Shown here one piece after another: positions 1-64,000 of a DNA stretch of 64,000 nucleotides. Source of the stretch: Bacteroidaceae bacterium. Lineage in GTDB: Bacteria; Bacteroidota; Bacteroidia; Bacteroidales; Bacteroidaceae. Numbering within the stretch: position 1 is the stretch's first letter; the number at the start of each line of letters is the position of its first letter. Location of the stretch: NCBI GenBank assembly GCA_017466325.1, contig JAFTUK010000001.1, forward strand, positions 1 through 64,000, given 5' to 3'. The position numbers and the translations under genes were made by a program. The notes under the pieces are model-generated. The model worked only from the letters and a program-made list of their open reading frames with translations, ran no database searches and was not told the origin of the DNA.

Positions 1-1499
1 CCGCCGTTCATGAACTTCTCTGCTGTCCATATCTGGCCGTTTACCTGGGGCTGGAGGTTCACGTTGAACACCAATGGGCTGATGATGTCCATATTGATGT
101 TTACGTCCTGCAGGGAGTCAACGGTCTCGTAACCCTTGCCGGTGGCAAAAGTCTTTCTTGCACCGAAGATGTCCATTGTCTCGCCCTTTGTGGCGGTGAG
201 GTTCACTTTGTCCATTCTGGGATAGGTGCTTACGTATTTGTAGTATGGCTTCATCTGCTCGGTAGCGTTTTCCCAAGCTATATCTGTGGGAACAATCATA
301 ACATAAGCAGAGTCCGTTGCAGCAATATCGGCATTGAACATCTTCATATCGTTCATCCAAGCATCATCTGCATCCAGTTCTGTGGGGTTATATGCTGAAT
401 GGCGGGACATCATATTGTCCTCTACAATAGGAGAGGTAAAGATGGGATAACCCTTTTCATCGAGCAAGCACTCCAACTGTGCGCCTTCCTTAAGGGTTAG
501 TGTGTCCCTCTGCACAATATAATCGCGGAGAGTCTTGGCACTGGCTTCATACTTGATGTATTCGTATATGGTTTGCTCGTAGGTATTACCTTTCTCTATC
601 ACATGCAGCACACCATTGTAGGCAGGAATATCTTCTTCGGCAATTTTCGCACCATGGAAAGTTCCTTTGTCATAATCAAAGATAGCGGTTCTACCGTTTA
701 TCAGGCTTATCTTGTCCTGACCGGATGCGCCCATTGGCTTACTTAACAGAGACATGTGATTACCTATCAACTGTTGCTGCAACAAATACCTGTTGCTTTC
801 TGCCAACGCATTTAGCCTTGTCCATTCCTCTTCAGTAAAGGCATCATTAGCCGGAGCCCAAATGGTCATGTGGGTATTGGCCATCAACACATCCTTGAAG
901 GTGTAGAAGACCTCACCACCCATGAAAGAACCTGCTGGCAAGCCATCCGCCCAATAATAGGGTGTCTTGCCGACCAATTCACAGAACTTGCTCAAATCCT
1001 TACGTCCCTCCAACAGATCCCACAAACTCTTGGTCGTAGATTTCAAGGTGGTGAACGTCTTTACGGGACCATAACACACCATAGAACCAACTTTCAGATA
1101 AGGACGATAATAATAGAGTGTTGAAGCACTGAGACCTGTTAGGGTAACCTCCCATCTACCATCTGCCAGCGGGCCATATTTCATAGTGTTATCGTCAACA
1201 GAAGGTTCTTCTGCCGTAGGAGAATAACATACGCCCATCTCACTATCCGTGACATTTGCAGGAAATTGACCGGAAATAGAAACAGAGTACGATGCTATCA
1301 TGGCATTTCCCGTCAAAGACAATGGAGAACCAGTGACAAAGTTAGCAACATCATTGGAATGAGGGAAACTTATGCTGTCTATATCCGAAATATTACGGAC
1401 AGCAATAACTCCATCTTTCCACTCATAAAAATACTGACTCTGCGCCATAGCCAACACTGGCATGACACACAGGACTAATTGTGTAAAGAATTTCTTCAT
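1..1499 (-). CDS. Secreted fasciclin (FAS1) domain protein, 3' end beyond window
   Basis: The frame is open from its ATG at 1499 to the window edge (499 codons), so the C-terminus is missing. Residues 1-19 are a type I signal peptide with cleavage after AMA. Residues about 63-150 read as an Fn3-like beta-sandwich. A FAS1 domain spans about 158-303, with the H1 motif TIWAPANDAF (212-221) and the H2 motif NGVLHVI (295-301). A second, weaker FAS1 unit begins near LRDYI (324) with VMIVPTDIAW at 400-409. FAS1 proteins are surface or adhesive proteins; the ligand is not evident here. The gene has its own promoter about 300 nt upstream and a highly structured leader between, so control at RNA level is likely. 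Domain identity is fairly sure; exact role is unknown. Confidence 0.8.
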   Translation of the reverse strand, partial: MKKFFTQLVLCVMPVLAMAQSQYFYEWKDGVIAVRNISDIDSISFPHSNDVANFVTGSPLSLTGNAMIASYSVSISGQFPANVTDSEMGVCYSPTAEEPSVDDNTMKYGPLADGRWEVTLTGLSASTLYYYRPYLKVGSMVCYGPVKTFTTLKSTTKSLWDLLEGRKDLSKFCELVGKTPYYWADGLPAGSFMGGEVFYTFKDVLMANTHMTIWAPANDAFTEEEWTRLNALAESNRYLLQQQLIGNHMSLLSKPMGASGQDKISLINGRTAIFDYDKGTFHGAKIAEEDIPAYNGVLHVIEKGNTYEQTIYEYIKYEASAKTLRDYIVQRDTLTLKEGAQLECLLDEKGYPIFTSPIVEDNMMSRHSAYNPTELDADDAWMNDMKMFNADIAATDSAYVMIVPTDIAWENATEQMKPYYKYVSTYPRMDKVNLTATKGETMDIFGARKTFATGKGYETVDSLQDVNINMDIISPLVFNVNLQPQVNGQIWTAEKFMNG

Positions 1500-1552
1500 A
1501 TTAAAGTATGATTTGATTGATTGTGCTTTTCTCTATAATATAAAAGCGAAGC

Positions 1553-1730
1553 GGTATCCTAAGTCCCTCGGGCACAAAAAGAGCGTAGATGTCATCTTTT
1601 GAATGCCCTTGTCTGTTGAGGTCTTAGGATACCCGATAATACAAAGGATAAGATGCACCTACGCTATGCGCAGGCATCTGCAATCTTATTCCAATCGTAT
1701 TATCTTGAAAGTTCCTAAGTTTCAACAGAC
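1553..1730 (-). ncRNA. Structured leader RNA or small RNA upstream of the FAS1 gene
   Basis: Read on the minus strand, 1730-1611 folds as one long hairpin: 1722-1730 pairs with 1611-1619 (9 bp), 1714-1719 with 1623-1628 (6 bp), 1697-1704 with 1635-1642 (8 bp), and 1683-1689 with 1648-1654 (7 bp) under a GC-rich apical stem. The segment 1623-1633 is also perfectly complementary over 11 bp to 1553-1563, and that pairing is followed by a U-rich stretch (gcttcgctttt). The two pairings share 1623-1628 and exclude each other. This resembles an attenuator or riboswitch, or a small RNA ending in its own terminator. I do not recognise the family. Confidence 0.5.
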
Positions 1731-1804
1731 GATATAGAATAATAGCAAACGCTAATATCTCCGATAAGAGGCCATAGCCCGACACTTCGGGCATACAACC
1801 GATG

Positions 1805-1835
1805 CAAAAGTAACGAATATATTTAACAACACAAA
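1805..1835 (-). promoter_or_regulatory. Bacteroidetes-type promoter for the FAS1 leader/gene
   Basis: On the minus strand TACTTTTG (1805-1812) fits the -7 consensus TAnnTTTG, and TTTG (1832-1835) lies 19 nt upstream as the -33 box. Transcription would start near 1798, placing the whole structured segment 1553-1730 in a 5' leader of about 300 nt. Confidence 0.6.
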
Positions 1836-2074
1836 ACAAAATGGAACAAAAATTTAAAAAAAGAATGACACGCCACATATAAACGGAACATGGGGGCTAT
1901 GGAATAGAGGAGAATGAAAAGCAAAGCGCATTTGATAAGCAACAACTCATTATATCCGTTAAGGTACTATATCGACTCTTTCCAATCTGTTGCTAATGTA
2001 TAAAGTTAAAGTACACTAATATAAAGCATTAGGACAAGGAAGGAAAAGGGTGAAATATACGTTTCTAAATATGT

Positions 2075-2154
2075 ACCCAATATTGAGTACAATTGTACAT
2101 AATGTTTAGTATAATACTCCTGAGTGTTGCGTACAATACTCCGCAATATTGGGT
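2075..2154. repeat. Inverted repeat in AT-rich intergenic region
   Basis: ACCCAATATTG (2075-2085) and CAATATTGGGT (2144-2154) form a perfect 11-bp inverted repeat. The loop carries short similar words (gagtacaattgtac, agtataatactcc, gtacaatactcc). Nothing coding is convincing between 1836 and 2373; the region is AT-rich and otherwise holds a degenerate REP half at 2338. Confidence 0.5.
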
Positions 2155-2337
2155 CTATTGAATACAAAACGTTCCTTCTGCTTATTATTCCCATTCTTTC
2201 GGGGAATACCAAGGGTACAAGAATGTTTTATTGGGGATGGGGAAAGGAAAACGGGAGCAGTCCTCTTTAGTCCTGACCAATATATGGCACACCCACCTTC
2301 CTACTCTAACTGAGGGGAGGAAAGTGGATGAGTTTGC

Positions 2338-2352
2338 GGACACGGCCGTGTC
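2338..2352. repeat. Degenerate REP palindrome
   Basis: GGACACGGCCGTGTC is a shortened version of the 20-bp palindrome GGACACGGCATGCCGTGTCC that recurs in this window. It lies just past the stop codon of the TlpA-like gene and has no partner arm nearby. Confidence 0.5.
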
Positions 2353-2373
2353 AACGCAAGGGGAATATGGCGG

Positions 2374-3519
2374 CTACTTCGTCATCAGCGAATCCACGTA
2401 GGTATAGAACTCGGGGGACTCGCCGATGATGCTTTTGAGGATACGGCCTTCGGGATCAAGGACAATCTTCGTGGGATAACCTTTTATGGCATAGCGGGAT
2501 GTCACATCTGCATCGCCGGAGCCATTAAGAAGGTTGGTCCAGGGCAGGGCATGGTCGGCAACGCCCTTCTTCCACACCTCTTCGGTGTCGCGGCAGGAAA
2601 TGCCTACGACCTCCAGGCGGTTGTTGTACTTGGCATACATCTTCTTAATTTCGGGTATGCCCTTGATGCACCATCCGCACCATGTGCCCCAGAAGTCAAG
2701 AACCACATACTTGCCACGGAATGATGAGAGACTGACGGGCTTGCCTTCCACATTGTTCAAAGTGAAGTCGGGGGCAGGCATGCCGTCGGCAACCGACTTC
2801 TCGGCTTCCTTCTGCTTCAGCAGTGCCTCATAGTCGGCCACGAGTTCGGCATATACACCGCTCAGGGCTCCGGTGCGGACACCCTCGCTGAACTTCTCGA
2901 GACAATCATGATGCTCCTCCAGGTCGGCATACATATAAAAGGCATAGAGTCCGGCATCAGAATCCGGATGATCTGCCACGTAGCCCGTCACGAAGTTCTG
3001 GATGCTGTCCCTGCAAGCCTCGGAGACAGCCTTGAGGGAGTCGCGCTCGGCCTTCGGCTTGCTCGTTTCGTAGGATGAAAGGGCCGCCAGACCTGCCTTG
3101 TCTATCATGGGCTTGACATACGAGGAGAGAATGGCAAGTTCATCGTAGAACGGAGCATTGCCCGTAATGACATGGTCATAGAAATCTCCCTCCACCCTGA
3201 CTTCTGCACCTGGCATCACCGGCACATTGATGCCCTTCATGGTCATGGCCTCTATGCTGCCGTCGGGATAGCGGCGGGGCACCTTATATATAATATAGGA
3301 CTGAGGTTCCCCGGCCGTGATGGGGATAAACAGGTTCCCGTCGGGAATGGCAAAGGTGTCGATCTCAGATTCGCGCAAACCAGCAGTAATCTTGGACTTG
3401 AAGATCGCAACGGAATCTCCCGGTTCCATACCGGTGAGTGCAAGTGTCAGGCCGGACTGCTGCTCAGAGCATCCGACAAGAAGTGCAGAAAGAACTGCAA
3501 GGAAAAGTGTACGTTTCAT
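2374..3519 (-). CDS. TlpA-like thiol:disulfide oxidoreductase lipoprotein with N-terminal DUF4369-type region
   Basis: This 381-aa protein starts with a lipoprotein signal (MKRTLFLAVLSALLVGC), which puts it in the outer or inner membrane facing the periplasm. The N-terminal half looks like DUF4369, common in Bacteroidetes TlpA proteins. The C-terminal 140 residues are a thioredoxin fold of the AhpC/TSA-TlpA type with the active site WCGWC. It likely keeps periplasmic thiols reduced or supports a redox step, with partner unknown. The frame stays open 18 codons further upstream, but that extension is encoded by a REP palindrome and has no signal peptide, so the ATG at 3519 is the start. Confidence 0.85.
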   Translation of the reverse strand: MKRTLFLAVLSALLVGCSEQQSGLTLALTGMEPGDSVAIFKSKITAGLRESEIDTFAIPDGNLFIPITAGEPQSYIIYKVPRRYPDGSIEAMTMKGINVPVMPGAEVRVEGDFYDHVITGNAPFYDELAILSSYVKPMIDKAGLAALSSYETSKPKAERDSLKAVSEACRDSIQNFVTGYVADHPDSDAGLYAFYMYADLEEHHDCLEKFSEGVRTGALSGVYAELVADYEALLKQKEAEKSVADGMPAPDFTLNNVEGKPVSLSSFRGKYVVLDFWGTWCGWCIKGIPEIKKMYAKYNNRLEVVGISCRDTEEVWKKGVADHALPWTNLLNGSGDADVTSRYAIKGYPTKIVLDPEGRILKSIIGESPEFYTYVDSLMTK

Positions 3520-3540
3520 TTTATGTTGTTTAGACTGTAG

Positions 3541-3646
3541 GGACACGGCATGCCGTGTCCGTTGGTTTTGCAAGTAAGGACTCGGGGCTCCGAGTCCGCA
3601 TGACAGTTATTTGTGCCTCTGATTTCGGACACGGCATGCCGTGTCC
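3541..3646. repeat. REPIN A: inverted pair of REP palindromes plus a variant between
   Basis: Two exact copies of GGACACGGCATGCCGTGTCC lie at 3541-3560 and 3627-3646. The left copy is preceded by TGTAG and the right one followed by CTACCA, so the whole unit is an inverted doublet. Between them sits a related palindrome, GGACTCGGGGCTCCGAGTCC (3578-3597), in which compensatory changes keep the stem. The unit lies directly upstream of the TlpA-like gene. Confidence 0.85.
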
Positions 3647-3659
3647 CTACCATGCACCG

Positions 3660-4046
3660 CTCCCTGCGTCGGTTCCGCTTTTGTTACATCTCTGCGTCCT
3701 CTGTCGCGCGTAGCGAGCGACTAATCCAGCGACAGCGTAGTTTGCTTTGGCACTCTGCGTCCTCTGCGCTCTCTGCGTGAGGTTTGTTTGAGAGCGGTTA
3801 TGAGTTTTTTTGCACGCAGATTACGCCGAGAGCGCCGAGTTTTTTATTTTCTTTAGCGTATAACGCTGGCGCTGGAGGGGTCGCAAACTTCGTTACGACG
3901 AGAGAGCGCAGAGGCGAGAGCGATTAGATTTCCGTTTTAATCCCGCTTTGCGGTCTTGAATCTGCTCCCGCTCGGCAATTCAAACAAGTTTGATGGCTCT
4001 CGCTTACTCGCAGATTTCCGTTTTCCGTTTTCACATTTCCGTTCCA
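3660..4046. repeat. Dispersed low-complexity repeats in a gene-free stretch
   Basis: No gene is supported here. The stretch holds repeated words of the ctctgcgtcctctgcg type (3690-3780), a piece of the cacgcagattacgc element also seen near 61.6-62.4 kb (3812-3830), and a block at about 3930-4040 (ttaatcccgcttTgcggtct ... tttccgttttcacatttccg) that recurs at 6100-6212. Both copies of the last block abut the 3' end of a minus-strand gene. Confidence 0.6.
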
Positions 4047-5135
4047 TTACGTTCCATACACCACCTCGTTCATCAGCACATCGTGGGGTTCGGAGGGGAG
4101 GTGATCCAACAACTGGAAGGGGAAGCAGATACCCATCTTGTAGGCGTTGGGCAGAAGGGGAAGCAAGCGGTCGTAATAGCCCTTGCCACGACCAAGGCGC
4201 ACGCCATGGCGGTCGAAAGCCACTCCGGGGATGACGGCAAGGTCTATGGAGGGATAGGACTCGGGGAGGAAGACTTCTCCCGTAGGTTCCATGATGCCGT
4301 ATGCACCTGGTAGCAGAGAACCGGGGGTGTATATGCGTAGTTCCAGGTCGTCGCCCACCACCTTGGGCAAAAGCACACGCTTGCCCGTCTGCAGGGCATT
4401 GTCAAGAAGCAGGGATGTGTCCACCTCGTCGGGCAAGGGATGATAGAGCAGCACCGTGCCGGCAGCACGCCACAGGCCGTCGGACATGAGGCGGGAGCAT
4501 GCCTCGTTGCTCTTCTCCTTAATCCACTGGGCAGAACGGGCGGTCTTCAGGCCCTTGATCCACTGCCTCAGTTCTGCCTTCTGCATCTGCGACAGACGTG
4601 CGGCAAGACTGTACTCGCATCCGCAAAAGACCTGATTGTAGAAACCATGCTCACGGAGGAGTTCGTTGCGGCGTTGTTGCAGGCCTCCCTTGCGCCAGTT
4701 GCGGTCGTCAAACTGCACTCCACCTACTTGCGAGGCTGCCCAATGGCCTGCCTCGGCAATCTGGTCGAGACGCTTCCATCGGCTGCTGGCCAAGGTGGTG
4801 GTGAATGTTGCCTGTCCCATATCCTTGCAACGGCGGGCGGCAGAAAGCAGGCGCATGCGGAAACATTCCAGGCAACGGCTACCGCGCTCAGGTTCGGCCT
4901 CGTGTCCGTGGATGGCACAGGACCATGCCGCATGGTCATAGTCGTCGTCCACTATCTCAAGTCCCAATTCCGCGGCATAACGTGTGCACTCGTTCTTGCG
5001 GATGAGATATTCTTCCTCGGGAAAGATGTTGGGATTGCAATAATAAAGTACAGGACGGATGCCGTTTTGCAACATCCACTCTATGATAGCGCTGGAACAT
5101 GGGGCGCAACAGCAGTGCAGAAGAACCTCGGTCAT
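4047..5135 (-). CDS. queH: Fusion: epoxyqueuosine reductase QueH + 5-formyltetrahydrofolate cyclo-ligase
   Basis: This 362-aa protein has two enzymes in one frame. Residues 1-180 match QueH (DUF208), the non-cobalamin enzyme that reduces epoxyqueuosine to queuosine in tRNA: HCCCAPC (Cys8-10, Cys13), RCLEC (Cys88, Cys91) and CGC (171-173) are the expected metal-cluster cysteines. Residues about 184-362 match 5-formyl-THF cyclo-ligase, with the ATP/folate motif GVAFDRHGVRLGRGKGYYD near 304-322. The cyclo-ligase returns 5-formyl-THF to 5,10-methenyl-THF. No stop or internal restart separates the halves. Each domain is near its family's normal length, so both may be active. The two reactions share no obvious substrate, so the fusion may only co-regulate them. 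Confidence 0.88.
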   Translation of the reverse strand: MTEVLLHCCCAPCSSAIIEWMLQNGIRPVLYYCNPNIFPEEEYLIRKNECTRYAAELGLEIVDDDYDHAAWSCAIHGHEAEPERGSRCLECFRMRLLSAARRCKDMGQATFTTTLASSRWKRLDQIAEAGHWAASQVGGVQFDDRNWRKGGLQQRRNELLREHGFYNQVFCGCEYSLAARLSQMQKAELRQWIKGLKTARSAQWIKEKSNEACSRLMSDGLWRAAGTVLLYHPLPDEVDTSLLLDNALQTGKRVLLPKVVGDDLELRIYTPGSLLPGAYGIMEPTGEVFLPESYPSIDLAVIPGVAFDRHGVRLGRGKGYYDRLLPLLPNAYKMGICFPFQLLDHLPSEPHDVLMNEVVYGT

Positions 5136-5144
5136 GGGGGGTAG

Positions 5145-5205
5145 GTTGAAGGTTTAAAGTTTAAAGTTTAAGGTTGAAAGTTAGAACGTTGGGTACTAAG
5201 TGTAA
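5145..5205. repeat. AAAGTTTAAGGTT-type simple repeat
   Basis: Short repeated words (gtttaaagtttaaagtttaaggttgaaag) resemble those at 32831-32886 and lie between the queH fusion and REPIN B. No function is visible. Confidence 0.4.
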
Positions 5206-5215
5206 ATTCTTGTAG

Positions 5216-5278
5216 GGACACGGCATGCCGTGTCCGACGGTTGTCGGTTTATTTTTTGCGGACACGGCTGCCGTGTCC
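5216..5278. repeat. REPIN B: inverted REP doublet downstream of the RAYT gene
   Basis: An exact REP palindrome at 5216-5235 is preceded by TGTAG. A 19-nt variant at 5260-5278 (GGACACGGCTGCCGTGTCC) is followed by CTACCA. The 24-nt spacer makes a compact hairpin-forming unit, 25 bp past the stop codon of the RAYT. Confidence 0.85.
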
Positions 5279-5302
5279 CTACCATGTGCATACATCGTTA
5301 AT

Positions 5303-5854
5303 TCAGTCCTCTATACGATAGAAGCAATCCTTCTCCCAGTTAGCCACATTATTATCTATATATAATGAGATGTTATTTCCATCCTCTACTCCTCGAATAG
5401 CATGATCATGATAACGAGGTTGCCATACTGCACCGGACATCATGGTGTGAGCATATCTGCTGACGGCTGACTTGAGACTGCCGACAAATGTTGATAACAG
5501 AGGCAACCGCTCGCATCGTATTCTGTTTTCAGCACACTGCTCCCTTGTAGGGACACGGCATGCCGTGTCCGCCTCATTACCAAGCGCATCCTTTTGCCTT
5601 ATATCAACAATAGCATGAAAATGATTGGGCATTATCACATATTGTATCACCTCTACATTCGCCTGATGCAAGGACACATTCCTTAAGCATGTGTCAAGGT
5701 ACTCTCCCAGCCTGGACAAGGCCATAACACCATCACGCACCTTCCCCAGTATCTGCCTGTGACCATGGGTACAGACAGTAATGAAGTACATCCCTTCATT
5801 GTATTCCAACCAGTGAGCCCGTGGAGATTTGCGTTTGGGGAATGAGGTATTCAT
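5303..5854 (-). CDS. REP-associated tyrosine transposase (RAYT), Y1/HUH family
   Basis: This 183-aa protein belongs to the IS200-like Y1 transposase superfamily and resembles TnpA-REP. The HUH motif is H78-F79-H80 in VIMPNHFHAIV. The WQPRYHDHAIR block (144-154) and the C-terminal helix with the probable nucleophile Tyr165 (SLYIDNN) are typical. RAYTs are single-copy, non-jumping relatives of transposases that mobilise REP palindromes by single-strand nicking. The gene is flanked by REPIN B and a REP at 5901, and carries a REP copy inside its own frame (residues 95-102) between the HUH block and the tyrosine helix. ATG at 5854 fits the family start; the frame extends upstream only through REP-derived sequence. 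Confidence 0.85.
   Translation of the reverse strand: MNTSFPKRKSPRAHWLEYNEGMYFITVCTHGHRQILGKVRDGVMALSRLGEYLDTCLRNVSLHQANVEVIQYVIMPNHFHAIVDIRQKDALGNEADTACRVPTREQCAENRIRCERLPLLSTFVGSLKSAVSRYAHTMMSGAVWQPRYHDHAIRGVEDGNNISLYIDNNVANWEKDCFYRIED
5551..5570. repeat. REP palindrome inside the RAYT coding sequence
   Basis: An exact GGACACGGCATGCCGTGTCC, preceded by TGTAG, encodes ADTACRVP (residues 95-102) of the transposase without breaking the frame. It lies in the variable linker between the HUH motif and the C-terminal helix. Its orientation is that of a left REPIN arm; the nearest right arm is at 5901. Confidence 0.9.
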
Positions 5855-5900
5855 TTGGGGAATGAGGTTAAAGGTGTGTTCAATGAAACATCGGTTTTGC

Positions 5901-5920
5901 GGACACGGCATGCCGTGTCC
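5901..5920. repeat. REP palindrome upstream of the RAYT gene
   Basis: An exact 20-bp REP followed by CTAC (right-arm orientation), 47 bp upstream of the RAYT start codon. It could form a very wide doublet with the copy at 5551 or be a single arm. Confidence 0.85.
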
Positions 5921-6197
5921 CTACTCTGCTTCTGCCCTTGTTTAATCACAATTATAGTTTTGCGTTTTCCGCTTCATCAGACCCCCTCCCCTTCGGGACT
6001 CCCCCTGTCTCAGGGGGAGAAAGTGGGTAATAACGACCCTCTTTGTCCCTATGAGTTAGAGAGACAGAAGAGCGAAGTGACGGGGGGGGATGTTAGTTTT
6101 CCGTTTTAATCCCGCTTCGCGGTCTTTTCCTCCTTGTTGCTCGGCATAATCAAAATAAGTTTTGCTTCTGCTCTCGCTTCCTGCGTCGGTTCCGTTT
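5921..6197. repeat. Gene-free stretch with two dispersed repeat families
   Basis: No gene is supported. At about 5978-6025 is a C-rich/G-rich inverted block (ccccttcgggactcccc ... cagggggagaaag) also seen near 41832-41877. At 6100-6197 lies the block shared with 3930-4040, ending at the rsmF stop codon. Confidence 0.55.
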
Positions 6198-7448
6198 TCA
6201 CATTTCCGTTTCCCAAAGGCTCCAACGCTTGGTGTAGGTGGTCCTTATCCTCCATGCTTCGGGGTAGAGGTTGTTGATTCTGTTGCCTACGCCCCTGCCG
6301 GGACCGAGGGGGAAGCCCATATAGGACAATGTGACAGGACCCTTGGGGGCTTCCACACGTATGGCCTCGCGGCGGAGATAGCGGAGGGCATCATCGTAGG
6401 AGAGTTCTATCTGGGGACCCTCGCAGAGGAATGCCTGCGGCATGACCCGGAGGGTGCTGTTGGCCTTGCGTCTGATGGCATCATGATGGCGTGCCACGTC
6501 CTGGGCGGTGCGCTCATCGGCATCGGCCGAATCTGGCAAGACAGACTTGCGGATAGCGGCACAATAGAAGCCTTCACCGCGGTCGCGCCCTGGCAGGAAA
6601 TGGCGCTCTTCAAGGAGTTCGGCACCAAGGCCGTCACATATCCAACGGGCATTGTCCTCGTCCTCAAAGCGATTGAAGGTACAGGTACTGTAGACAAGCA
6701 GTCCGCCGGGTTTCAGGGCATGCCATATATCGCGAAGGATACCACGCTGGCGCTCCACACACATCATCACATTGTCCATGCTCCATTCGGCCACGGCCTG
6801 TTCGTCCTTACGGAACATGCCTTCGCCAGAGCAGGGGACATCGGTGACAATCAAGTCGAAGCAGTTGGAGAAAGCGCCGAAGTCGGCAGGATAGTTGTTG
6901 GTAACGATACTTTCCACGGGATATGCGCCCACGGGCATGCGTGTCCACTTCTGCATGTTCTCGGCAAGGACATTGGCACGCTTGGGCATGGGTTCGTTGC
7001 TGAGGAGAAGGGAACCTTCGGGGAGCAGACCTGCCAACAGAGTACTCTTGCCTCCGGGAGCGGCACAGAGATCCAAGGCGGTGCAGGGATAGGAGGGACC
7101 GTAATCCTTCAGCAATTTTGCAACGTACATAGACGACGCCTCCTGTACATAATAGGCTCCGGCATGCAGGAGAGGGTCGAAAGTAAAGGGAGGGCGCTCT
7201 GCCAGATAGTAGGCATCGGGGCACCAGGGGACTGGAGCCCCCCCCACCCCGCATGGTTGCCCCTGCACTCCCCCTCCCTCACAGGGAGGGCTGGGGTGGG
7301 TCCCCAAAATAGCAGCAATCTTCCGTCTGTTCAGGCGAACAGACACTTCAGGCTCGGTATCGAGCAAAGCATCGCACAGAGTTCCGGCATCACTATCGCC
7401 ATAATGTTCCCTCATCAGGGCTATGAAATCCTTGGGTAGTTCCTGCAT
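6198..7448 (-). CDS. rsmF: rRNA (cytosine-C5) methyltransferase, RsmF/NOL1-NOP2-Sun family
   Basis: This 416-aa S-adenosylmethionine-dependent enzyme likely makes m5C in 16S rRNA. The SAM-binding motif is seen in CAAPGGKSTLLAGLL, and the two catalytic cysteines are in DVPCSGEGMFRK and VYSTCTFN, as in RsmF. The C-terminal third matches the PUA-like tail of the long RsmF type. A linker of about 20 residues (GTHPSPPCEGG...VGGAP, coded near 7243-7305) is encoded by a dispersed GC-rich repeat and looks like an in-frame insertion. The frame extends 21 codons upstream through a REP palindrome, so ATG at 7448 is preferred. Which cytosine is modified is inferred from family only. Confidence 0.87.
   Translation of the reverse strand: MQELPKDFIALMREHYGDSDAGTLCDALLDTEPEVSVRLNRRKIAAILGTHPSPPCEGGGVQGQPCGVGGAPVPWCPDAYYLAERPPFTFDPLLHAGAYYVQEASSMYVAKLLKDYGPSYPCTALDLCAAPGGKSTLLAGLLPEGSLLLSNEPMPKRANVLAENMQKWTRMPVGAYPVESIVTNNYPADFGAFSNCFDLIVTDVPCSGEGMFRKDEQAVAEWSMDNVMMCVERQRGILRDIWHALKPGGLLVYSTCTFNRFEDEDNARWICDGLGAELLEERHFLPGRDRGEGFYCAAIRKSVLPDSADADERTAQDVARHHDAIRRKANSTLRVMPQAFLCEGPQIELSYDDALRYLRREAIRVEAPKGPVTLSYMGFPLGPGRGVGNRINNLYPEAWRIRTTYTKRWSLWETEM
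7266..7304. repeat. GC-rich dispersed repeat inserted in rsmF
   Basis: The block (cactccccctccctcaca then gggagggctggggtgggt) matches copies at 29825-29861 and about 32737-32770. Its palindromic core is CCCTCCC...GGGAGGG. Here it is translated in frame as part of the RsmF linker. Confidence 0.65.
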
Positions 7449-7477
7449 CGGGTCAAGGTTAATACTGTACTTTGTAG

Positions 7478-7557
7478 GGACACGGCATGCCGTGTCCGCA
7501 TAACATATCATATTATACTATTGTCTGTTGCATTCTCGGACACGGCATGCCGTGTCC
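7478..7557. repeat. REPIN D: inverted REP doublet between rsmF and thyA
   Basis: Exact REP palindromes at 7478-7497 (preceded by TGTAG) and 7538-7557 (followed by CTACGG) are separated by 40 nt. The unit begins 29 bp upstream of the rsmF start and is followed by ccgttaaccgctaacc simple repeats up to the thyA stop. Confidence 0.88.
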
Positions 7558-7611
7558 CTACGGGCAACATTAAACGTTATACGCTCACCGTTAACCGCTA
7601 ACCGCTCACCG

Positions 7612-8409
7612 TTAAACAGAAACGACTCCCTTGATGGCCGGCCACGGGTCGTAATCCACCAGAGTGAAGTCCTCGTACTTGAAGTCGAAGATGTTCTTCA
7701 CCTCGGGGTTAAGTATCATGCGCGGAAGCGGACGTGGCTGGCGGGACATCTGTTCGTGTATCTGCTCCATGTGGTTGGTGTAGATATGCGTGTCGCCAGT
7801 AGTATGGATGAACTCACCGGGTTTCAGTCCGCACACCTGCGCCATCATCATACACAGGAGTGCGTATGACGCTATGTTGAACGGTACGCCAAGGAACGTG
7901 TCGGCACTGCGCTGATACAGTTGCAGGGACAGGCGGCCGTTTGCCACATAGAACTGGAAGAAGGCATGGCACGGAGGCAGGTTCATGTTGTCCAAATCGG
8001 CAACATTCCATGCAGAAACGATGATACGACGGCAGTTGGGGTCATTCTTGATGGTATCCACAGCCTGCTGTATCTGGTCTATGAAACCACCGTTGTAGTC
8101 GGGCCATGAGCGCCACTGATAGCCATAGATGTGACCAAGATCGCCCGTCTCGGGGTCGGCCCACTCGTTCCAGATGCGCACACCACGTTCCTGTAGCCAC
8201 TTGGCATTGGTATTGCCCTGCAGGAACCAGAGGAGTTCGTAGATTATACTCTTCAGGTGAACCTTCTTAGTTGTCAGCAGGGGAAAACCTTCCTCCAGAT
8301 TAAAGCGCATCTGGTGACCGAAGATGCTCTTGGTGCCGGTTCCTGTACGGTCTCCCTTGTCCACACCCTCCTTCAGGATGCGGTCCAACAAGTCTAAATA
8401 TTGCTTCAT
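7612..8409 (-). CDS. thyA: Thymidylate synthase
   Basis: This 265-aa cytosolic enzyme methylates dUMP to dTMP with 5,10-methylene-THF, producing dihydrofolate. Length matches the E. coli enzyme (264). The catalytic cysteine is Cys147 in [11 protein letters not shown], and the folate/phosphate region ([16 protein letters not shown]) is intact. It lies just downstream of folA on the same strand, so the pair regenerates tetrahydrofolate. A separate promoter lies in the 64-bp gap. Confidence 0.97.
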
Positions 8410-8433
8410 ACGTTAATCAAAGTCTATTTGCCA

Positions 8434-8464
8434 CAAAGGTAACGAAATTTGTTTGAACCAACAA
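8434..8464 (-). promoter_or_regulatory. Promoter for thyA
   Basis: On the minus strand TACCTTTG (8434-8441) is a -7 box, with TTG at 8462-8464 spaced 20 nt as a -33 box. It lies 25 bp upstream of the thyA start. Confidence 0.55.
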
Positions 8465-8473
8465 GGAAAACGA

Positions 8474-8959
8474 TTACTTCACATAATCTACAAAGCAATA
8501 CTTGTAATCATGCTTTTCATCAATATCATGAAATTCGCGTGAAACCACAGTCCATTCGGATTGGTCTACAGGAGGGAAGAAGGCGTCAGCCTGCTCGGGA
8601 ATGGAGTCTATTTCGGTAAGGCATAGACGATTGGCAAGAGAGATGGCCTGACGATACACACTCTCACCACCTATTATATATATATCCTCGGTCTCGGAGC
8701 AAGACGCCAATGCTGTCTGCAAGTCCGGGAACACCTCTGCACCCGGCAATTCTGTCAAGGAACGCGACAGGACAACATTCCTACGGTTAGGCAACGCCCC
8801 CTTAGGAAGGCTGTCAAAGGTCTTGCGGCCCATGATGATAGTGTGGCCCGTGGTAAGAGACTTGAAACGCTTAAGGTCGTTGGGCAACCAGTAAAGCAAT
8901 TTGTTCTCATGGCCTATTGCCATGTTCTTGGCCACTGCGGCAATGATACTTATATACAT
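8474..8959 (-). CDS. folA: Dihydrofolate reductase
   Basis: This 161-aa NADPH-dependent enzyme reduces dihydrofolate to tetrahydrofolate. The start MYISIIAAVAKNMAIG, the acidic catalytic residue in LPNDLKRFK, the cofactor loop IMGRKTFDSLP and the IIGGESVYRQA segment are all present. Length is typical of the family (about 160). The ATG at 8959 is chosen because the frame upstream adds 21 residues with no homology. It follows the exbD pair and precedes thyA. Confidence 0.96.
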   Translation of the reverse strand: MYISIIAAVAKNMAIGHENKLLYWLPNDLKRFKSLTTGHTIIMGRKTFDSLPKGALPNRRNVVLSRSLTELPGAEVFPDLQTALASCSETEDIYIIGGESVYRQAISLANRLCLTEIDSIPEQADAFFPPVDQSEWTVVSREFHDIDEKHDYKYCFVDYVK

Positions 8960-9057
8960 GCTATAAAAGAAATAAATATTAAGATGATGCCAACGAAAAA
9001 CAAATGAACGGAAGCCACACAAGACTCCCGTTCATTATATCATCGTATCTAAACAGA

Positions 9058-9516
9058 TTACTGTCTACGAGTTGCAGAGTAGTTGATACGCAATGCCCAA
9101 GACTTTCTCAACACTTCCTTGATATCAGTGATGATACCCATCTGTGTCTTTGAGTCGGCCTTAATGGAGATAACCTGCTCTGCCTGGTTAAGCATACCCT
9201 GACGCTCCTGAGCGACAAAGTCCATGACCTCGCGAGGTTCTGCATAGCGGTCATTCAACTGTATACGGGTACTGCTACCCATCTGAGCACGAAGAGCATC
9301 GGTAGGAGGACCTACATAGATGTAACTTACCGCACTCTTCTTTTCCAACTTCTCGAGTTCCGTACCCTGAGGAACTACCAACTTCACCTGCAATGTTACC
9401 TCACGCATGGTGGTAACAATCATGAAGAAGAACAAGATGGTGAAGATCAAGTCAGGGAGAGATGAGGTGTTCATCTCAGGCATCTCACGACTTTCCTTTT
9501 TCTTAAATCCTGCCAT
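9058..9516 (-). CDS. exbD: ExbD-type biopolymer transport protein (second copy)
   Basis: This 152-aa protein has one N-terminal membrane helix (LPDLIFTILFFFMIVTTM) carrying the proton-relay aspartate, then a periplasmic domain. With ExbB it forms the proton-driven motor that energises TonB. It starts 2 bp after the stop of the upstream exbD, so the two are co-translated. Two ExbD paralogues in tandem are usual in Bacteroidales. Confidence 0.92.
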   Translation of the reverse strand: MAGFKKKESREMPEMNTSSLPDLIFTILFFFMIVTTMREVTLQVKLVVPQGTELEKLEKKSAVSYIYVGPPTDALRAQMGSSTRIQLNDRYAEPREVMDFVAQERQGMLNQAEQVISIKADSKTQMGIITDIKEVLRKSWALRINYSATRRQ

Positions 9517-9518
9517 AT

Positions 9519-10118
9519 TTAGTTTCCTCCATAGTTTTTAGGTTCAGCCTCAGAAATCTTCTGGGGATAGTATGCACGAACTGCGACTTGCTGTTCGTTG
9601 CTCAAAGCATCGTAAGGACGACCAAACTTAGCCTTGGCCAGTTCATCACGCAACTCATTGTATGCCGCAACCAATTCGTTCTGTACGTAGAAGTAAACTT
9701 CATATGGTGTACCACGGTCGGTCTGCACAGAAATTACATGGTTCTTTGTAATATAGCACTGCCCCAACAAATCTATCTCAACTGCTGCCTTTTCAGGCAA
9801 GATACTCAAATCATTAGGATTCTGAATAAACTCCTTCGCACGGGCTCTAAGCAGATTAACATCCAACTCACCGCCTCCGGTACCATCAGAACACCACATT
9901 CTGCCGTTTGAGTTAATCTTAACGTTCAAGATATTACGTTCCTTAACGTCAATCTGTGCGTCTTCCTGATTCTTGTCTGGTGGTTGAGGCAAACGACGTG
10001 CCAAACCTGTATCCGTATCCATTGATGTGGTAACCAGGAAGAAGATGAGCAGCATGAAAGATATATCTGCGGTTGAACTGGTGTTCAAACCCGGCATTTT
10101 CTTCTTTTTCTTAGCCAT
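9519..10118 (-). CDS. exbD: ExbD-type biopolymer transport protein (first copy)
   Basis: This 199-aa protein has a Lys-rich start (MAKKKKKMPGLNTSSTADIS) and one membrane helix with the conserved aspartate (STADISFMLLIFFLVTTSM), followed by a longer periplasmic domain than its neighbour. It belongs to the inner-membrane Ton motor, downstream of exbB and a small membrane protein in one operon. Confidence 0.92.
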   Translation of the reverse strand: MAKKKKKMPGLNTSSTADISFMLLIFFLVTTSMDTDTGLARRLPQPPDKNQEDAQIDVKERNILNVKINSNGRMWCSDGTGGGELDVNLLRARAKEFIQNPNDLSILPEKAAVEIDLLGQCYITKNHVISVQTDRGTPYEVYFYVQNELVAAYNELRDELAKAKFGRPYDALSNEQQVAVRAYYPQKISEAEPKNYGGN

Positions 10119-10140
10119 ATCTTTCGATGTTTAATGGTTA

Positions 10141-10626
10141 TTACTTAGAAGCGGTCTTTGTCAGGATACCGCTCATACCAACAGCAATAGCTGCAAAAGC
10201 GACAACAGACAAGATATAGATGCTCCAAATAAACATATCAACTACAGTAACCATGTGGCCAGGCGTTACAGTACCGTCAGCTGCTATAAAGTCTGCCTCG
10301 CCGATACCGAGAACATAACCTACAACCAGAGACACAACAAAGAGTGCCCATGTGAGAATGGTAATCTTTGAACCGGGAACACCTGTAGTAGCAGCAGAGT
10401 CATTGCCCTTGTTGCTAAGAATACCCTTAACCACTGCCACAACTGTCAAAACAGTAGTCAGGACTACTATTCCGTACATCAGGAACAGCAAAAGGGATGT
10501 GAATGTGGGAGCTGCAAACTCACCCATCATCTCGTCGCCCCAGAAGCCAAAGAACATGGCGAAGACTACGAAACTGACAGCGAGGACTGCCAACATCACA
10601 CATTTAGAAATTTGCTGAATTTTCAT
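10141..10626 (-). CDS. Conserved membrane protein in the Ton operon
   Basis: This 161-aa protein has four predicted membrane helices (about residues 8-28, 42-66, 86-108 and 128-152) and short loops. Its place between exbB and two exbD genes suggests a role in the Ton motor, but no known domain is recognised. The Gly/Ala-rich helices and a periplasmic GEADFIAADGTVTPG loop are its only notable features. Confidence 0.8.
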   Translation of the reverse strand: MKIQQISKCVMLAVLAVSFVVFAMFFGFWGDEMMGEFAAPTFTSLLLFLMYGIVVLTTVLTVVAVVKGILSNKGNDSAATTGVPGSKITILTWALFVVSLVVGYVLGIGEADFIAADGTVTPGHMVTVVDMFIWSIYILSVVAFAAIAVGMSGILTKTASK

Positions 10627-10681
10627 TTCTATCTCTCCTTAATAATAAGTAGATGTTACTTTAATTAGAGATAAAGCAGAA

Positions 10682-11524
10682 TTACTTCTTGCTCTTCTCA
10701 CTTCTCACGCACATAACCAAGAGTTCCTGTGCAGCCTCCTCCATGTTACCGGTAAGAGCCTCGATACGAGAAAGGATGAAGTTGTAGAACACCTGCAGAA
10801 TCAGAGCAACAACGATACCGAAAATGGTAGTAATCAAAGCCACCTTCATACCGCCGGCAACAACGGTGGGGCTGATATCACCTGCCTTCTGGATGTTATC
10901 GAACGCGAGCACCATACCGATCACAGTACCCAAGAAACCGAGAGAGGGAGCCATGGCGATGAACAGGGTAATCCAAGAGCAGTTCTCCTCGAGGTAAGCG
11001 CCCTGAACCTCAGCCTCCATGTTGATGGTACGCTCGATAGTAGCCATATCGTTCTGGTCATTGCTATTCAAGCACTCCATAGCCTTGCGACCGAGCTGTG
11101 CAACGGGACCACGGGTAGCCTTTGCCTTAGCGATAGCCTGATCAATCTTGCCAGCAGCAACCAAAGCAGCCAGATCAGCGCAGAACTTGCGGGTGTTAAC
11201 CTGAGCCAAGCTCAAATAAACTACGCGCTCGATACAGAAAGCCAAACCGAGAACCAATGCGATAGCAACCAATGACATGAAGCCAGCGTCACCTTCGATG
11301 AACTTGGTCTTCAGAGTCTTGTGAAGGTTCTCCTGCTCCTCAACAGGAGCAACGTCCTCAACGGGAGCAGCCTCTACGGCCTCAGCCTCAGCAACGCTAT
11401 CAACAGCAGCAGAATCAACAACAGCGGTATCCACTGCGGCAGCGTCTTCCTGAGCCATTACAGATGAAGTTGAAGCGAAAGAGCATGCAGCTACCATCGC
11501 AACAATAGCAAATAACTTTTTCAT
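10682..11524 (-). CDS. exbB: ExbB/TolQ/MotA-type proton channel protein
   Basis: This 280-aa protein has an N-terminal signal-like segment (MKKLFAIVAMVAACSFA...), then an Ala/Val/Glu-rich stretch of about 40 residues, and three membrane helices of the MotA/TolQ/ExbB domain. The domain contains GFLGTVIGMVLAF and ALITTIFGIVVALILQVFYN, typical of the pore helices. It is first in the exbB-membrane protein-exbD-exbD run and forms the proton channel for TonB. Confidence 0.93.
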   Translation of the reverse strand: MKKLFAIVAMVAACSFASTSSVMAQEDAAAVDTAVVDSAAVDSVAEAEAVEAAPVEDVAPVEEQENLHKTLKTKFIEGDAGFMSLVAIALVLGLAFCIERVVYLSLAQVNTRKFCADLAALVAAGKIDQAIAKAKATRGPVAQLGRKAMECLNSNDQNDMATIERTINMEAEVQGAYLEENCSWITLFIAMAPSLGFLGTVIGMVLAFDNIQKAGDISPTVVAGGMKVALITTIFGIVVALILQVFYNFILSRIEALTGNMEEAAQELLVMCVRSEKSKK

Positions 11525-11574
11525 TGTTTTGGTAATTTTTAGGTTTAATTAAATGAATACTATTATTATTATCG

Positions 11575-11662
11575 CGGAGAGAACGGGATTCGAACCCGTG
11601 ATACGCTTTTGACGTATACACGCTTTCCAGGCGTGCCTCTTCAGCCACTCGAGCACCTCTCC
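11575..11662 (-). tRNA. tRNA-Ser (GGA anticodon)
   Basis: The 88-nt minus-strand sequence folds as a class II tRNA: acceptor stem GGAGAGG paired with TCTCTCC, discriminator G, anticodon stem-loop CACGC-CTGGAAA-GCGTG giving anticodon GGA, a long variable arm (TATACG...CGTAT), and a T-arm with GGTTCGAATCC. CCA is not encoded. A TATTTTTG -7 box lies at 11691-11698. Its position between tatD and exbB on the same strand suggests it may be read with either. Confidence 0.96.
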
Positions 11663-11781
11663 AAAGACCGCATTATGTGCTTTGCGGTTACAAAAATATA
11701 ATTTTTAACGGACTTAGCATAACTATTTCATGAAAAAGTTACCTTCTCTTGCCGTTTTTTACGTTTTATCCACGAAAAACC

Positions 11782-12546
11782 TTAGTACAGACTTCCGAAG
11801 ACACGCCCAACAGCCATATTAGTTACAGCACTGACCTCTTCCAAAGACACATTATATATATTAGTCAAAAAATTGGCCACATGCACCACATAAGAAGGTT
11901 CATTTCTCTTGCCGCGACATGGCACCGGTGCCAGATATGGAGCATCAGTTTCAAGGACAATCCTGTCAAGAGGCACGTGCCGCAAGGTTTCAGCCAAACG
12001 GCTGTTCTTGAACGTCACCACGCCGCCTATACCCAGGACAAAACCTTCATGCTTCAACATCCGCGCAGCCGTTTCCTTGCTTCCGCCAAAGCAATGAAAC
12101 ACTCCCCGCAGCCCATCAGACTTGTGGCGCTCCATAGCCTCGAGCAACTCCGGCTCGGCCTTCCTCATGTGAACAACGAGCGGAAGGTCACGTTCCCTGG
12201 CCCAGCATATCTGGCGCTCGAAAGCCTCAATCTGCTCCTTGCGAAACGTTGAGTCCCAATAGAAGTCCAGTCCAACCTCGCCAACGGCAATCATGCCGTC
12301 CAACTGCGCTTCCATACGGTCAAGCACTTCAGCCCAGTTCTCCTTTACATCTTCGGGATGAAGCCCCATCATGGGATAGCAGACACCTGGATATTCCCTA
12401 ACCACCTGAAGCATAGGACCGATACTTTCCTCGTTGATATTGGGCAGAAGCACTTTGTCTACCCCTACCCGCATCGCCCTTTGCAGTACATCTGCCCTGT
12501 CTGCATCAAACTCCGGACCATAGATATGGCTATGAGTATCTATCAT
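11782..12546 (-). CDS. tatD: TatD-family metal-dependent hydrolase/DNase
   Basis: This 254-aa TIM-barrel protein has the family metal ligands: MIDTHSH at the N-terminus, GEVGLDFYWD, VVHMRKAEPE, VFHCFGGS and LETDAPYLAP. TatD proteins are 3'-5' exonucleases acting on nucleic acid ends, though the physiological substrate is often unknown. Its ATG overlaps the stop of the polyprenyl synthase gene (ATGA), so translation is coupled. Confidence 0.92.
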   Translation of the reverse strand: MIDTHSHIYGPEFDADRADVLQRAMRVGVDKVLLPNINEESIGPMLQVVREYPGVCYPMMGLHPEDVKENWAEVLDRMEAQLDGMIAVGEVGLDFYWDSTFRKEQIEAFERQICWARERDLPLVVHMRKAEPELLEAMERHKSDGLRGVFHCFGGSKETAARMLKHEGFVLGIGGVVTFKNSRLAETLRHVPLDRIVLETDAPYLAPVPCRGKRNEPSYVVHVANFLTNIYNVSLEEVSAVTNMAVGRVFGSLY

Positions 12547-13520
12547 CAGCTGTTTCGTCCCAACAAGCCAAGGGCATACTGCCACAGGGCTTCCTTCTTC
12601 TCTGCCGGGAGCGCCACCTTTTCCAGAAGTTGGCGGGCATCCTCGAAGTACTTATTTATCAAGTCTTCGCAGATAGCACGTACACCTATCTCATTGTAAA
12701 GTGCAGTAACTGCCGCCACCTTCTCGTCGGGATCGTATTCCCCGGCTTCAATCCACTGCTCCAAAAGACCGCGCTGCTCCTCGTTAGCGCCCTCCAATGC
12801 CTTGATAAGCATGTATGTCTTCTTATTGCACAAAATATCACCGCCAATACGCTTGCCAAAGGTTGCAAAGTCGCCGTACACATCAAGCATATCGTCCTGC
12901 AACTGGAATGCCAGCCCGACACTCTCGCCAAAGCGATACAGCAAGTCGCAATCTTCTGCAGGAGCACCGGCCTGCATGGCACCCATCTTCATGGCGCAAG
13001 CCAGCAGAACACTTGTCTTCAAGCGGATCATCTCTATATACTCCTCGGCCTTGACATCCATGCGGTTCTCAAAGTCAACGTCGTACTGTTGTCCTTCACC
13101 TATTTCAAGCGCCGTTGTGGTAAACAGATCCAGGACACCCTTCAACTTATCTTCCGGGCATTGTGCCACAAGTTGATAGGCCATCACCAACATGCTGTCG
13201 CCACTCAGAATGGCAGTATTCTCGTTCCAAACCTTGTGGACACAGGGTTTGCCACGCCTTACCTCCGCCCTGTCCATCACATCGTCATGAAGCAAGGTAT
13301 AGTTATGGTATGTCTCTATGCCGACTGCCGTAGGCAATGCACGCCAGACGTCATCCTTATACATATTGTATGCCAAAAGCATCAACACCGGACGTATACG
13401 CTTGCCACCGATACTCAGGACATAGCGTATTGGCTTGTAAAGTCCGAAGGGCTGGCGCTCCAGACGGAGATCAGCCAGCCCTTGGTTTACCATAGCCAGA
13501 ATTTCTTCTGAACTGTACAT
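12546..13520 (-). CDS. Polyprenyl (isoprenoid) diphosphate synthase
   Basis: This 324-aa trans-prenyltransferase condenses isopentenyl diphosphate with an allylic diphosphate. Both aspartate motifs are present: DDVMD at 79-83 (first) and DDMLD at 209-213 (second), along with the GGKRIRP substrate-binding motif. Product chain length (FPP, GGPP or a quinone side chain) cannot be read from the sequence. It lies 14 bp after tonB and overlaps tatD. Confidence 0.92.
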   Translation of the reverse strand: MYSSEEILAMVNQGLADLRLERQPFGLYKPIRYVLSIGGKRIRPVLMLLAYNMYKDDVWRALPTAVGIETYHNYTLLHDDVMDRAEVRRGKPCVHKVWNENTAILSGDSMLVMAYQLVAQCPEDKLKGVLDLFTTTALEIGEGQQYDVDFENRMDVKAEEYIEMIRLKTSVLLACAMKMGAMQAGAPAEDCDLLYRFGESVGLAFQLQDDMLDVYGDFATFGKRIGGDILCNKKTYMLIKALEGANEEQRGLLEQWIEAGEYDPDEKVAAVTALYNEIGVRAICEDLINKYFEDARQLLEKVALPAEKKEALWQYALGLLGRNS

Positions 13521-13534
13521 ATTATATAATATTA

Positions 13535-14251
13535 TTATCCCAGACGGAACATTACAGGCAGGTTAAAGCGAGAACGCACGGTCTTGTTACCCTGACGCGC
13601 GGGTTTCCACTTAGGCATCAGCTTAACAACACGCACAGCCTCAGCAGACAAGTGCTCGTCCGGAGAACGTACAACCTTAACGTCCACGATAGAACCGTCG
13701 CGATTAACAACGAATGCCACGATTACACGACCCTGAACACCCTGCTCCTGACAAATTGAAGGATACTTGATGTTCTGCTGCAACCACTTCATACATTCTG
13801 CATCGCCACCGGGGAAAGAAGCATTCTCCTCAACCACGTCATACACACGGTCGTCGTCAACCTCTTCCACAACCGGACCAACAGGACCTGTAGCGACAGC
13901 ACCAGGAGCACCCGTACCTACAACTGTAGTAATCGCCTGGTTAACCTCCTCAGAAGTCTCAATTTCTTCCTCGGGCAGTTCGGTCTCGTTATCCACGATA
14001 TTGATGATTTCCGCAACCTTGGGAGCTGCCTGTGGGGGAGGAGCAACGATTTCCTGCTGCTGGGTAATGGGAATCATGTCCTCTTCCAGAACAACACTCT
14101 CATAAATCTTACCCTCTTCCTTCACCACAACATCACGAGTAGTGTACTCGAATGCGACGAACATGGCCGCCAAGACCACAACATAGCCGATAAGCAAGCT
14201 TGTGGTTTTCTGGCCACGGAGTTCATCATTTACTGTCTTGATTGCTTCCAT
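13535..14251 (-). CDS. tonB: TonB energy transducer
   Basis: This 238-aa protein has one membrane helix near the N-terminus (SLLIGYVVVLAAMFVAF), a periplasmic spacer rich in Glu, Pro and Val, and a C-terminal TonB domain (from about FPGGDAECMKWLQQNIKYP to the end, with QGRVIVAFVV and the final beta strand). It carries energy from ExbBD to outer-membrane receptors such as the thiamine receptor at 43-45 kb. ATG at 14251 is preferred over one 9 codons upstream because it is followed by the normal basic cytoplasmic tail. Confidence 0.92.
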   Translation of the reverse strand: MEAIKTVNDELRGQKTTSLLIGYVVVLAAMFVAFEYTTRDVVVKEEGKIYESVVLEEDMIPITQQQEIVAPPPQAAPKVAEIINIVDNETELPEEEIETSEEVNQAITTVVGTGAPGAVATGPVGPVVEEVDDDRVYDVVEENASFPGGDAECMKWLQQNIKYPSICQEQGVQGRVIVAFVVNRDGSIVDVKVVRSPDEHLSAEAVRVVKLMPKWKPARQGNKTVRSRFNLPVMFRLG

Positions 14252-14289
14252 AATTATATTGTTTTTCGTTTTTAGCACAACTGCAACGG

Positions 14290-14297
14290 CAAATGTA
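14290..14297 (-). promoter_or_regulatory. -7 box for the tonB transcript
   Basis: TACATTTG on the minus strand fits TAnnTTTG and lies 39 bp upstream of the tonB start in the divergent tonB/porQ gap. Confidence 0.5.
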
Positions 14298-14393
14298 GGA
14301 CTTTTTTTCCATATATAGACGTATGCCCCACGTTTTTTTTGCCCAAAACGTATTTTTTAGGGCGCATACCAGTCATATTGGTGCAAAATGCAT

Positions 14394-14401
14394 TACCTTT
14401 G
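14394..14401 (+). promoter_or_regulatory. -7 box for the porQ transcript
   Basis: TACCTTTG fits the Bacteroidetes -7 consensus and lies 20 bp upstream of the porQ start codon, in the same intergenic gap as the tonB promoter. No well-spaced -33 box is obvious. Confidence 0.5.
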
Positions 14402-14421
14402 AGACCTAAACCACAAGTATC

Positions 14422-15474
14422 ATGAGCCTAAGAAGTCTCACAACATACATCCTCTCACTTGTTCTTTTCTCTGCCGCTTCACATGCACAGGAAAGCACAA
14501 GCATTTTCAATTTTCTCAACCTGCCCACATCTTCACATGCAATGGCTTTGGGCGGCAAGAACATATCGCTCATCGAGGATGACGCTTCGCTGATTTTCCA
14601 GAATCCTGCCATGATGAGTTCTGTAAGCGACAAGACCCTCAGTTTCAATTTCCTGACTTACATGCAGGGGAGCAAGGCCGGCAGCGTAAGTTACGTGCAG
14701 GCACAAGGCGAGAGGGGGACATGGGCAGGCATGGCACAGTTTGTAGGTTATGGAGACATAGCCGAGACTGACGAATGGGGAAACTATCAGGGCATGACAA
14801 AGAATCTGGACATGAATCTGTCCTTCGGCTACAGTTATCTTCTCAGCGACCGTTGGGTGGGCGGTGTCAGCGGCAAGTTCCTGTACTCTACATACGCAGG
14901 CTATTCAAGCATTGGCTTGGCTGTGGATCTGGGGCTGAACTACCTTAACAGCGACAAGGATTTCTCCTTCTCCGTAGTTGCGGCCAACCTTGGCGGACAG
15001 GTCAGCGCCTTTGGGGACGTGGCAGAATCCCTGCCCATGGACCTGCAGTTTGGTATAAGCAAGGGTATAGGACGCTTGCCGGTCAGAGTACACCTGATGC
15101 TCTTTGACATGTTTCATTGGAGCAAGAACTATTACTACACGGCAGGGGACAATATAGGCGGTTTCCAGATTTTCCTTAACCATCTGAACCTCGGTGCCGA
15201 CCTCACTTTGTACGACGGAAAGTTCTGGCTGGGTCTGGGATACAATTTCCGCCGGGGCTACGAGATGAAGGCAGCCGGCAGTTCACATGCCTCGGGCCTT
15301 ACCCTGGGTGCCGGCATCAACATCAAAAAGATAAAGGTGGGCATGGCGTATGGCAACTACCATACTGGTGCTCCCACCCTGTCATTCACCCTCGCCTACT
15401 CCTTTGCCAAGGAAAGCAAGCCTGACAAAGCATCACCAATCACAAAGCAAAATACCAACCAATCAATACAATGA
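14422..15474 (+). CDS. porQ: PorQ-like type IX secretion system beta-barrel protein
   Basis: This 350-aa protein has a signal peptide (cleavage after SHA, near residue 22), then an outer-membrane beta-barrel starting [41 protein letters not shown], a pattern typical of PorQ. PorQ tethers the PorU-PorV-PorZ attachment complex in type IX secretion. The stop overlaps the cmk start (ATGA), and porQ-cmk-ispH form one operon. Porin-like family alternatives are less likely given the N-terminal pattern. Confidence 0.85.
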
Positions 15475-16163
15475 TAACAATAGCCATCGACGGCCATTCT
15501 TCTTGCGGGAAAAGTACAATGGCCAAAAACCTTGCCAAAGAACTGGGATATGTCTACATTGACACAGGTGCCATGTACCGTAGCGTCACCTACTATGCCA
15601 TGCAGAACGGCATGATAGACGCAGAGGGGAACATCGACACAGAACGTTTGAAGGCAGCCATGCCCGACATACATATCTCGTTCAAGTTCAACCCAGAAAC
15701 CGGACGACCCGACACATATCTGAACGGTATCCGTGTGGAGGACAAGATACGTACCCTGGAGGTCAGCAACCACGTCAGCCCCATCGCCACACTCGGTTTC
15801 GTGCGCGAAGCCATGGTGGCACAGCAACGCGAGATGGGCAAAGCAAAGGGCGTCATTCTGGACGGTCGCGACATCGGTACAGTCGTATTCCCCGATGCCG
15901 AACTTAAAATCTTCGTCACCGCCAGTGCCGAAATACGTGCACAACGCCGCTATGACGAACTTACCGCAAAGGGCGAACAATGCAACTATGATGATATACT
16001 GAAAAACGTCCAGGAACGCGACTATATCGATTCACACCGCGAGATATCCCCTCTGACCCAAGCCGAGGATGCTATCGTTCTGGACAACAGCAACATGACT
16101 ATAGCCGAACAACAGGAATGGTTATTGAAATTGACGAAGGAAGTGGCTTCTGCTTCGGAGTGA
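15471..16163 (+). CDS. cmk: Cytidylate kinase
   Basis: This 230-aa P-loop enzyme phosphorylates CMP and dCMP. The Walker A motif [10 protein letters not shown] is at residues 7-16, and the [15 protein letters not shown] and [19 protein letters not shown] motifs are diagnostic. It overlaps porQ by 4 nt upstream and ispH by 46 nt downstream, an unusually deep overlap that still leaves both termini family-like. Confidence 0.96.
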
Positions 16164-16990
16164 CCAGAGCCATAGGAAAGGCAGAAGAAGAACTGGGCAA
16201 TGGAAAGAAACTCTACTGCCTGGGGGACATCGTGCACAACGGCAAGGAATGCAGCCGTCTGCAACAACTTGGCCTGGAGACCATAGACCACGACACATAC
16301 AACACCTTGCGCGACGCCAACGTCCTGCTCCGTGCCCATGGCGAACCTCCCTCCACCTACAAAAAGGCGCAGGAGAACAACATCCATATCGTGGATGCCA
16401 CATGTCCCGTTGTCCTGCACCTGCAAGAACGTATCCGCAAGGAATACACGGCAGACACGGAGCACAAGAAGCAGATTGTAATCTTCGGCAAAAACGGTCA
16501 TGCCGAAGTGCTCGGACTTGTCGGCCAGACAGAGGGTACGGCCATCGTGATAGAGAGTCCGGAGGAAGTTGGCAGACTGGACATGAACCGAGACATCTGC
16601 CTGTACAGCCAGACGACAAAGTCCTTGGACGGTTTCCGCACCATAGTGGAATACATACAAAACCACATCTCACCCGATGCCACGTTCAAATACGCCGACA
16701 CCATCTGCCGCCAGGTGGCCAACCGCATGCCGCACATACGGGAATTCGCCTCGCTGCATGACGTAATCCTTTTTGTGTGCGGCAAGAAAAGCAGCAACGG
16801 ACGGGTATTGTTCTCCCAGTGCAAGGAGGTAAACCCACGCAGTTATATGATAGACACAGCCAGCGAGGTGGACCCAGGCTGGCTGCAGGACTGTTCTTCC
16901 GTTGGCATCTGTGGTGCCACAAGCACCCCCAAGTGGCTAATGGAGGAGTGCAAAATACGTATCCAGGAGTTGCTTGGCGGCAACGAATGA
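16118..16990 (+). CDS. ispH: 4-hydroxy-3-methylbut-2-enyl diphosphate reductase
   Basis: This 290-aa iron-sulfur enzyme makes IPP and DMAPP in the last step of the MEP pathway. The cluster cysteines are visible in SGFCFGV (Cys12), DATCPVV and [10 protein letters not shown]; the HNGKE and HGE segments are also present. The start [15 protein letters not shown] matches the family, so the overlap with cmk is real. Its product feeds the polyprenyl synthase at 12.5-13.5 kb. Its 3' end overlaps the convergent meaB gene by 54 bp. Confidence 0.96.
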
Positions 16991-18049
16991 TGTCTTCTCC
17001 CCGTTCAGCACGGCCTGTTCTTCCAGATGCAGCATCGTCTCGATGGTGGGATTCTGGAAGAAACTGTTGCGCAGGCTCTCGTTGATGCTTTCATACATCC
17101 AGTATTTGGCCTGCTCCGCCCTTCGGTGCTCGAAGTATCCGTTGGCCTTCACAAAGTCGACATAGCGGTACACCATATCCCATATTTCCTTGATGCCTAT
17201 GCCGTAGAAACCACTATAGCACAGCACCTCAGGTTCCCAACCGCTCTCCGGTGTGGGGAACAGGTGCAGGGCATTGCGGAAGTGGCTTGCAGCCAACTGG
17301 CTCTTTTCCACGTTGTTGCCGTCGCATTTGTTTATGATGATGCCGTCGGCCATCTCCATGATGCCACGCTTTATGCCCTGCAACTCGTCGCCAGTGCCCG
17401 CCAACTGAATCAGCAGGAAGAAGTCTACCATGGAGTGGCATGCCGTCTCGCTTTGTCCCACGCCAACCGTTTCCACGAAAATTTTGTCGTAACCGGCAGC
17501 CTCGCACAGTATTATGCTTTCACGCGTCTTGCGTGCCACACCACCCAAGGAACCTGCCGAGGGACTGGGACGGATAAAGGATTTGGGATGCACGGACAGT
17601 TTCTCCATCCTGGTCTTGTCGCCAAGGATGCTGCCCTTCGTGCGCTCACTGCTGGGGTCTATGGCCAATACGGCCAGTTTGCCACCATACTGTTTCAGTA
17701 CATGAACGCCAAATTCATCTATGCTGGTGCTCTTGCCTGCGCCAGGAACGCCGCTGATACCGATACGCACACTGTTTCCACTGTACGGCAGGCACTTCTC
17801 TATCACTTCCTGCGCTATGGCAATATGCTCTGGCAAAGTGCTCTCCACCAGAGTGACAGCCTGGCCAAGGATGGAAGGGTCACCCTTGATGATACCCTCC
17901 ACATAATCCCCTGCCGTCAGACGGCGCCTTACAAACCTGCCGCGCTTCAAGTAAGGGTTGATACTTGAAGGCTGTTCAATGCCCTTGTTCACCACCAACC
18001 CAGCATACTCAGAACTATTTTCGGGATGCTCCATATCGTATAATAACAA
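16937..18049 (-). CDS. meaB: MeaB/ArgK-type G3E GTPase, methylmalonyl-CoA mutase chaperone
   Basis: This 370-aa GTPase has Walker A GISGVPGAGKST, the SSERTKGSILGDKTRM switch region, FVETVGVGQSE and NKCDG. MeaB protects and reloads adenosylcobalamin on methylmalonyl-CoA mutase in the succinate-propionate route. No mutase gene is in this window. It runs convergent to ispH with overlapping 3' ends. Confidence 0.94.
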   Translation of the reverse strand: MLLYDMEHPENSSEYAGLVVNKGIEQPSSINPYLKRGRFVRRRLTAGDYVEGIIKGDPSILGQAVTLVESTLPEHIAIAQEVIEKCLPYSGNSVRIGISGVPGAGKSTSIDEFGVHVLKQYGGKLAVLAIDPSSERTKGSILGDKTRMEKLSVHPKSFIRPSPSAGSLGGVARKTRESIILCEAAGYDKIFVETVGVGQSETACHSMVDFFLLIQLAGTGDELQGIKRGIMEMADGIIINKCDGNNVEKSQLAASHFRNALHLFPTPESGWEPEVLCYSGFYGIGIKEIWDMVYRYVDFVKANGYFEHRRAEQAKYWMYESINESLRNSFFQNPTIETMLHLEEQAVLNGEKTSFVAAKQLLDTYFALLH

Positions 18050-18076
18050 TTAAGACTTACCGCATAGTCTTGCGGT

Positions 18077-19126
18077 TCAATCCTTTACAAATATATTTAT
18101 TGTCTTAACAGGATTCTCGGCATCATCACTGACTATAAGAACACGCGGACGAGCCTTAAACCTCTTGAGCCATTTCTTTTTCAGCACCATCTTCAATTTC
18201 GCGCTCTTGCCCGGCAACAATGTCCTGTCCGACAGGCTTGCCTCGACTGCATGATTGAAAACCTGGAGATTATGTATAGTCAGGAGCGACGTGCCCTCAT
18301 TGGTTATAGTCACCTCAGCCTGCATTTTCTTTGCCTTCTTGTCTACGACCACCTCCTCTGAACTTAATTTAATCTTTCCTTTTGAGGCAGAAAAATCTTC
18401 AGGAGAAGGCAACAACACAGACGAGACAACTATTTCATTGGAGTCACCAATCTTGTCACCCTGATACCTGGCAAGATACACATTGGTCTGATTCAAACCC
18501 ATGGAAGTCAATCTGTTGGTATCCAATATCAGACGAATCACTCCTGTTTTGCCACCGGGGATATTCTCCGGCAAATATTCTGCCCGCAAATAAGGAGGGA
18601 GGTGCATCAATTGAGGTCTATAGGAAACACGCTCTGTATTTACGATCTTCAGTTCCGTAGCCAGTAATTCGCCCTTCTTCACATTATCGAACTCTATGTA
18701 ATTGGTGTTCATTCTGATATTACCCAAGTCTATCGGGAAACCAACGGTGTAATCAGACAACTCCGTAACCACACGGCCTTGGAAAACCAAAAATTCCGGC
18801 TCCTTCTCTTCGTTTGTAAAGACTTCTATGTACTTACTGAAAGTTCCGAGAGTTGCGGCATCATAAACCACAACAATCTCTCCACGCTCCTTCGGTGCTA
18901 TATTTCCTCGCGTAAATGTCACCTTTGCACACCCACAAGAAGGGTGCACCTTTTTGATGTGAAGAGGCTTTGTTCCTTTGTTGGTAAATCCGAATACTAT
19001 TGTATGCGGTTTTTGGAATAACACTTCACCTGTTTTTATGATATCAGCATCAGCGGCAAATCGCGGCTGGGCATAAGCCACCATGCCCATCAACAGCATA
19101 CACAATAATATCGTTTTTCTTATCAT
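18077..19126 (-). CDS. DUF1573 domain exported protein
   Basis: This 349-aa protein has a signal peptide (MIRKTILLCMLLMGMVAYAQ) and an Ig-like DUF1573 domain with the characteristic VHPSCGCAKV motif near residue 63. Two further beta-sandwich segments follow. DUF1573 proteins are periplasmic or surface proteins of unknown function, abundant in Bacteroidetes. The ATG at 19126 is preferred because the 21 extra upstream codons precede the signal peptide and overlap the promoter. Confidence 0.85.
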   Translation of the reverse strand: MIRKTILLCMLLMGMVAYAQPRFAADADIIKTGEVLFQKPHTIVFGFTNKGTKPLHIKKVHPSCGCAKVTFTRGNIAPKERGEIVVVYDAATLGTFSKYIEVFTNEEKEPEFLVFQGRVVTELSDYTVGFPIDLGNIRMNTNYIEFDNVKKGELLATELKIVNTERVSYRPQLMHLPPYLRAEYLPENIPGGKTGVIRLILDTNRLTSMGLNQTNVYLARYQGDKIGDSNEIVVSSVLLPSPEDFSASKGKIKLSSEEVVVDKKAKKMQAEVTITNEGTSLLTIHNLQVFNHAVEASLSDRTLLPGKSAKLKMVLKKKWLKRFKARPRVLIVSDDAENPVKTINIFVKD

Positions 19127-19134
19127 AGCATTGG

Positions 19135-19166
19135 CAAAGATACAAAGAAGTGGGTTATTTTCCAAA
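19135..19166 (-). promoter_or_regulatory. Promoter for the DUF1573 gene
   Basis: On the minus strand TATCTTTG (19135-19142) and TTTG (19163-19166) are spaced by 20 nt, a full match to the Bacteroidetes -7/-33 pattern. The site lies inside the frame upstream of the chosen ATG, which supports that start. Confidence 0.65.
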
Positions 19167-19257
19167 TTTATTCCTAAAATGTCAACCATTGGGACTGTAT
19201 AATCCCAAATCGGTCATTAGCGCATAGCAGCCCAATGAACGATTGGAGATAATGCAC

Positions 19258-19382
19258 CTGTTGCTTCGCCCAGCCCTCAGTGGCGGTAAATTGAATCGCC
19301 AGTGGCGGTGAACTTTATCGCCAGTGGCGATTCATTTTACCGCCACCGAGGACAAAAATCACCGCCACTAGGGATTCCGTAA
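19258..19382. repeat. CGCCAGTGGCG modular repeats
   Basis: Imperfect tandem modules of about 23 bp, each with a palindromic CGCCAGTGGCG-like core alternating with short AT-rich spacers, fill the gap between the DUF1573 and DUF4837 genes. A second array of the same family lies at 61462-61568. Confidence 0.7.
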
Positions 19383-19395
19383 AAAGTCAATGTCG

Positions 19396-20388
19396 TTACC
19401 TCAGGGTTCTCAGCACGGCCTCCATCTGGCGCACAAGGTCACGCTTGTCTGTTGAGGGGGAGTACACAAAGCCTTCTCCAACAATTACCCTGCGCGCCGC
19501 AGTATCTACACGCGAGATGCTGACGAAAGGACCGCCCAAGGCACCGTTCCTCATCTCCCACAGACCTCGCGCCTCCATCACCTTGCGGCCGTTTATCTCA
19601 CGCTCGGCACATTCTACCAGAGGACGCTTGTGCTCCCTCTCTCGCACGGTCTGCATCCACTGCCCTTCGTTGGAACCGGGGATGTTATGCTTCATCACGG
19701 AATCGCGCTTCTCCACATAACGGTCGGTATCCAGCAGGTCCTCTCCATGCCAGTCGTAGGTATAGACTACGAGGTTCATGTCCTTCTCCAACAAGTTGGT
19801 TCCGCCCCACAGGAAACGCTCGCCCTTCTTGGTAGCCTTCATGTTCTCAGGAGCACGTACCGACATGGCAAGCACTTCCTTCAGGTCATCGTCCACCTTC
19901 TTGCTGTATTTCTTCCTAAGCAGTTCCACACGTTTTTCTATCTGCGACTCTACAAGTATTTCCTTTATACGTTCGGCATTCAACGTCAGGTATTCACGTA
20001 ATACATCTATTGATGGTGCTGCCACCACCAGTTCCAACTGAGGCTTGGCATACTCGTTGCGACGTGTTCCCATCATAGGCTTGTCCAGGTCCTTATCCAC
20101 CTTTACGAACAGTTTGGTGTGAAATGTCGTATGTGTGGCCTCGTAGTCATGACTTAGAATCCTGGTCACACGAAACAGTTCTTCCACCTGCATCAGTCCC
20201 GGCACCTGTGCCTTCACTATGCCGTTTATGGAATCTTGCAAGTCACTGTTCCACACTGCCTTATCCACCACCAAGAGCAATTCGCTGGGCAAGCCCTTGG
20301 AACTTACCAGCACTTTCTTTTTCTCCCCTTCTCCAGAACAAGCCACCAGCAGCACTACCGCCAGCAACATCCACATAATACGCTTCAT
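19396..20388 (-). CDS. DUF4837 family lipoprotein
   Basis: This 330-aa protein has a lipoprotein signal (MKRIMWMLLAVVLLVACSG, lipobox LLVAC). The body matches DUF4837 of Bacteroidetes, with GLPSELLLVVDKAVWNS near the N-terminus and a conserved FLWGGTNLLEKDMNLVVYTYDW stretch. Function is not known. It lies 20 bp downstream of the alpha-2-macroglobulin gene, probably in one transcript. Confidence 0.82.
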   Translation of the reverse strand: MKRIMWMLLAVVLLVACSGEGEKKKVLVSSKGLPSELLLVVDKAVWNSDLQDSINGIVKAQVPGLMQVEELFRVTRILSHDYEATHTTFHTKLFVKVDKDLDKPMMGTRRNEYAKPQLELVVAAPSIDVLREYLTLNAERIKEILVESQIEKRVELLRKKYSKKVDDDLKEVLAMSVRAPENMKATKKGERFLWGGTNLLEKDMNLVVYTYDWHGEDLLDTDRYVEKRDSVMKHNIPGSNEGQWMQTVREREHKRPLVECAEREINGRKVMEARGLWEMRNGALGGPFVSISRVDTAARRVIVGEGFVYSPSTDKRDLVRQMEAVLRTLR

Positions 20389-20407
20389 TATCTCGTTGTT
20401 TTCTATA

Positions 20408-23400
20408 TTATTCCCTTACTTCCACAACCTCGTTCACGCCATGCGCCCTGAATTCCTCTGCATAGCAGCACCTTATGGCAGGTACTCCCGACGCATAGGC
20501 TCCCTTGCGTTCCACCGTCAGTTCCGTTTCCAGCACATACTTGCCATGCGGCAGGGCCGGGATGAAATAATCCGTGCGGTCGTCACGTACCTGCATGTAG
20601 TAAGACAGGCCTTTCTGCCAACCGCAGCCCGACAGCTTGCTTACAGGCTCTGCACATCCGGCACGGGGCACACTGAGCACCACGTATTCACAGTCGCGCT
20701 TTGCCTCTATCACAATCCTCTCCTTTATGCGGTCGCCAACCTTGGGTTCAGCAGTGTTGAAGGTACGTTGCAGAGCGAAGTCCGTTCCGGCACTCTTCAC
20801 CTGCTCCACAGGCAAGGTGTACTCGCCATAGACAGCTGCCCACATGACATCCTTTCCGTCGTTCTTTATAACTACAGACTTTTTCCCAGAAAAGTCCAGT
20901 GTATCTCTTTGCACTGCAGAGACAGCCTCATTCTTCTTCTGCATCTTGCCGCCAGTCAAGGCATATACGGCATCTATGCAGTCTATGGGCGACTTCCAGC
21001 CCTGTGTACGCTTCTGGTTCAGGAGCCAGTACTGCATACCACGGATAGTGGCAGTATCCTCGGGACATACCGTCTGCCATGCCTCCATCACCTGCGTGTG
21101 GATGTGCAGACGGCGGTCTATGCTTGGCCAACTGCCACCACGGTATGCCAGATAAGTTCCATCATTATGGTTCAGGCGGAACTTCAGCACCTTCACTCCA
21201 TCCTTCAGCACCGCTTCCTTCAGGGCATGCTTCACTATCATGGCTATGGCTATATACTCGCTGTCCATCTCCCCGATGTCTTCGGGCAGGCGCTTCAGCA
21301 CTTTCTTAACCAGTTGCAATGTTGCCTTGTCTGCCTCACCGTCCTTCACAAGGACATAGAGGGTGCGCAAGTCAGAGAGCCAAGGTGTCCAGTCCTTGTT
21401 ATACTCCTTACGCTTCTCTATGCTCTCCTCAAGGGTAGCCTTCAGATAGCGTTTGATGCCAGCCATCACCTTTCGTGCATTTACATTATCCGATCCCAGA
21501 CGTGCCAGAAGATAACCCACCTCGCGAGTCAGGTAGGCATTGCCGGCCAGACCAGGGTACCACGGCATACTGCCATCTTCCTTCTGCATGGTATACACCT
21601 TATTTATATATATAGTGGTATCTGGCAAGCCCAATCTGTGTGCGGCGTAGTATGCAGCAGCACAGGAAAGAACATCGCCGTATTCTGGCTGCGCCGCCTG
21701 TGGCAAGGCATCCAACGCCACCTGCACTGGATCGGTTATCTTCTCCACTATCACACGCTTGTCCTGTGCTCCGTTAGGGAAGAGGTCAGCAAGATTTACT
21801 GTTTCGCTCTGCCCTGCCTCCAGTGTCAATGCCTTGCTCTCTGTCAAAGCCACGACAGAGGACAGCACAGGAATCTCCCTTTGCTCGCCATCACTGTCCT
21901 TCCCGGCAATGGCAACAGCCTTGAACTTCAGTCCCTCAATGCCTTCGGGCACGTCGCACGAGATCACGAGGACACTGTCCCTGTCCTTGTCCACTTGAAA
22001 TACCATGGTCTTCTTCACCAGCACCTTGTCGGTATGTGCATCCATCACCTGAACCTGCAGCTTGCCCTGCTGAGCCGCCTCGCCAGTATTGGACACCTGT
22101 ACAGAGAACGACAGATGGTCCTTCTCGCGGACAAACCTGGGCAGATGCAACTTTGCTGTCAGTGCCTTGCGTGCCACCACCTTTTCCGATAATGTGCCAG
22201 AGCGCATGTCCTTGGTATGTGCCAAACCGTTCAGTCGCCAAGTTGTCAGACTCTGTGGCATGGTAAATGTTATCGCCACCCTACCCTCGGCATCGGTGCG
22301 CAACAGGGGCATGAACATGGCGGTCTCGCTGAAGTCGGTCCTTATCTCCACATCGGCAAAGTTCTGCTCGGCTGAAGCATCAAGAAGTTCCTCGCCTGCT
22401 ATAGGCACCTCACCAAGGATATCGGCGCTTGTCTTTTTAGAGTAGAGTTTATTAGCATCGAATGCCCTCACAGAGCCTGCTGTCCAACCTCCGGCAAATT
22501 CTTTTCTACTATTCTCCAGATAACGACCATCAAACCTGCTTAACTCATAATACGGTATCCTATTCTCCCATACCTGGAATTCCACCCATCGGCTTTTCCA
22601 GTTCTTTTTATACCAATTATATCCATTCACCTGACTATAAGGTATGCAATGGTTCATAGGCAAGGAGAACGACCATTCGTTCTTGGCAAAGGCATCCAGC
22701 GAAGCATCGTACATACCCAGCATCACATTGGCATTGGCAGGAAGTCCCTTGCCATCAAGCACGCGCAAGGTCCATTGCTCTGTGGCACCGGGTTGGGTAT
22801 AGTCGCGGAAAGTGTCCCAATGCATGTAGAGTTTTGTATCGGGAAGTCTCTTACGCAATGTCAGCTGCCTTCCGTCCATTTTACCATTCCTGCAATATGT
22901 CACATTCAATAGAAGTCCGTCGGCATACTCCTCCTTGTAGGGAATCTCCATACAGGTTAGTGTGTCGGTAAGGAACATAACCGTATCTATTGCCACGCTC
23001 TCGCCGGCAAAGGCGGTAAGGAAGATATAGCGCAGTTCTCCCTCCTTCATTCTGAACTCCAATTGTGCAGGGGTGGCGGCATCAAAGGTGTCCACTGGGC
23101 ATTCCAGCCACTTCTTTGCCTTGGGTGCCTCGCTCTCCATTGGTGGGTCGGCAAACAGGCGAACAATGCTGATGTCCGTCTGCGTCTCGCCCTGGGCAGA
23201 GAGCACCGACACCTCCACCTTCTGGATGAGAGCATAGCGATAGAGCATGCTTCTGCTCACCGGCACCTTCAAGGTGAAACGACCTTCTATGTCTGTATAT
23301 ATGGTGTCCAGATTGCGGGCATCCTCTGCCGTCTGTCTCCACCACCAGCAATGTATCCTTCGTGATGTTGCCGTCACTCTGGCACCGCGCAAGGGAGTAC

Positions 23401-24835
23401 CGTCGTAGTTCATGGCAAGGCCCGACAGGGTTATCAGACTATCCTTTGGAGTCTCACCATCAGTCTCCTCCAAGGGTTTTATGCTCACTTCCTTAAGCAT
23501 CTCGTCCATCTCAACATAGAAGTGAGGACGCTTGTACTCCTCCACACGGATGTCGTGAACCGTACCGTCTACCTTCACCAGATGGTATCCCAGTTCTATA
23601 TCCTCGGGTATCTGCAATGTGGCAGAGAGAGTACCGAAGGTATCAGAGCACACCGTGGTGTCGGCAAGTACCTTGCGCGACTTTCCATCGAGCAGTTGCA
23701 CCTTGCACTCTCTTGGCCCCCTCACCTTGGCATCCCAATGTTTCACACTATAAAGGATGGCAGAGAGTTGCACCGTCTGACCTGGGCGGTATATTGCCCT
23801 GTCGGTATATATTGCCACACGGGGCTGCTCCTTTTTGGAGGGAGCATTATAATTGTAGCGCTCGTAGTATCTTGTTGTTGGCAGACAACTGTCTGCACCC
23901 AGCACCACCTGTGCGACCTTATTATTCTTCTGGTCCTTCACCACCGTGGCCTCTGGGCATGGCTTGCCGGTGCGGGCATCCACAACGGTGACGCGCGCCT
24001 GCCTGCCAGGCATATCCATAATGAAGTAATGCAGCGTGGACACTACAAAGTCCACTTTTATCTTCTCCAACTTCTTTTCCAGACGCACATCGGTCTTGCA
24101 CTTCAGTTCAAGGGTGTAGCGACCCGGCACCGTTGGAGCCACAAGCATATTCTTGCCCACCAGTTTACCACGAGCGTCCAGCACCTTCCATTCCACCTGC
24201 TTCACATTGAAGGTGTCCAAACCTATGCACAAGGAATCGCCGGGATAGTAGACCTCGGCCATAGCCACCACCATACGCGGTGTGAGTTTGCGTATCGAAT
24301 CATTCTCTGCCCTAAGGCGATCCTTTTCTGCCTTCACGGTAGCAGGTTTCTTGTTGCCATGTGCCGTATAGAAGTCTATAAGTTCCTGCTCGGTCATCAC
24401 CGAGTCAGCGAAATGCTCATTGGCTGCCCTCCATACCACATAGAGCATATTGCGACCGTATATCTTCTCGTCCTTGCCTCTCTTCACCACAGGAACCCAG
24501 TCCTTGGTACGGGTGTTATAGAGAAGTTCGGGGTCGGCAAGGGCTTCGCGGAAGAGTTGCACACTCCTCTTGCGCCACTCTCCTGTCACATCTGAATATG
24601 CTCGTGTAGCATACAATTTTGCCAGAATGGCACTATAAACGGCACGGTGCACTCCACTTGCCGCTTCGCGCTCATCCTCCAGAAGTTGAAGGTTGTACTC
24701 TATGCTGTCGGGCGAATTCTCTTCCCTCAAGAGGCATTGTTCAAGGAGTTTTGCCAGCTCATCCTCGCGTGCCACAACCATGGTTGGCATCAACATGGCC
24801 AACACTATTAGCATTGTTCTTGTTATATGCTTCAT
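20408..24835 (-). CDS. Bacterial alpha-2-macroglobulin family protein
   Basis: This 1475-aa exported protein has a signal peptide (ending VVA-RED) and serial macroglobulin beta-sandwich domains. TDRAIYRPGQTVQLSAIL is the MG2-type signature. The region around FADVEIRTDFSETAMFMPLL and TAKLHLPRFVREKDHLSFSVQVSNTG marks the alpha-2-macroglobulin core, followed by an all-helical toroid and a C-terminal receptor-like domain (YFIPALPHGKYVLETELTVER). No CxEQ thioester is found; the toroid reads DVLSCAAAYYAAHRLG instead, so covalent protease trapping is unlikely. The role may be structural or defensive in the periplasm. A long open frame on the opposite strand is a shadow. Confidence 0.88.
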   Translation of the reverse strand: MKHITRTMLIVLAMLMPTMVVAREDELAKLLEQCLLREENSPDSIEYNLQLLEDEREAASGVHRAVYSAILAKLYATRAYSDVTGEWRKRSVQLFREALADPELLYNTRTKDWVPVVKRGKDEKIYGRNMLYVVWRAANEHFADSVMTEQELIDFYTAHGNKKPATVKAEKDRLRAENDSIRKLTPRMVVAMAEVYYPGDSLCIGLDTFNVKQVEWKVLDARGKLVGKNMLVAPTVPGRYTLELKCKTDVRLEKKLEKIKVDFVVSTLHYFIMDMPGRQARVTVVDARTGKPCPEATVVKDQKNNKVAQVVLGADSCLPTTRYYERYNYNAPSKKEQPRVAIYTDRAIYRPGQTVQLSAILYSVKHWDAKVRGPRECKVQLLDGKSRKVLADTTVCSDTFGTLSATLQIPEDIELGYHLVKVDGTVHDIRVEEYKRPHFYVEMDEMLKEVSIKPLEETDGETPKDSLITLSGLAMNYDGTPLRGARVTATSRRIHCWWWRQTAEDARNLDTIYTDIEGRFTLKVPVSRSMLYRYALIQKVEVSVLSAQGETQTDISIVRLFADPPMESEAPKAKKWLECPVDTFDAATPAQLEFRMKEGELRYIFLTAFAGESVAIDTVMFLTDTLTCMEIPYKEEYADGLLLNVTYCRNGKMDGRQLTLRKRLPDTKLYMHWDTFRDYTQPGATEQWTLRVLDGKGLPANANVMLGMYDASLDAFAKNEWSFSLPMNHCIPYSQVNGYNWYKKNWKSRWVEFQVWENRIPYYELSRFDGRYLENSRKEFAGGWTAGSVRAFDANKLYSKKTSADILGEVPIAGEELLDASAEQNFADVEIRTDFSETAMFMPLLRTDAEGRVAITFTMPQSLTTWRLNGLAHTKDMRSGTLSEKVVARKALTAKLHLPRFVREKDHLSFSVQVSNTGEAAQQGKLQVQVMDAHTDKVLVKKTMVFQVDKDRDSVLVISCDVPEGIEGLKFKAVAIAGKDSDGEQREIPVLSSVVALTESKALTLEAGQSETVNLADLFPNGAQDKRVIVEKITDPVQVALDALPQAAQPEYGDVLSCAAAYYAAHRLGLPDTTIYINKVYTMQKEDGSMPWYPGLAGNAYLTREVGYLLARLGSDNVNARKVMAGIKRYLKATLEESIEKRKEYNKDWTPWLSDLRTLYVLVKDGEADKATLQLVKKVLKRLPEDIGEMDSEYIAIAMIVKHALKEAVLKDGVKVLKFRLNHNDGTYLAYRGGSWPSIDRRLHIHTQVMEAWQTVCPEDTATIRGMQYWLLNQKRTQGWKSPIDCIDAVYALTGGKMQKKNEAVSAVQRDTLDFSGKKSVVIKNDGKDVMWAAVYGEYTLPVEQVKSAGTDFALQRTFNTAEPKVGDRIKERIVIEAKRDCEYVVLSVPRAGCAEPVSKLSGCGWQKGLSYYMQVRDDRTDYFIPALPHGKYVLETELTVERKGAYASGVPAIRCCYAEEFRAHGVNEVVEVRE

Positions 24836-24966
24836 ATGCGAATAAAAATATTCCGTTAGTTTTTATAAGTAGCACAAAGTAACACAAATATCACACACCT
24901 TCCAACAAAATCACCTCATAATTTACCTAATTTACACTTTTTTACTGCTATTTTAATTTATTTGAC

Positions 24967-24974
24967 TAACTTTG
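24967..24974 (+). promoter_or_regulatory. -7 box upstream of the small unknown gene
   Basis: TAACTTTG fits TAnnTTTG and lies 30 bp upstream of the ATG at 25005. No clear -33 box is visible in the AT-rich stretch before it. Confidence 0.45.
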
Positions 24975-25004
24975 CATCACAACTTTAACAATTACATTAC
25001 GCAC

Positions 25005-25250
25005 ATGGACGAAATCACACTGAACATGCTCACCGCCCTCACCGATGCCTGCGAGGGACATCTGGTTCTGAACTATGCCGGCATAGAGAGTTCCACATCG
25101 GACGAGAACCTTAACATCACCATAAAGATGCAGGACGGTCGTATCCTACAGCCCAAGCAGGTAGACGTTAAGGCACTGAACGATGCCGTACAGCACTGGA
25201 AAGAGGAGCATCCCGGTTTCTTCCAGCGTATTCTGGGAGCAATGATGTAA
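25005..25250 (+). CDS. Small conserved-looking protein of unknown function
   Basis: This 81-aa acidic, soluble protein (MDEITLNMLTALTDACEGHL...) has no signal peptide or membrane helix. It lies 28 bp upstream of the patatin gene and behind a recognisable -7 box, so the two are probably one transcript. The start at 25005 is chosen because the frame upstream overlaps the promoter. I do not recognise the family. Confidence 0.7.
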   Translation: MDEITLNMLTALTDACEGHLVLNYAGIESSTSDENLNITIKMQDGRILQPKQVDVKALNDAVQHWKEEHPGFFQRILGAMM

Positions 25251-25278
25251 GAGAGGGGAGAGTCTATTTATATATAAT

Positions 25279-26109
25279 ATGAGAACAGGACTTGTTCTTG
25301 AAGGAGGCGGCATGCGCGGACTCTTCACGGCAGGCGTTCTGGACGTGATGATGGAGCATGGCATAAAAGTGGACGGCGTTGTTGGCGTGTCTGCCGGAGC
25401 ATGCTTCGGGTGCAACTATGTATCCCATCAGATAGGCCGTGCCTTGCGCTACAACATGAATATGAAGGACGACCCTCGCTACATGGGCATCCGCAGTCTC
25501 ATCCGTAGCGGCAACCTCATGGATGCCGAGTTTGCATACCATACCCTGCCGGACGAGATAGACCCCTTCGACAAGAAAACTTTTGCCCAGAGCAGCACGG
25601 AATTTCATGTGGTGTGCACTGACGTCATCACCGGCGACCCTGTCTACAAGCGCCTCACCGCTCCCGTCGACTATGAGTTCATGGAGTGGATACGTGCCTC
25701 CTCTGCCCTGCCCCTCGTTTCACACCCCGTGGAACTGGACGGCCGTCTGCTATTGGACGGGGGCATGTCGGACAGCATTCCCCTGAAGTATTTCCAGAAG
25801 CAGGGCTTCGAGCACAACATCGTTATCCTGACCCAGCCTCTGGGCTTTACCAAGAAGCGCACCAAACTAATGCCACTGTTCCATGCCTTCATGAAGAAGT
25901 ACCCTGCCGTCATAGAACTTATGAACCGCCGCCACATCATGTATAACGCCCAACTGGAATACCTTGCCCAGGAGCAACAGGCAGGCCGCGCTACCCTCAT
26001 AGCCCCCGATGACACCCTTCCCATCGGCCGCACCCAACAAAGCGGCAAACGCATGCAACTCGTTTACCAGATGGGACGCGAGGCTGCAGAAAAAGCATTC
26101 TCGCTATAA
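25279..26109 (+). CDS. Patatin-like phospholipase
   Basis: This 276-aa cytosolic or membrane-associated lipid acyl hydrolase has the oxyanion loop EGGGMRGLFTAG (residues 7-18), nucleophile elbow GVSAG (near 38-42) and the dyad aspartate in LLLDGGMSDSIPL. It matches the bacterial patatin subfamily that also carries a small C-terminal domain. The substrate is unknown. It follows the 81-aa gene at 25005. Confidence 0.9.
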   Translation: MRTGLVLEGGGMRGLFTAGVLDVMMEHGIKVDGVVGVSAGACFGCNYVSHQIGRALRYNMNMKDDPRYMGIRSLIRSGNLMDAEFAYHTLPDEIDPFDKKTFAQSSTEFHVVCTDVITGDPVYKRLTAPVDYEFMEWIRASSALPLVSHPVELDGRLLLDGGMSDSIPLKYFQKQGFEHNIVILTQPLGFTKKRTKLMPLFHAFMKKYPAVIELMNRRHIMYNAQLEYLAQEQQAGRATLIAPDDTLPIGRTQQSGKRMQLVYQMGREAAEKAFSL

Positions 26110-26112
26110 AGC

Positions 26113-26220
26113 CAGCAAGCTTCCTTAGCAGGAAAACTCCTGTTTCCCTATTGGGGAACTCCTGTTTCCCTGCAGAGAAACTCCAGTTCTCCAATAGGGA
26201 AACTCATGCGCCAATAGTAT
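26113..26220. repeat. GAAACTCCTGTTTCCCT short repeats
   Basis: Direct and inverted copies of words like aactcctgtttccct and agggaaactc fill the space after the patatin stop. They can fold on themselves. No coding potential is seen. Confidence 0.5.
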
Positions 26221-26227
26221 CAGTGTC

Positions 26228-26280
26228 ACTAACGGCAATGTCCTCCCAAGGAAGAACCTCGGGAGGACATTGCCGTTAGT
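26228..26280. terminator. 20-bp perfect inverted repeat between convergent genes
   Basis: Bases 26228-26247 are perfectly complementary to 26261-26280, with a 13-nt loop. The hairpin lies between the convergent patatin (+) and ridA (-) genes, where a bidirectional terminator would sit. There is no U-tract on either side, so it may act as a transcript-end stabiliser rather than an intrinsic terminator. Confidence 0.5.
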
Positions 26281-26318
26281 CTATGGTGCAACAGACAGGC
26301 TGCCACCATTTGCGCGGA

Positions 26319-26693
26319 TTACTTGACCGCCAGTACCTCTATCTCTACCAACGCACCCTTGGGCAAATCCTTCACCGCTACGGCAGAGCGGGCGGGGAAG
26401 GGTTGTGAGAAGAACTGTGCATACACCTCGTTCATGGCCACGAAATTGGCCATGTCGCTGAGGAAAACAGTTGTCTTGACAACATGGGACAGGTCGGTTC
26501 CTGCCGCAGCCAATACCTGAGAGGCATTGGTGAGCACCTGACGTGTCTGTTCCTGGATGCCACCTTCAACAAATGCTCCTGTGGCTGGATCGATGGGAAT
26601 CTGACCACTGCAGAATACCATACCATTCGCTTCTATTGCCTGGCTGTAAGGACCTATGGCGGCAGGCGCCTTGTCTGTGCTGATTACTTTCAT
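26319..26693 (-). CDS. ridA: RidA family reactive enamine/imine deaminase
   Basis: This 124-aa protein matches the RidA (YjgF/UK114) family: PAAIGPYSQAI, VFCSGQIPIDP, and the catalytic-site arginine in FPARSAVAVKDLPKGALVEIE. RidA hydrolyses the 2-aminocrotonate/2-aminoacrylate intermediates released by threonine/serine dehydratases. It lies 182 bp downstream of ilvA on the same strand, which supports that role. Confidence 0.93.
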   Translation of the reverse strand: MKVISTDKAPAAIGPYSQAIEANGMVFCSGQIPIDPATGAFVEGGIQEQTRQVLTNASQVLAAAGTDLSHVVKTTVFLSDMANFVAMNEVYAQFFSQPFPARSAVAVKDLPKGALVEIEVLAVK

Positions 26694-26727
26694 AGATTAT
26701 GGTTTTATAATAATGTGTTGTGTTTGG

Positions 26728-26875
26728 TCGGAGTTTTTCGGAGTACTCAGAGTATTCGGAGTATTCGGAATTGGCGGACACGGCATGCCGTGTCCCTACC
26801 ACGCTCTCGCTTACTAACAGTTTTCCCCTTTATTCGCCTTCGCTCATCAAGCTACGCAAGTCCGTTTTCCGTTCC
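26728..26875. repeat. Repeat-filled gap between ilvA and ridA, with one REP
   Basis: A tract of ggagtattcggagtattc words (26728-26770) precedes a single REP palindrome GGACACGGCATGCCGTGTCC at 26776-26795, followed by CTACCA (right arm). The rest holds ctcgcttact and ttttccgttcc words seen in other gaps. No left arm is present. Confidence 0.7.
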
Positions 26876-28078
26876 TCAGTACACCTGGCACTGAGTGTTG
26901 AATCCGGCCTCCATCAGGGCATTGCGGATGGCCTCGACGTGTTCGTGATTGCGGGTCTCAACCTGAAGTTGCAGGATGCAGTCAGTTACGCGGTTGGAGT
27001 CGTCGCTACGCTCGTGGTTCACCTTCACCACATTGCCACCCATGGAGGATATTATCTGGCTGACGCCAACGAGCTGGCCGGGCTTGTCCTCGAGGGTGAG
27101 GGTGAGTTTGCAGATGCGTCCGCTCTTTACCAGACCTCGGTGGATGACACGGTTCAGGATGGTAACATCCACATTACCGCCACTGAGGATGCAGATTGTC
27201 TTCTTGCCGGCAATGGGAACCTTGTTGAACATGGCGGCGGCAACCGCCACGGCACCGGCGCCCTCGACAACCATCTTCTGCTGCTCGATGATGGCAAGGA
27301 TGGCGGCGCATATCTCGTCCTCCGTCACGGTGACTATGCCGTCCAGATGCTTGTGGCACAGGTCGTAGGTCAGTTCGCCCGGCTGCTTCACGGCAATGCC
27401 GTCGGCAACGGTGCTTACATTGGGCAGACGCATGATATGGCCGTCGGCAACGCTATGGTACATGCTTGGCGCTCCTGCCGCCTGCACGCCCCAGACCTCC
27501 ACAGAGGGATTGAGGCTCTTTATGGCATAGGCAACACCGCTGGCAAGACCGCCACCGCCGATTGGTACTATTACGCACCGGACATCGGGCAACTGTTCCA
27601 GCAGTTCCAGACCTATAGTGCCCTGCCCTGCTATCACCTTCTCGTCATCGAAGGGATGCACGAAAGTGTAGCCGTGCTCGTCGCGCAACTTCAGCGCATG
27701 CTGATAGGCATCGTCGTAAACTCCGGGCACCAGGCAGATTTCCGCGCCATAGCGGCGTGTTGCCTCCACCTTGCTGATGGGAGCACCTTCGGGCAGACAG
27801 ATGAGGGACTTCACCCCGGCATGTGTGGCACCAAGGGCGACGCCCTGGGCATGGTTGCCTGCCGAGCAGGCTATTACGCCACGGGCCTTCTCCTCGTCGG
27901 AGAGTTGGGATATCTTGTAGCATGCGCCACGCACCTTGAAGGAACCCGTCACCTGCAGGTTCTCGGGTTTCAGGTAGATGTCGGCATCCGGATTCAGGCG
28001 CGGTGCCTGAACCAGGTCCGTACGGCGGATAATGCCGTTGAGCACATAACGTGCCTTGTATAGTTCGTCTAAGTTCAT
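26876..28078 (-). CDS. ilvA: Threonine ammonia-lyase with C-terminal ACT domain
   Basis: This 400-aa PLP enzyme deaminates threonine to 2-oxobutanoate. The PLP lysine is in VTGSFKVRGA, the glycine-rich phosphate loop in PIGGGGLASG, and the C-terminal 80 residues form an ACT-like domain (LTLEDKPGQLVGVSQIISSMGGN). Length and single ACT domain fit the short, catabolic-like or IlvA-short type. ATG at 28078 is preferred; 13 further upstream codons are made by a GGAAAACGG dispersed repeat. Confidence 0.92.
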   Translation of the reverse strand: MNLDELYKARYVLNGIIRRTDLVQAPRLNPDADIYLKPENLQVTGSFKVRGACYKISQLSDEEKARGVIACSAGNHAQGVALGATHAGVKSLICLPEGAPISKVEATRRYGAEICLVPGVYDDAYQHALKLRDEHGYTFVHPFDDEKVIAGQGTIGLELLEQLPDVRCVIVPIGGGGLASGVAYAIKSLNPSVEVWGVQAAGAPSMYHSVADGHIMRLPNVSTVADGIAVKQPGELTYDLCHKHLDGIVTVTEDEICAAILAIIEQQKMVVEGAGAVAVAAAMFNKVPIAGKKTICILSGGNVDVTILNRVIHRGLVKSGRICKLTLTLEDKPGQLVGVSQIISSMGGNVVKVNHERSDDSNRVTDCILQLQVETRNHEHVEAIRNALMEAGFNTQCQVY

Positions 28079-28192
28079 CGTTTCAAACGGAAAACGGAAA
28101 ACGGAAAACTTTTTCAAACGGGAAGGTGAAAACCGAAGGATGAGTAATAAGCGAAGTAGTTTTCCGTTTTCACCTTTCCGTTTTCCGTTTCC
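28079..28192. repeat. GGAAAACGG/CCGTTTTCC dispersed repeat
   Basis: Multiple near copies of aaacggaaaacgg and its complement occur in this pepD-ilvA gap in both orientations, capable of a long hairpin. The same words occur near 4017, 6190, 32780, 38640 and inside the sialidase gene at 62583-62612. Confidence 0.6.
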
Positions 28193-29638
28193 TTAAATGC
28201 TTGCCAGCAGAGCCTTGAGGAATGTCCAGAACTTCTCTACGCTGGGAATGTTGCAACGCTCGTCGGGAGTGTGGGGAGAGCGCATTGTGGGACCGAAGCT
28301 TACAAGGTCCATGTTGGGATACAGGGCACCGATGATGCTGCACTCCAAGCCGGCGTGGCATACCTCCACCTTGGCATCCTCGTTGAAGCACTGCTTGTAC
28401 ACATCCACCATCTTTGCCACGATGGGAGAGTCGAAGTTGGGCTGCCAACTGCCATACTGGCCGCCGAACTCTACCTTCATACCCACCATGCCGAAGGTGC
28501 ATACCATCATCTCCTGCAGGAACTCCAACTGGGTGTCGCAACTGCTTCGTGCCAGGATGAGGATCTCAGCATCACCGCCACCGATGTTGATGATGGCAAG
28601 GTTGCTGCTGGTCTCCACCACGGTGGGGATGCTGGGGATGAAGCGCAGGACACCATTGTGGCATGCCATGATGGCGCTGACAAGATTGTCCTGAATCTCC
28701 ACGGGAACCTGCTTTGCGGGCAGTTCCACCAGCTCCATGCTTACCTCTATGCTGTGCTCCACACCACGGTACTCGTCCACAAACTGCTTCTGGCAGAACT
28801 CGCAAAGTTCCTTCAGGTCCTCCACATTCTCCTTGGGCAGGGTGAGCACAGCCTCGGCGGTACGGGGGATGGCATTGCGCATGTTGCCTCCGTGCCATGT
28901 GGCCAGACGGGCCTCATCGTCCAGGATGGCCTGGCGAACGATGCGTGCCAGCAACTTGTTGGCATTGCCGCGGCCTTCGTTGATTTCCAAACCGGAGTGG
29001 CCTCCGCGCAGACCAGCCACGCTAACCTTGACGGCAACGTCCTCGGCATCGGTGTCAACCTCCTGGTACTTCATTGTGGCAGTGATGTTCACGCCGCCGG
29101 CACTGCCGATGACGAACTCGCCCATGTTCTCGTTGTCAATGTTCAGCAGAATGTCGCCCTTCAGGGTGTCGGCACTCAGATGGTTCACACCGTACATGCA
29201 GGTCTCCTCGTCGGCGGTGATCAGAGCCTCCAGAGGTCCGTGCTCTATGTCCTTTGACTCGAAAACGGCCATGATGGCAGCCACACCGATACCGTCGTCG
29301 GCTCCCAGGGTGGTACCCTTTGCCTTGAGCCATTCACCGTCTACCCATGTCTGGATGGGGTCGGTTTCGAAGTTGTGGGTGCTCTCGTCTGTCTTCTGGG
29401 GCACCATGTCCATGTGTGCCTGCATCACGGCAGTGCGGCATCCCTCCTTGCCGGGAGTGGCGGGCTTGCGCATGACGATGTTCTCGGCATTGTCCTTGAA
29501 TGCCTCTATGCCACGCTCGGCAGCCCACTGAAGAAGGAATTCCTGTACCTTCTGCAAATGTCCGCTCGGACGGGGCACCTGTGTAAGCAGATGGAAGTTC
29601 TGCCAAATCTCTCTTGGGTTAAGGTCGTTGATAGTCAT
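28193..29638 (-). CDS. pepD: Cytosol non-specific dipeptidase (aminoacyl-histidine dipeptidase)
   Basis: This 481-aa M20-family di-zinc peptidase has metal ligands in MQAHMDMVPQ, TLGADDGIGVAA (Asp), DEETCMYG (Glu pair) and the late CHAGLECSI histidine. Length matches PepD (about 485). It hydrolyses dipeptides such as Xaa-His in the cytosol. Confidence 0.94.
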   Translation of the reverse strand: MTINDLNPREIWQNFHLLTQVPRPSGHLQKVQEFLLQWAAERGIEAFKDNAENIVMRKPATPGKEGCRTAVMQAHMDMVPQKTDESTHNFETDPIQTWVDGEWLKAKGTTLGADDGIGVAAIMAVFESKDIEHGPLEALITADEETCMYGVNHLSADTLKGDILLNIDNENMGEFVIGSAGGVNITATMKYQEVDTDAEDVAVKVSVAGLRGGHSGLEINEGRGNANKLLARIVRQAILDDEARLATWHGGNMRNAIPRTAEAVLTLPKENVEDLKELCEFCQKQFVDEYRGVEHSIEVSMELVELPAKQVPVEIQDNLVSAIMACHNGVLRFIPSIPTVVETSSNLAIINIGGGDAEILILARSSCDTQLEFLQEMMVCTFGMVGMKVEFGGQYGSWQPNFDSPIVAKMVDVYKQCFNEDAKVEVCHAGLECSIIGALYPNMDLVSFGPTMRSPHTPDERCNIPSVEKFWTFLKALLASI

Positions 29639-29819
29639 AATATTTGGTTTTAGGTTTGGTTTAATAGGAGGTTAGGGGCTATAGAGACTATAGAGGCTAT
29701 AGAAAGCCTATGGTTGTGCGCGCCCCTCTCGAGGCGAAGCCTATCGCTTCACGTTCCGATGGCCTTCGCAACACGATGCGAGGACCGTTGCTTCACGAGG
29801 CGTTCCCCATACCCCTTTT
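29639..29819. repeat. Simple-repeat gap
   Basis: Words such as ggctatagagactatagagg and short GC-rich inverted segments fill the gap between the flippase and pepD genes. No gene or clear signal is seen. Confidence 0.4.
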
Positions 29820-30845
29820 CTACACACTCCCTCCCATAGAGGGGAGGGCTAGGGAGGGGTCTGCCTTCACCATTCTCGTCATCGCCAGAGCCGCCAGGGC
29901 ATATAGGCCGAGCACCACGGTGAGCATTGTCTGCAGGGTGTGCACTATGAGGGCGAATACGGCGGCATCGTTGTCCTGCACGCCATAGAGCACCAGCACG
30001 GTCTTTACCACGAAGTGCCAGGGGCCTGCTCCGTTGGGGGTGGGAACCAGCACGGCAAAGCATCCTACCACAAAGGCCACAAGGGCAGCCACGGGACCGA
30101 GGCCGGCAGTGTAGTCGAAGCAATAGAAGGCTATGTAGAAGTGCAGGTAGTAACTCACCCAGATGCCCACGCTATACAGGAGGAAGAGCCACGGGTTCTT
30201 GAGGCGTGCCACGCTCATCATGCCCTCCATCAGTTTGGACAACTTCTCCTTGGTGCGTGAGAAGAGTTTCAGTTTCTTCACCAGCAGCCACACAAGTCCC
30301 ATGGCCGACAAGGCACAGATGGCGGTAACCCAGTAGCCGGTGGAGGTGAGGCTGCCGAGGAAGCCTCCGAGATTGACTCCCGTCTTGTCGAAGAAGTCCA
30401 GGAAGACGGGTATCTGCGTAAGCATGGTCACCACAGAGAAGAGGAACACCATGCTCATGTCCACCACGCGTTCGCTCACCACGGAGCCAACAAGACGGGT
30501 AAAACTGATATTCTCGTACTTCGAGAGCACACCGCACCTGAGCACCTCGCCCACACGGGGGATGGCCAGGGAAGAGGCATAGCTCAGGAAGATGCTGTTG
30601 CAACAGGTGGACAGGCGTGCTTTCTCGCCCATGGGCTTCAGCACCACCCTCCATCGCAGGGCCCTGAACATCTGTGCGGATACGCCAAAGGGCATGCTCA
30701 GCAGCATCCACCACCAGTTCATGCCTCCCTCCAGGGCCGCCCACACGGCGCCCCAATCCACGCCACGGTACATCCAGTGCAATATCACGGCAGCCAGGAC
30801 CAGCGGGAAACCTATTCTCAGTATGTATTTTAGGGCTTGCTTCAC
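29820..30845 (-). CDS. Lysylphosphatidylglycerol synthase TM-region/YbhN-like membrane protein
   Basis: This 341-aa protein has about eight membrane helices and matches the AglD/YbhN (LPG synthase transmembrane) family, including the late LGPVAALVAFVVGCFAVLVPTPNGAGPWHFV stretch. Such proteins are thought to move lipids or lipid-linked sugars across the inner membrane. No ATG is available at the expected place; GTG at 30845 (VKQALKYIL) is chosen since further upstream the frame runs antisense into rsmA. The last residues (PSLALPSMGGSV) are encoded by a dispersed GC-rich repeat at 29825-29861, so the C-terminus appears to have been rewritten by a repeat. Confidence 0.8.
   Translation of the reverse strand: MKQALKYILRIGFPLVLAAVILHWMYRGVDWGAVWAALEGGMNWWWMLLSMPFGVSAQMFRALRWRVVLKPMGEKARLSTCCNSIFLSYASSLAIPRVGEVLRCGVLSKYENISFTRLVGSVVSERVVDMSMVFLFSVVTMLTQIPVFLDFFDKTGVNLGGFLGSLTSTGYWVTAICALSAMGLVWLLVKKLKLFSRTKEKLSKLMEGMMSVARLKNPWLFLLYSVGIWVSYYLHFYIAFYCFDYTAGLGPVAALVAFVVGCFAVLVPTPNGAGPWHFVVKTVLVLYGVQDNDAAVFALIVHTLQTMLTVVLGLYALAALAMTRMVKADPSLALPSMGGSV
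29825..29861. repeat. GC-rich dispersed repeat at the flippase 3' end
   Basis: Palindromic block (ccctcccatagaggggagg then gctagggaggggt) that is coding here for the last dozen residues of the membrane protein. Related copies are at 7266-7304 (inside rsmF) and 32737-32770 (just after corA). Confidence 0.65.
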
Positions 30846-30924
30846 GAAATAAAAAGGCGATTTCTTTGGTACATTACTTAAATCTCCGTATCTTCGTATG
30901 CAAAAATACAAAAATTTCCCGTAT

Positions 30925-31692
30925 ATGTCCCTCGTTAAGCCGAAAAAGTTTCTCGGGCAACACTTTTTGACAGACCTGAGCATAGCACGCCGCATTGCTG
31001 ACACCGTGGATGCCTGCCCCGACCTTCCCGTCCTGGAAGTAGGGCCCGGCATGGGAGTGATGACGCAGTACCTGATGCAGAAACCACGACCGCTGAAGGT
31101 GGTGGAACTGGACTCGGAGAGCGTGGACTACCTCAGACGCACCTATCCCGACTTTGAGGACAACATCATTGCCGACGACTTCCTGAAGATGCACCTCGAC
31201 CGTACCTTCCAGGGAGGACAGTTCGTGCTGACGGGCAACTACCCCTACAACATCTCCTCGCAGATATTCTTCAAGATGCTCGACTACAAGGACCACATCC
31301 CCTGCTGCACGGGCATGATACAGAAGGAGGTGGCCGAACGCCTGGCGGCCAAGCCCGGCACAAAGGCCTTCGGCATCATCACGGTGCTCATACAGTTGTG
31401 GTACGATGTGGAATACCTCTTCACTGTGCCTCCAGGCGTGTTCAACCCGCCTCCCAAGGTGCACTCGGCCGTCATACGCATGACACGCAACGGCGTCACC
31501 GATCCGGGGTGCGACGTGTCCCTGCTCACCCGCATAGTGAAGCAGAGTTTCCAGCAGAGGCGCAAGATGCTTCGCGGTTCGCTGAAGGGTCTGATACCTG
31601 CAGAGCATCCATTCGGCGCCATGCGCCCCGAGCAACTTTCCGTGGAGCAATTTGTGCAACTGACCAACGACATTGAGGCCCGACAACAGTGA
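30925..31692 (+). CDS. rsmA: 16S rRNA dimethyladenosine transferase KsgA
   Basis: This 255-aa SAM enzyme dimethylates two adjacent adenosines near the 3' end of 16S rRNA. MSLVKPKKFLGQHFLTD at the start, the VLEVGPGMGVMTQYL SAM motif and the catalytic NYPYN motif in LTGNYPYNISS are diagnostic. ATG at 30925 is preferred over one 9 codons upstream, which precedes the conserved KPKKFLGQ block. It is divergent from the flippase gene; the 79-bp gap must hold both promoters. Confidence 0.96.
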   Translation: MSLVKPKKFLGQHFLTDLSIARRIADTVDACPDLPVLEVGPGMGVMTQYLMQKPRPLKVVELDSESVDYLRRTYPDFEDNIIADDFLKMHLDRTFQGGQFVLTGNYPYNISSQIFFKMLDYKDHIPCCTGMIQKEVAERLAAKPGTKAFGIITVLIQLWYDVEYLFTVPPGVFNPPPKVHSAVIRMTRNGVTDPGCDVSLLTRIVKQSFQQRRKMLRGSLKGLIPAEHPFGAMRPEQLSVEQFVQLTNDIEARQQ

Positions 31693-31695
31693 AAA

Positions 31696-31741
31696 CGGGC
31701 AAAAGAATCCGTGTTTTAACAAAAAAAGACAAGTTTGCCCG
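31696..31741 (+). terminator. Hairpin after rsmA
   Basis: CGGGCAAA (31696-31703) and TTTGCCCG (31734-31741) form an 8-bp perfect stem just past the rsmA stop, with a T-rich run following after 7 nt. It may end the rsmA transcript or sit at the corA promoter. Confidence 0.45.
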
Positions 31742-31761
31742 CTCCTTTAACTACTTTTTTA

Positions 31762-31769
31762 TATATTTG
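31762..31769 (+). promoter_or_regulatory. -7 box for corA
   Basis: TATATTTG fits TAnnTTTG and lies 40 bp upstream of the GTG start of corA. A TTTG at 31734-31737 is 24 nt upstream, slightly too far for a usual -33 box. Confidence 0.45.
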
Positions 31770-31809
31770 TAGGCATTTTTGTCTCAACGGCATCAAATAA
31801 AGTACTGAA

Positions 31810-32736
31810 GTGAGAACCTTCTGGAATACACAAAACGGACTCCGGGCTATCGAGGAATGGAAACCCAACTGCTGGGTTCAGATTACCTGTCCCGATGAAG
31901 ACGACACCCAGTTTCTGGAGCAGACACTGGGCATACCGGAATATTTCCTTGGCGACATTGCCGATACCGACGAGCGGCCTCGTTACGACCGCGACGAGGG
32001 GTGGGTTCTGATAATCCTGCGTATCCCCTACGTCAAGGAAGTACGTTCCCGCACGCCATACACTACCATACCCCTGGGTATCATCATGAAGGGCGACATC
32101 TGCATCACGGTGTGCAACTTCGAGACAAACATGATGATAGACTTCGTCACCTACCAGCAGAGACGAGGCCTTGGTTTTACCGACTCCGTGGACATGGTGT
32201 TCCGTCTGTTCCTGAGCAGTGCCGTATGGTACCTGAAACGCCTGAAGCAGATACAGGCACTCATAGACCAGAGCAAGCGCAACCTGGACCGCAAGGTGGA
32301 CAATGCCGATCTCATTGCCCTGTCGCGCCTGCAGGATTCGCTCACATACTTCGTCACTTCCATCCGAGGCAACGAGACACTGCTCTCCAAACTGAAGTTC
32401 AAACTGAAGGTGGACGAACTGGACGCCGACCTCATCGAGGACGTGAACATCGAGTTCGCACAGGCCAGAGAAACGGCAGGCATATACACAAACATTCTGG
32501 ACTCCACCATGGACACCTATGCCAACCTGATCAACAACAACGTGTCGCAGGTCATGAAGATGCTGACGTCCATCTCCATTATAATGATGTTCCCCACACT
32601 CATAGCGTCATTGTTCGGCATGAACCTCATCAACGGCATGGAACGTGCCTGGTGGGGCTTCCCCGTGGCTATAGTGCTGACGGCATGCATAACGGTGCTG
32701 TTCTGGTGGTTCTTCAGACACAAAAAGTGGATTTAA
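31810..32736 (+). CDS. corA: CorA-family magnesium/divalent cation transporter
   Basis: This 308-aa protein has the CorA architecture: an N-terminal alpha/beta cytosolic domain, a long coiled helix, and two C-terminal membrane helices with the pore signature FGMN at the end of the first. The MN(x)n acidic loop (GMNLINGMERAW) replaces the usual MPEL. The start is GTG at 31810; no ATG precedes the conserved N-terminus. Confidence 0.93.
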   Translation: MRTFWNTQNGLRAIEEWKPNCWVQITCPDEDDTQFLEQTLGIPEYFLGDIADTDERPRYDRDEGWVLIILRIPYVKEVRSRTPYTTIPLGIIMKGDICITVCNFETNMMIDFVTYQQRRGLGFTDSVDMVFRLFLSSAVWYLKRLKQIQALIDQSKRNLDRKVDNADLIALSRLQDSLTYFVTSIRGNETLLSKLKFKLKVDELDADLIEDVNIEFAQARETAGIYTNILDSTMDTYANLINNNVSQVMKMLTSISIIMMFPTLIASLFGMNLINGMERAWWGFPVAIVLTACITVLFWWFFRHKKWI

Positions 32737-32887
32737 GACCCCTCCCCGACCCTCCCCTCTATGGGAGGGAGTATATAGAAACGGAAAGGGGAAAACGGAA
32801 AACGAAAAACGGCGAGTAAGCGAGAACAGAGTTAAACTTTAAACGTTAAACCTTCAACGTTCATCTTTCAACGTTCAAAATAGAATT
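32737..32887. repeat. Dispersed repeats in the corA-DUF349 gap
   Basis: Directly after the corA stop comes a copy of the GC-rich block (gacccctccccgaccctcc then ctctatgggaggga), then GGAAAACGG words (32778-32822), then aaactttaaacgttaaacc words (32831-32880). Confidence 0.55.
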
Positions 32888-34582
32888 ATGGAAAATATAG
32901 AAAACATACAACTCAACACCAAAGAAGAGGTTGTGGCTCGTGCACAGGAACTGGCACAAGCAGAACTCATCCCCGAAAAGGCCGATGTGGAACAACTCAA
33001 GCAACTCTTCTACCGTTATCACAACCAGGCGCTCCAGCAGGCACGCCAAGAGTACATCGAACAGGGTGGCGACCCCGCAACCTATGTTCCCGTAATGGAT
33101 CCTCAGGAAGAGACATTCCGCCAGGCCATGCAGGCCATCCGCGAACGCCGTGCCGCAGAGCAACTGCGCCTTCAGGAAGAGCGCGCAGAGAACCTCCAGC
33201 GCAAAACCGCCATTCTGGAACAGATTCAGCAACTGACCACCACTCCCGAGGAGGTGGGCGCAAACTTCGACCAGTTCAAGCAACTGCAACAGGCATGGAA
33301 GGAAATCGGTGCCGTTCCTGCCGAGCAGAGCACGGAGATTTGGAAGAACTACCAACTCTACACCGAACAGTTCTACGACCTGCTGAAGTTGGGCCACGAG
33401 ATGCGCGACTATGACTTCCGCAAGAACCTGGAGATAAAGACCGACCTGTGCGAAAAGGCAGAAGCACTGCTTGCCGTGGAGGACGTCATCAGCGCCTTCG
33501 GCCAGTTGCAGGCCCTGCACCAGCAGTGGAAGGAGACAGGTCCAGTGGAGCGTGACCTGCGCGAAGAACTGTGGGCACGTTTCAAGAATGCCTCCACCGA
33601 GATAAACAAGCGCCATCAGGCCCACTTCGAGGGCATCAAGGCACGCGAGGCAGAGAACCTGGCACAGAAGACCGACCTGTGCGAAAAGGCAGAAGCACTG
33701 CTGAGCCAGACCGAGGCCGAGGGCAAGAAGATAGAATGGGATGCCCTCACCAAGCAGATTCTGGAACTTCAGGCACAATGGCGTACCATAGGCTTTGCTC
33801 CACAGAAGCAGAACACCGCCATCTTCGAGCGCTTCCGCCAGACCTGCGACCACTTCTTCACACGCAAGGCAGAATTCTACAAGAACATAAAGGACGGACA
33901 GGTAGAGAACCTGGAAAAGAAAAAGGCCCTCGTTGCCAAGGCTCAGGAACTGAGCACCAGCACCGACTGGCGTGCCACCACCGATGCACTGGTGGCCCTG
34001 CAGAAGGAATGGAAGGCCACAGGTCCCGTACCCCGCAAGTACAGCGACCAGCTCTGGAAGGAATTCACCACCGCATGCGACACCTTCTTCGACGCCAAGA
34101 AGCAGGCCAATAGCGGCGAGCGCGACCAGCAGAAGCAGAACCTCCGCCAGAAGCAGGAGATTACCGCACAACTCCAGGCCCTGCTCGACACCGAGGGCGA
34201 GGTAAACCTGGACGAGGTAAAGGCACTGCAAGCCAAGTGGAATGCCGTGGGCCACGTTCCTTTCAAGGAGAAGGACCAGGCCTACACCCAATATCGTCAG
34301 GTGTGCGACCAACTCTACGACCGTGCACGCGGTGCACGCATCCAGGCTCGCACCGCAGGACGTTTCCAGAAGATACAGGAGGCAGCAGGCGGCGACCGCC
34401 AGCGCATGCAGCGCATCTACGAGCAACTGCAGGCCGAGATACGCACCTACGAGAACAACATCGGCTTCCTCACCGCCTCATCCAAGAAGGGCAACTCCTT
34501 AGTTGACCAGATGCAGAAGAAGGTAGAAGCCCTCAAGGCCGAACTTGCCATCATGGCACAGAAGATTAAGGAGGCCAATTAA
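32888..34582 (+). CDS. DUF349 repeat protein
   Basis: This 564-aa, highly charged, all-helical protein carries five DUF349 units, marked by W-K/R/N-x-x-G-x-V/A-P motifs (WKEIGAVP, WKETGPV, WRTIGFAP, WKATGPVP, WNAVGHVP). No signal peptide is present. Bacterial DUF349 proteins are cytosolic coiled-coil proteins of unclear function, sometimes linked to ribosome or stress biology. A strong terminator follows at 34641. Confidence 0.9.
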   Translation: MENIENIQLNTKEEVVARAQELAQAELIPEKADVEQLKQLFYRYHNQALQQARQEYIEQGGDPATYVPVMDPQEETFRQAMQAIRERRAAEQLRLQEERAENLQRKTAILEQIQQLTTTPEEVGANFDQFKQLQQAWKEIGAVPAEQSTEIWKNYQLYTEQFYDLLKLGHEMRDYDFRKNLEIKTDLCEKAEALLAVEDVISAFGQLQALHQQWKETGPVERDLREELWARFKNASTEINKRHQAHFEGIKAREAENLAQKTDLCEKAEALLSQTEAEGKKIEWDALTKQILELQAQWRTIGFAPQKQNTAIFERFRQTCDHFFTRKAEFYKNIKDGQVENLEKKKALVAKAQELSTSTDWRATTDALVALQKEWKATGPVPRKYSDQLWKEFTTACDTFFDAKKQANSGERDQQKQNLRQKQEITAQLQALLDTEGEVNLDEVKALQAKWNAVGHVPFKEKDQAYTQYRQVCDQLYDRARGARIQARTAGRFQKIQEAAGGDRQRMQRIYEQLQAEIRTYENNIGFLTASSKKGNSLVDQMQKKVEALKAELAIMAQKIKEAN

Positions 34583-34640
34583 ACAACTGCCTTTATTATT
34601 ATTCAAGGCATACATTAACCACACAGATATAAGGGTAACA

Positions 34641-34690
34641 AAACCGCGGAATCACTAAGCAATATGGCTACTGATTCTGCGGTTTTTCAT
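34641..34690 (+). terminator. Intrinsic terminator after the DUF349 gene
   Basis: Bases 34641-34654 pair with 34672-34685 over 14 bp with a single G-U, loop of 17 nt, followed by a T-run (ttttt at 34683-34687). This is a textbook rho-independent terminator. Confidence 0.85.
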
Positions 34691-34701
34691 TTTAGGAAAT
34701 A

Positions 34702-35799
34702 ATGGAAAACATCAGCACAGAAACGACAAAACGTAAGGAACGCATGGAATGGCTTGATGCCATGCGTGGTTTTACCATGATACTGGTGGTGGCATACCAT
34801 GTGGCACAGATGGGGTTCGAGCAACCGGTAAAGGATTCATCATCCTTGTCCTTTCTGATGCTATTCCGCATGCCCCTGTTCTTCTTCGTGAGCGGTTTCC
34901 TGGCATACAAGGCCTCGCTGACATGGAACGTTGAGACCTTCCTGTCGCTCTTGGGCAAGAAGATACGCATACAGATAATACCCACGGTGGTGTTCTTCCT
35001 GTTCTCGTGTGCGGCACTCTACCCTAAATTCTGGCCTGCCGTGGAGTCCAACCTGCAATCTCCCACCAAGGGCGGCTACTGGTTTACAATAGTGTTGCTC
35101 TACATGTTTGTGCTGTACTATGTCTTCTGCTATCTGGAATCAAAGATAGGACGCAAGTCATGGATACCGATAACCCTTTTCTTCCTCCTCTCTTTGGTGG
35201 CATACGAAACGTGCTACCTGCCCAAACTATGCTGGTGGGCGGACGGATACAGATTGAAGGAACCTACCACCCTGCTTGACGACACATCGCTGATACAGTT
35301 GATGAAATACATGCCTTTCTTCCTTTTCGGCAACATCGTCAGGCGTTACTGGAACGTGGCACAGCACATCATGGACTCCAAGTGGTTCTTCCCCATAATA
35401 GTGACACTGGTTATATTCTGCACCATGGACGTGCTGAAGTGGCACACCCTGCGCATGGCATGGGCCAACCTGCCCTCCACCCTGGCAAAGTTCATCCTGC
35501 TGACCATAACCTTCATGTACTTCCGCCACTATGCGCCGTACTTCTCAAAGATGACATTCATCGGTAGCAGCCTGCAATACATCGGCCGGCGCACACTGGA
35601 CATATACCTGATTCACTTCCTATTCCTGCCCAATCTGCCTGCCGTGGGTGCATTCTTCAAACTGAACAAGCACAACTTTGCCATAGACCTCACCCTGTCG
35701 GTACTCATTGCACTTGTTGTCATAGCCTTCTGCATAATAACAAGCAATATCCTGCGCATAAGCCCGATATTCAGGAAATATCTGTTCGGCAGAGGCTGA
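34702..35799 (+). CDS. Acyltransferase 3 family membrane protein
   Basis: This 365-aa integral membrane protein of about ten helices matches acyltransferase 3 (OafA/NodX-type). The family signature RMEWLDAMRGFTMILVVAYH with its conserved histidine is at residues 13-32. Such enzymes add acetyl or similar groups to cell-surface sugars. Its 3' end overlaps the convergent opine-dehydrogenase-like gene by 29 bp. Confidence 0.9.
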   Translation: MENISTETTKRKERMEWLDAMRGFTMILVVAYHVAQMGFEQPVKDSSSLSFLMLFRMPLFFFVSGFLAYKASLTWNVETFLSLLGKKIRIQIIPTVVFFLFSCAALYPKFWPAVESNLQSPTKGGYWFTIVLLYMFVLYYVFCYLESKIGRKSWIPITLFFLLSLVAYETCYLPKLCWWADGYRLKEPTTLLDDTSLIQLMKYMPFFLFGNIVRRYWNVAQHIMDSKWFFPIIVTLVIFCTMDVLKWHTLRMAWANLPSTLAKFILLTITFMYFRHYAPYFSKMTFIGSSLQYIGRRTLDIYLIHFLFLPNLPAVGAFFKLNKHNFAIDLTLSVLIALVVIAFCIITSNILRISPIFRKYLFGRG

Positions 35800-36805
35800 G
35801 GGCCTTACCCATCCCCCACTCATATACCTTATCTATATTAGGCACAAGAATACTCTTTTCACGTGCCAGTTTCCAGATATAGTGCAGGCCATAGGGAAAG
35901 TCTTCTGTAAAGTAGCGACTTCGGAAATCCGGACCCCAACCCTCTTCTGTCTGCACCATGGGAGAGGTGATGCCCTTGAAACCTTGGATGGAGGACAGTT
36001 TGCGAGCCAAAGAGTCTGCATCATGACTTTCGTAGTAGTCCAAAATTCTCGGGAGATAGCCCTTGTTTACAGGCAACACGTCCAACAGGCGGAAGAACTC
36101 CTCGTCCATGTCTATGAGCAGTTGGGCCGCCTCTCTTGTCCATTCTTCATAGAAAAGTATCATCCTCGGGAATACCCTACCCTCGTTTTCCCCACCAAAC
36201 ATGGTATAAAGGCGAGACGTGTGGAGCAAGGGGTTGCTATTCGTCAGGCTGGCCTCGTAATAGTTGGCTAACAGACGTACAGGCGCATCAAAAAGCGTTT
36301 CTATCTTTGCTCTGAAGGCCCCCTTGTCCTTGCTTCGCTCTACGGCAATGTTATGGGCATTCTTGTAACCCAGCAGGTTGGCACTCTCGCCGTATCGGGT
36401 TGTGCGTGCTATGAAAGGTACACGCTGGAATCCCCAAAGCGGGACATTCCCGCCTAATATCTCCAGAGCATGAAAGAAGAAACCCGTAGAGGAAAAAACA
36501 GAACCTACGTATGTATGTTCGTTGACATAGGGGCTTATCCTGTGCAGTTGCTCTTTGATGGCAAACCCAGGCAGGCACAAAAGGACTATGGAGCAATCCT
36601 TCAGGGCAAGAGCAGGATTGTCAGTGACAAGATGCAGATGTCCGTCCAGGACATCACCCTCTGGTGTAGTAATGTGCAATACCGAGTTCCAGCATGACGG
36701 TCTTTGCGTCAATACATTGACATTAACATGCTCCTTTGCCGCCAGATAACCTGCCACGACATGCCCCAAAGAACCTCCGCCACAGATGCATATCGTTTCT
36801 TTCAT
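35771..36805 (-). CDS. NAD/NADP octopine/nopaline dehydrogenase family protein
   Basis: This 344-aa protein has an N-terminal Rossmann fold (ICICGGGSLGHVVAGYLAA, residues 5-23) and a C-terminal helical domain typical of opine dehydrogenases, with HTSRLYTMFGG in the substrate domain. The family reductively joins an amino acid and a keto acid or does related reductions. Its ATG overlaps the stop of the upstream nucleotidyltransferase-aminotransferase gene (ATGA), so the two are translated together and probably act in one pathway. Substrate is not known. Confidence 0.85.
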   Translation of the reverse strand: MKETICICGGGSLGHVVAGYLAAKEHVNVNVLTQRPSCWNSVLHITTPEGDVLDGHLHLVTDNPALALKDCSIVLLCLPGFAIKEQLHRISPYVNEHTYVGSVFSSTGFFFHALEILGGNVPLWGFQRVPFIARTTRYGESANLLGYKNAHNIAVERSKDKGAFRAKIETLFDAPVRLLANYYEASLTNSNPLLHTSRLYTMFGGENEGRVFPRMILFYEEWTREAAQLLIDMDEEFFRLLDVLPVNKGYLPRILDYYESHDADSLARKLSSIQGFKGITSPMVQTEEGWGPDFRSRYFTEDFPYGLHYIWKLAREKSILVPNIDKVYEWGMGKALSLCRTDIS

Positions 36806-38625
36806 CAGTTTCCCTCTTCTATCTTGCGAAGTGCATCAATCAGTTTCGTGTTGTCTTCGTGGTCACGTACGGCGATGCGCATGTACTGTTTGCCGTCGAA
36901 ACCACCCTTGCCCGAGCAGTCGCGCATGAGGATGTTGTGCTCCTTGAGCATGCGCAGGACAAGGGTCTTGGCCGTGAAGGGAGGCAGAACCTCCACAAGG
37001 AAGTAGTTGGCCTGAGAGGGAATGACACGCAGGAAGGGGATGGTACGCAGTTTGGCCTCGAAGTCGTTGCGTTCCTCAATGAATTTGTCGCAAGCACGTT
37101 TGTAGTCTTTCTCGTACTTGGTGTATATCTGCATGAAGAACTCGCAGAAGGAGTTGAGGTTCCAGATGCTTACCATCTTCTTTATCTTCGAGATGATTTC
37201 CACGTCGGCAGAGCAGAGGATGCCCAAGCGTATGCCAGGCACGCCATAACTTTTGCTGATGGACTTCATTACAAGCATGTGCGGATAACATTCCAGTATC
37301 TTGTCGGACAGGAGGCTGTTCTGCTCCCATCCCTCGCTGAAGTCCACGAAACTCTCGTCCACGATGAGCCTTACACCGCGCTTCTCGCACCATTCGGCCA
37401 GCATGCAGATGTCCTGTACGGGGATGAAGTTGCCGGAGGGATTGTCGGGGTTGATGAGCAGGATATTGTCGGCAGGATTCTTGCCGAAGAAGTCCATGAG
37501 GTCCTGTGCCGAGTAGCGGAACTCGTTGTTCTGGGGAACGAAAGTGACGAGCGTGTCGGCCTCGCGTCGGTTAGGATATTCCTCGAACGTGGGGCGGGTG
37601 ATGCCCAACGTACCGGGCAGAAGTTCCATCAGAGCCTTAATCAGTTCGGCGGCACCGTTGCCCGGAACTATATAGTCCTCCTTCACACCCCAGCACTTGC
37701 TTGCCAGCAGGGTGTTCACCTTCATGCCAGACGGGTATTCGGCAATGAGCGTGCGGAAGTTGGCCTGCATCTCGTCTATTATCTTGGAGGCACGGAAATA
37801 GGGGTTCACCAGATAGCAGAAGTCAAGCATCTTGGGGAAGCGCCAGTAACCGCCGAAACGGCCGTAGTACTTGCGCATGATATCCTGTTCCTCGGCAAAG
37901 AGAGCCTCGGCAATGTCCAGGTCCTGCTTGTCGTCTATCTCGTACCACTTCTCGTCGGTAATGGGCAGGGCCTTCAGGTCCTTGCTGTTCAGGAAGGTGA
38001 TGATGCGCAGGACATTCTCGTAGTACTCGTTGTTGCCCACGGCCTTGGAGTAGGCCTCCAGGAAGGGCACATACTTCGTCTTGCTGAACTCCTTGGAGAA
38101 CTTGTATATATTGATGGTCTTGTAGTACTTATCCACCTCCTCGTATCGGAAGGCTGCCTTGGGGACGAAGTTCACGATGTTGTTCTCGTCGTCTATGCAT
38201 ACCATGGTGCCGTCCATCCATGTCTCGTACTTTGCCACGAGGGCAAGGTTGGGATACGGATTCTCCAGGATAAGGGAGAAAAGTTTGTCGTCGAAGATGA
38301 GGTCACTCTCTATGAGCAGGGTATCATCCTCCTGCATCTGCTCCTTGGCCAGGGCAAGGGAGTAGATGTTGTTGGTCTTGTCGTATATGGGGTTGTTGAC
38401 ATACTCTATGGGCATGCCGTTGTAACTGTTGCCAAGGTAGTCCATCAGTTTCTGCCCCTCATAACCCACCACGATGACCACGCGGTTGAGGTTCAGTGCG
38501 GACAACTGCCCAAGCACACGGTCTATAAGCCTGGTGCCGTTCACCTGCACCATACACTTGGTATTCTCTTTTGTAAACTCGCCCAGGCGCTTGCCCATTC
38601 CGGCGGCTAAGATTATTGCTTGCAT
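36805..38625 (-). CDS. Bifunctional nucleotidyltransferase / class I-II aminotransferase (HisC/CobD-like)
   Basis: This 606-aa fusion starts with a nucleotidyltransferase domain of the LicC/PntC type: QAIILAAGMGKRLGEFTKENTKCMV (residues 2-26) holds the NTP loop, with IESDLIF as the metal site. From about residue 245 on lies a fold-type I PLP enzyme close to HisC and CobD: VPGNGAAELI, NPDNPSG, DESFVDF and the PLP lysine Lys458 in SISKSYGVPGIRLG. By family, the first domain would add CMP to a small phosphorylated alcohol or phosphonate, and the second would transaminate or decarboxylate an amino-acid phosphate. Possible products such as a CDP-amino-alcohol are inference. ATG at 38625 is preferred to an upstream one that lies in repeat sequence. 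Confidence 0.85.
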   Translation of the reverse strand: MQAIILAAGMGKRLGEFTKENTKCMVQVNGTRLIDRVLGQLSALNLNRVVIVVGYEGQKLMDYLGNSYNGMPIEYVNNPIYDKTNNIYSLALAKEQMQEDDTLLIESDLIFDDKLFSLILENPYPNLALVAKYETWMDGTMVCIDDENNIVNFVPKAAFRYEEVDKYYKTINIYKFSKEFSKTKYVPFLEAYSKAVGNNEYYENVLRIITFLNSKDLKALPITDEKWYEIDDKQDLDIAEALFAEEQDIMRKYYGRFGGYWRFPKMLDFCYLVNPYFRASKIIDEMQANFRTLIAEYPSGMKVNTLLASKCWGVKEDYIVPGNGAAELIKALMELLPGTLGITRPTFEEYPNRREADTLVTFVPQNNEFRYSAQDLMDFFGKNPADNILLINPDNPSGNFIPVQDICMLAEWCEKRGVRLIVDESFVDFSEGWEQNSLLSDKILECYPHMLVMKSISKSYGVPGIRLGILCSADVEIISKIKKMVSIWNLNSFCEFFMQIYTKYEKDYKRACDKFIEERNDFEAKLRTIPFLRVIPSQANYFLVEVLPPFTAKTLVLRMLKEHNILMRDCSGKGGFDGKQYMRIAVRDHEDNTKLIDALRKIEEGN

Positions 38626-38680
38626 GTTTATATTTATCTGAAAACAGTTTTCCGTTTTCACCTTTCACCTTTCCGTTCCC
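38626..38680. repeat. CCGTTTTCACCTTTC repeat
   Basis: A short copy of the dispersed ttttccgttttcacctttcc family lies between mnmA and the nucleotidyltransferase gene. Confidence 0.5.
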
Positions 38681-39760
38681 CTATACGCTTATCTCTCCGC
38701 TACCCCAGCATATTGTCTTCTCGCGGTCGTAGATACACCCGAACTGACCGGGGGCTATGCCCTGGATGGGCTGGGGCGAGCGGACGATGTAGCCTTCGCC
38801 ATCGCGCTCTATCGTTCCGTCCATGAAGTGGTCAACGTGGCGCACCTTGAAGGAGATTTCCATGGGAGCGTCACCCTCGCCGATTGGCAGGGGTTCTGTT
38901 ATGGCATGGAAGTCTGCCAGGCGGAAGACATGGCCGTACTGCAACTGGGTGTCCCATCCGTGAGCCACGAAGACAACGTTCTTCCTGACGTTCTTCTTGA
39001 CCACGAACCACGGTCCTCCGCTCAGGCCAAGACCCTTGCGCTGTCCTATGGTATGGAACCAGAAACCCTTGTGCGTACCCACTATGCGGCTTGTCTCTAT
39101 GTCTATCACCTTGCCTTCCTGTTCGCCAAGGAACTTGCGCAGGAAGTCGTTGTAGTTTATCTTACCCAGGAAACAGATGCCCTGGCTGTCCTTGCGCTTG
39201 GCCTGCGGCAGGCGTGCCTCGGCGGCTATGCGGCGGACGTCCTCCTTCATCAGGTCGCCCAGAGGGAGGATGAGGCGGCTTATCTCCACTCCAGAGAGTT
39301 GTGCCAGAAAGTCCGTCTGGTCCTTCACGGGGTCTTTGGCAACACCCAACCAGCACTTGCCGTCCTTTTCTATGATACGCCCATAGTGGCCCGTTGCTAT
39401 CTTGTCGTACTTGTGCCCCACTTTCTCCTCGAAAGCACCGAACTTGATGAGGCGGTTGCACATCACATCGGGGTTGGGGGTAAGGCCCATCTTTACCCTC
39501 TCTATGGCATAGCCAACCACGCGTTCCCAGTACTCCTTCTGCAGGTCTATGACCTCCAGTTTCAGATCGTACTTGCGTGCCGTGGCCATACTGAGTTCTA
39601 TATCCTCCTCCGCTGTGCAAGAGGAATCCTCGCCCTCCATACCTATTTTAATATAATACAGGTCGGGCTTGTATCCCTGCTCCACCAGCAAATGAGTAAC
39701 GACGGCGCTATCCACGCCGCCGCTAATCAGAACTGCAATCTTTGGGTTCTCAGTATTCAC
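38681..39760 (-). CDS. mnmA: tRNA-specific 2-thiouridylase
   Basis: This 359-aa enzyme thiolates U34 of tRNAs for Lys, Glu and Gln. The PP-loop SGGVDSA (residues 13-19), the catalytic cysteine in [10 protein letters not shown], and the second cysteine in DSQGICFLG are all present. The start is GTG (39760), since no ATG precedes the PP-loop in frame. It follows the GH20 gene by 20 bp. Confidence 0.95.
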
Positions 39761-39780
39761 TTTTCTATTTTACGTTCGTC

Positions 39781-41511
39781 TCACTTTGCGATGAAGTGCT
39801 TGCCGTACAGACGACCTGTCAGGTCAAACAACACGGTATCAGCAGTGAAACGTGTGCGGAAGTCTTCAAAATTCTTCTTCTCCTCGGGGCTCCATGCTGC
39901 CTCGGCAACTGCCAGCAGACGGGGGAAGGCAAGATAGTCGCAGTATTTGATGTCGGAAACGTGCTCCGTCCAGAATGTGGCCTGAACGCCCACATAATGT
40001 TTTTTCCATTCGGGGTTGGTCACCTTGTCGGGCACGGGCTTGTAGGCATAAACGGCAGGCAACTGGTCGTTCTTGCCACCATTGCCGGCAGCCACAGGTT
40101 CGCCCTCTCCGTCGTGCTGCTTGCGGTTGATGTAGTAGCAACCAGGGCCCCATTCAGAGATGACGGCATCCAAGCCAAGCGAAGCCGCAATGGCAGCACC
40201 CTGCTGGCAGGGGTTCCAGCAGAAGATGGTTGCACCTGTGCTCTTTATCAGGTCCAAATCGGCACCGGCGGCGGTCACGCTCTCGTTCCAAAGGATCATC
40301 TTGCGGCCGCGAGCCTTGATATGGTCATACATCTGTGTGATGAAATAACTCTGCAGGGGGCGGAAGCGGTGCTTGCTGTCCTGTCCGAGGTCCTTAACCT
40401 TGCCCTCCTTAACCAGATTGGCCAGATGCTCCTGACACATGGCATTGCCTTCCCATGCGCTGGTGGGACATTCGTCGCCACCGATGTGCACATACTGTCC
40501 GGGGAACACATCCATCACCTCAGTGAGCACGTCGCGTGCAAACTGGACGGCCTTGGGGTCTCCCACGTTGAGCACGTCGCTCCACACGCCACCCTGGAAG
40601 GTCTGCACCTTGTGCTCACCCTCGGGATTGCAACTGAACTCGGGATAAGCCGCCAGGGCTGCCATGATGTGACCGGGCATGTCTATCTCGGGAATCACCT
40701 CTATGTGCAGGTTGCGTGCATAGTCCACTATCTCGCGGCACTGCTCCTGGGTGTAGAAGTAGGGGCCGTAGGGCTTGCCCAACCAGTAGTGGCCCTTCTT
40801 CATGTCAGTCATACGGCAATCGGGAGCCACGGAACCAACGGTGGTCAGGCGGGGATACTTCTTCACCTCAAAGCGCCAGCCCTGGTCTTCAGTCAGATGC
40901 CAGTGGAAGTAGTTGAACTTGTATATTGCCAAACCGTCCAGGATATGCTTTATCTCGTCCACGGTGAAGAAGTGGCGTCCGCAATCCAGCATGAAACCAC
41001 GGTACCAGAAACGAGGTTCGTCGTCTATCTCCACACAGGGGATTTCGGGGCGTTTGGTGGTCTTGAACCAAGGCAGCACCTTCTGTGCATCCACCACACT
41101 CAGTTCTGCCATCACGTTGGCAGGCATGATCTTCTTCAGGGTCTGGAAAGCATAGAAGAAGCCACGTGCGCTGCTGGCGCTTATGTTTACGTTCTTCTTT
41201 GTAACGCTCAGGCGGTAGCCCTCATAAGCGATGCTCTTGTCCACGGTCATGCGGATGTCGGCCTTCTTGCTCTTTGAAAGTTTACCTTTGCAACCAGTAG
41301 TTTCCTGGATTACATCCATAAATCTAACGGCCTCGGCCTGCAGGCTGTCGGGCAACAGAGCTGCTCCCACAGTATATGATTTGGAGAAACGGAACTGTCC
41401 CTCCCCAACGGTCATCTGCTTTGGCAGGGGGGTAAGATTGACAAACTGATTTGCACACGCAGGAGCAAGCATGGAGAACACACATGCGAGAATCAGACAA
41501 ATTTTCTTCAT
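39781..41511 (-). CDS. Exported beta-N-acetylhexosaminidase, GH20
   Basis: This 576-aa protein has a signal peptide (cleavage near ACA-N), a small alpha/beta domain, and a TIM barrel with the catalytic Asp-Glu pair in HIGGDECPTSAW. The RPEIPCVEIDDEPRFWYRGFMLDCGRHF stretch and HWHLTEDQGWR are typical. It removes terminal N-acetylglucosamine or N-acetylgalactosamine from glycans, which fits a host-glycan forager that also carries a sialidase at the right edge of the window. Confidence 0.95.
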   Translation of the reverse strand: MKKICLILACVFSMLAPACANQFVNLTPLPKQMTVGEGQFRFSKSYTVGAALLPDSLQAEAVRFMDVIQETTGCKGKLSKSKKADIRMTVDKSIAYEGYRLSVTKKNVNISASSARGFFYAFQTLKKIMPANVMAELSVVDAQKVLPWFKTTKRPEIPCVEIDDEPRFWYRGFMLDCGRHFFTVDEIKHILDGLAIYKFNYFHWHLTEDQGWRFEVKKYPRLTTVGSVAPDCRMTDMKKGHYWLGKPYGPYFYTQEQCREIVDYARNLHIEVIPEIDMPGHIMAALAAYPEFSCNPEGEHKVQTFQGGVWSDVLNVGDPKAVQFARDVLTEVMDVFPGQYVHIGGDECPTSAWEGNAMCQEHLANLVKEGKVKDLGQDSKHRFRPLQSYFITQMYDHIKARGRKMILWNESVTAAGADLDLIKSTGATIFCWNPCQQGAAIAASLGLDAVISEWGPGCYYINRKQHDGEGEPVAAGNGGKNDQLPAVYAYKPVPDKVTNPEWKKHYVGVQATFWTEHVSDIKYCDYLAFPRLLAVAEAAWSPEEKKNFEDFRTRFTADTVLFDLTGRLYGKHFIAK

Positions 41512-41541
41512 GTTTACAATTATATTAGGTAATTATGCCCA

Positions 41542-41573
41542 CAAAAATACGGTTTAATTTCCATATATGCAAA
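41542..41573 (-). promoter_or_regulatory. Promoter for the GH20 gene
   Basis: On the minus strand TATTTTTG (41542-41549) and TTTG (41570-41573) are spaced by 20 nt, a complete Bacteroidetes promoter. It lies 30 bp upstream of the ATG. Confidence 0.65.
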
Positions 41574-41910
41574 CAGACGCCCTGTTTATTGCACATATCG
41601 TGCCTACTAACAATGCAACACCGGCATCTTGCATGCATTGCAGAGCCCGCCGGGAAAACGAAATGCCTCCCGTAAACCTGCCAGTACCATCGTGTCGGTA
41701 TTGCAGTACCTACACGAGAGTACTCCAGTACCGACACGAGAGTACTGGAGTACCGAATAGAAGAAAAGAAAAACGGTACTGGAGGGTTCCTTCACGCCTT
41801 CACATTTCGCCTTTCCATTTTTCACTTCTATGACATCTTCCCCTTCGGGCATTCTGCCCTGTGCCTGGGGGAGAAAGGATGGTGGAGAAGTGGATGTCTG
41901 GGGGGAGACT
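41574..41910. repeat. AGTACC/GAGTACT short palindrome cluster and C-rich block
   Basis: The gene-free gap between GH20 and pnuT has a cluster (41685-41758) of near-identical units with the words agtaccgacacgagagtact in direct and inverted order. Past it, 41832-41877 carries a cccttcgggcattctg...gcctgggggagaaag block related to 5978-6025. No coding potential. Confidence 0.55.
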
Positions 41911-42513
41911 TTAGTTTTCCGTCAGTGAAGCCTCCCTCATCATCTTACGCCACCTCAGGTAACCGAGGACGGCAAAAACGGTATATGCAACGTGGATACC
42001 TGCCTTGAAAGGAAGTCCCTTGTAGGCAAGCAGATAGACATCGATGATGTTCACCACGAACCAGAGCCACCACTGCTGCAGATACTTCTTTGCCATGGCC
42101 CACATGGCCACGATGGAGATGGCATTGGTAAGGGCATCCTGCACGGGCACGGTGGAGTTGGTGTACCTATCCAAAAACCACCACGTGCCGGCCCATATCA
42201 GCAGGAAAGCCACGGCCAGCCACAATGCCACACGCAGGGGCATGCTGGTGATGGCAAGGACTTCCTTGCCGGAGGAGGTCTTCACTCGCTTGCCATATCC
42301 GGGCATGGTCCACAGGATCAGGCCATAGAAAGCCGCCAGAAGGTAATAGACAGAGATGGACATATCGCCATACAGGCCCACCTCATAGTAAAGATACACG
42401 TCGATGGCGGGCATGATGATGCCTGCCACCCACACCATCCAGTGAGCACGATACTCCCACCAGAGATAAAGTATTCCCAGGAGGGAAACGAAGAAATCTA
42501 AGTATGCTACCAT
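41911..42513 (-). CDS. pnuT: PnuC-family transporter, probable thiamine transporter PnuT
   Basis: This 200-aa protein has about seven membrane helices and matches PnuC/PnuT. The aromatic WWEYRAHWMVWVAGI and LLAAFYGLILW segments are typical. In Bacteroidetes the PnuT branch imports thiamine and lies with a TonB receptor under a TPP riboswitch, exactly as here (receptor at 43080-45446, riboswitch at 45551-45635). Specificity for thiamine is inferred from that context. No thiamine pyrophosphokinase gene follows, as is common elsewhere. Confidence 0.85.
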   Translation of the reverse strand: MVAYLDFFVSLLGILYLWWEYRAHWMVWVAGIIMPAIDVYLYYEVGLYGDMSISVYYLLAAFYGLILWTMPGYGKRVKTSSGKEVLAITSMPLRVALWLAVAFLLIWAGTWWFLDRYTNSTVPVQDALTNAISIVAMWAMAKKYLQQWWLWFVVNIIDVYLLAYKGLPFKAGIHVAYTVFAVLGYLRWRKMMREASLTEN

Positions 42514-42518
42514 AATGT

Positions 42519-42575
42519 TGAGCGGATGAGCGGTGAACGGATGAGCGGATGAGCGGTGAGCGGATGAGCGAACTC
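42519..42575. repeat. GAGCGGAT tandem repeat, left flank of the broken cassette
   Basis: Overlapping copies of gagcggatgagcggtga lie between pnuT and the four-helix-bundle pseudogene. The complement (ccgctcatccgctcatcc) lies at 43040-43080 on the other side, so the two flank the pseudogene as inverted repeats. Confidence 0.65.
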
Positions 42576-42622
42576 ACTATCGCTATTCGTTATATGCTCA
42601 TTCGCTCGCCACTCACTGTTAA

Positions 42623-42988
42623 TTAAGTTAAACGTTTATTCCTTAGACCTGATAGCATTTGGGCTATTGCAGTCGTACGAGCTTCAGCTTGCTTCAAGTC
42701 GTCTTCGCCTATAAAATTCAATTCGTAAGCGATTTCCAATTGACACATTGTTTCACAAAGCGAGCCATAGGCAAACTCTATGAAATGCAATTACTCCTTT
42801 GACGATGTACGTGACATACCTTCAACAAGGTTTGATGGTATTGATACACAAGCTCTTCTCAATTGGTCACATAGAGCATAGTTTTCTTCTTTGGGAAATT
42901 GCTTTAATAAAGCATAAACAAATATCACATAATCCTTTGCATACTGATAAACTCGCAAGTCACGATATGTAAAATACTGAGCACTCAT
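42623..42988 (-). pseudogene. Four-helix-bundle (23S rRNA IVS-type) protein with an in-frame stop
   Basis: The frame encodes a 121-residue protein of the TIGR02436/IVS four-helix bundle family: FTYRDLRVYQYAKDYVIFVYALLKQFPKEE, then ALCDQLRRACVSIPSNLVEGMSR, then after a stop LHFIEFAYGSLCETMCQLEIAYELNFI. The TAA at codon 66 stands where the family has glutamine, so a single C-to-T change would explain it. Everything after it stays in frame to the natural stop at 42623. It may be a recent pseudogene or a sequencing artefact. It lies between the thiamine receptor and pnuT and interrupts that operon. Confidence 0.8.
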
Positions 42989-43034
42989 ATATGTTTATAT
43001 AAATCTTATAAAAACTTTTATCACTGACATCTTC

Positions 43035-43079
43035 ACGAACCACTAACCGCTCATCCGCTCATCCGCTAACCGCTAACCG
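43035..43079. repeat. CCGCTCATCCGC repeat, right flank of the broken cassette
   Basis: Copies of ccgctcatccgctaaccgc end at the receptor stop codon, inverted relative to 42519-42575. Confidence 0.6.
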
Positions 43080-45446
43080 TTAAAAAGAAAGTGTCACATG
43101 CCCCATCAGGTTGAACCCTGCCGAGGGAGTGTAGCCTATCTGGTAGTAGCGGTTGTCCTCGGTGAAGCCGTAAGAGGGCACGACACTGCTGTACACCCAT
43201 CCGCTTTGTGCAAAGTGGCGGTCGAAGATGTTGTTGAGGTCAAGGCCGAAGACGACTTGCTTCAGGCGTGCGCTGTTCTGCCTTGGGTTGAGGGTGTAAC
43301 TGAGGCGTATTGCCGTGGTGCTATAGCGAGGCAGGGAGCGGTCCAGACACTGGGTGTTGTCCAGATACTGACGGCTGACGAAGTTGGTGTGCCATACGGC
43401 TTTCAGCCCCTGCCAGCGGAAGGTGGCCATGCCGTTGAGCACCACGGAGGGAGAGAAGGCCAGGGTGGAGTTGTCGTAATGCTTCACCTGGAACGACTCG
43501 TCCCAGTCGTAACTGACATGCTCGTCGAAGGAGAGTATGCGGTTGCGGCTGAAGGCTCCGTTCACGTCCAGAGACAACCACTTGAAGGGCGTGTAGCCGG
43601 CACTTACCTCCAGTCCCATACGGTAGGAATCCTCGATGTTGGTGGTCAGCGCCTCGCCTATGTCGCTCAGTTCGCCCGTCTGCACCAACTGGTCCTTATA
43701 GCCCATGTAGTAAGCGCCCACCGAGGCATACCAATTCTTGCCGTCATAGGAATAACCCACCTCCACGTCGTGCAGACGCTCGGCACGCGGTGCACCGCTC
43801 TGACCATTGTCGGTGAAGTTGTTGCGCTCCGGTTCTCTGGAACTCATGGCATAACTCACATAGGCACGATGTCCGTCCTTATGCCAAGCGAAACCTGCCT
43901 TGGGGTTGAGGAAGTCGTATGTTACGTCCACATTAAGCGGTTGTGCCTGATACATGCCGTTGGCATCCTTCACGAACTTGTCGTTATATCCGTCCGTGCG
44001 GAAACCCACATGGCGGTACTGCACATCTGCAAAGGCATCCCACTGGTCGCTAAGGTGCAGTGTGGCCTTGGCAAAGAGGGAGATGTCGTTCTTCTGCGCA
44101 TCGCTGTCGTAGTATTGGTACTTGCCTCCGGTAGTGGGGATATAGTGGTTGCGCAGGTCTTCGTTGCTGATATAGGTCAGGTAACCGAAATGGTTGCCGG
44201 TGAAGCCCTGGGCAGACAAACCGGTGATGACATCCCAACGGCGGTCCTTGTAGTTGGCATTCAGATGCACGCCATAGGTGTGCTGGGTGAGGCCCTTCTG
44301 GCGCACGAAGTCGCTACGGTTGCTGCCGTCCTGAGGCACGTAGTTCAGGCCAAACTTGCTTGCGCCCTTGTTCTGATAGCGGAACTCGTCGTAGTAGCCA
44401 TAGCCATAGGTATATCGCAGGGCTGCCGTGGTGCTCCAACGGTCGTTTATGCGCCAAGCCGCAGACAGGATATTGTGGTTCTGCCAGAAGTTGTCCGTAG
44501 TGCGGTCCCACAGGCTTCCGTCCACCTTGGCATAGCGTTCTGTCTTCCATGCCGTGGGGTCGTCCCAGTCCTCTATGAAACGCTCGTACAGGCTGTTGTA
44601 CCTGCCCAGTCCCATGCGGTAGAGGTCCTCGTAGGTCTTCACTCCGCCGTAGGCATTCAGGCTGTAGTCATCGTTGCCTGCCGTCACTCCGTTCCAGGCC
44701 TGGCCGGTACTTTCAAAGTTGCCCAAGTTCCTGTATTTCAGCACCAGGCGACTGTCCTCGCTCAGCCATGCCACACCTGCCGTGTAACTTCCGCTCTTGC
44801 CATGCGTGCCATGCAGATAACCGTCTGTCTGCGTCTGATGATAGGCTCCGTCCACCACCCAATGTTTGCCCAGCAGACCCGTGGAGAACTGGCCACCGGC
44901 GCGCCATGTGTTGTAACTGCCGTAACTGCCAGTTACTTCCAGCATGGGTTGCATCTGCGGCAATTTCGTCTGCATGGCAATGCTGCCTCCGAAGGCACCG
45001 TCGCCCGTGGTGCTGCTGCCCACGCCACGCTGTATCTGCACGCTTCCCAGCAGGGAGGCATAGGAATTCATGTTGGCCCAGAAGACGCACTGGTCTTCAG
45101 GCGAATTTAGCGACACGCCATCCAGAGTGACGTTCACACGGCTTCCGGCACTGCCACGCATACGCATGTACACCGTGCCCGTGCCCAATCCGTTCTCGCT
45201 CCACGCCACCACACCCGGGGTGCGTGCAAACAGGTAGGGCAACTCCTGCCCGCCTGTGGAGAACTCCTGCAACTCCATCTTGCTGATTCTGCTCACGGCA
45301 AAGGGCGCACCCTTGGGGGCACTTACCGCCTTTACCACTACCTCACCCAACTCTGCCACACGGACAGAGTCCTGCTCCCTCTCTTGGGCATAGGACATGC
45401 CCGCCATACCCACTAATGCAAGTACGGCAAGAAACTTTCCTTTCAT
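43080..45446 (-). CDS. TonB-dependent outer-membrane receptor, probable thiamine receptor
   Basis: This 788-aa protein has a signal peptide (MKGKFLAVLALVGMAGMSYAQ), a short TonB-box region (SVRVAELGEVVVKA), a plug domain (ending near SGSIAMQT with RMRGSAGSRVNVTLDGVSLN) and a 22-strand barrel ending in aromatic residues (MGHVTLSF). It sits directly behind a TPP riboswitch and upstream of pnuT, the known arrangement for the thiamine receptor of Bacteroidetes. ExbBD-TonB at 9-14 kb could drive it. Thiamine as ligand is inferred from regulation. Confidence 0.9.
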   Translation of the reverse strand: MKGKFLAVLALVGMAGMSYAQEREQDSVRVAELGEVVVKAVSAPKGAPFAVSRISKMELQEFSTGGQELPYLFARTPGVVAWSENGLGTGTVYMRMRGSAGSRVNVTLDGVSLNSPEDQCVFWANMNSYASLLGSVQIQRGVGSSTTGDGAFGGSIAMQTKLPQMQPMLEVTGSYGSYNTWRAGGQFSTGLLGKHWVVDGAYHQTQTDGYLHGTHGKSGSYTAGVAWLSEDSRLVLKYRNLGNFESTGQAWNGVTAGNDDYSLNAYGGVKTYEDLYRMGLGRYNSLYERFIEDWDDPTAWKTERYAKVDGSLWDRTTDNFWQNHNILSAAWRINDRWSTTAALRYTYGYGYYDEFRYQNKGASKFGLNYVPQDGSNRSDFVRQKGLTQHTYGVHLNANYKDRRWDVITGLSAQGFTGNHFGYLTYISNEDLRNHYIPTTGGKYQYYDSDAQKNDISLFAKATLHLSDQWDAFADVQYRHVGFRTDGYNDKFVKDANGMYQAQPLNVDVTYDFLNPKAGFAWHKDGHRAYVSYAMSSREPERNNFTDNGQSGAPRAERLHDVEVGYSYDGKNWYASVGAYYMGYKDQLVQTGELSDIGEALTTNIEDSYRMGLEVSAGYTPFKWLSLDVNGAFSRNRILSFDEHVSYDWDESFQVKHYDNSTLAFSPSVVLNGMATFRWQGLKAVWHTNFVSRQYLDNTQCLDRSLPRYSTTAIRLSYTLNPRQNSARLKQVVFGLDLNNIFDRHFAQSGWVYSSVVPSYGFTEDNRYYQIGYTPSAGFNLMGHVTLSF

Positions 45447-45550
45447 AGGAATCCTTTCTTTGCTTCGTTCGTAATCACCGTTACGAATTACTGGTTGGAA
45501 AATTGGTCCATCCCCTTTGCCTTATTTATATATAAGGAAACAGACCGTTC

Positions 45551-45635
45551 ATACTCTCTACGCCGGCACTACCCGGTTCAGATCATTTAAGGGTATATTC
45601 TCAGCAAGGCCAATATCGGCCATGCACCCCTGATG
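45551..45635 (-). promoter_or_regulatory. TPP riboswitch (THI element)
   Basis: On the minus strand the conserved elements appear in order: GGGGTGC, the pyrimidine-sensor words GCTGAGA and ATACCC, then TGATCTGAACCGGGTAGTGCC and GGCGTAGAGA. These match the TPP aptamer. It would turn off the receptor/pnuT operon when thiamine diphosphate is plentiful, probably by translation or transcription control; a separate terminator is not clear in the 105 nt before the start codon. Confidence 0.93.
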
Positions 45636-45642
45636 ACGCATG

Positions 45643-45673
45643 CAAAGGTAATACAATGTATGATAATAACAAA
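45643..45673 (-). promoter_or_regulatory. Promoter for the thiamine operon
   Basis: On the minus strand TACCTTTG (45643-45650) and TTTG (45670-45673) are spaced by 19 nt, immediately upstream of the TPP aptamer. Confidence 0.7.
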
Positions 45674-45789
45674 ATAATGCTGGCATTAATTTTGCTATTC
45701 CGAGCGAAAGTACCTTCGGAGCAAGCCAAGGGTACGAATAAGCGAACGATTTTCCAAAGAAACGGTTAAGCGAGAGCAGAGAATGGTAG

Positions 45790-45847
45790 GGACACGGCAT
45801 GCCGTGTCCGATAACAAGAACAGGAACGGACTCGGCATGCCGAGTCC
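45790..45847. repeat. REPIN F: REP plus compensated variant
   Basis: An exact REP at 45790-45809 (preceded by GTAG) is paired with GGACTCGGCATGCCGAGTCC at 45828-45847 (followed by CTAC). The second arm carries two base changes that compensate each other in the stem. The unit lies in the gap between the thiamine operon promoter and glycerate kinase, which is otherwise gene-free. Confidence 0.85.
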
Positions 45848-45993
45848 CTACATTGCCGAGGTGCGGAGGAGGAAGACGATAGTCAACGAAAGTGCCTTTG
45901 ACCGACAGGTCAAGGGTACGAATAAGCGTACTACGCGCGCGGATACAAAAAAGTACACAAAGACTGCATCGACGTCATTTTTTTCTTCTTCTC

Positions 45994-46024
45994 TTGCATT
46001 AGTCAAGCAATTATGATACTTTTG
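45994..46024 (+). promoter_or_regulatory. Promoter for glycerate kinase
   Basis: TTG (45994-45996) and TACTTTTG (46017-46024) are spaced by 20 nt. The ATG at 46061 follows 36 bp downstream. Confidence 0.6.
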
Positions 46025-46060
46025 TGTGCAGAACATACATATATTTCCACGCGACAACGC

Positions 46061-47194
46061 ATGACCGTAACCCTTGCCTTCGACTCATTCAAAGGTTCGC
46101 TTACCTCCGAAGAAGTGGCGGATGCCTTTCAGGAAGGACTACTCAGTGCCCTACCCCACTGCACCGTAAACAAGGTGTGCATAGCCGACGGTGGAGAGGG
46201 AACCGCAGATGCACTTGTCAGGACCTTGCATGGGGAATGGTGCGAAACTACCGTATCTGACCCGCTCGGACGCGACATCAAGGCACGGCACGGTATCATC
46301 AGGCACGAGCATACTGCCATCATGGAAATGGCATCGGCAAGCGGTCTGCCCCTACTAAGTCCCGAGGAAAGGAACCCCATGAAGACCACGACCTACGGGA
46401 CTGGCCAACTCATTGCCCATGCCATAAGCCAGGGATGCAGGAAGTTCCTCATCGGCATAGGCGGCAGCGCCACAAACGATGGCGGCACAGGTATGCTCCG
46501 TGCCCTTGGTTACCGTTTCTTGGACAAGGAAGGAGGAGAACTTGCCGGTGGCGGAGAAATCCTTGGGCATATCCACAGGATAGACGCGTCCCAGGCACTG
46601 CCGCAACTCAGCGAATGCCAGTTCACGGTAGCATGCGATGTGGACAATCCGCTTTACGGTCCCAATGGTGCCGCCCACATCTTCGCACCGCAGAAAGGTG
46701 CCGATGCGGAGATGGTCGCGCTGCTGGATAAAGGTCTGCATGTTTATGCCGAAGCGATACAACGGTCACTCGGCAAGGACATAGCGCACATTCCCGGAGC
46801 AGGTGCAGCCGGAGGCATGGGCGCTGGCATGATTGCCATGCTCGATGCACATTTGATGAAAGGCATAGACCTGGTTCTCGACGCCATAAATTTTGACGAC
46901 ATCATCAAGGGCAGCGACCTTGTTGTCACCGGCGAAGGGCGCATAGACCGCCAGACCCTCATGGGCAAAGCACCCGGAGGAGTGCTGAAAAGAGCAACGG
47001 CCCAAGGCATTCCCACCATGGCCATAGGCGGTTGCATACAGTGGTGCAGGGAACTGAAGGAAAGCAGTTTCAGGGAGATTCTCTCCATCAACCCCGACAA
47101 CCTCCCCGAAGCACTGGCCATGCAACACGACACTGCCACGGAAAACGTCAGGCGGACAGGCAGGAAGATTGGCAAAAAGTATATCAGTTCTTGA
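46061..47194 (+). CDS. Glycerate kinase
   Basis: This 377-aa cytosolic enzyme phosphorylates glycerate (family GlxK/GarK, class II). Its start MTVTLAFDSFKGSLTSEE and motifs IADGGEGTADAL, GIGGSATNDGGTGML, and GAGAAGGMGAGM are diagnostic. ATG at 46061 matches the family start; the frame goes 16 codons further up, overlapping the promoter. Its last 11 bp overlap the convergent fimbrial lipoprotein gene. Confidence 0.95.
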   Translation: MTVTLAFDSFKGSLTSEEVADAFQEGLLSALPHCTVNKVCIADGGEGTADALVRTLHGEWCETTVSDPLGRDIKARHGIIRHEHTAIMEMASASGLPLLSPEERNPMKTTTYGTGQLIAHAISQGCRKFLIGIGGSATNDGGTGMLRALGYRFLDKEGGELAGGGEILGHIHRIDASQALPQLSECQFTVACDVDNPLYGPNGAAHIFAPQKGADAEMVALLDKGLHVYAEAIQRSLGKDIAHIPGAGAAGGMGAGMIAMLDAHLMKGIDLVLDAINFDDIIKGSDLVVTGEGRIDRQTLMGKAPGGVLKRATAQGIPTMAIGGCIQWCRELKESSFREILSINPDNLPEALAMQHDTATENVRRTGRKIGKKYISS

Positions 47195-48611
47195 ACAGGA
47201 TATTCAGTTTGATGTGCTGGTTTCTCCAGATGTCGGTCAGTTCATGCGTCAACTCAGAGTTTTCAATCTTCTCCAACACATCCTTGTCTATACCACCGGT
47301 ACCAACTTCAACATCACCGACACTAAATAATTGAAAAAGGCTGGGATCAGAAGCATCAATTGAAAACGTCTTGCTATCAATGTCATATTTCAAATCATCA
47401 ATTTCAGTAGCCTCTACGCTGCCCTCAAACCTCAGGAACAAATCGTTGGGCTTTTTGGCAGTTACAATTTTAAGCAGTTCGCTGGCAATATAGTAACCAT
47501 CAAAAACTCCATGCTCAATAGGTCGATTCTGATTACCGCTACCATATAGATTCCACACACAGTATTCATCAAATTCGGAAGCAGGAACCATAATAAGTTC
47601 CTTCGTCTCCGGATTGACACTTAAATACAGATCCACACCTACAAGTTTGATGATAATCTTAGTTCCCGTCTGTATAGAGTTAAGAGCACCAGTAAAATCT
47701 CGTATAGTAACACTCTCCGTTTTGTACGCCATCGAAACGTGGATGGCCTCATCATTCTCTGACTCGTACATCAACGTTTCGTAAACATTGTACGTTACAT
47801 TTGGCAGAATAGTCTTTGCGACAGAGAGATTGGGCAGTTCATAGTAGGGATTGCTCACAGCATCCTGAGGCAGGATGGCATCATGAGGAAAAGCGTATCC
47901 TGTTTTAGGAAATATGTTGCCCAGCGAGAAATTGGTGGGTTCAATGGTAATGTTCTTGTTGTTAATTATGGACACTGTCAGTTTTCCCACAGGACGTATC
48001 ATCTCTATCGTCTCGTTATTGTCACCATACTTAATGGCAACAGTTTTCTTGCCTGTCAGTGGCATTCTGCCGTTTCCCACAAATGGAGAGGCTGTGCCGT
48101 CCAAGGGTTTCAGCAAGGCATCCTTATAGGCAGCAAAGGATGCCTCTCCCGCCCCAGGCATAGCGAACCAGTCGTTTCCTTCCGTATTGGCATACGCATA
48201 GACCGTATACTGTCCCATTTCCACATTATTGAAAGTAATAGTCTGTGTCGTTGCATCGCTTAAGGCACTGAAACTTTGGCGTGCCACTATGCGGTCGCTT
48301 GTTCCAACCAGAAAGACCGTCAGGTCGGCCATGCCTCCTCCATCGGCCACGTTGCCGTCACCGATAGCCCTTGTCATTACCGGGATGCCGCAAGGTACCA
48401 ATGCACCATCCTTCACCTCGTAGTACAATTCCGTAACCCCATCGGCATAACCTCTCGTTGAGCCTGTGGGAGTAAGATTGAAATGCAATGTCAGCCTGCC
48501 CACCTCATCTGAGGGGAACAAGTTTTCGGCTGTATTTTTCTGGCAACCTGCCATAGCAAGCAACATGCCCAGAAAGAAGGGGAATAACAAGTATCGGTTC
48601 GTTGGTCTCAT
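47184..48611 (-). CDS. Distal lipoprotein of pilus locus 2 (anchor/accessory fimbrial protein)
   Basis: This 475-aa protein starts with a lipoprotein signal (MRPTNRYLLF...LLAMAGC). It has a T-R-G site (Arg53) matching the S/T-R-A cleavage motif of its neighbours, and Mfa2/FimB-like beta-sandwich character. A C-terminal region of about 180 residues (from NPETKELIMVPASEFDEY) has no recognised match. It is the last gene of the locus and may be an anchor or tip component. Its 3' end overlaps glycerate kinase by 11 bp. Confidence 0.7.
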   Translation of the reverse strand: MRPTNRYLLFPFFLGMLLAMAGCQKNTAENLFPSDEVGRLTLHFNLTPTGSTRGYADGVTELYYEVKDGALVPCGIPVMTRAIGDGNVADGGGMADLTVFLVGTSDRIVARQSFSALSDATTQTITFNNVEMGQYTVYAYANTEGNDWFAMPGAGEASFAAYKDALLKPLDGTASPFVGNGRMPLTGKKTVAIKYGDNNETIEMIRPVGKLTVSIINNKNITIEPTNFSLGNIFPKTGYAFPHDAILPQDAVSNPYYELPNLSVAKTILPNVTYNVYETLMYESENDEAIHVSMAYKTESVTIRDFTGALNSIQTGTKIIIKLVGVDLYLSVNPETKELIMVPASEFDEYCVWNLYGSGNQNRPIEHGVFDGYYIASELLKIVTAKKPNDLFLRFEGSVEATEIDDLKYDIDSKTFSIDASDPSLFQLFSVGDVEVGTGGIDKDVLEKIENSELTHELTDIWRNQHIKLNILFKN

Positions 48612-48635
48612 TGAGTTGCGTATCACAGTTCAGAC

Positions 48636-49577
48636 TTATGCCTCAGGTTCTATTACCGGGATTTCAGGTTCGTCCCAGGCCGTAGTCTCCACGGTTATGG
48701 TAAAGTCCTGCAAAGGATCTATAGTAATATTGTAGGTGGTTTTCTTGCCCATCTCCCAGTTTATAGAGAAGTTCTCCTTGACCAGTTCGACGGGTTCTCC
48801 GTTTACGTCCATCGTAAAGTGCAGTATGGCATTGGCAGATTGTTGCGGAATGACAAACAGATAGTCGGATGTCATCACCTGTTCTGCGGTGAATGCTTCG
48901 CCGGTAAACTGGGTAATGGAATTGCTCTGCCCGAAACCTCCCGGACTGCCGGGAGTGATGGTATTGTCTGCATTCAATGCAAACGAATTGGATGTATAGA
49001 CATTGTCAAAGTCTATGTCCGTCACCCTATAGGTATTGACATAGTTGAAACCGGGTTTCAGTCTGAAGGTAAAATTGACTGCTCCCAGTGCATGGTTGAA
49101 GACAGGCACCACTGTCTTTCCTATGTCCGCCTTTGGAACACCGATGTAGGCCATCATCAGATCCACCTGATGTGCCTTGCTGTCAAAGGCAAGTGACGTC
49201 AGCATATTGCCGCTGACTGTGGGAGTGCCCACACCGCTTGGCGAAAAGGCACTGAAGGCATAGTTATCCGCAGTCATCACCCAGTATTTGGGCGGAGTAT
49301 ATTCCCAGATGCCTGTCGGATTTGCAGTACTGCGGTTCACCACTTGGCTTGTAAACACTGCCTGTTCTCCATTGTAGTTGCCCCATACCGTAAAGGTATT
49401 GAAGTCGGCAATATCTTCCGCACCGTCAACAATTGAAGCACGCGACTGCAGTTCCCGTACCTGTGTGGCAAAAGAAAGCGGCCGTTGCGATGGCAGTTCG
49501 TTTTCGTTCTCACAACTCATCAGACTGCTTGTGAGGGCGAAAAGGAAACAAGGCAAAAAACGGGCAATGCGGTTCAT
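48636..49577 (-). CDS. Fimbrillin family protein (locus 2, minor)
   Basis: This 313-aa lipoprotein (lipobox SLMSC) matches the Mfa-like/fimbrillin fold, with FTVWGNYNG and FNHALGAVNFTFRLKPG as family-typical segments. Processing motif S-R-A is at residues 45-47, and the C-terminal strand ends WDEPEIPVIEPEA. It follows the major fimbrillin after a 77-bp gap with a strong hairpin. Confidence 0.82.
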   Translation of the reverse strand: MNRIARFLPCFLFALTSSLMSCENENELPSQRPLSFATQVRELQSRASIVDGAEDIADFNTFTVWGNYNGEQAVFTSQVVNRSTANPTGIWEYTPPKYWVMTADNYAFSAFSPSGVGTPTVSGNMLTSLAFDSKAHQVDLMMAYIGVPKADIGKTVVPVFNHALGAVNFTFRLKPGFNYVNTYRVTDIDFDNVYTSNSFALNADNTITPGSPGGFGQSNSITQFTGEAFTAEQVMTSDYLFVIPQQSANAILHFTMDVNGEPVELVKENFSINWEMGKKTTYNITIDPLQDFTITVETTAWDEPEIPVIEPEA

Positions 49578-49611
49578 AGCGATGTCTATTAGTGCGTTTT
49601 TTGGAGAACCG

Positions 49612-49640
49612 GCTGCGGAGGAGCGGTTCTCCTCCGCAGC
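49612..49640 (-). terminator. Hairpin between the first and second fimbrillin genes of locus 2
   Basis: GCTGCGGAGGA (49612-49622) and TCCTCCGCAGC (49630-49640) form a perfect 11-bp stem; the alternative pairing of GGAGAACCG with CGGTTCTCC in the same stretch is also possible. No T-run follows on the minus strand, so partial termination or mRNA end protection is more likely than full termination. Confidence 0.5.
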
Positions 49641-49654
49641 TGGACTAAATATGA

Positions 49655-50659
49655 TTATTCTATGGTCACGCCAGTATTTTCTGTAGACCAGTCTACAACG
49701 GCAGGATCGAAGGTAATCTCGTTGGTCTCAACACCGATGGTAATATTGTACACAATCTTCTTGTTGATGCCCCAACCTTCATGGCCAGAAACAATCCCTA
49801 ACAAATCCTTGTTCACAGTAATTACCTCACCCTCGATACCGTTATACTTCAACTTATAACTGATTTTTATCTTCTGACTGCCAGCCTCAAATTCCTGGGG
49901 CATCAGATAGCAGTTTGTCAAAGTTGCAGGTGTAAGGTCGGTAATAAATCCACTGGGAGCACCAATATTGATAGTCTCTGTATTGCTGCCAGTTGTCCAG
50001 TAGGTAGGCCAATTCCAAGGCTTCATGTTTTCTGCAAGGGGATCTATGTCCGACAATGTGATACTACCCTGATTACGGATATTGCTCAACTGCATGCCAG
50101 TAACTTGTACAGAATAACCGGCTGTCTTGGCTGCCTCAGTCAGACCAATGTTAAAGCTGATGTTTGAAAGCATGTGACGGAACAAGGTGGGCACACCAGT
50201 GTAATTAGTACCGCCGGTTGACACATTGTCAACGTTGCCGTTCAGTCCTGTAGCATAATCTGCCAACATCAGGTCCTTGCTTCCATCTACCTGATAGTCA
50301 GTCACAGATACATCACCAGTGCTTGCATTAATAGTGAATGGGCAGATATCACTGTAAGGAGCATAGGAAATGAAACTTACTGTACCAGTAGCAGGCCAGT
50401 AGTATGTTCCTGAAGCAGCCTTCCACACGCCAGCGCTCAGGGAAATCTTGGTGTTCTCCATTTCCTTACCAGCTCCCAGACCTGCCGAATAGGTACCGAA
50501 AGACTCTGTTTCGGGGAATTCAGCCCCGGTAGCACGTGTAGAACTCAGATACTTTGCAACCTGGAAGTCGATTTCCTGTGGGGGAACCAGACTCTCATTG
50601 TTGGTACAACTGGCAAATGCTACACCCGCCAAGATTGTAAAAAACAAACCCTTTTTCAT
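49655..50659 (-). CDS. Fimbrillin, probable major shaft subunit of locus 2
   Basis: This 334-aa lipoprotein precursor (lipobox AFASC) has the T-R-A processing motif at 41-43 and fimbrillin-like two-domain organisation (LFRHMLSNISFNIGL). It is the first fimbrillin after DUF5119, and a hairpin follows its stop, which fits the most expressed subunit. Confidence 0.82.
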   Translation of the reverse strand: MKKGLFFTILAGVAFASCTNNESLVPPQEIDFQVAKYLSSTRATGAEFPETESFGTYSAGLGAGKEMENTKISLSAGVWKAASGTYYWPATGTVSFISYAPYSDICPFTINASTGDVSVTDYQVDGSKDLMLADYATGLNGNVDNVSTGGTNYTGVPTLFRHMLSNISFNIGLTEAAKTAGYSVQVTGMQLSNIRNQGSITLSDIDPLAENMKPWNWPTYWTTGSNTETINIGAPSGFITDLTPATLTNCYLMPQEFEAGSQKIKISYKLKYNGIEGEVITVNKDLLGIVSGHEGWGINKKIVYNITIGVETNEITFDPAVVDWSTENTGVTIE

Positions 50660-50709
50660 AATTGTTGTTGTTAATGGTTTATAAATTGGTTAATTAGTTA
50701 TTGTGTTTG

Positions 50710-51720
50710 CTAAATCTCCACATCATTCTGCTCTTCGTCCCAGTCATTCACCTCGGGCTTGAAACCACCGTTTCCGCCCGGCGGAGTGATTGGGTCCGGA
50801 ATATCCAGCGTATCGTTTATCAGCAGCCAATGTCTCTCTTTGGCATCCTCTGTACGGAACACCTCATCTAGGTTGAAAGTCTGCTGGTATTTCTGTCCGT
50901 CTCTGGTAAGTACGTCGAATGTCACATCCAGATTGCTGGTTTCCCCTTCTATCTTTCCGAAAGTACTGAACAGCGTGCAAAGCACCTTCTTTCCATTGTC
51001 CTCGCTTGGCATCAGGTCGAAATATACTGCTGTGGCAGATTCCCTGTCGCGCATGTTCGGTCCCATGAGGTTGCTGGCCGACAGACCAGTCAGGATAGCA
51101 GATGCGCTTGCAGCATTCTGTCCTCCCTCCACATATATTTGCAGATAGTAGGTATCCACTATCGTTTCCGCTTCTGTTTCAATCATAACAAGCGAATTGC
51201 TTGGCGCTATACATAAGTTCTCTTCCCTGGCGACAAACAGATGGTTGGGTTCGTAACGTATCTCCTCGAAAGAGCCTCTGGTCTCCTCGAATCTGGATGC
51301 CAGATGGTCACTCACACGTGGTGTAAATGCCATTATGCCATCATAACTGCCCTCTCCCGATATCTGTGTCGTTTCCGTATCAAAGTTATAGCACAGCATC
51401 TTGTATTCTCCGGGCAGCACCTTTATATATCCCGACACATAAGGTTCGCCATCCTCCGTCACGCCTGTTCCGGAAATGAAACTCTGGTTCAGGAGCCTGT
51501 CTCCATCGGGAGTATAGAGCAGGGCACGCACCATACCAGACGAAATATCAGGCACGGGGATCTTGTCGTTGTAGATGTTGGCAGTCACGTTGTTTATCCC
51601 CTTCACCTTCATGACTACCTTCAGGAAGACATGATCCTCCATCTCCTCCAACGGTCTGCGCACGCATGCCGACAAGAGGACGGCCAGCACCATGAAGCCA
51701 CATATCCTTACGAACCTCAT
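50710..51720 (-). CDS. DUF5119 domain lipoprotein of pilus locus 2
   Basis: This 336-aa lipoprotein (lipobox VLLSAC) matches DUF5119, found next to DUF3575 proteins in fimbrial loci. Its ATG overlaps the upstream stop by 4 nt. It may be a pilus tip, anchor or chaperone component; function is unknown. Confidence 0.82.
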   Translation of the reverse strand: MRFVRICGFMVLAVLLSACVRRPLEEMEDHVFLKVVMKVKGINNVTANIYNDKIPVPDISSGMVRALLYTPDGDRLLNQSFISGTGVTEDGEPYVSGYIKVLPGEYKMLCYNFDTETTQISGEGSYDGIMAFTPRVSDHLASRFEETRGSFEEIRYEPNHLFVAREENLCIAPSNSLVMIETEAETIVDTYYLQIYVEGGQNAASASAILTGLSASNLMGPNMRDRESATAVYFDLMPSEDNGKKVLCTLFSTFGKIEGETSNLDVTFDVLTRDGQKYQQTFNLDEVFRTEDAKERHWLLINDTLDIPDPITPPGGNGGFKPEVNDWDEEQNDVEI

Positions 51721-52949
51721 CGGCCACCTCCTTTCCTCTTGAACTTCAATTCTATGGGCATAACCAAAGATACCTTCAGTTTCGTGGGTCCGAAATATCC
51801 GTACCGTCCAAACTTGTACTTGTCTCTGATCAACATGTCGTAATCATCTGTCGGCATATAGTGCTGATAGTGAGTAGAGAGGTAACCGAGGGAAGCGGAA
51901 AACTCCAGGTTGAACAGGCGGCATATTCTGAAAGCATAACCTACGGAAACACCAGTAGACCAGAACTCGCCCTGATAGTTGAATTTGCGGTCGTTCTGCA
52001 GGTCATACATGCCAGACATCAGATACACGCCTCCGAACAATCCCGTCAAGTGCTTCCTGTCATCGGTGCGGTATGGCCAATAGCGTCCTTCCACACCCAT
52101 TTCCCATATCTGGAAACAATACTTGTTGCCTGTCTCCCACCAGGGGAAGACATCCTCCACCGCAATGGACCACCGCTTTCCTATAGGTATTTCCAGTTCA
52201 GCATTCAAGGCCGTCACTGCGTCATAGAGCAAGTTGGTCTTCAATGCAAACGGAAACATTCTGGTATGGTACGATACCGTATCCACCGGCATAGGCATCA
52301 GTTCCGGTTCCGGCATCACTATGGCGGCAGTATCTATTTCCGGCATGGTATCCTGTTCAAACTCTGGAATGGGGATGTACACACAGAGCCACGTGGCCAC
52401 ACGCAAAGCCGGCATATGGTGTTTTATTATCCAACTGTATGTGTAACCGTTATCCAGACGCTTCAGTCGCCACTTCTTGGTCTCCGTGGGAACATTGGCA
52501 CGCATTATCCTCATCACTCGGTCCCTGTTCATCAGGTGATAGTTGGCATCCAGTTCCTCATACAGGCCCTCCCAGTTCTCACCCATGGGATGCAGGATGA
52601 TGTTCTCCGGCAAGAGGACGCTATCGTTCGGAAGGTTCGCCAAGATAAACTCGCGGGCCACCTCGGCACGTTTCCTTGCCAACCACTCATTGCGACGGGG
52701 CGCACCTTCAGGAGAGGCATAGGCATAGATGGCAATGCTGTCTATGCGGGGCGAACGAGCAAGGATGTCCCTGATACGCATCATCTGCAGGGCATTGTCC
52801 AGATAATCCTCCTGCAGATCCGTTCTGTCACAAAAATAATACAGAGAATAACGGTCACTATTTATGCTGTCTGTCTCTCCATAAGCAGCGGAGGGATAGA
52901 ATAGCGCACACAACGCAAACAAAAATACAAAATAGATCTTTCTCAGCAT
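51717..52949 (-). CDS. OmpA-like/DUF3575 outer-membrane protein of pilus locus 2
   Basis: This 410-aa protein has a signal peptide, an N-terminal OmpA-like domain (IDSIAIYAYASPEGAPRRNEWLARKRAEVAREFI) and a C-terminal DUF3575 beta-barrel (from about ALKTNLLYDAVTALNAELEIPIG). The domain order is the reverse of classical OmpA. It shares very similar blocks with the locus 1 homologue at 59927-61213, e.g. the RDRVM...NVPTETKKWRLKRLDNG segment. The start at 52949 is preferred because the upstream ATG leaves only 3 nt to the purine-rich AAGGGA. Confidence 0.82.
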   Translation of the reverse strand: MLRKIYFVFLFALCALFYPSAAYGETDSINSDRYSLYYFCDRTDLQEDYLDNALQMMRIRDILARSPRIDSIAIYAYASPEGAPRRNEWLARKRAEVAREFILANLPNDSVLLPENIILHPMGENWEGLYEELDANYHLMNRDRVMRIMRANVPTETKKWRLKRLDNGYTYSWIIKHHMPALRVATWLCVYIPIPEFEQDTMPEIDTAAIVMPEPELMPMPVDTVSYHTRMFPFALKTNLLYDAVTALNAELEIPIGKRWSIAVEDVFPWWETGNKYCFQIWEMGVEGRYWPYRTDDRKHLTGLFGGVYLMSGMYDLQNDRKFNYQGEFWSTGVSVGYAFRICRLFNLEFSASLGYLSTHYQHYMPTDDYDMLIRDKYKFGRYGYFGPTKLKVSLVMPIELKFKRKGGGR

Positions 52950-53008
52950 AGTTTGCATGATTCCCTTGCACCTTCCACAACACAAGAAAAACGACCATAT
53001 TCTGCATG

Positions 53009-53133
53009 CAAATATACACAAATTAAACAGCAGACCACCTAATTAATAGTAACTACCCCCCTTATTAACATTTATTAACACCACAGTGGGTTCACGCCCT
53101 CCTTTTGCACTCATTTAAGGTGGAATTGTGCAA
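53009..53133 (-). promoter_or_regulatory. Promoter/operator region of pilus locus 2
   Basis: On the minus strand TATATTTG (53009-53016) is the -7 box and no good -33 box exists. Upstream lie a run of six C on the plus strand (53056-53061), the 16-mer ATTAACATTTATTAAC (53064-53079; GTTAA direct repeat, 10-bp period) and AATTGTGCAA (53124-53133). All three recur at almost the same spacing before locus 1. This points to an activator-dependent promoter. Confidence 0.65.
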
Positions 53134-53189
53134 CTTTTCAGTACTCACAAAACAGGAAGACAATTTTTCCTAAAACATCCACACCATCA

Positions 53190-53243
53190 CACAAAATAAC
53201 AAAACTGCCATACACAATGCACATGGCGCATTATGTATGGCAG
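53190..53243 (-). terminator. Intrinsic terminator after pilus locus 1
   Basis: On the minus strand CTGCCATAC and GTATGGCAG (plus 53205-53243) close a hairpin followed by ttttgttattttg. It lies 20 bp after the stop of the tip gene. Confidence 0.75.
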
Positions 53244-53263
53244 CAAGATATTGGAACTTTGTT

Positions 53264-55711
53264 TTACTCTTCTGTTGTTATTTCCTCCCACTCGGTGTAA
53301 CCGATATTTCGCTTCCATTTATTTCTAACAGCTCGCACACGGTTGATTTCATCACGCTGACGATTACCTGAATCACGAGAAGAAGGCGCAACCTCTGCAC
53401 TAAAACGACCTGTCTGATTGATAACAGAACCATTCCATGTCTTACTTATACCTTGAACCTCACTTGGTTCATAAGAGTAGTTGCCCGCATTATAGGTTGT
53501 CTTTGTAGCGCGTGCCCATTCCTTATCTTCATAGAAGAAGTCGCCTTCAACAGAACCAAATAAACCTAAGGCAACGTCATATTTGAAATGCCCCCTCCTA
53601 TAAGAAGTCTGTGATGACCAATATCTGTTATCCTGAAAAACTTCGAACTTAGAATATGCAGAAGACATGATATGCTGCAATTCACCGATAGCTGGAAGAT
53701 ACCACTGGACGGCAGGAACCGTTCCATCAGCGTTTCTCTTATTCTTGTTATGGCAGTGTTGTGCCGCACTTTGCGGCATGGCATCCTGTGTGAGGACACC
53801 CTGATCCATCACATTTATCAGTTTAGTGGTATACTTTCTTCCCCAGAAATTATTTTGGAAGTCATAATAACCACCTGCTTTTTTAATTGCATCTTCTATA
53901 TACTTCAAATTGTTTGCCCACCAACTTTGTACATCTTGAATAGCCATAATCTCATAAGAAATCGTATTCTTTGGTCCCCAAGGCATACCCGCTACGGTCG
54001 AATTGAAATCATCATCGGGATTATAGTTATACAGATACTCCTCAAAGAACTCGATATCATATCTATACTCTATTCCTGCTTCCTCGTCTTGATAAATCAC
54101 AGGATAGAGGTCGTGCTGAGAAAAAGTATAGTGTTTTGTCGTCTTCAAGACATTATTCTCATAATACTCCAGCACCAGCACTATTTCGCGAGTACCATTT
54201 GTTGACACATTGGTATTCTCATCAAAATAAAGCCATAGATTATTCGTTTCTGATGTCAGTTCTGCTTCTACCTTATTTTTGAGTTCCGAGAGCAAACTCG
54301 TAGTGAAATATTTGCGACGCCCACGATTTTTGCTATCATAAGGGCAGTACGCAGATGTGTTCATTGCAGAATTGACAACCTCCATACGCGCCCAGGTCAT
54401 CTCATTATTCTCTATTGCCTTGGATGGATCTGAAGGATTAGCCAAATAAACCTTTATCTTCTGGTCTACCCCATCACCAGCATCCAGTATCTGAATCTGA
54501 AGGGGACGTACTTCGATATGAGAGTCAAGCATGGTTTCACGTTCCATGTGCACCATAAAATGATTCGCATCCACATTCACCCTATGGTCAATGGAGACAG
54601 AACCATCTTCACCAGACTGCGAATTGGTAATACCGCGGATAACGATGGAGTTGTTGTACTGCCCGTTGCGTTCCACCTGGAAGTTCTGCCAGTTGTCCGA
54701 ACCCAGATATACCTTATAACTTACGACATACTGATGATTCTGGTGGTCAGTGAAGACACCATTTATCACAACGTATGTGGGTTCGCCATCATAGCCTGCA
54801 GGAATTGCCGGATTGCATTCCTTGTCCACCAAACATGGTTTGAAGCGTTGCTTCTCGTTGTCGGAAATTCCAGCTGGGTATGAATAGTCAGATGCCTCCA
54901 CGGCAGGATTCACTTTGTGCTCCGGCATATAGAAGCTGAAACTCAAACTATTAGAACCCGTCACAGGGTTTGCGCCGGTGAAACGTCGTGAAGACACAGG
55001 ATCATCAAATGTATCGTTATAAAACGAAGTCTGTCCGTCATTCTGTGTTCCCACCAGTCCAAAACCCTTGGGCAGATTATGCACCTCCCAGTTTGTCATC
55101 TGAAACGAAGGGGAGAAGTAATCCTGAATCGTTTCCAGTCTGATATTGAATACGATTTTGGCAAACAGATTCTCGAGGGGAATCTCAATCTTGCTGTCTG
55201 GAATATTATTATAATCAGGATTCAGGTCCACATTCTTCATGCTGCCCATCATAGGGAAGCCATCTGCAGGAATGTTCAGGGATGCCACATCATATTCATG
55301 CTTTACCGCCATCAGGTCGGAAACAGTCTGCACGTTCCATCTTTTAATCTCTTCCTGAGAGACGTTTGCAATCATGTACACGTCGGCTTGATTTATACCA
55401 TTGTCAGTACTAGAATTCAGTGTACCGCGGTCCACTACAAACAAAGGCACTGAACTTTCAATGCTTTGCTTGCTTATTAGTATGTCGGCATTGTCATAAA
55501 TCAACAATGTCATGTATTTTATGGCAGACTCTTCTGGAGTTTTGGCAGCACGGGTTGTCACATCATAGTCGGCAAATCCAGGGACTCTGCCAACGAACTG
55601 CACACATGACCTGCTACCGTTCTGCGGCACCAGTTCTTCCTCGGCACACGATGAAAGCAGCATCGTTGCCAAAGTCATGATAGGAAATAAGAATCTATAT
55701 TTCATTCTCAT
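53264..55711 (-). CDS. Large fimbrial tip-like lipoprotein (DUF4906-type) of pilus locus 1
   Basis: This 815-aa lipoprotein (lipobox LLSSC) matches the DUF4906-type distal proteins of Bacteroidetes pilus loci. The T-R-A processing site is at Arg54. The C-terminal 200 residues (from AVQWYLPAIGELQHIMSSAYSKF, with NRYWSSQTS) resemble a C-type lectin/FGE-like fold (DUF1566/Fib_succ_major-like), a plausible ligand-binding head. An in-frame TTG exists at 55723, but ATG at 55711 fits better. It ends locus 1 before a terminator. Confidence 0.8.
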   Translation of the reverse strand: MRMKYRFLFPIMTLATMLLSSCAEEELVPQNGSRSCVQFVGRVPGFADYDVTTRAAKTPEESAIKYMTLLIYDNADILISKQSIESSVPLFVVDRGTLNSSTDNGINQADVYMIANVSQEEIKRWNVQTVSDLMAVKHEYDVASLNIPADGFPMMGSMKNVDLNPDYNNIPDSKIEIPLENLFAKIVFNIRLETIQDYFSPSFQMTNWEVHNLPKGFGLVGTQNDGQTSFYNDTFDDPVSSRRFTGANPVTGSNSLSFSFYMPEHKVNPAVEASDYSYPAGISDNEKQRFKPCLVDKECNPAIPAGYDGEPTYVVINGVFTDHQNHQYVVSYKVYLGSDNWQNFQVERNGQYNNSIVIRGITNSQSGEDGSVSIDHRVNVDANHFMVHMERETMLDSHIEVRPLQIQILDAGDGVDQKIKVYLANPSDPSKAIENNEMTWARMEVVNSAMNTSAYCPYDSKNRGRRKYFTTSLLSELKNKVEAELTSETNNLWLYFDENTNVSTNGTREIVLVLEYYENNVLKTTKHYTFSQHDLYPVIYQDEEAGIEYRYDIEFFEEYLYNYNPDDDFNSTVAGMPWGPKNTISYEIMAIQDVQSWWANNLKYIEDAIKKAGGYYDFQNNFWGRKYTTKLINVMDQGVLTQDAMPQSAAQHCHNKNKRNADGTVPAVQWYLPAIGELQHIMSSAYSKFEVFQDNRYWSSQTSYRRGHFKYDVALGLFGSVEGDFFYEDKEWARATKTTYNAGNYSYEPSEVQGISKTWNGSVINQTGRFSAEVAPSSRDSGNRQRDEINRVRAVRNKWKRNIGYTEWEEITTEE

Positions 55712-55723
55712 CTTCAAAGACAA

Positions 55724-56812
55724 TTATTCAAATTCTATATCCACGTTGTTATCTGTCCACTCGCTTGGAGGTATTATCTGGACAGAGACGGCATCTCTTG
55801 TAAATACCAATTGAATCACGTGCTTTCTGCCTGCCACCAAGTCTCCATCGAAAACAATATCGTATGAATGTGGACCGGTCTTCACCCCGGGATCGGTCAG
55901 AGTGATGGCGTCACCGTTACCGTCCACATAGGCCAAGTTAAATGTCACACTACCCCTGAGCGACTGGGTCGTACCATCCACCTCCTGTGGTATAAGAATC
56001 AGAGGCGACCCTGAGCTTAGCATATTTATCGTTCCCGACGCTACGTCCGAAGGGACTACAGTAAGCGGGGTGGCCATGGAATAACTTGCCTCCTTGTTTA
56101 CTGCCTCCGTCCTGTCCATACCCATGCTCTCGTCCATCCAAACCTTGGCCTTATTGTACTTCAGGTTGGTGAAGTTCAGTTTCAGGTCCGTAAGTTTCAC
56201 ATGCACATCCTTGTCTCCGAACTTAGCATTCAGATTTATCATCTGCACATCCACGGCTGCCAATCGGTGCTTGAAGGTCAGTGCCACCTCTCTGGACGAC
56301 CTGTAATCGGTGTTGTACACACTGGCCGTCATCACATCCTGCATCTTGGCAGGATCGGTTGGCAAAGTGTAGGTCAGGTAGGGAGTACCTTCCACATTGG
56401 CACCACTGACAGCAACAGAGCCGTCAGACTCCGATTCGTGTGGATAGTATCCGAAAAATGTGTACTTGCAGTTCACCTTCCATGGCACAAGTGGATCATC
56501 GTAGGAGTGCAGGCCGTCGGAGTATTTAACCATCGTTGCATAGAACTCGTTAGGTGTTGCCTGAACCTTCACCGTGTTCCACACGTCGTTGGCATCGTTG
56601 TATTCCCAACTGTAGCCCATCACGCCAAAGTTTCTCTTCATGTCCTCCACAAGGCCGGCACGGGTTGGAGCCTGGGTGTCAAAATGTATATAGCCATAGA
56701 GAGGCAGCTGGACCTCGTTTTCAATGTCATCCAGAGTGTTCGAGTCGCATCCGCACAATGCAGACAATGCCAGAACAAAAATGGGCAAACAATATTTCTT
56801 CAGCATTTTCAC
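55724..56812 (-). CDS. Fimbrillin family protein (locus 1, third)
   Basis: This 362-aa lipoprotein (lipobox ALCGC) has the T-R-A site at residues 50-52 and a fimbrillin-type fold (ALTFKHRLAAVDVQMINL). It begins 1 bp after the stop of the preceding fimbrillin and ends 12 bp before the tip gene. Confidence 0.8.
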   Translation of the reverse strand: MKMLKKYCLPIFVLALSALCGCDSNTLDDIENEVQLPLYGYIHFDTQAPTRAGLVEDMKRNFGVMGYSWEYNDANDVWNTVKVQATPNEFYATMVKYSDGLHSYDDPLVPWKVNCKYTFFGYYPHESESDGSVAVSGANVEGTPYLTYTLPTDPAKMQDVMTASVYNTDYRSSREVALTFKHRLAAVDVQMINLNAKFGDKDVHVKLTDLKLNFTNLKYNKAKVWMDESMGMDRTEAVNKEASYSMATPLTVVPSDVASGTINMLSSGSPLILIPQEVDGTTQSLRGSVTFNLAYVDGNGDAITLTDPGVKTGPHSYDIVFDGDLVAGRKHVIQLVFTRDAVSVQIIPPSEWTDNNVDIEFE

Positions 56813-56813
56813 G

Positions 56814-57770
56814 TTACTTGATTATAATGGTACCGCCTACCTGTGCCGAACCCCATTCCTCTACGGTTGGAGTAGCAAAGATAATGTCCTTCTGGGCATG
56901 TATGATGGCCTTGTATGTAATCTTCGTGTTCACGTCCCAAACCGGATTCTCCGGAAGCAGGGTGTACAGGATATTGTTCTCGATGGTCTCGCCTCCGGAA
57001 ATTGCATAGTCGTAAACTATCAGCAATACCACAGGATGGTTCTCGGGATGCACGGGTTGTGGCATCAGCAGCATATCGGTGAGGAAATCCTTGTACGTTC
57101 CTGTTTCTAGGCTCTCGCTGAACACCTGTCCCATGTTGGTTGGTGTCTGGCCTTCTGTTAAATTCCAGGTAGCGGTAATGTTGTCCCCCTCCTTCGTCCA
57201 CACATAGTCACCCTGTGTGGAGAGGCCCAACAGATAAACCTGTTTCACCTTAATATCGTCGGTGGCATTTTCTGCATGTTTCGTCAGCTGTACGGACACG
57301 TTGGTCAATGTATGTTTGAAGGATAGATTCACAAACGGAGCGGTACTTCCGTCCAGATCCTGTTCTGTGGCGTGCAGTAGGTCTATCTCCGAATTGGCGT
57401 CAAATCCTTTTATCTCCAGTTTAAGGTTGTTGTTTGTGGTAGCACAAGTGGTGTATGCCTCTGCATCTTTGTCAGGGTAAATGCCATGGAAGTTATATGT
57501 GTTGAAAGTCCAGACCTCGGGGTCGGGGTATCCCCACTGTCCGCCGGCGTATGTCACCTTTCTTCCATTGAAAAGGTATTCGTTTCCTGAAAATCCGCCC
57601 CACACAGAAAAACCGTTGGCCTCCACGTCCGACTTTCCGGCCACGGCACGTGTATTCTCCATCTTGGCACTAAAGCCAATGGTCTTCTGCCCATTTGGGC
57701 TTTCCCCTATGTCATTGCTGCATGCCATAGACAAGCATATCAAAGGCAGTATCTTCAGTAGATTCTTCAT
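56814..57770 (-). CDS. Fimbrillin family protein (locus 1, second)
   Basis: This 318-aa lipoprotein (lipobox LSMAC) has T-R-A at residues 40-42, FSVWGGFSGNEYLFNG and FKHTLTNVSVQLTKHA as fimbrillin marks. It is separated from the major fimbrillin by 120 bp holding a strong hairpin. Confidence 0.82.
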   Translation of the reverse strand: MKNLLKILPLICLSMACSNDIGESPNGQKTIGFSAKMENTRAVAGKSDVEANGFSVWGGFSGNEYLFNGRKVTYAGGQWGYPDPEVWTFNTYNFHGIYPDKDAEAYTTCATTNNNLKLEIKGFDANSEIDLLHATEQDLDGSTAPFVNLSFKHTLTNVSVQLTKHAENATDDIKVKQVYLLGLSTQGDYVWTKEGDNITATWNLTEGQTPTNMGQVFSESLETGTYKDFLTDMLLMPQPVHPENHPVVLLIVYDYAISGGETIENNILYTLLPENPVWDVNTKITYKAIIHAQKDIIFATPTVEEWGSAQVGGTIIIK

Positions 57771-57836
57771 TAGTATGTGTTATATATATATAATATGGTG
57801 TGATGGTGATGTGATGGCGGTCTTCTTTTGTAGAAT

Positions 57837-57867
57837 ATATCTTGGGTGGCCAAGCCACCCAAGATAT
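57837..57867 (-). terminator. Hairpin between the first and second fimbrillin genes of locus 1
   Basis: Bases 57837-57850 pair perfectly with 57854-57867 (14 bp, 3-nt loop). It lies 23 bp past the stop of the first fimbrillin, in the same place as the hairpin of locus 2. No T-run follows on the minus strand. Confidence 0.6.
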
Positions 57868-57890
57868 GATAATTTAAAATGAACTGCAAA

Positions 57891-58805
57891 TTAAAGAGTC
57901 ATTCCAGGAGTTGCAGATGTCCATTCATCTACCTGTACTACACTAAATGTAATGTTCTTTGTTGCAGGAGAAACTGAAGCTGTGTAAACATAGCTATAAC
58001 CAGGCAACCACAAGCCACTAGTCAAAGCAAGAGAAACATTAGTATATGGCTTCTCGTAAACCTTTTCGTCAGCATCGTTATAGAACGTAACAGTGAAGGA
58101 AGCCTTAACTTCGGTCAAAGCCTGATTAGGAATCACCAAATGTTCCTCGGAAGAGAAAGTAGCAGACTTTGCAGCATTACCACCTGCGAAAGACAAAGCA
58201 GAAGCTGTGCCCTCTGGTGTCCATGTAGCAGCTGCAGCATTGGTAAATACACAATCACCCTGCTTCAAAACATTAAATGTGAGGTCAGAAACAGTCAACT
58301 TATAATCAGAAGAACTATTTGTTATAGCAAAACTAACCTTTGACAGCAGGTGCTTGAATGTAAGACCAACTGTCGCATTTCCCATGGTTGTATTATTCAC
58401 AGATGCTGTGGCTGCGACCAAATCGCTTGCATCATTGGCTACAATATCGCTAAAGGTCAATGCGCCATCTGCATATGCAGGAGTAATCTGATCTGAGGTG
58501 TTTGTGGTAGCATAGGCTGCAAAATAGTAATTGCTTGCAGTCCAGGGCACATTAGTTGCACATTTCCAAGCGGTTCCATCTTTTGTTACTGCAACATTGT
58601 TGAAATCCACTGTTGTACCATGGTTACCGAACACATAGAACTTCTGCAAATCATCTGTGTTAGTTGATGTTACACTACGTGTACCCTTGTTCACAAACGA
58701 ATCAAAAGTGATGTTTGTGTTCTTGTTAATGTCCAACACTTCGTCGTTGGAACAGCTTGTGAAGGCAGCTACTGCCAAACCAAGCACCAATAAACTCTTT
58801 TTCAT
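57891..58805 (-). CDS. Fimbrillin, probable major shaft subunit of locus 1
   Basis: This 304-aa lipoprotein precursor (lipobox FTSC) has T-R-S at residues 42-44 and GLTFKHLLSKVSFAITNSS as the fimbrillin core. Its composition is rich in Thr, Ala, Ser and Asn, unlike the other fimbrillins, as expected for an abundant shaft subunit. It directly follows the DUF5119 gene. Confidence 0.83.
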   Translation of the reverse strand: MKKSLLVLGLAVAAFTSCSNDEVLDINKNTNITFDSFVNKGTRSVTSTNTDDLQKFYVFGNHGTTVDFNNVAVTKDGTAWKCATNVPWTASNYYFAAYATTNTSDQITPAYADGALTFSDIVANDASDLVAATASVNNTTMGNATVGLTFKHLLSKVSFAITNSSSDYKLTVSDLTFNVLKQGDCVFTNAAAATWTPEGTASALSFAGGNAAKSATFSSEEHLVIPNQALTEVKASFTVTFYNDADEKVYEKPYTNVSLALTSGLWLPGYSYVYTASVSPATKNITFSVVQVDEWTSATPGMTL

Positions 58806-58889
58806 ACTCTTAAGTTTTTTAAAAGGTTTGTAAAATAAATAGATTAATTATTATTGTTTTTATCTCTTTCAGGGATTGTAAATTTGCAA

Positions 58890-59930
58890 TTATATGGGCA
58901 ACGGCACGTTGACTTCATCTCCCCATCCGTCTACACCTACCTGGAAACCGCCGCCAGAGTCATCGCGGTCTTCGTCGATTTCAATTCCCGATACAACAAT
59001 GACACCACCATGGGGCTGGCGCAACACCTGGTCGGTGATGTCGAAGTCGTGCTGCTGGAAGTTGCCGTTCTTCAGGCGCAGTTCCACGGCCAGGCCGAAC
59101 TGGCGGTTGGCGGCACGGGTATAGTTGATATTGGGATAGTCGGGGACGCCGAAGGACCTTACCTGTGCCTGAACGCCGAAACTGCCCACGGTGTTGCAGT
59201 CGAAGAGTACCGTGACCTCGTCCTTGGCAGTGCGTCCGGTGCTGAGGTTCACGCCCTGTGCCATACCTGCCAGGGCTCCCTTGGCCTGCACCACATGCTC
59301 GGCACCCTTCACCACCTCAAACCTTATCAGATAGGTGAACACCAGGGGGTGCATGGTTATGTCCATGGTGTCGGTTTGGAAGGACTTTACCACCAGTACG
59401 GAATCGCGGTAGGCACCATAGAGCATGTCGGGGGGATTGACGGTAACCTCCTTGGTGGCACGTGTCATGAGCGAGTTGCCACGGTAACTGTTGCGCACCA
59501 GGCCACGGGTGGTGGCTGAGGCTGTGGTATAGTCGCCCATGTTCTCGAACACGATGTATTCGGTGTCGTTGTTGTAGAAGAGGAAGTCGTAGTAGCCATT
59601 GTTGGCAAGGCGCACCGTGGACTTGTCCTTGGTCATGTTGCGGATGGTTTCCATATTGCCGTGTCCGTAGTAGGCATGCAGGCGGACGCCCTCGGCCTCG
59701 GCAGGACGGAGTTCGTCGTAGGAGACCACATACTTGCTGTCCCAGTTGTTCTGCCAGTCCATGTAGCCCTCCACGTTCTCTTCCCAGGCGCGGTCGAAGG
59801 CGAGGTTGAACTTATATTCGGCACGTGGCGTGTGTGCGTCGTGGTCGTAGCACAGGTCCTTGTGCTCGCAGGAGGTCAGGAGCGCTCCCGTGGCCATGGC
59901 CAGGAGAAGGAGCAGACGGTTCATCTTCAT
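58890..59930 (-). CDS. DUF5119 domain lipoprotein of pilus locus 1
   Basis: This 346-aa lipoprotein (lipobox LLTSC) is the counterpart of the DUF5119 protein at 50710-51720, with a conserved RGLVRNSYRGNSLM...DMLYGAYRDSV block. Its ATG overlaps the stop of the DUF3575 gene by 4 nt, as in locus 2. Confidence 0.82.
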   Translation of the reverse strand: MKMNRLLLLLAMATGALLTSCEHKDLCYDHDAHTPRAEYKFNLAFDRAWEENVEGYMDWQNNWDSKYVVSYDELRPAEAEGVRLHAYYGHGNMETIRNMTKDKSTVRLANNGYYDFLFYNNDTEYIVFENMGDYTTASATTRGLVRNSYRGNSLMTRATKEVTVNPPDMLYGAYRDSVLVVKSFQTDTMDITMHPLVFTYLIRFEVVKGAEHVVQAKGALAGMAQGVNLSTGRTAKDEVTVLFDCNTVGSFGVQAQVRSFGVPDYPNINYTRAANRQFGLAVELRLKNGNFQQHDFDITDQVLRQPHGGVIVVSGIEIDEDRDDSGGGFQVGVDGWGDEVNVPLPI

Positions 59931-61213
59931 CTGTCACCTCCTTTCTTCTTGTTGACGGGCCCCAGCAGCCATACCAGTGTCACCTCGGCCTTGGTGGGAC
60001 CGAAGAAACTGCGCTTCTTGGTGGTATGCCACACATAGTGGTCGTCCATATACAGGTATTCGTTGTACAGACCGCCGTGATAGCCTACGCCAAGGACGAA
60101 GTCCAGACTGAGGCGCTTGGCAATGGGCATGGAATAGCCATACTCCAGGCCAACGGTATAGTTGGGGCGGTCGAAAAGTGTTTCACCGGGATGTCCGGAC
60201 ATGTAACCGCGCTGGCCTACCATGAAGTCGTAGGCGAGGACCTGTGCATACACTCCGACATGATGACCCGTGAGCGCCCTTTCCCTGGCGGCACTGCCCA
60301 ACCATTTGCGGACTGCCAGTTCGCCGCCGTAAGTGCGCCAGAACCAAGACTTGGTATTCCACCATGCATAGTGCCAGTTGGCGGCAATACTGAAGTTCTT
60401 GCCCAGATAGAATTCCAGTCCCACGTTGGGAACCAGGGCGGCATCGTAGAGCAGGTTGGTCTTCAGTGCCCAGACGGGTGCCTTGAAGGACCTGGTGCGG
60501 ACGGTGTCCCTGGTTTCGGGAACAATGGCAACAGGTGCCTCGGGTTCCTCGGGTGCAGGAAGCGTGTCCGCCGCAACGGGGACAGCTTCCATGTTTATGG
60601 TATATGTGGTGTCCTTGGAAAGTTCGGGTGTAGTCTGGAAGACGCAGATCCATGTGGCCTGTCGCAGGGCGGGCATGTGGTGCTGAATTATCCATCTGTA
60701 GGTGAAGCCGTTGTCCAGACGCTTCAACCGCCATTTCTTGGTTTCCGTGGGGACATTGGCGTTCATCACCTTCATCACACGGTCCCTGTTCATCAGGTGG
60801 TAGTTGGCATCCAGTTCCTTGTACAGTCCATCCCAGTTCTCGCCCATGGGGCACAGGCGGATGTTCTCGGCCCCGAGAACAGAACCGGAAGGGAGGTTGG
60901 ACAGAATGAAATCGCGTGCAGACTCGGCTCGCTTCTGTGCGAGCACGTCATTACGCCCCCGAGCACCTTCGGGAGAGGAATAACTGTAAATAGTAATGCT
61001 GTCTATGCGAGGCGACTGTGCCAGAATCTTACGGATTCGCGCAATCTGCCTGGCATTGTCGAGATAATCCTCCTGGACATCCGATCTGTCCCTATAATAA
61101 TACAGGAAATAACGATCGGAAAGCAGGGTATCCTGTGCCTCCTGTGCTATTGCCGGAGAGACCCCTCCCAATAACAGCATAGCCAGGAATATGGCAACAA
61201 ATCGCAATTTCAT
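59927..61213 (-). CDS. OmpA-like/DUF3575 outer-membrane protein of pilus locus 1
   Basis: This 428-aa protein begins with a signal peptide (MKLRFVAIFLAMLLLGG...AIAQ), then an OmpA-like N-terminal domain (SPRIDSITIYSYSSPEGARGRN) and a DUF3575 barrel (ALKTNLLYDAALVPNVGLEFYLG). It is the first gene of locus 1 and a close paralogue of 51717-52949. A purine-rich AGGAAG lies 6 nt before ATG 61213, a rare Shine-Dalgarno-like site here, which decides the start. Confidence 0.84.
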   Translation of the reverse strand: MKLRFVAIFLAMLLLGGVSPAIAQEAQDTLLSDRYFLYYYRDRSDVQEDYLDNARQIARIRKILAQSPRIDSITIYSYSSPEGARGRNDVLAQKRAESARDFILSNLPSGSVLGAENIRLCPMGENWDGLYKELDANYHLMNRDRVMKVMNANVPTETKKWRLKRLDNGFTYRWIIQHHMPALRQATWICVFQTTPELSKDTTYTINMEAVPVAADTLPAPEEPEAPVAIVPETRDTVRTRSFKAPVWALKTNLLYDAALVPNVGLEFYLGKNFSIAANWHYAWWNTKSWFWRTYGGELAVRKWLGSAARERALTGHHVGVYAQVLAYDFMVGQRGYMSGHPGETLFDRPNYTVGLEYGYSMPIAKRLSLDFVLGVGYHGGLYNEYLYMDDHYVWHTTKKRSFFGPTKAEVTLVWLLGPVNKKKGGDR

Positions 61214-61266
61214 CAAATCTTCCTTCTTTTTTACCTTAAACCTTCCCACAAGGGAATAAACGGCCG

Positions 61267-61393
61267 CAAAGTTACGAAGAAATTATTTGACCGCGATATA
61301 GGATGGACAGATTACCCCCCCCCATTAACATTATTTAACTTTTTTACTTAAACGGCAACAAGGATATAGCACTCTTTCTGCAAAATTGCGCAA
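61267..61393 (-). promoter_or_regulatory. Promoter/operator region of pilus locus 1
   Basis: On the minus strand TAACTTTG (61267-61274) is the -7 box. A run of nine C on the plus strand (61315-61323) touches the 16-mer ATTAACATTATTTAAC (61324-61339), and AATTGCGCAA lies at 61384-61393. The block order and spacing match locus 2. No -33 box is visible. Confidence 0.65.
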
Positions 61394-61461
61394 AGAAAGT
61401 ACGGGGGACGGGAGTAAATCCCAAAGGAGAAAGAGTGCAGGACACGGGGAAGTATGCAACC

Positions 61462-61568
61462 GTCCTCGGTGGCGGTGAAATGAGCCGCCCTCGGCGATAA
61501 AATTCACCGCCAGTGGCGATAAAGTTCAGCGCCAGTGGCGGCTCATTTTACCGCCACCGAGGGCTGGG
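61462..61568. repeat. CGCCAGTGGCG modular repeats, second array
   Basis: Imperfect modules with CGCCAGTGGCG-like cores, similar to 19258-19382, lie between the locus 1 promoter and the MITE-like repeats. Confidence 0.7.
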
Positions 61569-61584
61569 AACACCCCTCCTTGTG

Positions 61585-61710
61585 TCGCACGCAGATTACG
61601 CGAAGGGCGCAGAGGATTTTTGCGGAATATGAACCAGTGAAGAATCTCTGGAGAAAAGATAACCTCGGCGAAATCGGCGGGAAACAAAGAAATCTGCGTG
61701 AGATAAAAAC
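61585..61710. repeat. MITE-like element copy 1
   Basis: A 126-nt unit with perfect 10-bp terminal inverted repeats CACGCAGATT (61588-61597) and AATCTGCGTG (61691-61700). The interior (gaagaatctctggagaaaag) matches copies at 62180-62294 and 62309-62421. Confidence 0.7.
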
Positions 61711-61760
61711 AGCGGAGAGAGGAAAATATTAAATCGTGGTTATGCGTTATGTTTTTTTGC

Positions 61761-61768
61761 TATCTTTG
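61761..61768 (+). promoter_or_regulatory. -7 box for the GxxExxY gene
   Basis: TATCTTTG fits TAnnTTTG and lies 26 bp upstream of the ATG at 61795. Confidence 0.5.
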
Positions 61769-61794
61769 TGTACACAATAAATGCTTATACTATT

Positions 61795-62175
61795 ATGAGA
61801 AATTTGGATGAACTTTCGTATAGGGTTATTGGATGTGCTATGGAGGTTCACAATGTTCTTGGAGCGGGACTTTTGGAAAGCGTCTACGAACAAGCTCTTA
61901 TTCATGAGTTGACCACAAACGGTATACAGGTAAAAAACCAGGTTGATATAGATGTTTACTACAAGGGTAAGATTATTACCAATGGACTTAGGTTGGACCT
62001 GCTTGTTGAAGATTCACTGATAGTGGAATTAAAAACTGTAGAAGAACTTAAACCTATACATCACAAACAACTGCAGACGTATTTAAGAGTTATGGACAAG
62101 AGGGTGGGACTTCTAATCAACTTTAATACAGTAAATCTCAGAGACGGCATCAAGCGAATCGTGAACAAATACTGA
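61795..62175 (+). CDS. GxxExxY protein, PD-(D/E)XK nuclease superfamily
   Basis: This 126-aa protein has the GxxExxY signature GLLESVY (25-31) and a PD-(D/E)XK-like core: Asp68 in GLRLDLL, then VELK with Glu78 and Lys80, followed by HHKQLQTYL. By family these are small nuclease-fold proteins of unknown biological role. The gene is AT-rich compared with its neighbours and is surrounded by MITE-like repeats, which suggests transfer with them. The start at 61795 is the family start; 9 upstream codons overlap the promoter. Confidence 0.85.
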   Translation: MRNLDELSYRVIGCAMEVHNVLGAGLLESVYEQALIHELTTNGIQVKNQVDIDVYYKGKIITNGLRLDLLVEDSLIVELKTVEELKPIHHKQLQTYLRVMDKRVGLLINFNTVNLRDGIKRIVNKY

Positions 62176-62179
62176 TTTA

Positions 62180-62294
62180 TCGCACGCAGATTACGCAAAG
62201 GGCACAGAGGATTTTTGCGGAATACGTGTCAATGAAGAATCTCTGGAGAAAGATAACCTCGGCGAAATCGGCGAAATCGGCGTGAGATAAAAAC
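62180..62294. repeat. MITE-like element copy 2
   Basis: A 115-nt copy starting right after the GxxExxY stop; its left inverted repeat (cacgcagatt) is intact and the right is degenerate (aaatcggcgtg). Confidence 0.65.
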
Positions 62295-62308
62295 TGTGAT
62301 TTATTTGG

Positions 62309-62421
62309 CGCACGCAGATTACGCGAAGAGCGCAGAGGATTTTTGCGGAATACGTGTCAATGAAGAATCTCTGGAGAAAAGATAACCTCGGCGAAATCGG
62401 CGAAATCTGCGTGAAACAAAA
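62309..62421. repeat. MITE-like element copy 3
   Basis: A 113-nt copy in the same orientation as copy 2, with both inverted repeats intact (62311-62320 and 62404-62413). It ends 74 bp before the sialidase stop codon. Confidence 0.7.
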
Positions 62422-62495
62422 GCGCTCCATTGCGAAGGCAAAGGAGCGCTGGACTATAAAGGTGTTATTGAAGCGCAGAAGCGCCACATGGGATG

Positions 62496-64000
62496 TTATC
62501 GGACGATTATCTTTTTGTTGTCCATGATGTTGATGCCCTTTACCGGGACAGAGAGGCGACGGCCGGAAAGGTCATAGATTTCTGTTTTCACCTTTCCGTT
62601 TTCCGTTTTCAGAGTTTCCACGATACCGGTGGCATTGTTCTGCTCCATGGTGAAGGTGAGTGTGGAACCTCCATCGGTGGCGGCAGAAGCGTTGACCCAG
62701 TAACCGAGTATACCGTTTATGTCATTAAGATAGCCCAGAGAGTTTGCTGTATTGCGGAGCACAAGGTGACCGCTGTTGTTCTCCAGAACGAAGTAGGGGG
62801 CAGACTCGAAAGCAACGGGACTGACATGGCCGTTGTTGGTAATGGTACCGCCCACGGCCTTCTCCTCGCCAAGGGCAAGGTTCTGTATCTTGTAACCCGT
62901 GTAGGGGTTGCCCACGAAGGCAAACAGGGTCTTGTCGCCCGTCTGCTTGGAGGTGGCGCAGGGGAACTTGCCGGTAGAGGCATCGTAGTGGGGATACTTC
63001 GTGCCACGGATGGTGAGCGAATACCACACGCCCTGGTCGAAAGAGGCGGAGGGCAGGAAGGGGATGTCCTCGCTCAGGGTGCAGGAGATGACGAAGTTCT
63101 TTCCTGCATCCTCGGCAGTTGCCTTGCGTTCGGGAGCACCGCTTGTGCTGACGTATGCCGGTTCATGAACAGGGGGGAAGTTCTCACCCACGTATGCCAC
63201 TTCGTTCTGAGTGTACCATTCCGTGTCGCCATACTTGTATGTATAGGTGATGTCCATGGGGGCGGCATCGGTTGGCTGTGCATCGCCCACTATGCGGACG
63301 TACTTGCCACCGGTAATCTCGGAAATGGTCAGAGGCACGTACACCATGGAGTAGCCTCCGGGGGTCTCCTCGTAGAAGAAGCCCAGACGGCCGTCCTCCT
63401 GCAGGGTGAAGGTGCTGTAAGCGGAGCCTGACTGGGTGGTGCTGACCACCATACCCTTCTGCCAACCGTTGGCGAAGGTGGGAGCGTCGTTCTTGCCGGC
63501 CTTCTGGTAACTGTAGGGGCTGGTAATGTCCTTGAAGTAGAAACCTACATTGCGGCGCACGTCGCCCTGGTACTCTTCCAGACCGAGAGGCAGGGACTGG
63601 AGGGCGATGTTGCAGAGGTTGCCGTCCACGTCCTCCACCTGGTAGGTGGTAATCTCGCCGTTGGTTCCGTTCCAGTCGCTGGGAGCGGGGATGTTGCTGT
63701 TGGTGCCTGTGCCCCAGGAGCCCTGGCCCTTCTCTATGTCGGAGTAGGTGAAGATGTTGTAGTAGCGGCCGTGAGGTTTGCGGGCAGACATGATGACGTC
63801 GCCGTTGGGCAGTTCCTCACACTTGGGCTCGTTGGCGTTGCCGAAGTTGGGGAAGGGCATGTCCTCGCGTGTGCCCAGGATGTGCCACGTCAGGCCGAAG
63901 TCGTCGGAGTATGCCACACGGTTGTGCATGTCCTTGCTCCACAGGGCGGCATAGATGCGGTAGTACTCGCCCACCTTTATCTTGGAACTCTGGAAGATGC
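62496..64000 (-). CDS. Secreted sialidase (GH33), 5' end beyond window
   Basis: The frame is open to the right edge, so the N-terminus and signal peptide are not seen; a GTG at 63974 is only an internal codon. The visible 500 residues begin with KVGEYYRIYAALWSKD, an Asp-box SDDFGLTWHIL, and NEPKCEELPNGDVIMSARKPHG with the family Glu-Pro and Arg. After about residue 220 comes a region with WYSLTIRGTKYPHYD and LFAFVGNPYTGYKIQNL, seen in Prevotella-type sialidases, and the protein ends in a Por-like tail (YDLSGRRLSVPVKGINIMDNKKIIVR), the mark of type IX or related sorting. It would release terminal sialic acids from host glycans. Codons near 62583-62612 come from the GGAAAACGG repeat. Confidence 0.85.
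   Translation of the reverse strand, partial: IFQSSKIKVGEYYRIYAALWSKDMHNRVAYSDDFGLTWHILGTREDMPFPNFGNANEPKCEELPNGDVIMSARKPHGRYYNIFTYSDIEKGQGSWGTGTNSNIPAPSDWNGTNGEITTYQVEDVDGNLCNIALQSLPLGLEEYQGDVRRNVGFYFKDITSPYSYQKAGKNDAPTFANGWQKGMVVSTTQSGSAYSTFTLQEDGRLGFFYEETPGGYSMVYVPLTISEITGGKYVRIVGDAQPTDAAPMDITYTYKYGDTEWYTQNEVAYVGENFPPVHEPAYVSTSGAPERKATAEDAGKNFVISCTLSEDIPFLPSASFDQGVWYSLTIRGTKYPHYDASTGKFPCATSKQTGDKTLFAFVGNPYTGYKIQNLALGEEKAVGGTITNNGHVSPVAFESAPYFVLENNSGHLVLRNTANSLGYLNDINGILGYWVNASAATDGGSTLTFTMEQNNATGIVETLKTENGKVKTEIYDLSGRRLSVPVKGINIMDNKKIIVR

Follow-up and report, generated by a model that had tools for sequence, protein, structure and literature searches.

Poly-G tracts in a helically phased promoter spacer suggest a slippage switch at type V pilus genes of Bacteroidales

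Two type V pilus operons in the 64,000-nucleotide stretch of Bacteroidaceae DNA analysed here (the window) are preceded by promoters of one design, in which a G homopolymer lies between a tandem GTTAA operator and a -7 box. Comparison across genomes establishes the conservation of the operator, its helical phasing and the position of the tract as features of sequence. We propose, with moderate confidence in the explanation as a whole, that a promoter without a -33 box would depend on a putative activator bound to the tandem GTTAA half-sites, which repeat with a 10-bp period, and that this activator would have to share one side of the helix with RNA polymerase, at a distance of about 39, 49 or 60 bp above the -7 box. 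A subset of these promoters, apparently those of pilus, capsule, surface or secreted proteins for the most part where the gene can be named, carries a G-tract, mostly of 7-9 bases, in the phased spacer beside the operator. Slipped-strand mispairing would add or remove single base pairs in the tract. Each such change would turn the activator away from its register with the polymerase or bring it back, and pilus transcription would in this way be switched, or graded, between cells.

Read in gene direction on the minus strand, both window promoters have the same order: an inverted repeat, 27 or 29 nt, GTTAA-N5-GTTAA, 3 or 1 nt, a G6 or G9 tract, 39 or 40 nt starting with TA, the -7 box TAnnTTTG and the DUF3575 gene, and both lack a -33 box (Table 1). 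An earlier note on this DNA had described these elements from the letters alone, and all of them were present: the -7 box upstream of both DUF3575 genes, the plus-strand C-runs of 6 and 9 bases at those distances from it, a 16-mer shared with two base differences, AATTGyGCAA 45 nt past the end of each 16-mer (starting at 53124 and 61384) and the word GCACTCwTT between the two at both promoters. Because the gap from run to 16-mer is 2 or 0 nt, run and operator lie side by side. The -7 boxes here and throughout are consensus matches and not mapped transcription starts. A genome-wide motif search, which the earlier note had called for, found the degenerate 16-mer in exact form at these two promoters only, in an assembly of 2.59 Mb that is 88% complete. 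As for near-matches to the 16-mer, one of those fetched lies within a ribosomal-protein-like gene and one right before a start codon. There are nine C or G runs of at least six bases in the window, and no operator was found in the flanks read of two others, each of 8 bases (6082 and 7238), so run length by itself is not the signal.

Table 1. Promoter elements and genes of the two pilus operons in the window.
Feature	Position	Strand	Remark
-7 box TATATTTG, operon 1	53009-53016	minus	direct reading and pattern match
G6 tract, operon 1 (plus-strand C6)	53056-53061	minus	39 nt upstream of -7 box
Operator GTTAATAAATGTTAAT, tandem GTTAA half-sites, operon 1	53064-53079	minus	48 bp to -7 box
Inverted repeat TGCACA-N14-GAGTGC, operon 1	53107-53132	minus	contains most of AATTGTGCAA and GCACTCATT
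DUF3575, leader gene of operon 1	51717-52958	minus	ATG 52958 likely start
DUF5119 protein, operon 1	50710-51720	minus	Pfam match
Mfa_like_1 fimbrillin, operon 1	49655-50659	minus	Pfam match
Mfa_like_1 fimbrillin, operon 1	48636-49577	minus	Pfam match
-7 box TAACTTTG, operon 2	61267-61274	minus	direct reading and pattern match
G9 tract, operon 2 (plus-strand C9)	61315-61323	minus	40 nt upstream of -7 box
Operator GTTAAATAATGTTAAT, tandem GTTAA half-sites, operon 2	61324-61339	minus	50 bp to -7 box
Inverted repeat TGCGCA-N12-GAGTGC, operon 2	61369-61392	minus	upstream of operator
DUF3575, leader gene of operon 2	59927-61213	minus	ATG 61213, alternative GTG 61249
DUF5119 protein, operon 2	58890-59930	minus	Pfam match
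Mfa_like_1 fimbrillin, operon 2	57891-58805	minus	Pfam match
Mfa_like_1 fimbrillin, operon 2	56814-57770	minus	Pfam match
Mfa_like_1 fimbrillin, operon 2	55724-56812	minus	Pfam match
Large DUF4906 protein, final gene of operon 2	53264-55723	minus	Lcl_C match below cut-off

Both gene clusters are of the type V (Mfa/FimA-like) pilus kind, with DUF3575, DUF5119 and Mfa_like_1 fimbrillins that match Pfam families above cut-off. The leader of operon 1 probably starts at ATG 52958, because the TTG that opens the longer mechanical ORF (53021) sits upstream of the -7 box. The DUF3575 gene of operon 2 also matches OmpA, below the OmpA cut-off, and the large DUF4906 protein that ends this operon may be a tip adhesin.

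When GTTAA-N5-GTTAA and a -7 box were searched for without demanding a G-run, matches were found in 121 of 139 genomes of the same genus, against five hits for the reversed control. The search pattern permits any operator-to-box distance from 32 to 62 bp, yet 120 of 125 tract-free sites from among the matches listed fall in three clusters: 38 at 36-41 bp (mean 38.5), 62 at 47-52 bp (mean 49.4) and 20 at 57-62 bp (mean 59.75), with five elsewhere. The clustering of these 125 distances gave R = 0.83 near a 10.75-bp period. Left out of the 125 were eight rows of one repeated element in a single genome (G069; 43, 46 and 56 bp, out of phase), whose restoration lowers R to 0.73 and changes the number in register from 115 of 125 to 115 of 133, and three rows that represent a second -7 box of an operator already counted; at least one of the 125 (G010:C111) carries a G5 run at a greater distance from the operator. 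In a second family, in which 53 of 59 genomes had a match, 111 listed tract-free sites were phased alike at 38, 49 and 58-59 bp, after two duplicates had been dropped, an 11-member look-alike family at 54-56 bp had been kept apart and one row with a G5 run far from the operator (G581:C35) had been kept as tract-free. Operator positions are thus whole helical turns apart in the genus and in the second family. In E. coli, CRP in class I activation works at -61.5, -71.5 and -82.5, likewise one helical turn apart, although with another operator, and OmpR/PhoB-type operators such as the PhoP box have two direct half-sites about 10-11 bp apart, a tandem arrangement like that of GTTAA, which is tied to no such regulator here. 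On the basis of sequence conservation we take the double GTTAA to be a real operator, and the phased spacing is the signature expected of an upstream activator obliged to face the polymerase. This genus-wide conservation, together with the 10-11-bp phasing, strongly supports the earlier note's idea of an activator on tandem half-sites upstream of a promoter that has no -33 box. Both window promoters are close to register: their distances are 48 and 50 bp, and the optimum is 49.4.

The tract-bearing module, searched for as GTTAA-N5-GTTAA-N0-14-G5+-H-N22-52-TAnnTTTG, occurs at 20 distinct sites in 16 of the 139 same-genus genomes and in 4 of 393 sampled genomes of the order, the window's own among the four; the reversed control gave none in either set. 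Each species is represented by a single comparison genome, and a good many of these genomes were assembled from metagenomes. Across the named genomes scanned, at least 118 stretches carry the module, 116 of them from Bacteroidota among the matches listed. These 118 comprise 114 Bacteroidales, one Marinilabiliales, one Sphingobacteriales and two from outside Bacteroidota (L170, Acidimicrobiaceae; L200, Geobacterales), which stay in the 118 and were dropped as chance matches from the dereplicated and gene counts. The site at a histidine kinase locus (L098) has three GTTAA repeats and counts as one. Among the named isolates, Heminiphilus faecis AM35 (L150) has a G7 tract ahead of a pilus-leader gene.

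We then compared the genes that follow operators with and without a tract. A pilus-leader profile matched 13 of 19 genes after tract-bearing operators in the genus versus 3 of 97 after tract-free operators (Fisher p = 2e-10), the 97 being ORFs of at least 60 amino acids in fetched loci and covering part of the listed sites. The tract is thus found at surface loci more often than elsewhere. The tract-bearing set had itself supplied the first profile; a second, from homologues picked by protein similarity with the promoter ignored, left both counts unchanged. This second profile still includes both window proteins, and with the two window genes excluded the tract-bearing count is 11 of 17 (p = 6e-9). 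Over all tract-bearing sites among the matches listed, the profile matched 33 of 116. Non-pilus tract-bearing promoters lie upstream of capsule, lipoprotein and outer-membrane genes, among others. At ten other tract loci, hand-picked and not a random sample, the Pfam families matched above cut-off are BspA-type LRR (two), outer-membrane beta-barrel, fasciclin, glycosyl transferase 4, bacterial sugar transferase, polysaccharide synthesis, NusG-like, Spi protease inhibitor and radical SAM. The genes preceded by tract-free operators, as named by eye, include IMP dehydrogenase, orotate phosphoribosyltransferase, PadR-type regulators and secreted proteins. The tract goes with gene class and not with the operator.

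To describe the tract itself we used 103 dereplicated promoters from among the matches listed. Tract length ranges from 5 to 13 G, with a mode of 8 (36 of 103) and 7-9 G in 79 of 103; the two window tracts differ (6 versus 9), and in a group of five pilus promoters that resemble one another the lengths are 8, 8, 7, 8 and 8. The centring on 8 and the near-constancy within this group suggest stability. Operator-to-box distances in the 103 have maxima at 35-37 bp (28 sites), 49-51 bp (26) and 56-60 bp (20). Shuffling the tract length, the gap between operator and tract or the gap between tract and box among sites weakened the distance clustering in each case (each p = 0.0002, the floor for 5000 shuffles). 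The tract is thus part of the distance under constraint, and tract and flanks compensate for each other. In one genome, two tract promoters with gap, tract and remainder of 2/9/28 and 0/10/29 both total 39. The homopolymer therefore lies within a phased spacer, whose sensitivity to length is read from conservation.

A single period for all tract-bearing sites was sought and not obtained: a Rayleigh scan of 82 sites gave a broad maximum near 12.25 (R = 0.49), because the commonest tract-bearing class outside the genus, which forms a sharp peak at 36 bp and not a random scatter, is 2-3 bp shorter than the tract-free optimum. In the window's genus, a departure from register of no more than 1.5 bp is seen at 17 of 20 tract-bearing sites and at 115 of the 125 listed tract-free sites. 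Mean deviations there show little extra scatter: 0.98 bp with a tract and 0.70 bp without (p = 0.027) when four far-off tract-free sites are excluded, and 0.98 versus 0.84 bp when they are included. By the same 1.5-bp limit, the second family has only 9 of 25 tract-bearing sites in register, compared with 95 of 111 listed tract-free sites (p = 1.4e-6). This count uses the nearer operator (26 bp) for two tract-bearing sites and, where two -7 boxes were possible, one of them (32 for G535, 54 for G549). The least favourable choice of rows gives 9 of 20, with distances of 33-61 only, versus 95 of 122, with the 11-member look-alike family counted as out of phase (p = 0.005). The scatter in the second family is as would be expected if many sequenced copies held another length state. 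Because the genus's tract-bearing sites are nearly in phase and lengths centre on 8, slippage of the runs is something we infer. Slippage that alters the distance between operator and promoter would fit a run placed in the phased spacer, at pilus and surface genes, with known functional analogues.

The sequence that follows the tract bears on an alternative. The next base is T in 78 of 81 sites and the one after it A or G in 79 of 81 (mostly T(A/G)A), whereas T follows 6 of 20 other runs of G7 or longer in the same DNA, six of those 20 being one assembly artefact. A mere spacer does not predict such a flank, and the conserved 3' side may mean that the tract itself is recognised. It is possible, though on balance unlikely, that the G-tract and its TAA flank form a recognition or structural element, either an extended operator or the site of a second protein, and that the length differences are tolerated drift. 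The length peak at 8 is consistent with this. So is a search for G7T before a -7 box, which gave matches in 48 of the 139 genus genomes (61 rows, only about 2.5-fold over the 24 rows of its reversed control): of 30 sites fetched, seven had the exact operator, nine had it with one or two mismatches and 14 had none recognisable (at least three mismatches). However, most listed operator sites of the genus are tract-free, which argues that the activator has no need of the tract; the tract follows gene class; lengths span 5-13; and the orthologous-looking promoter of one tract-free pilus leader (L309) has an interrupted tract, GGGAGGGG, where G9 would be.

We give little credence to a second alternative, in which the tract serves as a promoter spacer under no selection or mild selection, and pilus genes belong to an ordinary activator regulon with no switching. 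The genus's tract-bearing sites are in phase, as this would allow, and three of the 97 tract-free genes are pilus leaders whose promoters have the operator and no intact tract, one of them the interrupted case just described. Against it stand the association with pilus genes, the length mode of 8 and the finding that 112 of 132 runs of G7 or longer in 874 kb around the tract loci are at the module, although these loci were selected for having a run, so this figure means rarity elsewhere and not enrichment from nothing. It is similarly improbable that the GTTAA repeats are a Bacteroidales UP-like element contacted by the alpha subunit of RNA polymerase with no dedicated activator: such contact is also compatible with helical phasing, and the genes after tract-free operators are mixed, but the search turned up few exact operator sites per genome, and the GTTAA site lies roughly 50-85 bp above the expected start, where UP elements are usually closer.

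Upstream of the operator, AATTGyGCAA and GCACTCwTT contain the two arms of one imperfect inverted repeat of the form TGCrCA-N12-14-TGTGCA, with TGAGCA or GAGTGC as the second arm in some promoters. Of the 33 tract-bearing pilus promoters, 6 contain the repeat, each of them one of the genus's 13, and none of 97 non-pilus sites does (shuffles average 0.015). Repeat and operator are separated by 27-29 nt in four promoters and by 17 nt in two, a difference of about one helical turn. A second, pilus-specific factor may bind there. As for the regulator of the operator itself, neither GTTAA-N5-GTTAA nor TTAA-N6-TTAA was found in the stretches scanned around the genome's three OmpR-type (Trans_reg_C) regulators, and passages on RprY found by keyword give no binding motif. 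PadR-type regulators are the second commonest genes behind tract-free operators (10 of 97, named by eye); we considered and set aside a PadR-type regulator as the activator, since its promoters seem to carry their own palindrome, and it looks like a target.

In other bacteria, the homopolymer promoter layout produces random on/off switching of such genes. The Bordetella pertussis genes fim2, fim3 and fimX have poly-C promoters activated by BvgA, and in the passages available a single-base change alters transcription (PMC1891110, PMC10172299). As described there, a C/G homopolymer separates the activator sites from the -10 region in these fimbrial promoters too; they differ from ours in phylum, promoter consensus, operator and pilus type. 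Also unlike Bordetella fim, the Bacteroidales tracts are mostly 7-9 bases long and their operator is shared with many tract-free genes. Tract variation and its effect were demonstrated in Bordetella, according to those passages, whereas in Bacteroidales we infer both. The tpr promoters of Treponema pallidum, which like ours have G-tracts at surface-protein genes, carry tracts (7-11 at tprL) whose length affects activity, according to passages of PMC7864442; the tprL tract is four nucleotides from the transcription start, and those passages describe no phased tandem-repeat operator. Within the same order, the excerpts of PMC11868660 describe phase variation of surface loci through invertible promoters of capsule and SusC/SusD genes in Bacteroides. 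Those promoters act, by that account, through DNA inversion, unlike tract promoters. Our searches of open-licence PMC papers brought up no homopolymer promoter switch in Bacteroidales by title or abstract opening.

The phase variation known from gut Bacteroidales works mainly by DNA inversion. Many gut Bacteroidales have a homopolymer between a likely regulator site and the predicted transcription start in pilus, capsule and other surface promoters. Whether this amounts to an order-wide system of poly-G slippage, apart from the inversion switches, is in our judgement evenly poised; in such a system one activator's phased regulon would fall into stable members that lack a tract and contingency members that have one, and every promoter of a pilus, capsule or adhesin gene would act as an independent rotational switch or rheostat. 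The operator occurs both alone and beside a tract, so effects of spacing and rotation can be told apart from the identity of the regulator, which allows a sharp test of phasing, and since the operator defines a regulon, its regulator can now be sought. Switching by tract length would be flattened by consensus assemblies and overlooked by inversion finders. If the proposal is true, homopolymer promoters at pilus, capsule and adhesin genes would be a second kind of switching in Bacteroidales.

The phased GTTAA-N5-GTTAA operator is common to a large regulon whose promoters have no adjoining G-run (same-genus loci L222-L332, among the matches listed). Naming by eye the 97 genes behind these tract-free operators, again in same-genus loci and among the matches listed, we found a PadR-type regulator in 10, IMP dehydrogenase in 4 and BlaI-like regulators in 3, and secreted proteins were also present. 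A second family contains at least 11 look-alike promoters, which have the operator and an ending near TATAATTACTATATTTG at a distance of 54-56 bp and are out of phase unless a different -7 box is taken.

At one pilus-leader promoter with the same operator (L300), a TA/TTA-rich stretch occupies the position of the G-tract of the others and is possibly another slippage-prone tract. Very long G/C runs, the longest of 34, occur in another fetched locus, L134, and appear to be an artefact of sequencing or assembly.

Upstream of pilus operon 2, three copies of an interspersed repeat like CGCACGCAGATTACGCGAAG...GATTTTTGCGGAATA surround a small ORF, which we take to be of the GxxExxY type; short CCGCCAGTGGCG-like repeats, direct and inverted, lie immediately upstream of the operon.

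In L098, a fetched locus, three GTTAA copies with a 10-bp period lie 5' of a gene encoding a histidine kinase and may point towards the regulator.

Positions of promoters, repeats and tracts
Feature	Location	Strand
Look-alike promoter	G550:C15:38517-38594	
Look-alike promoter	G582:C1:157715-157792	
Pilus-leader promoter, TA/TTA-rich	G042:C50:3694-3775	
Long G/C runs	L134, 78-148 and opposite end	
Interspersed repeats	window 61583-62420	
Small ORF	window 61768-62175	
Short repeats	window 61470-61560	
Triple GTTAA	L098, ~1490-1552	minus
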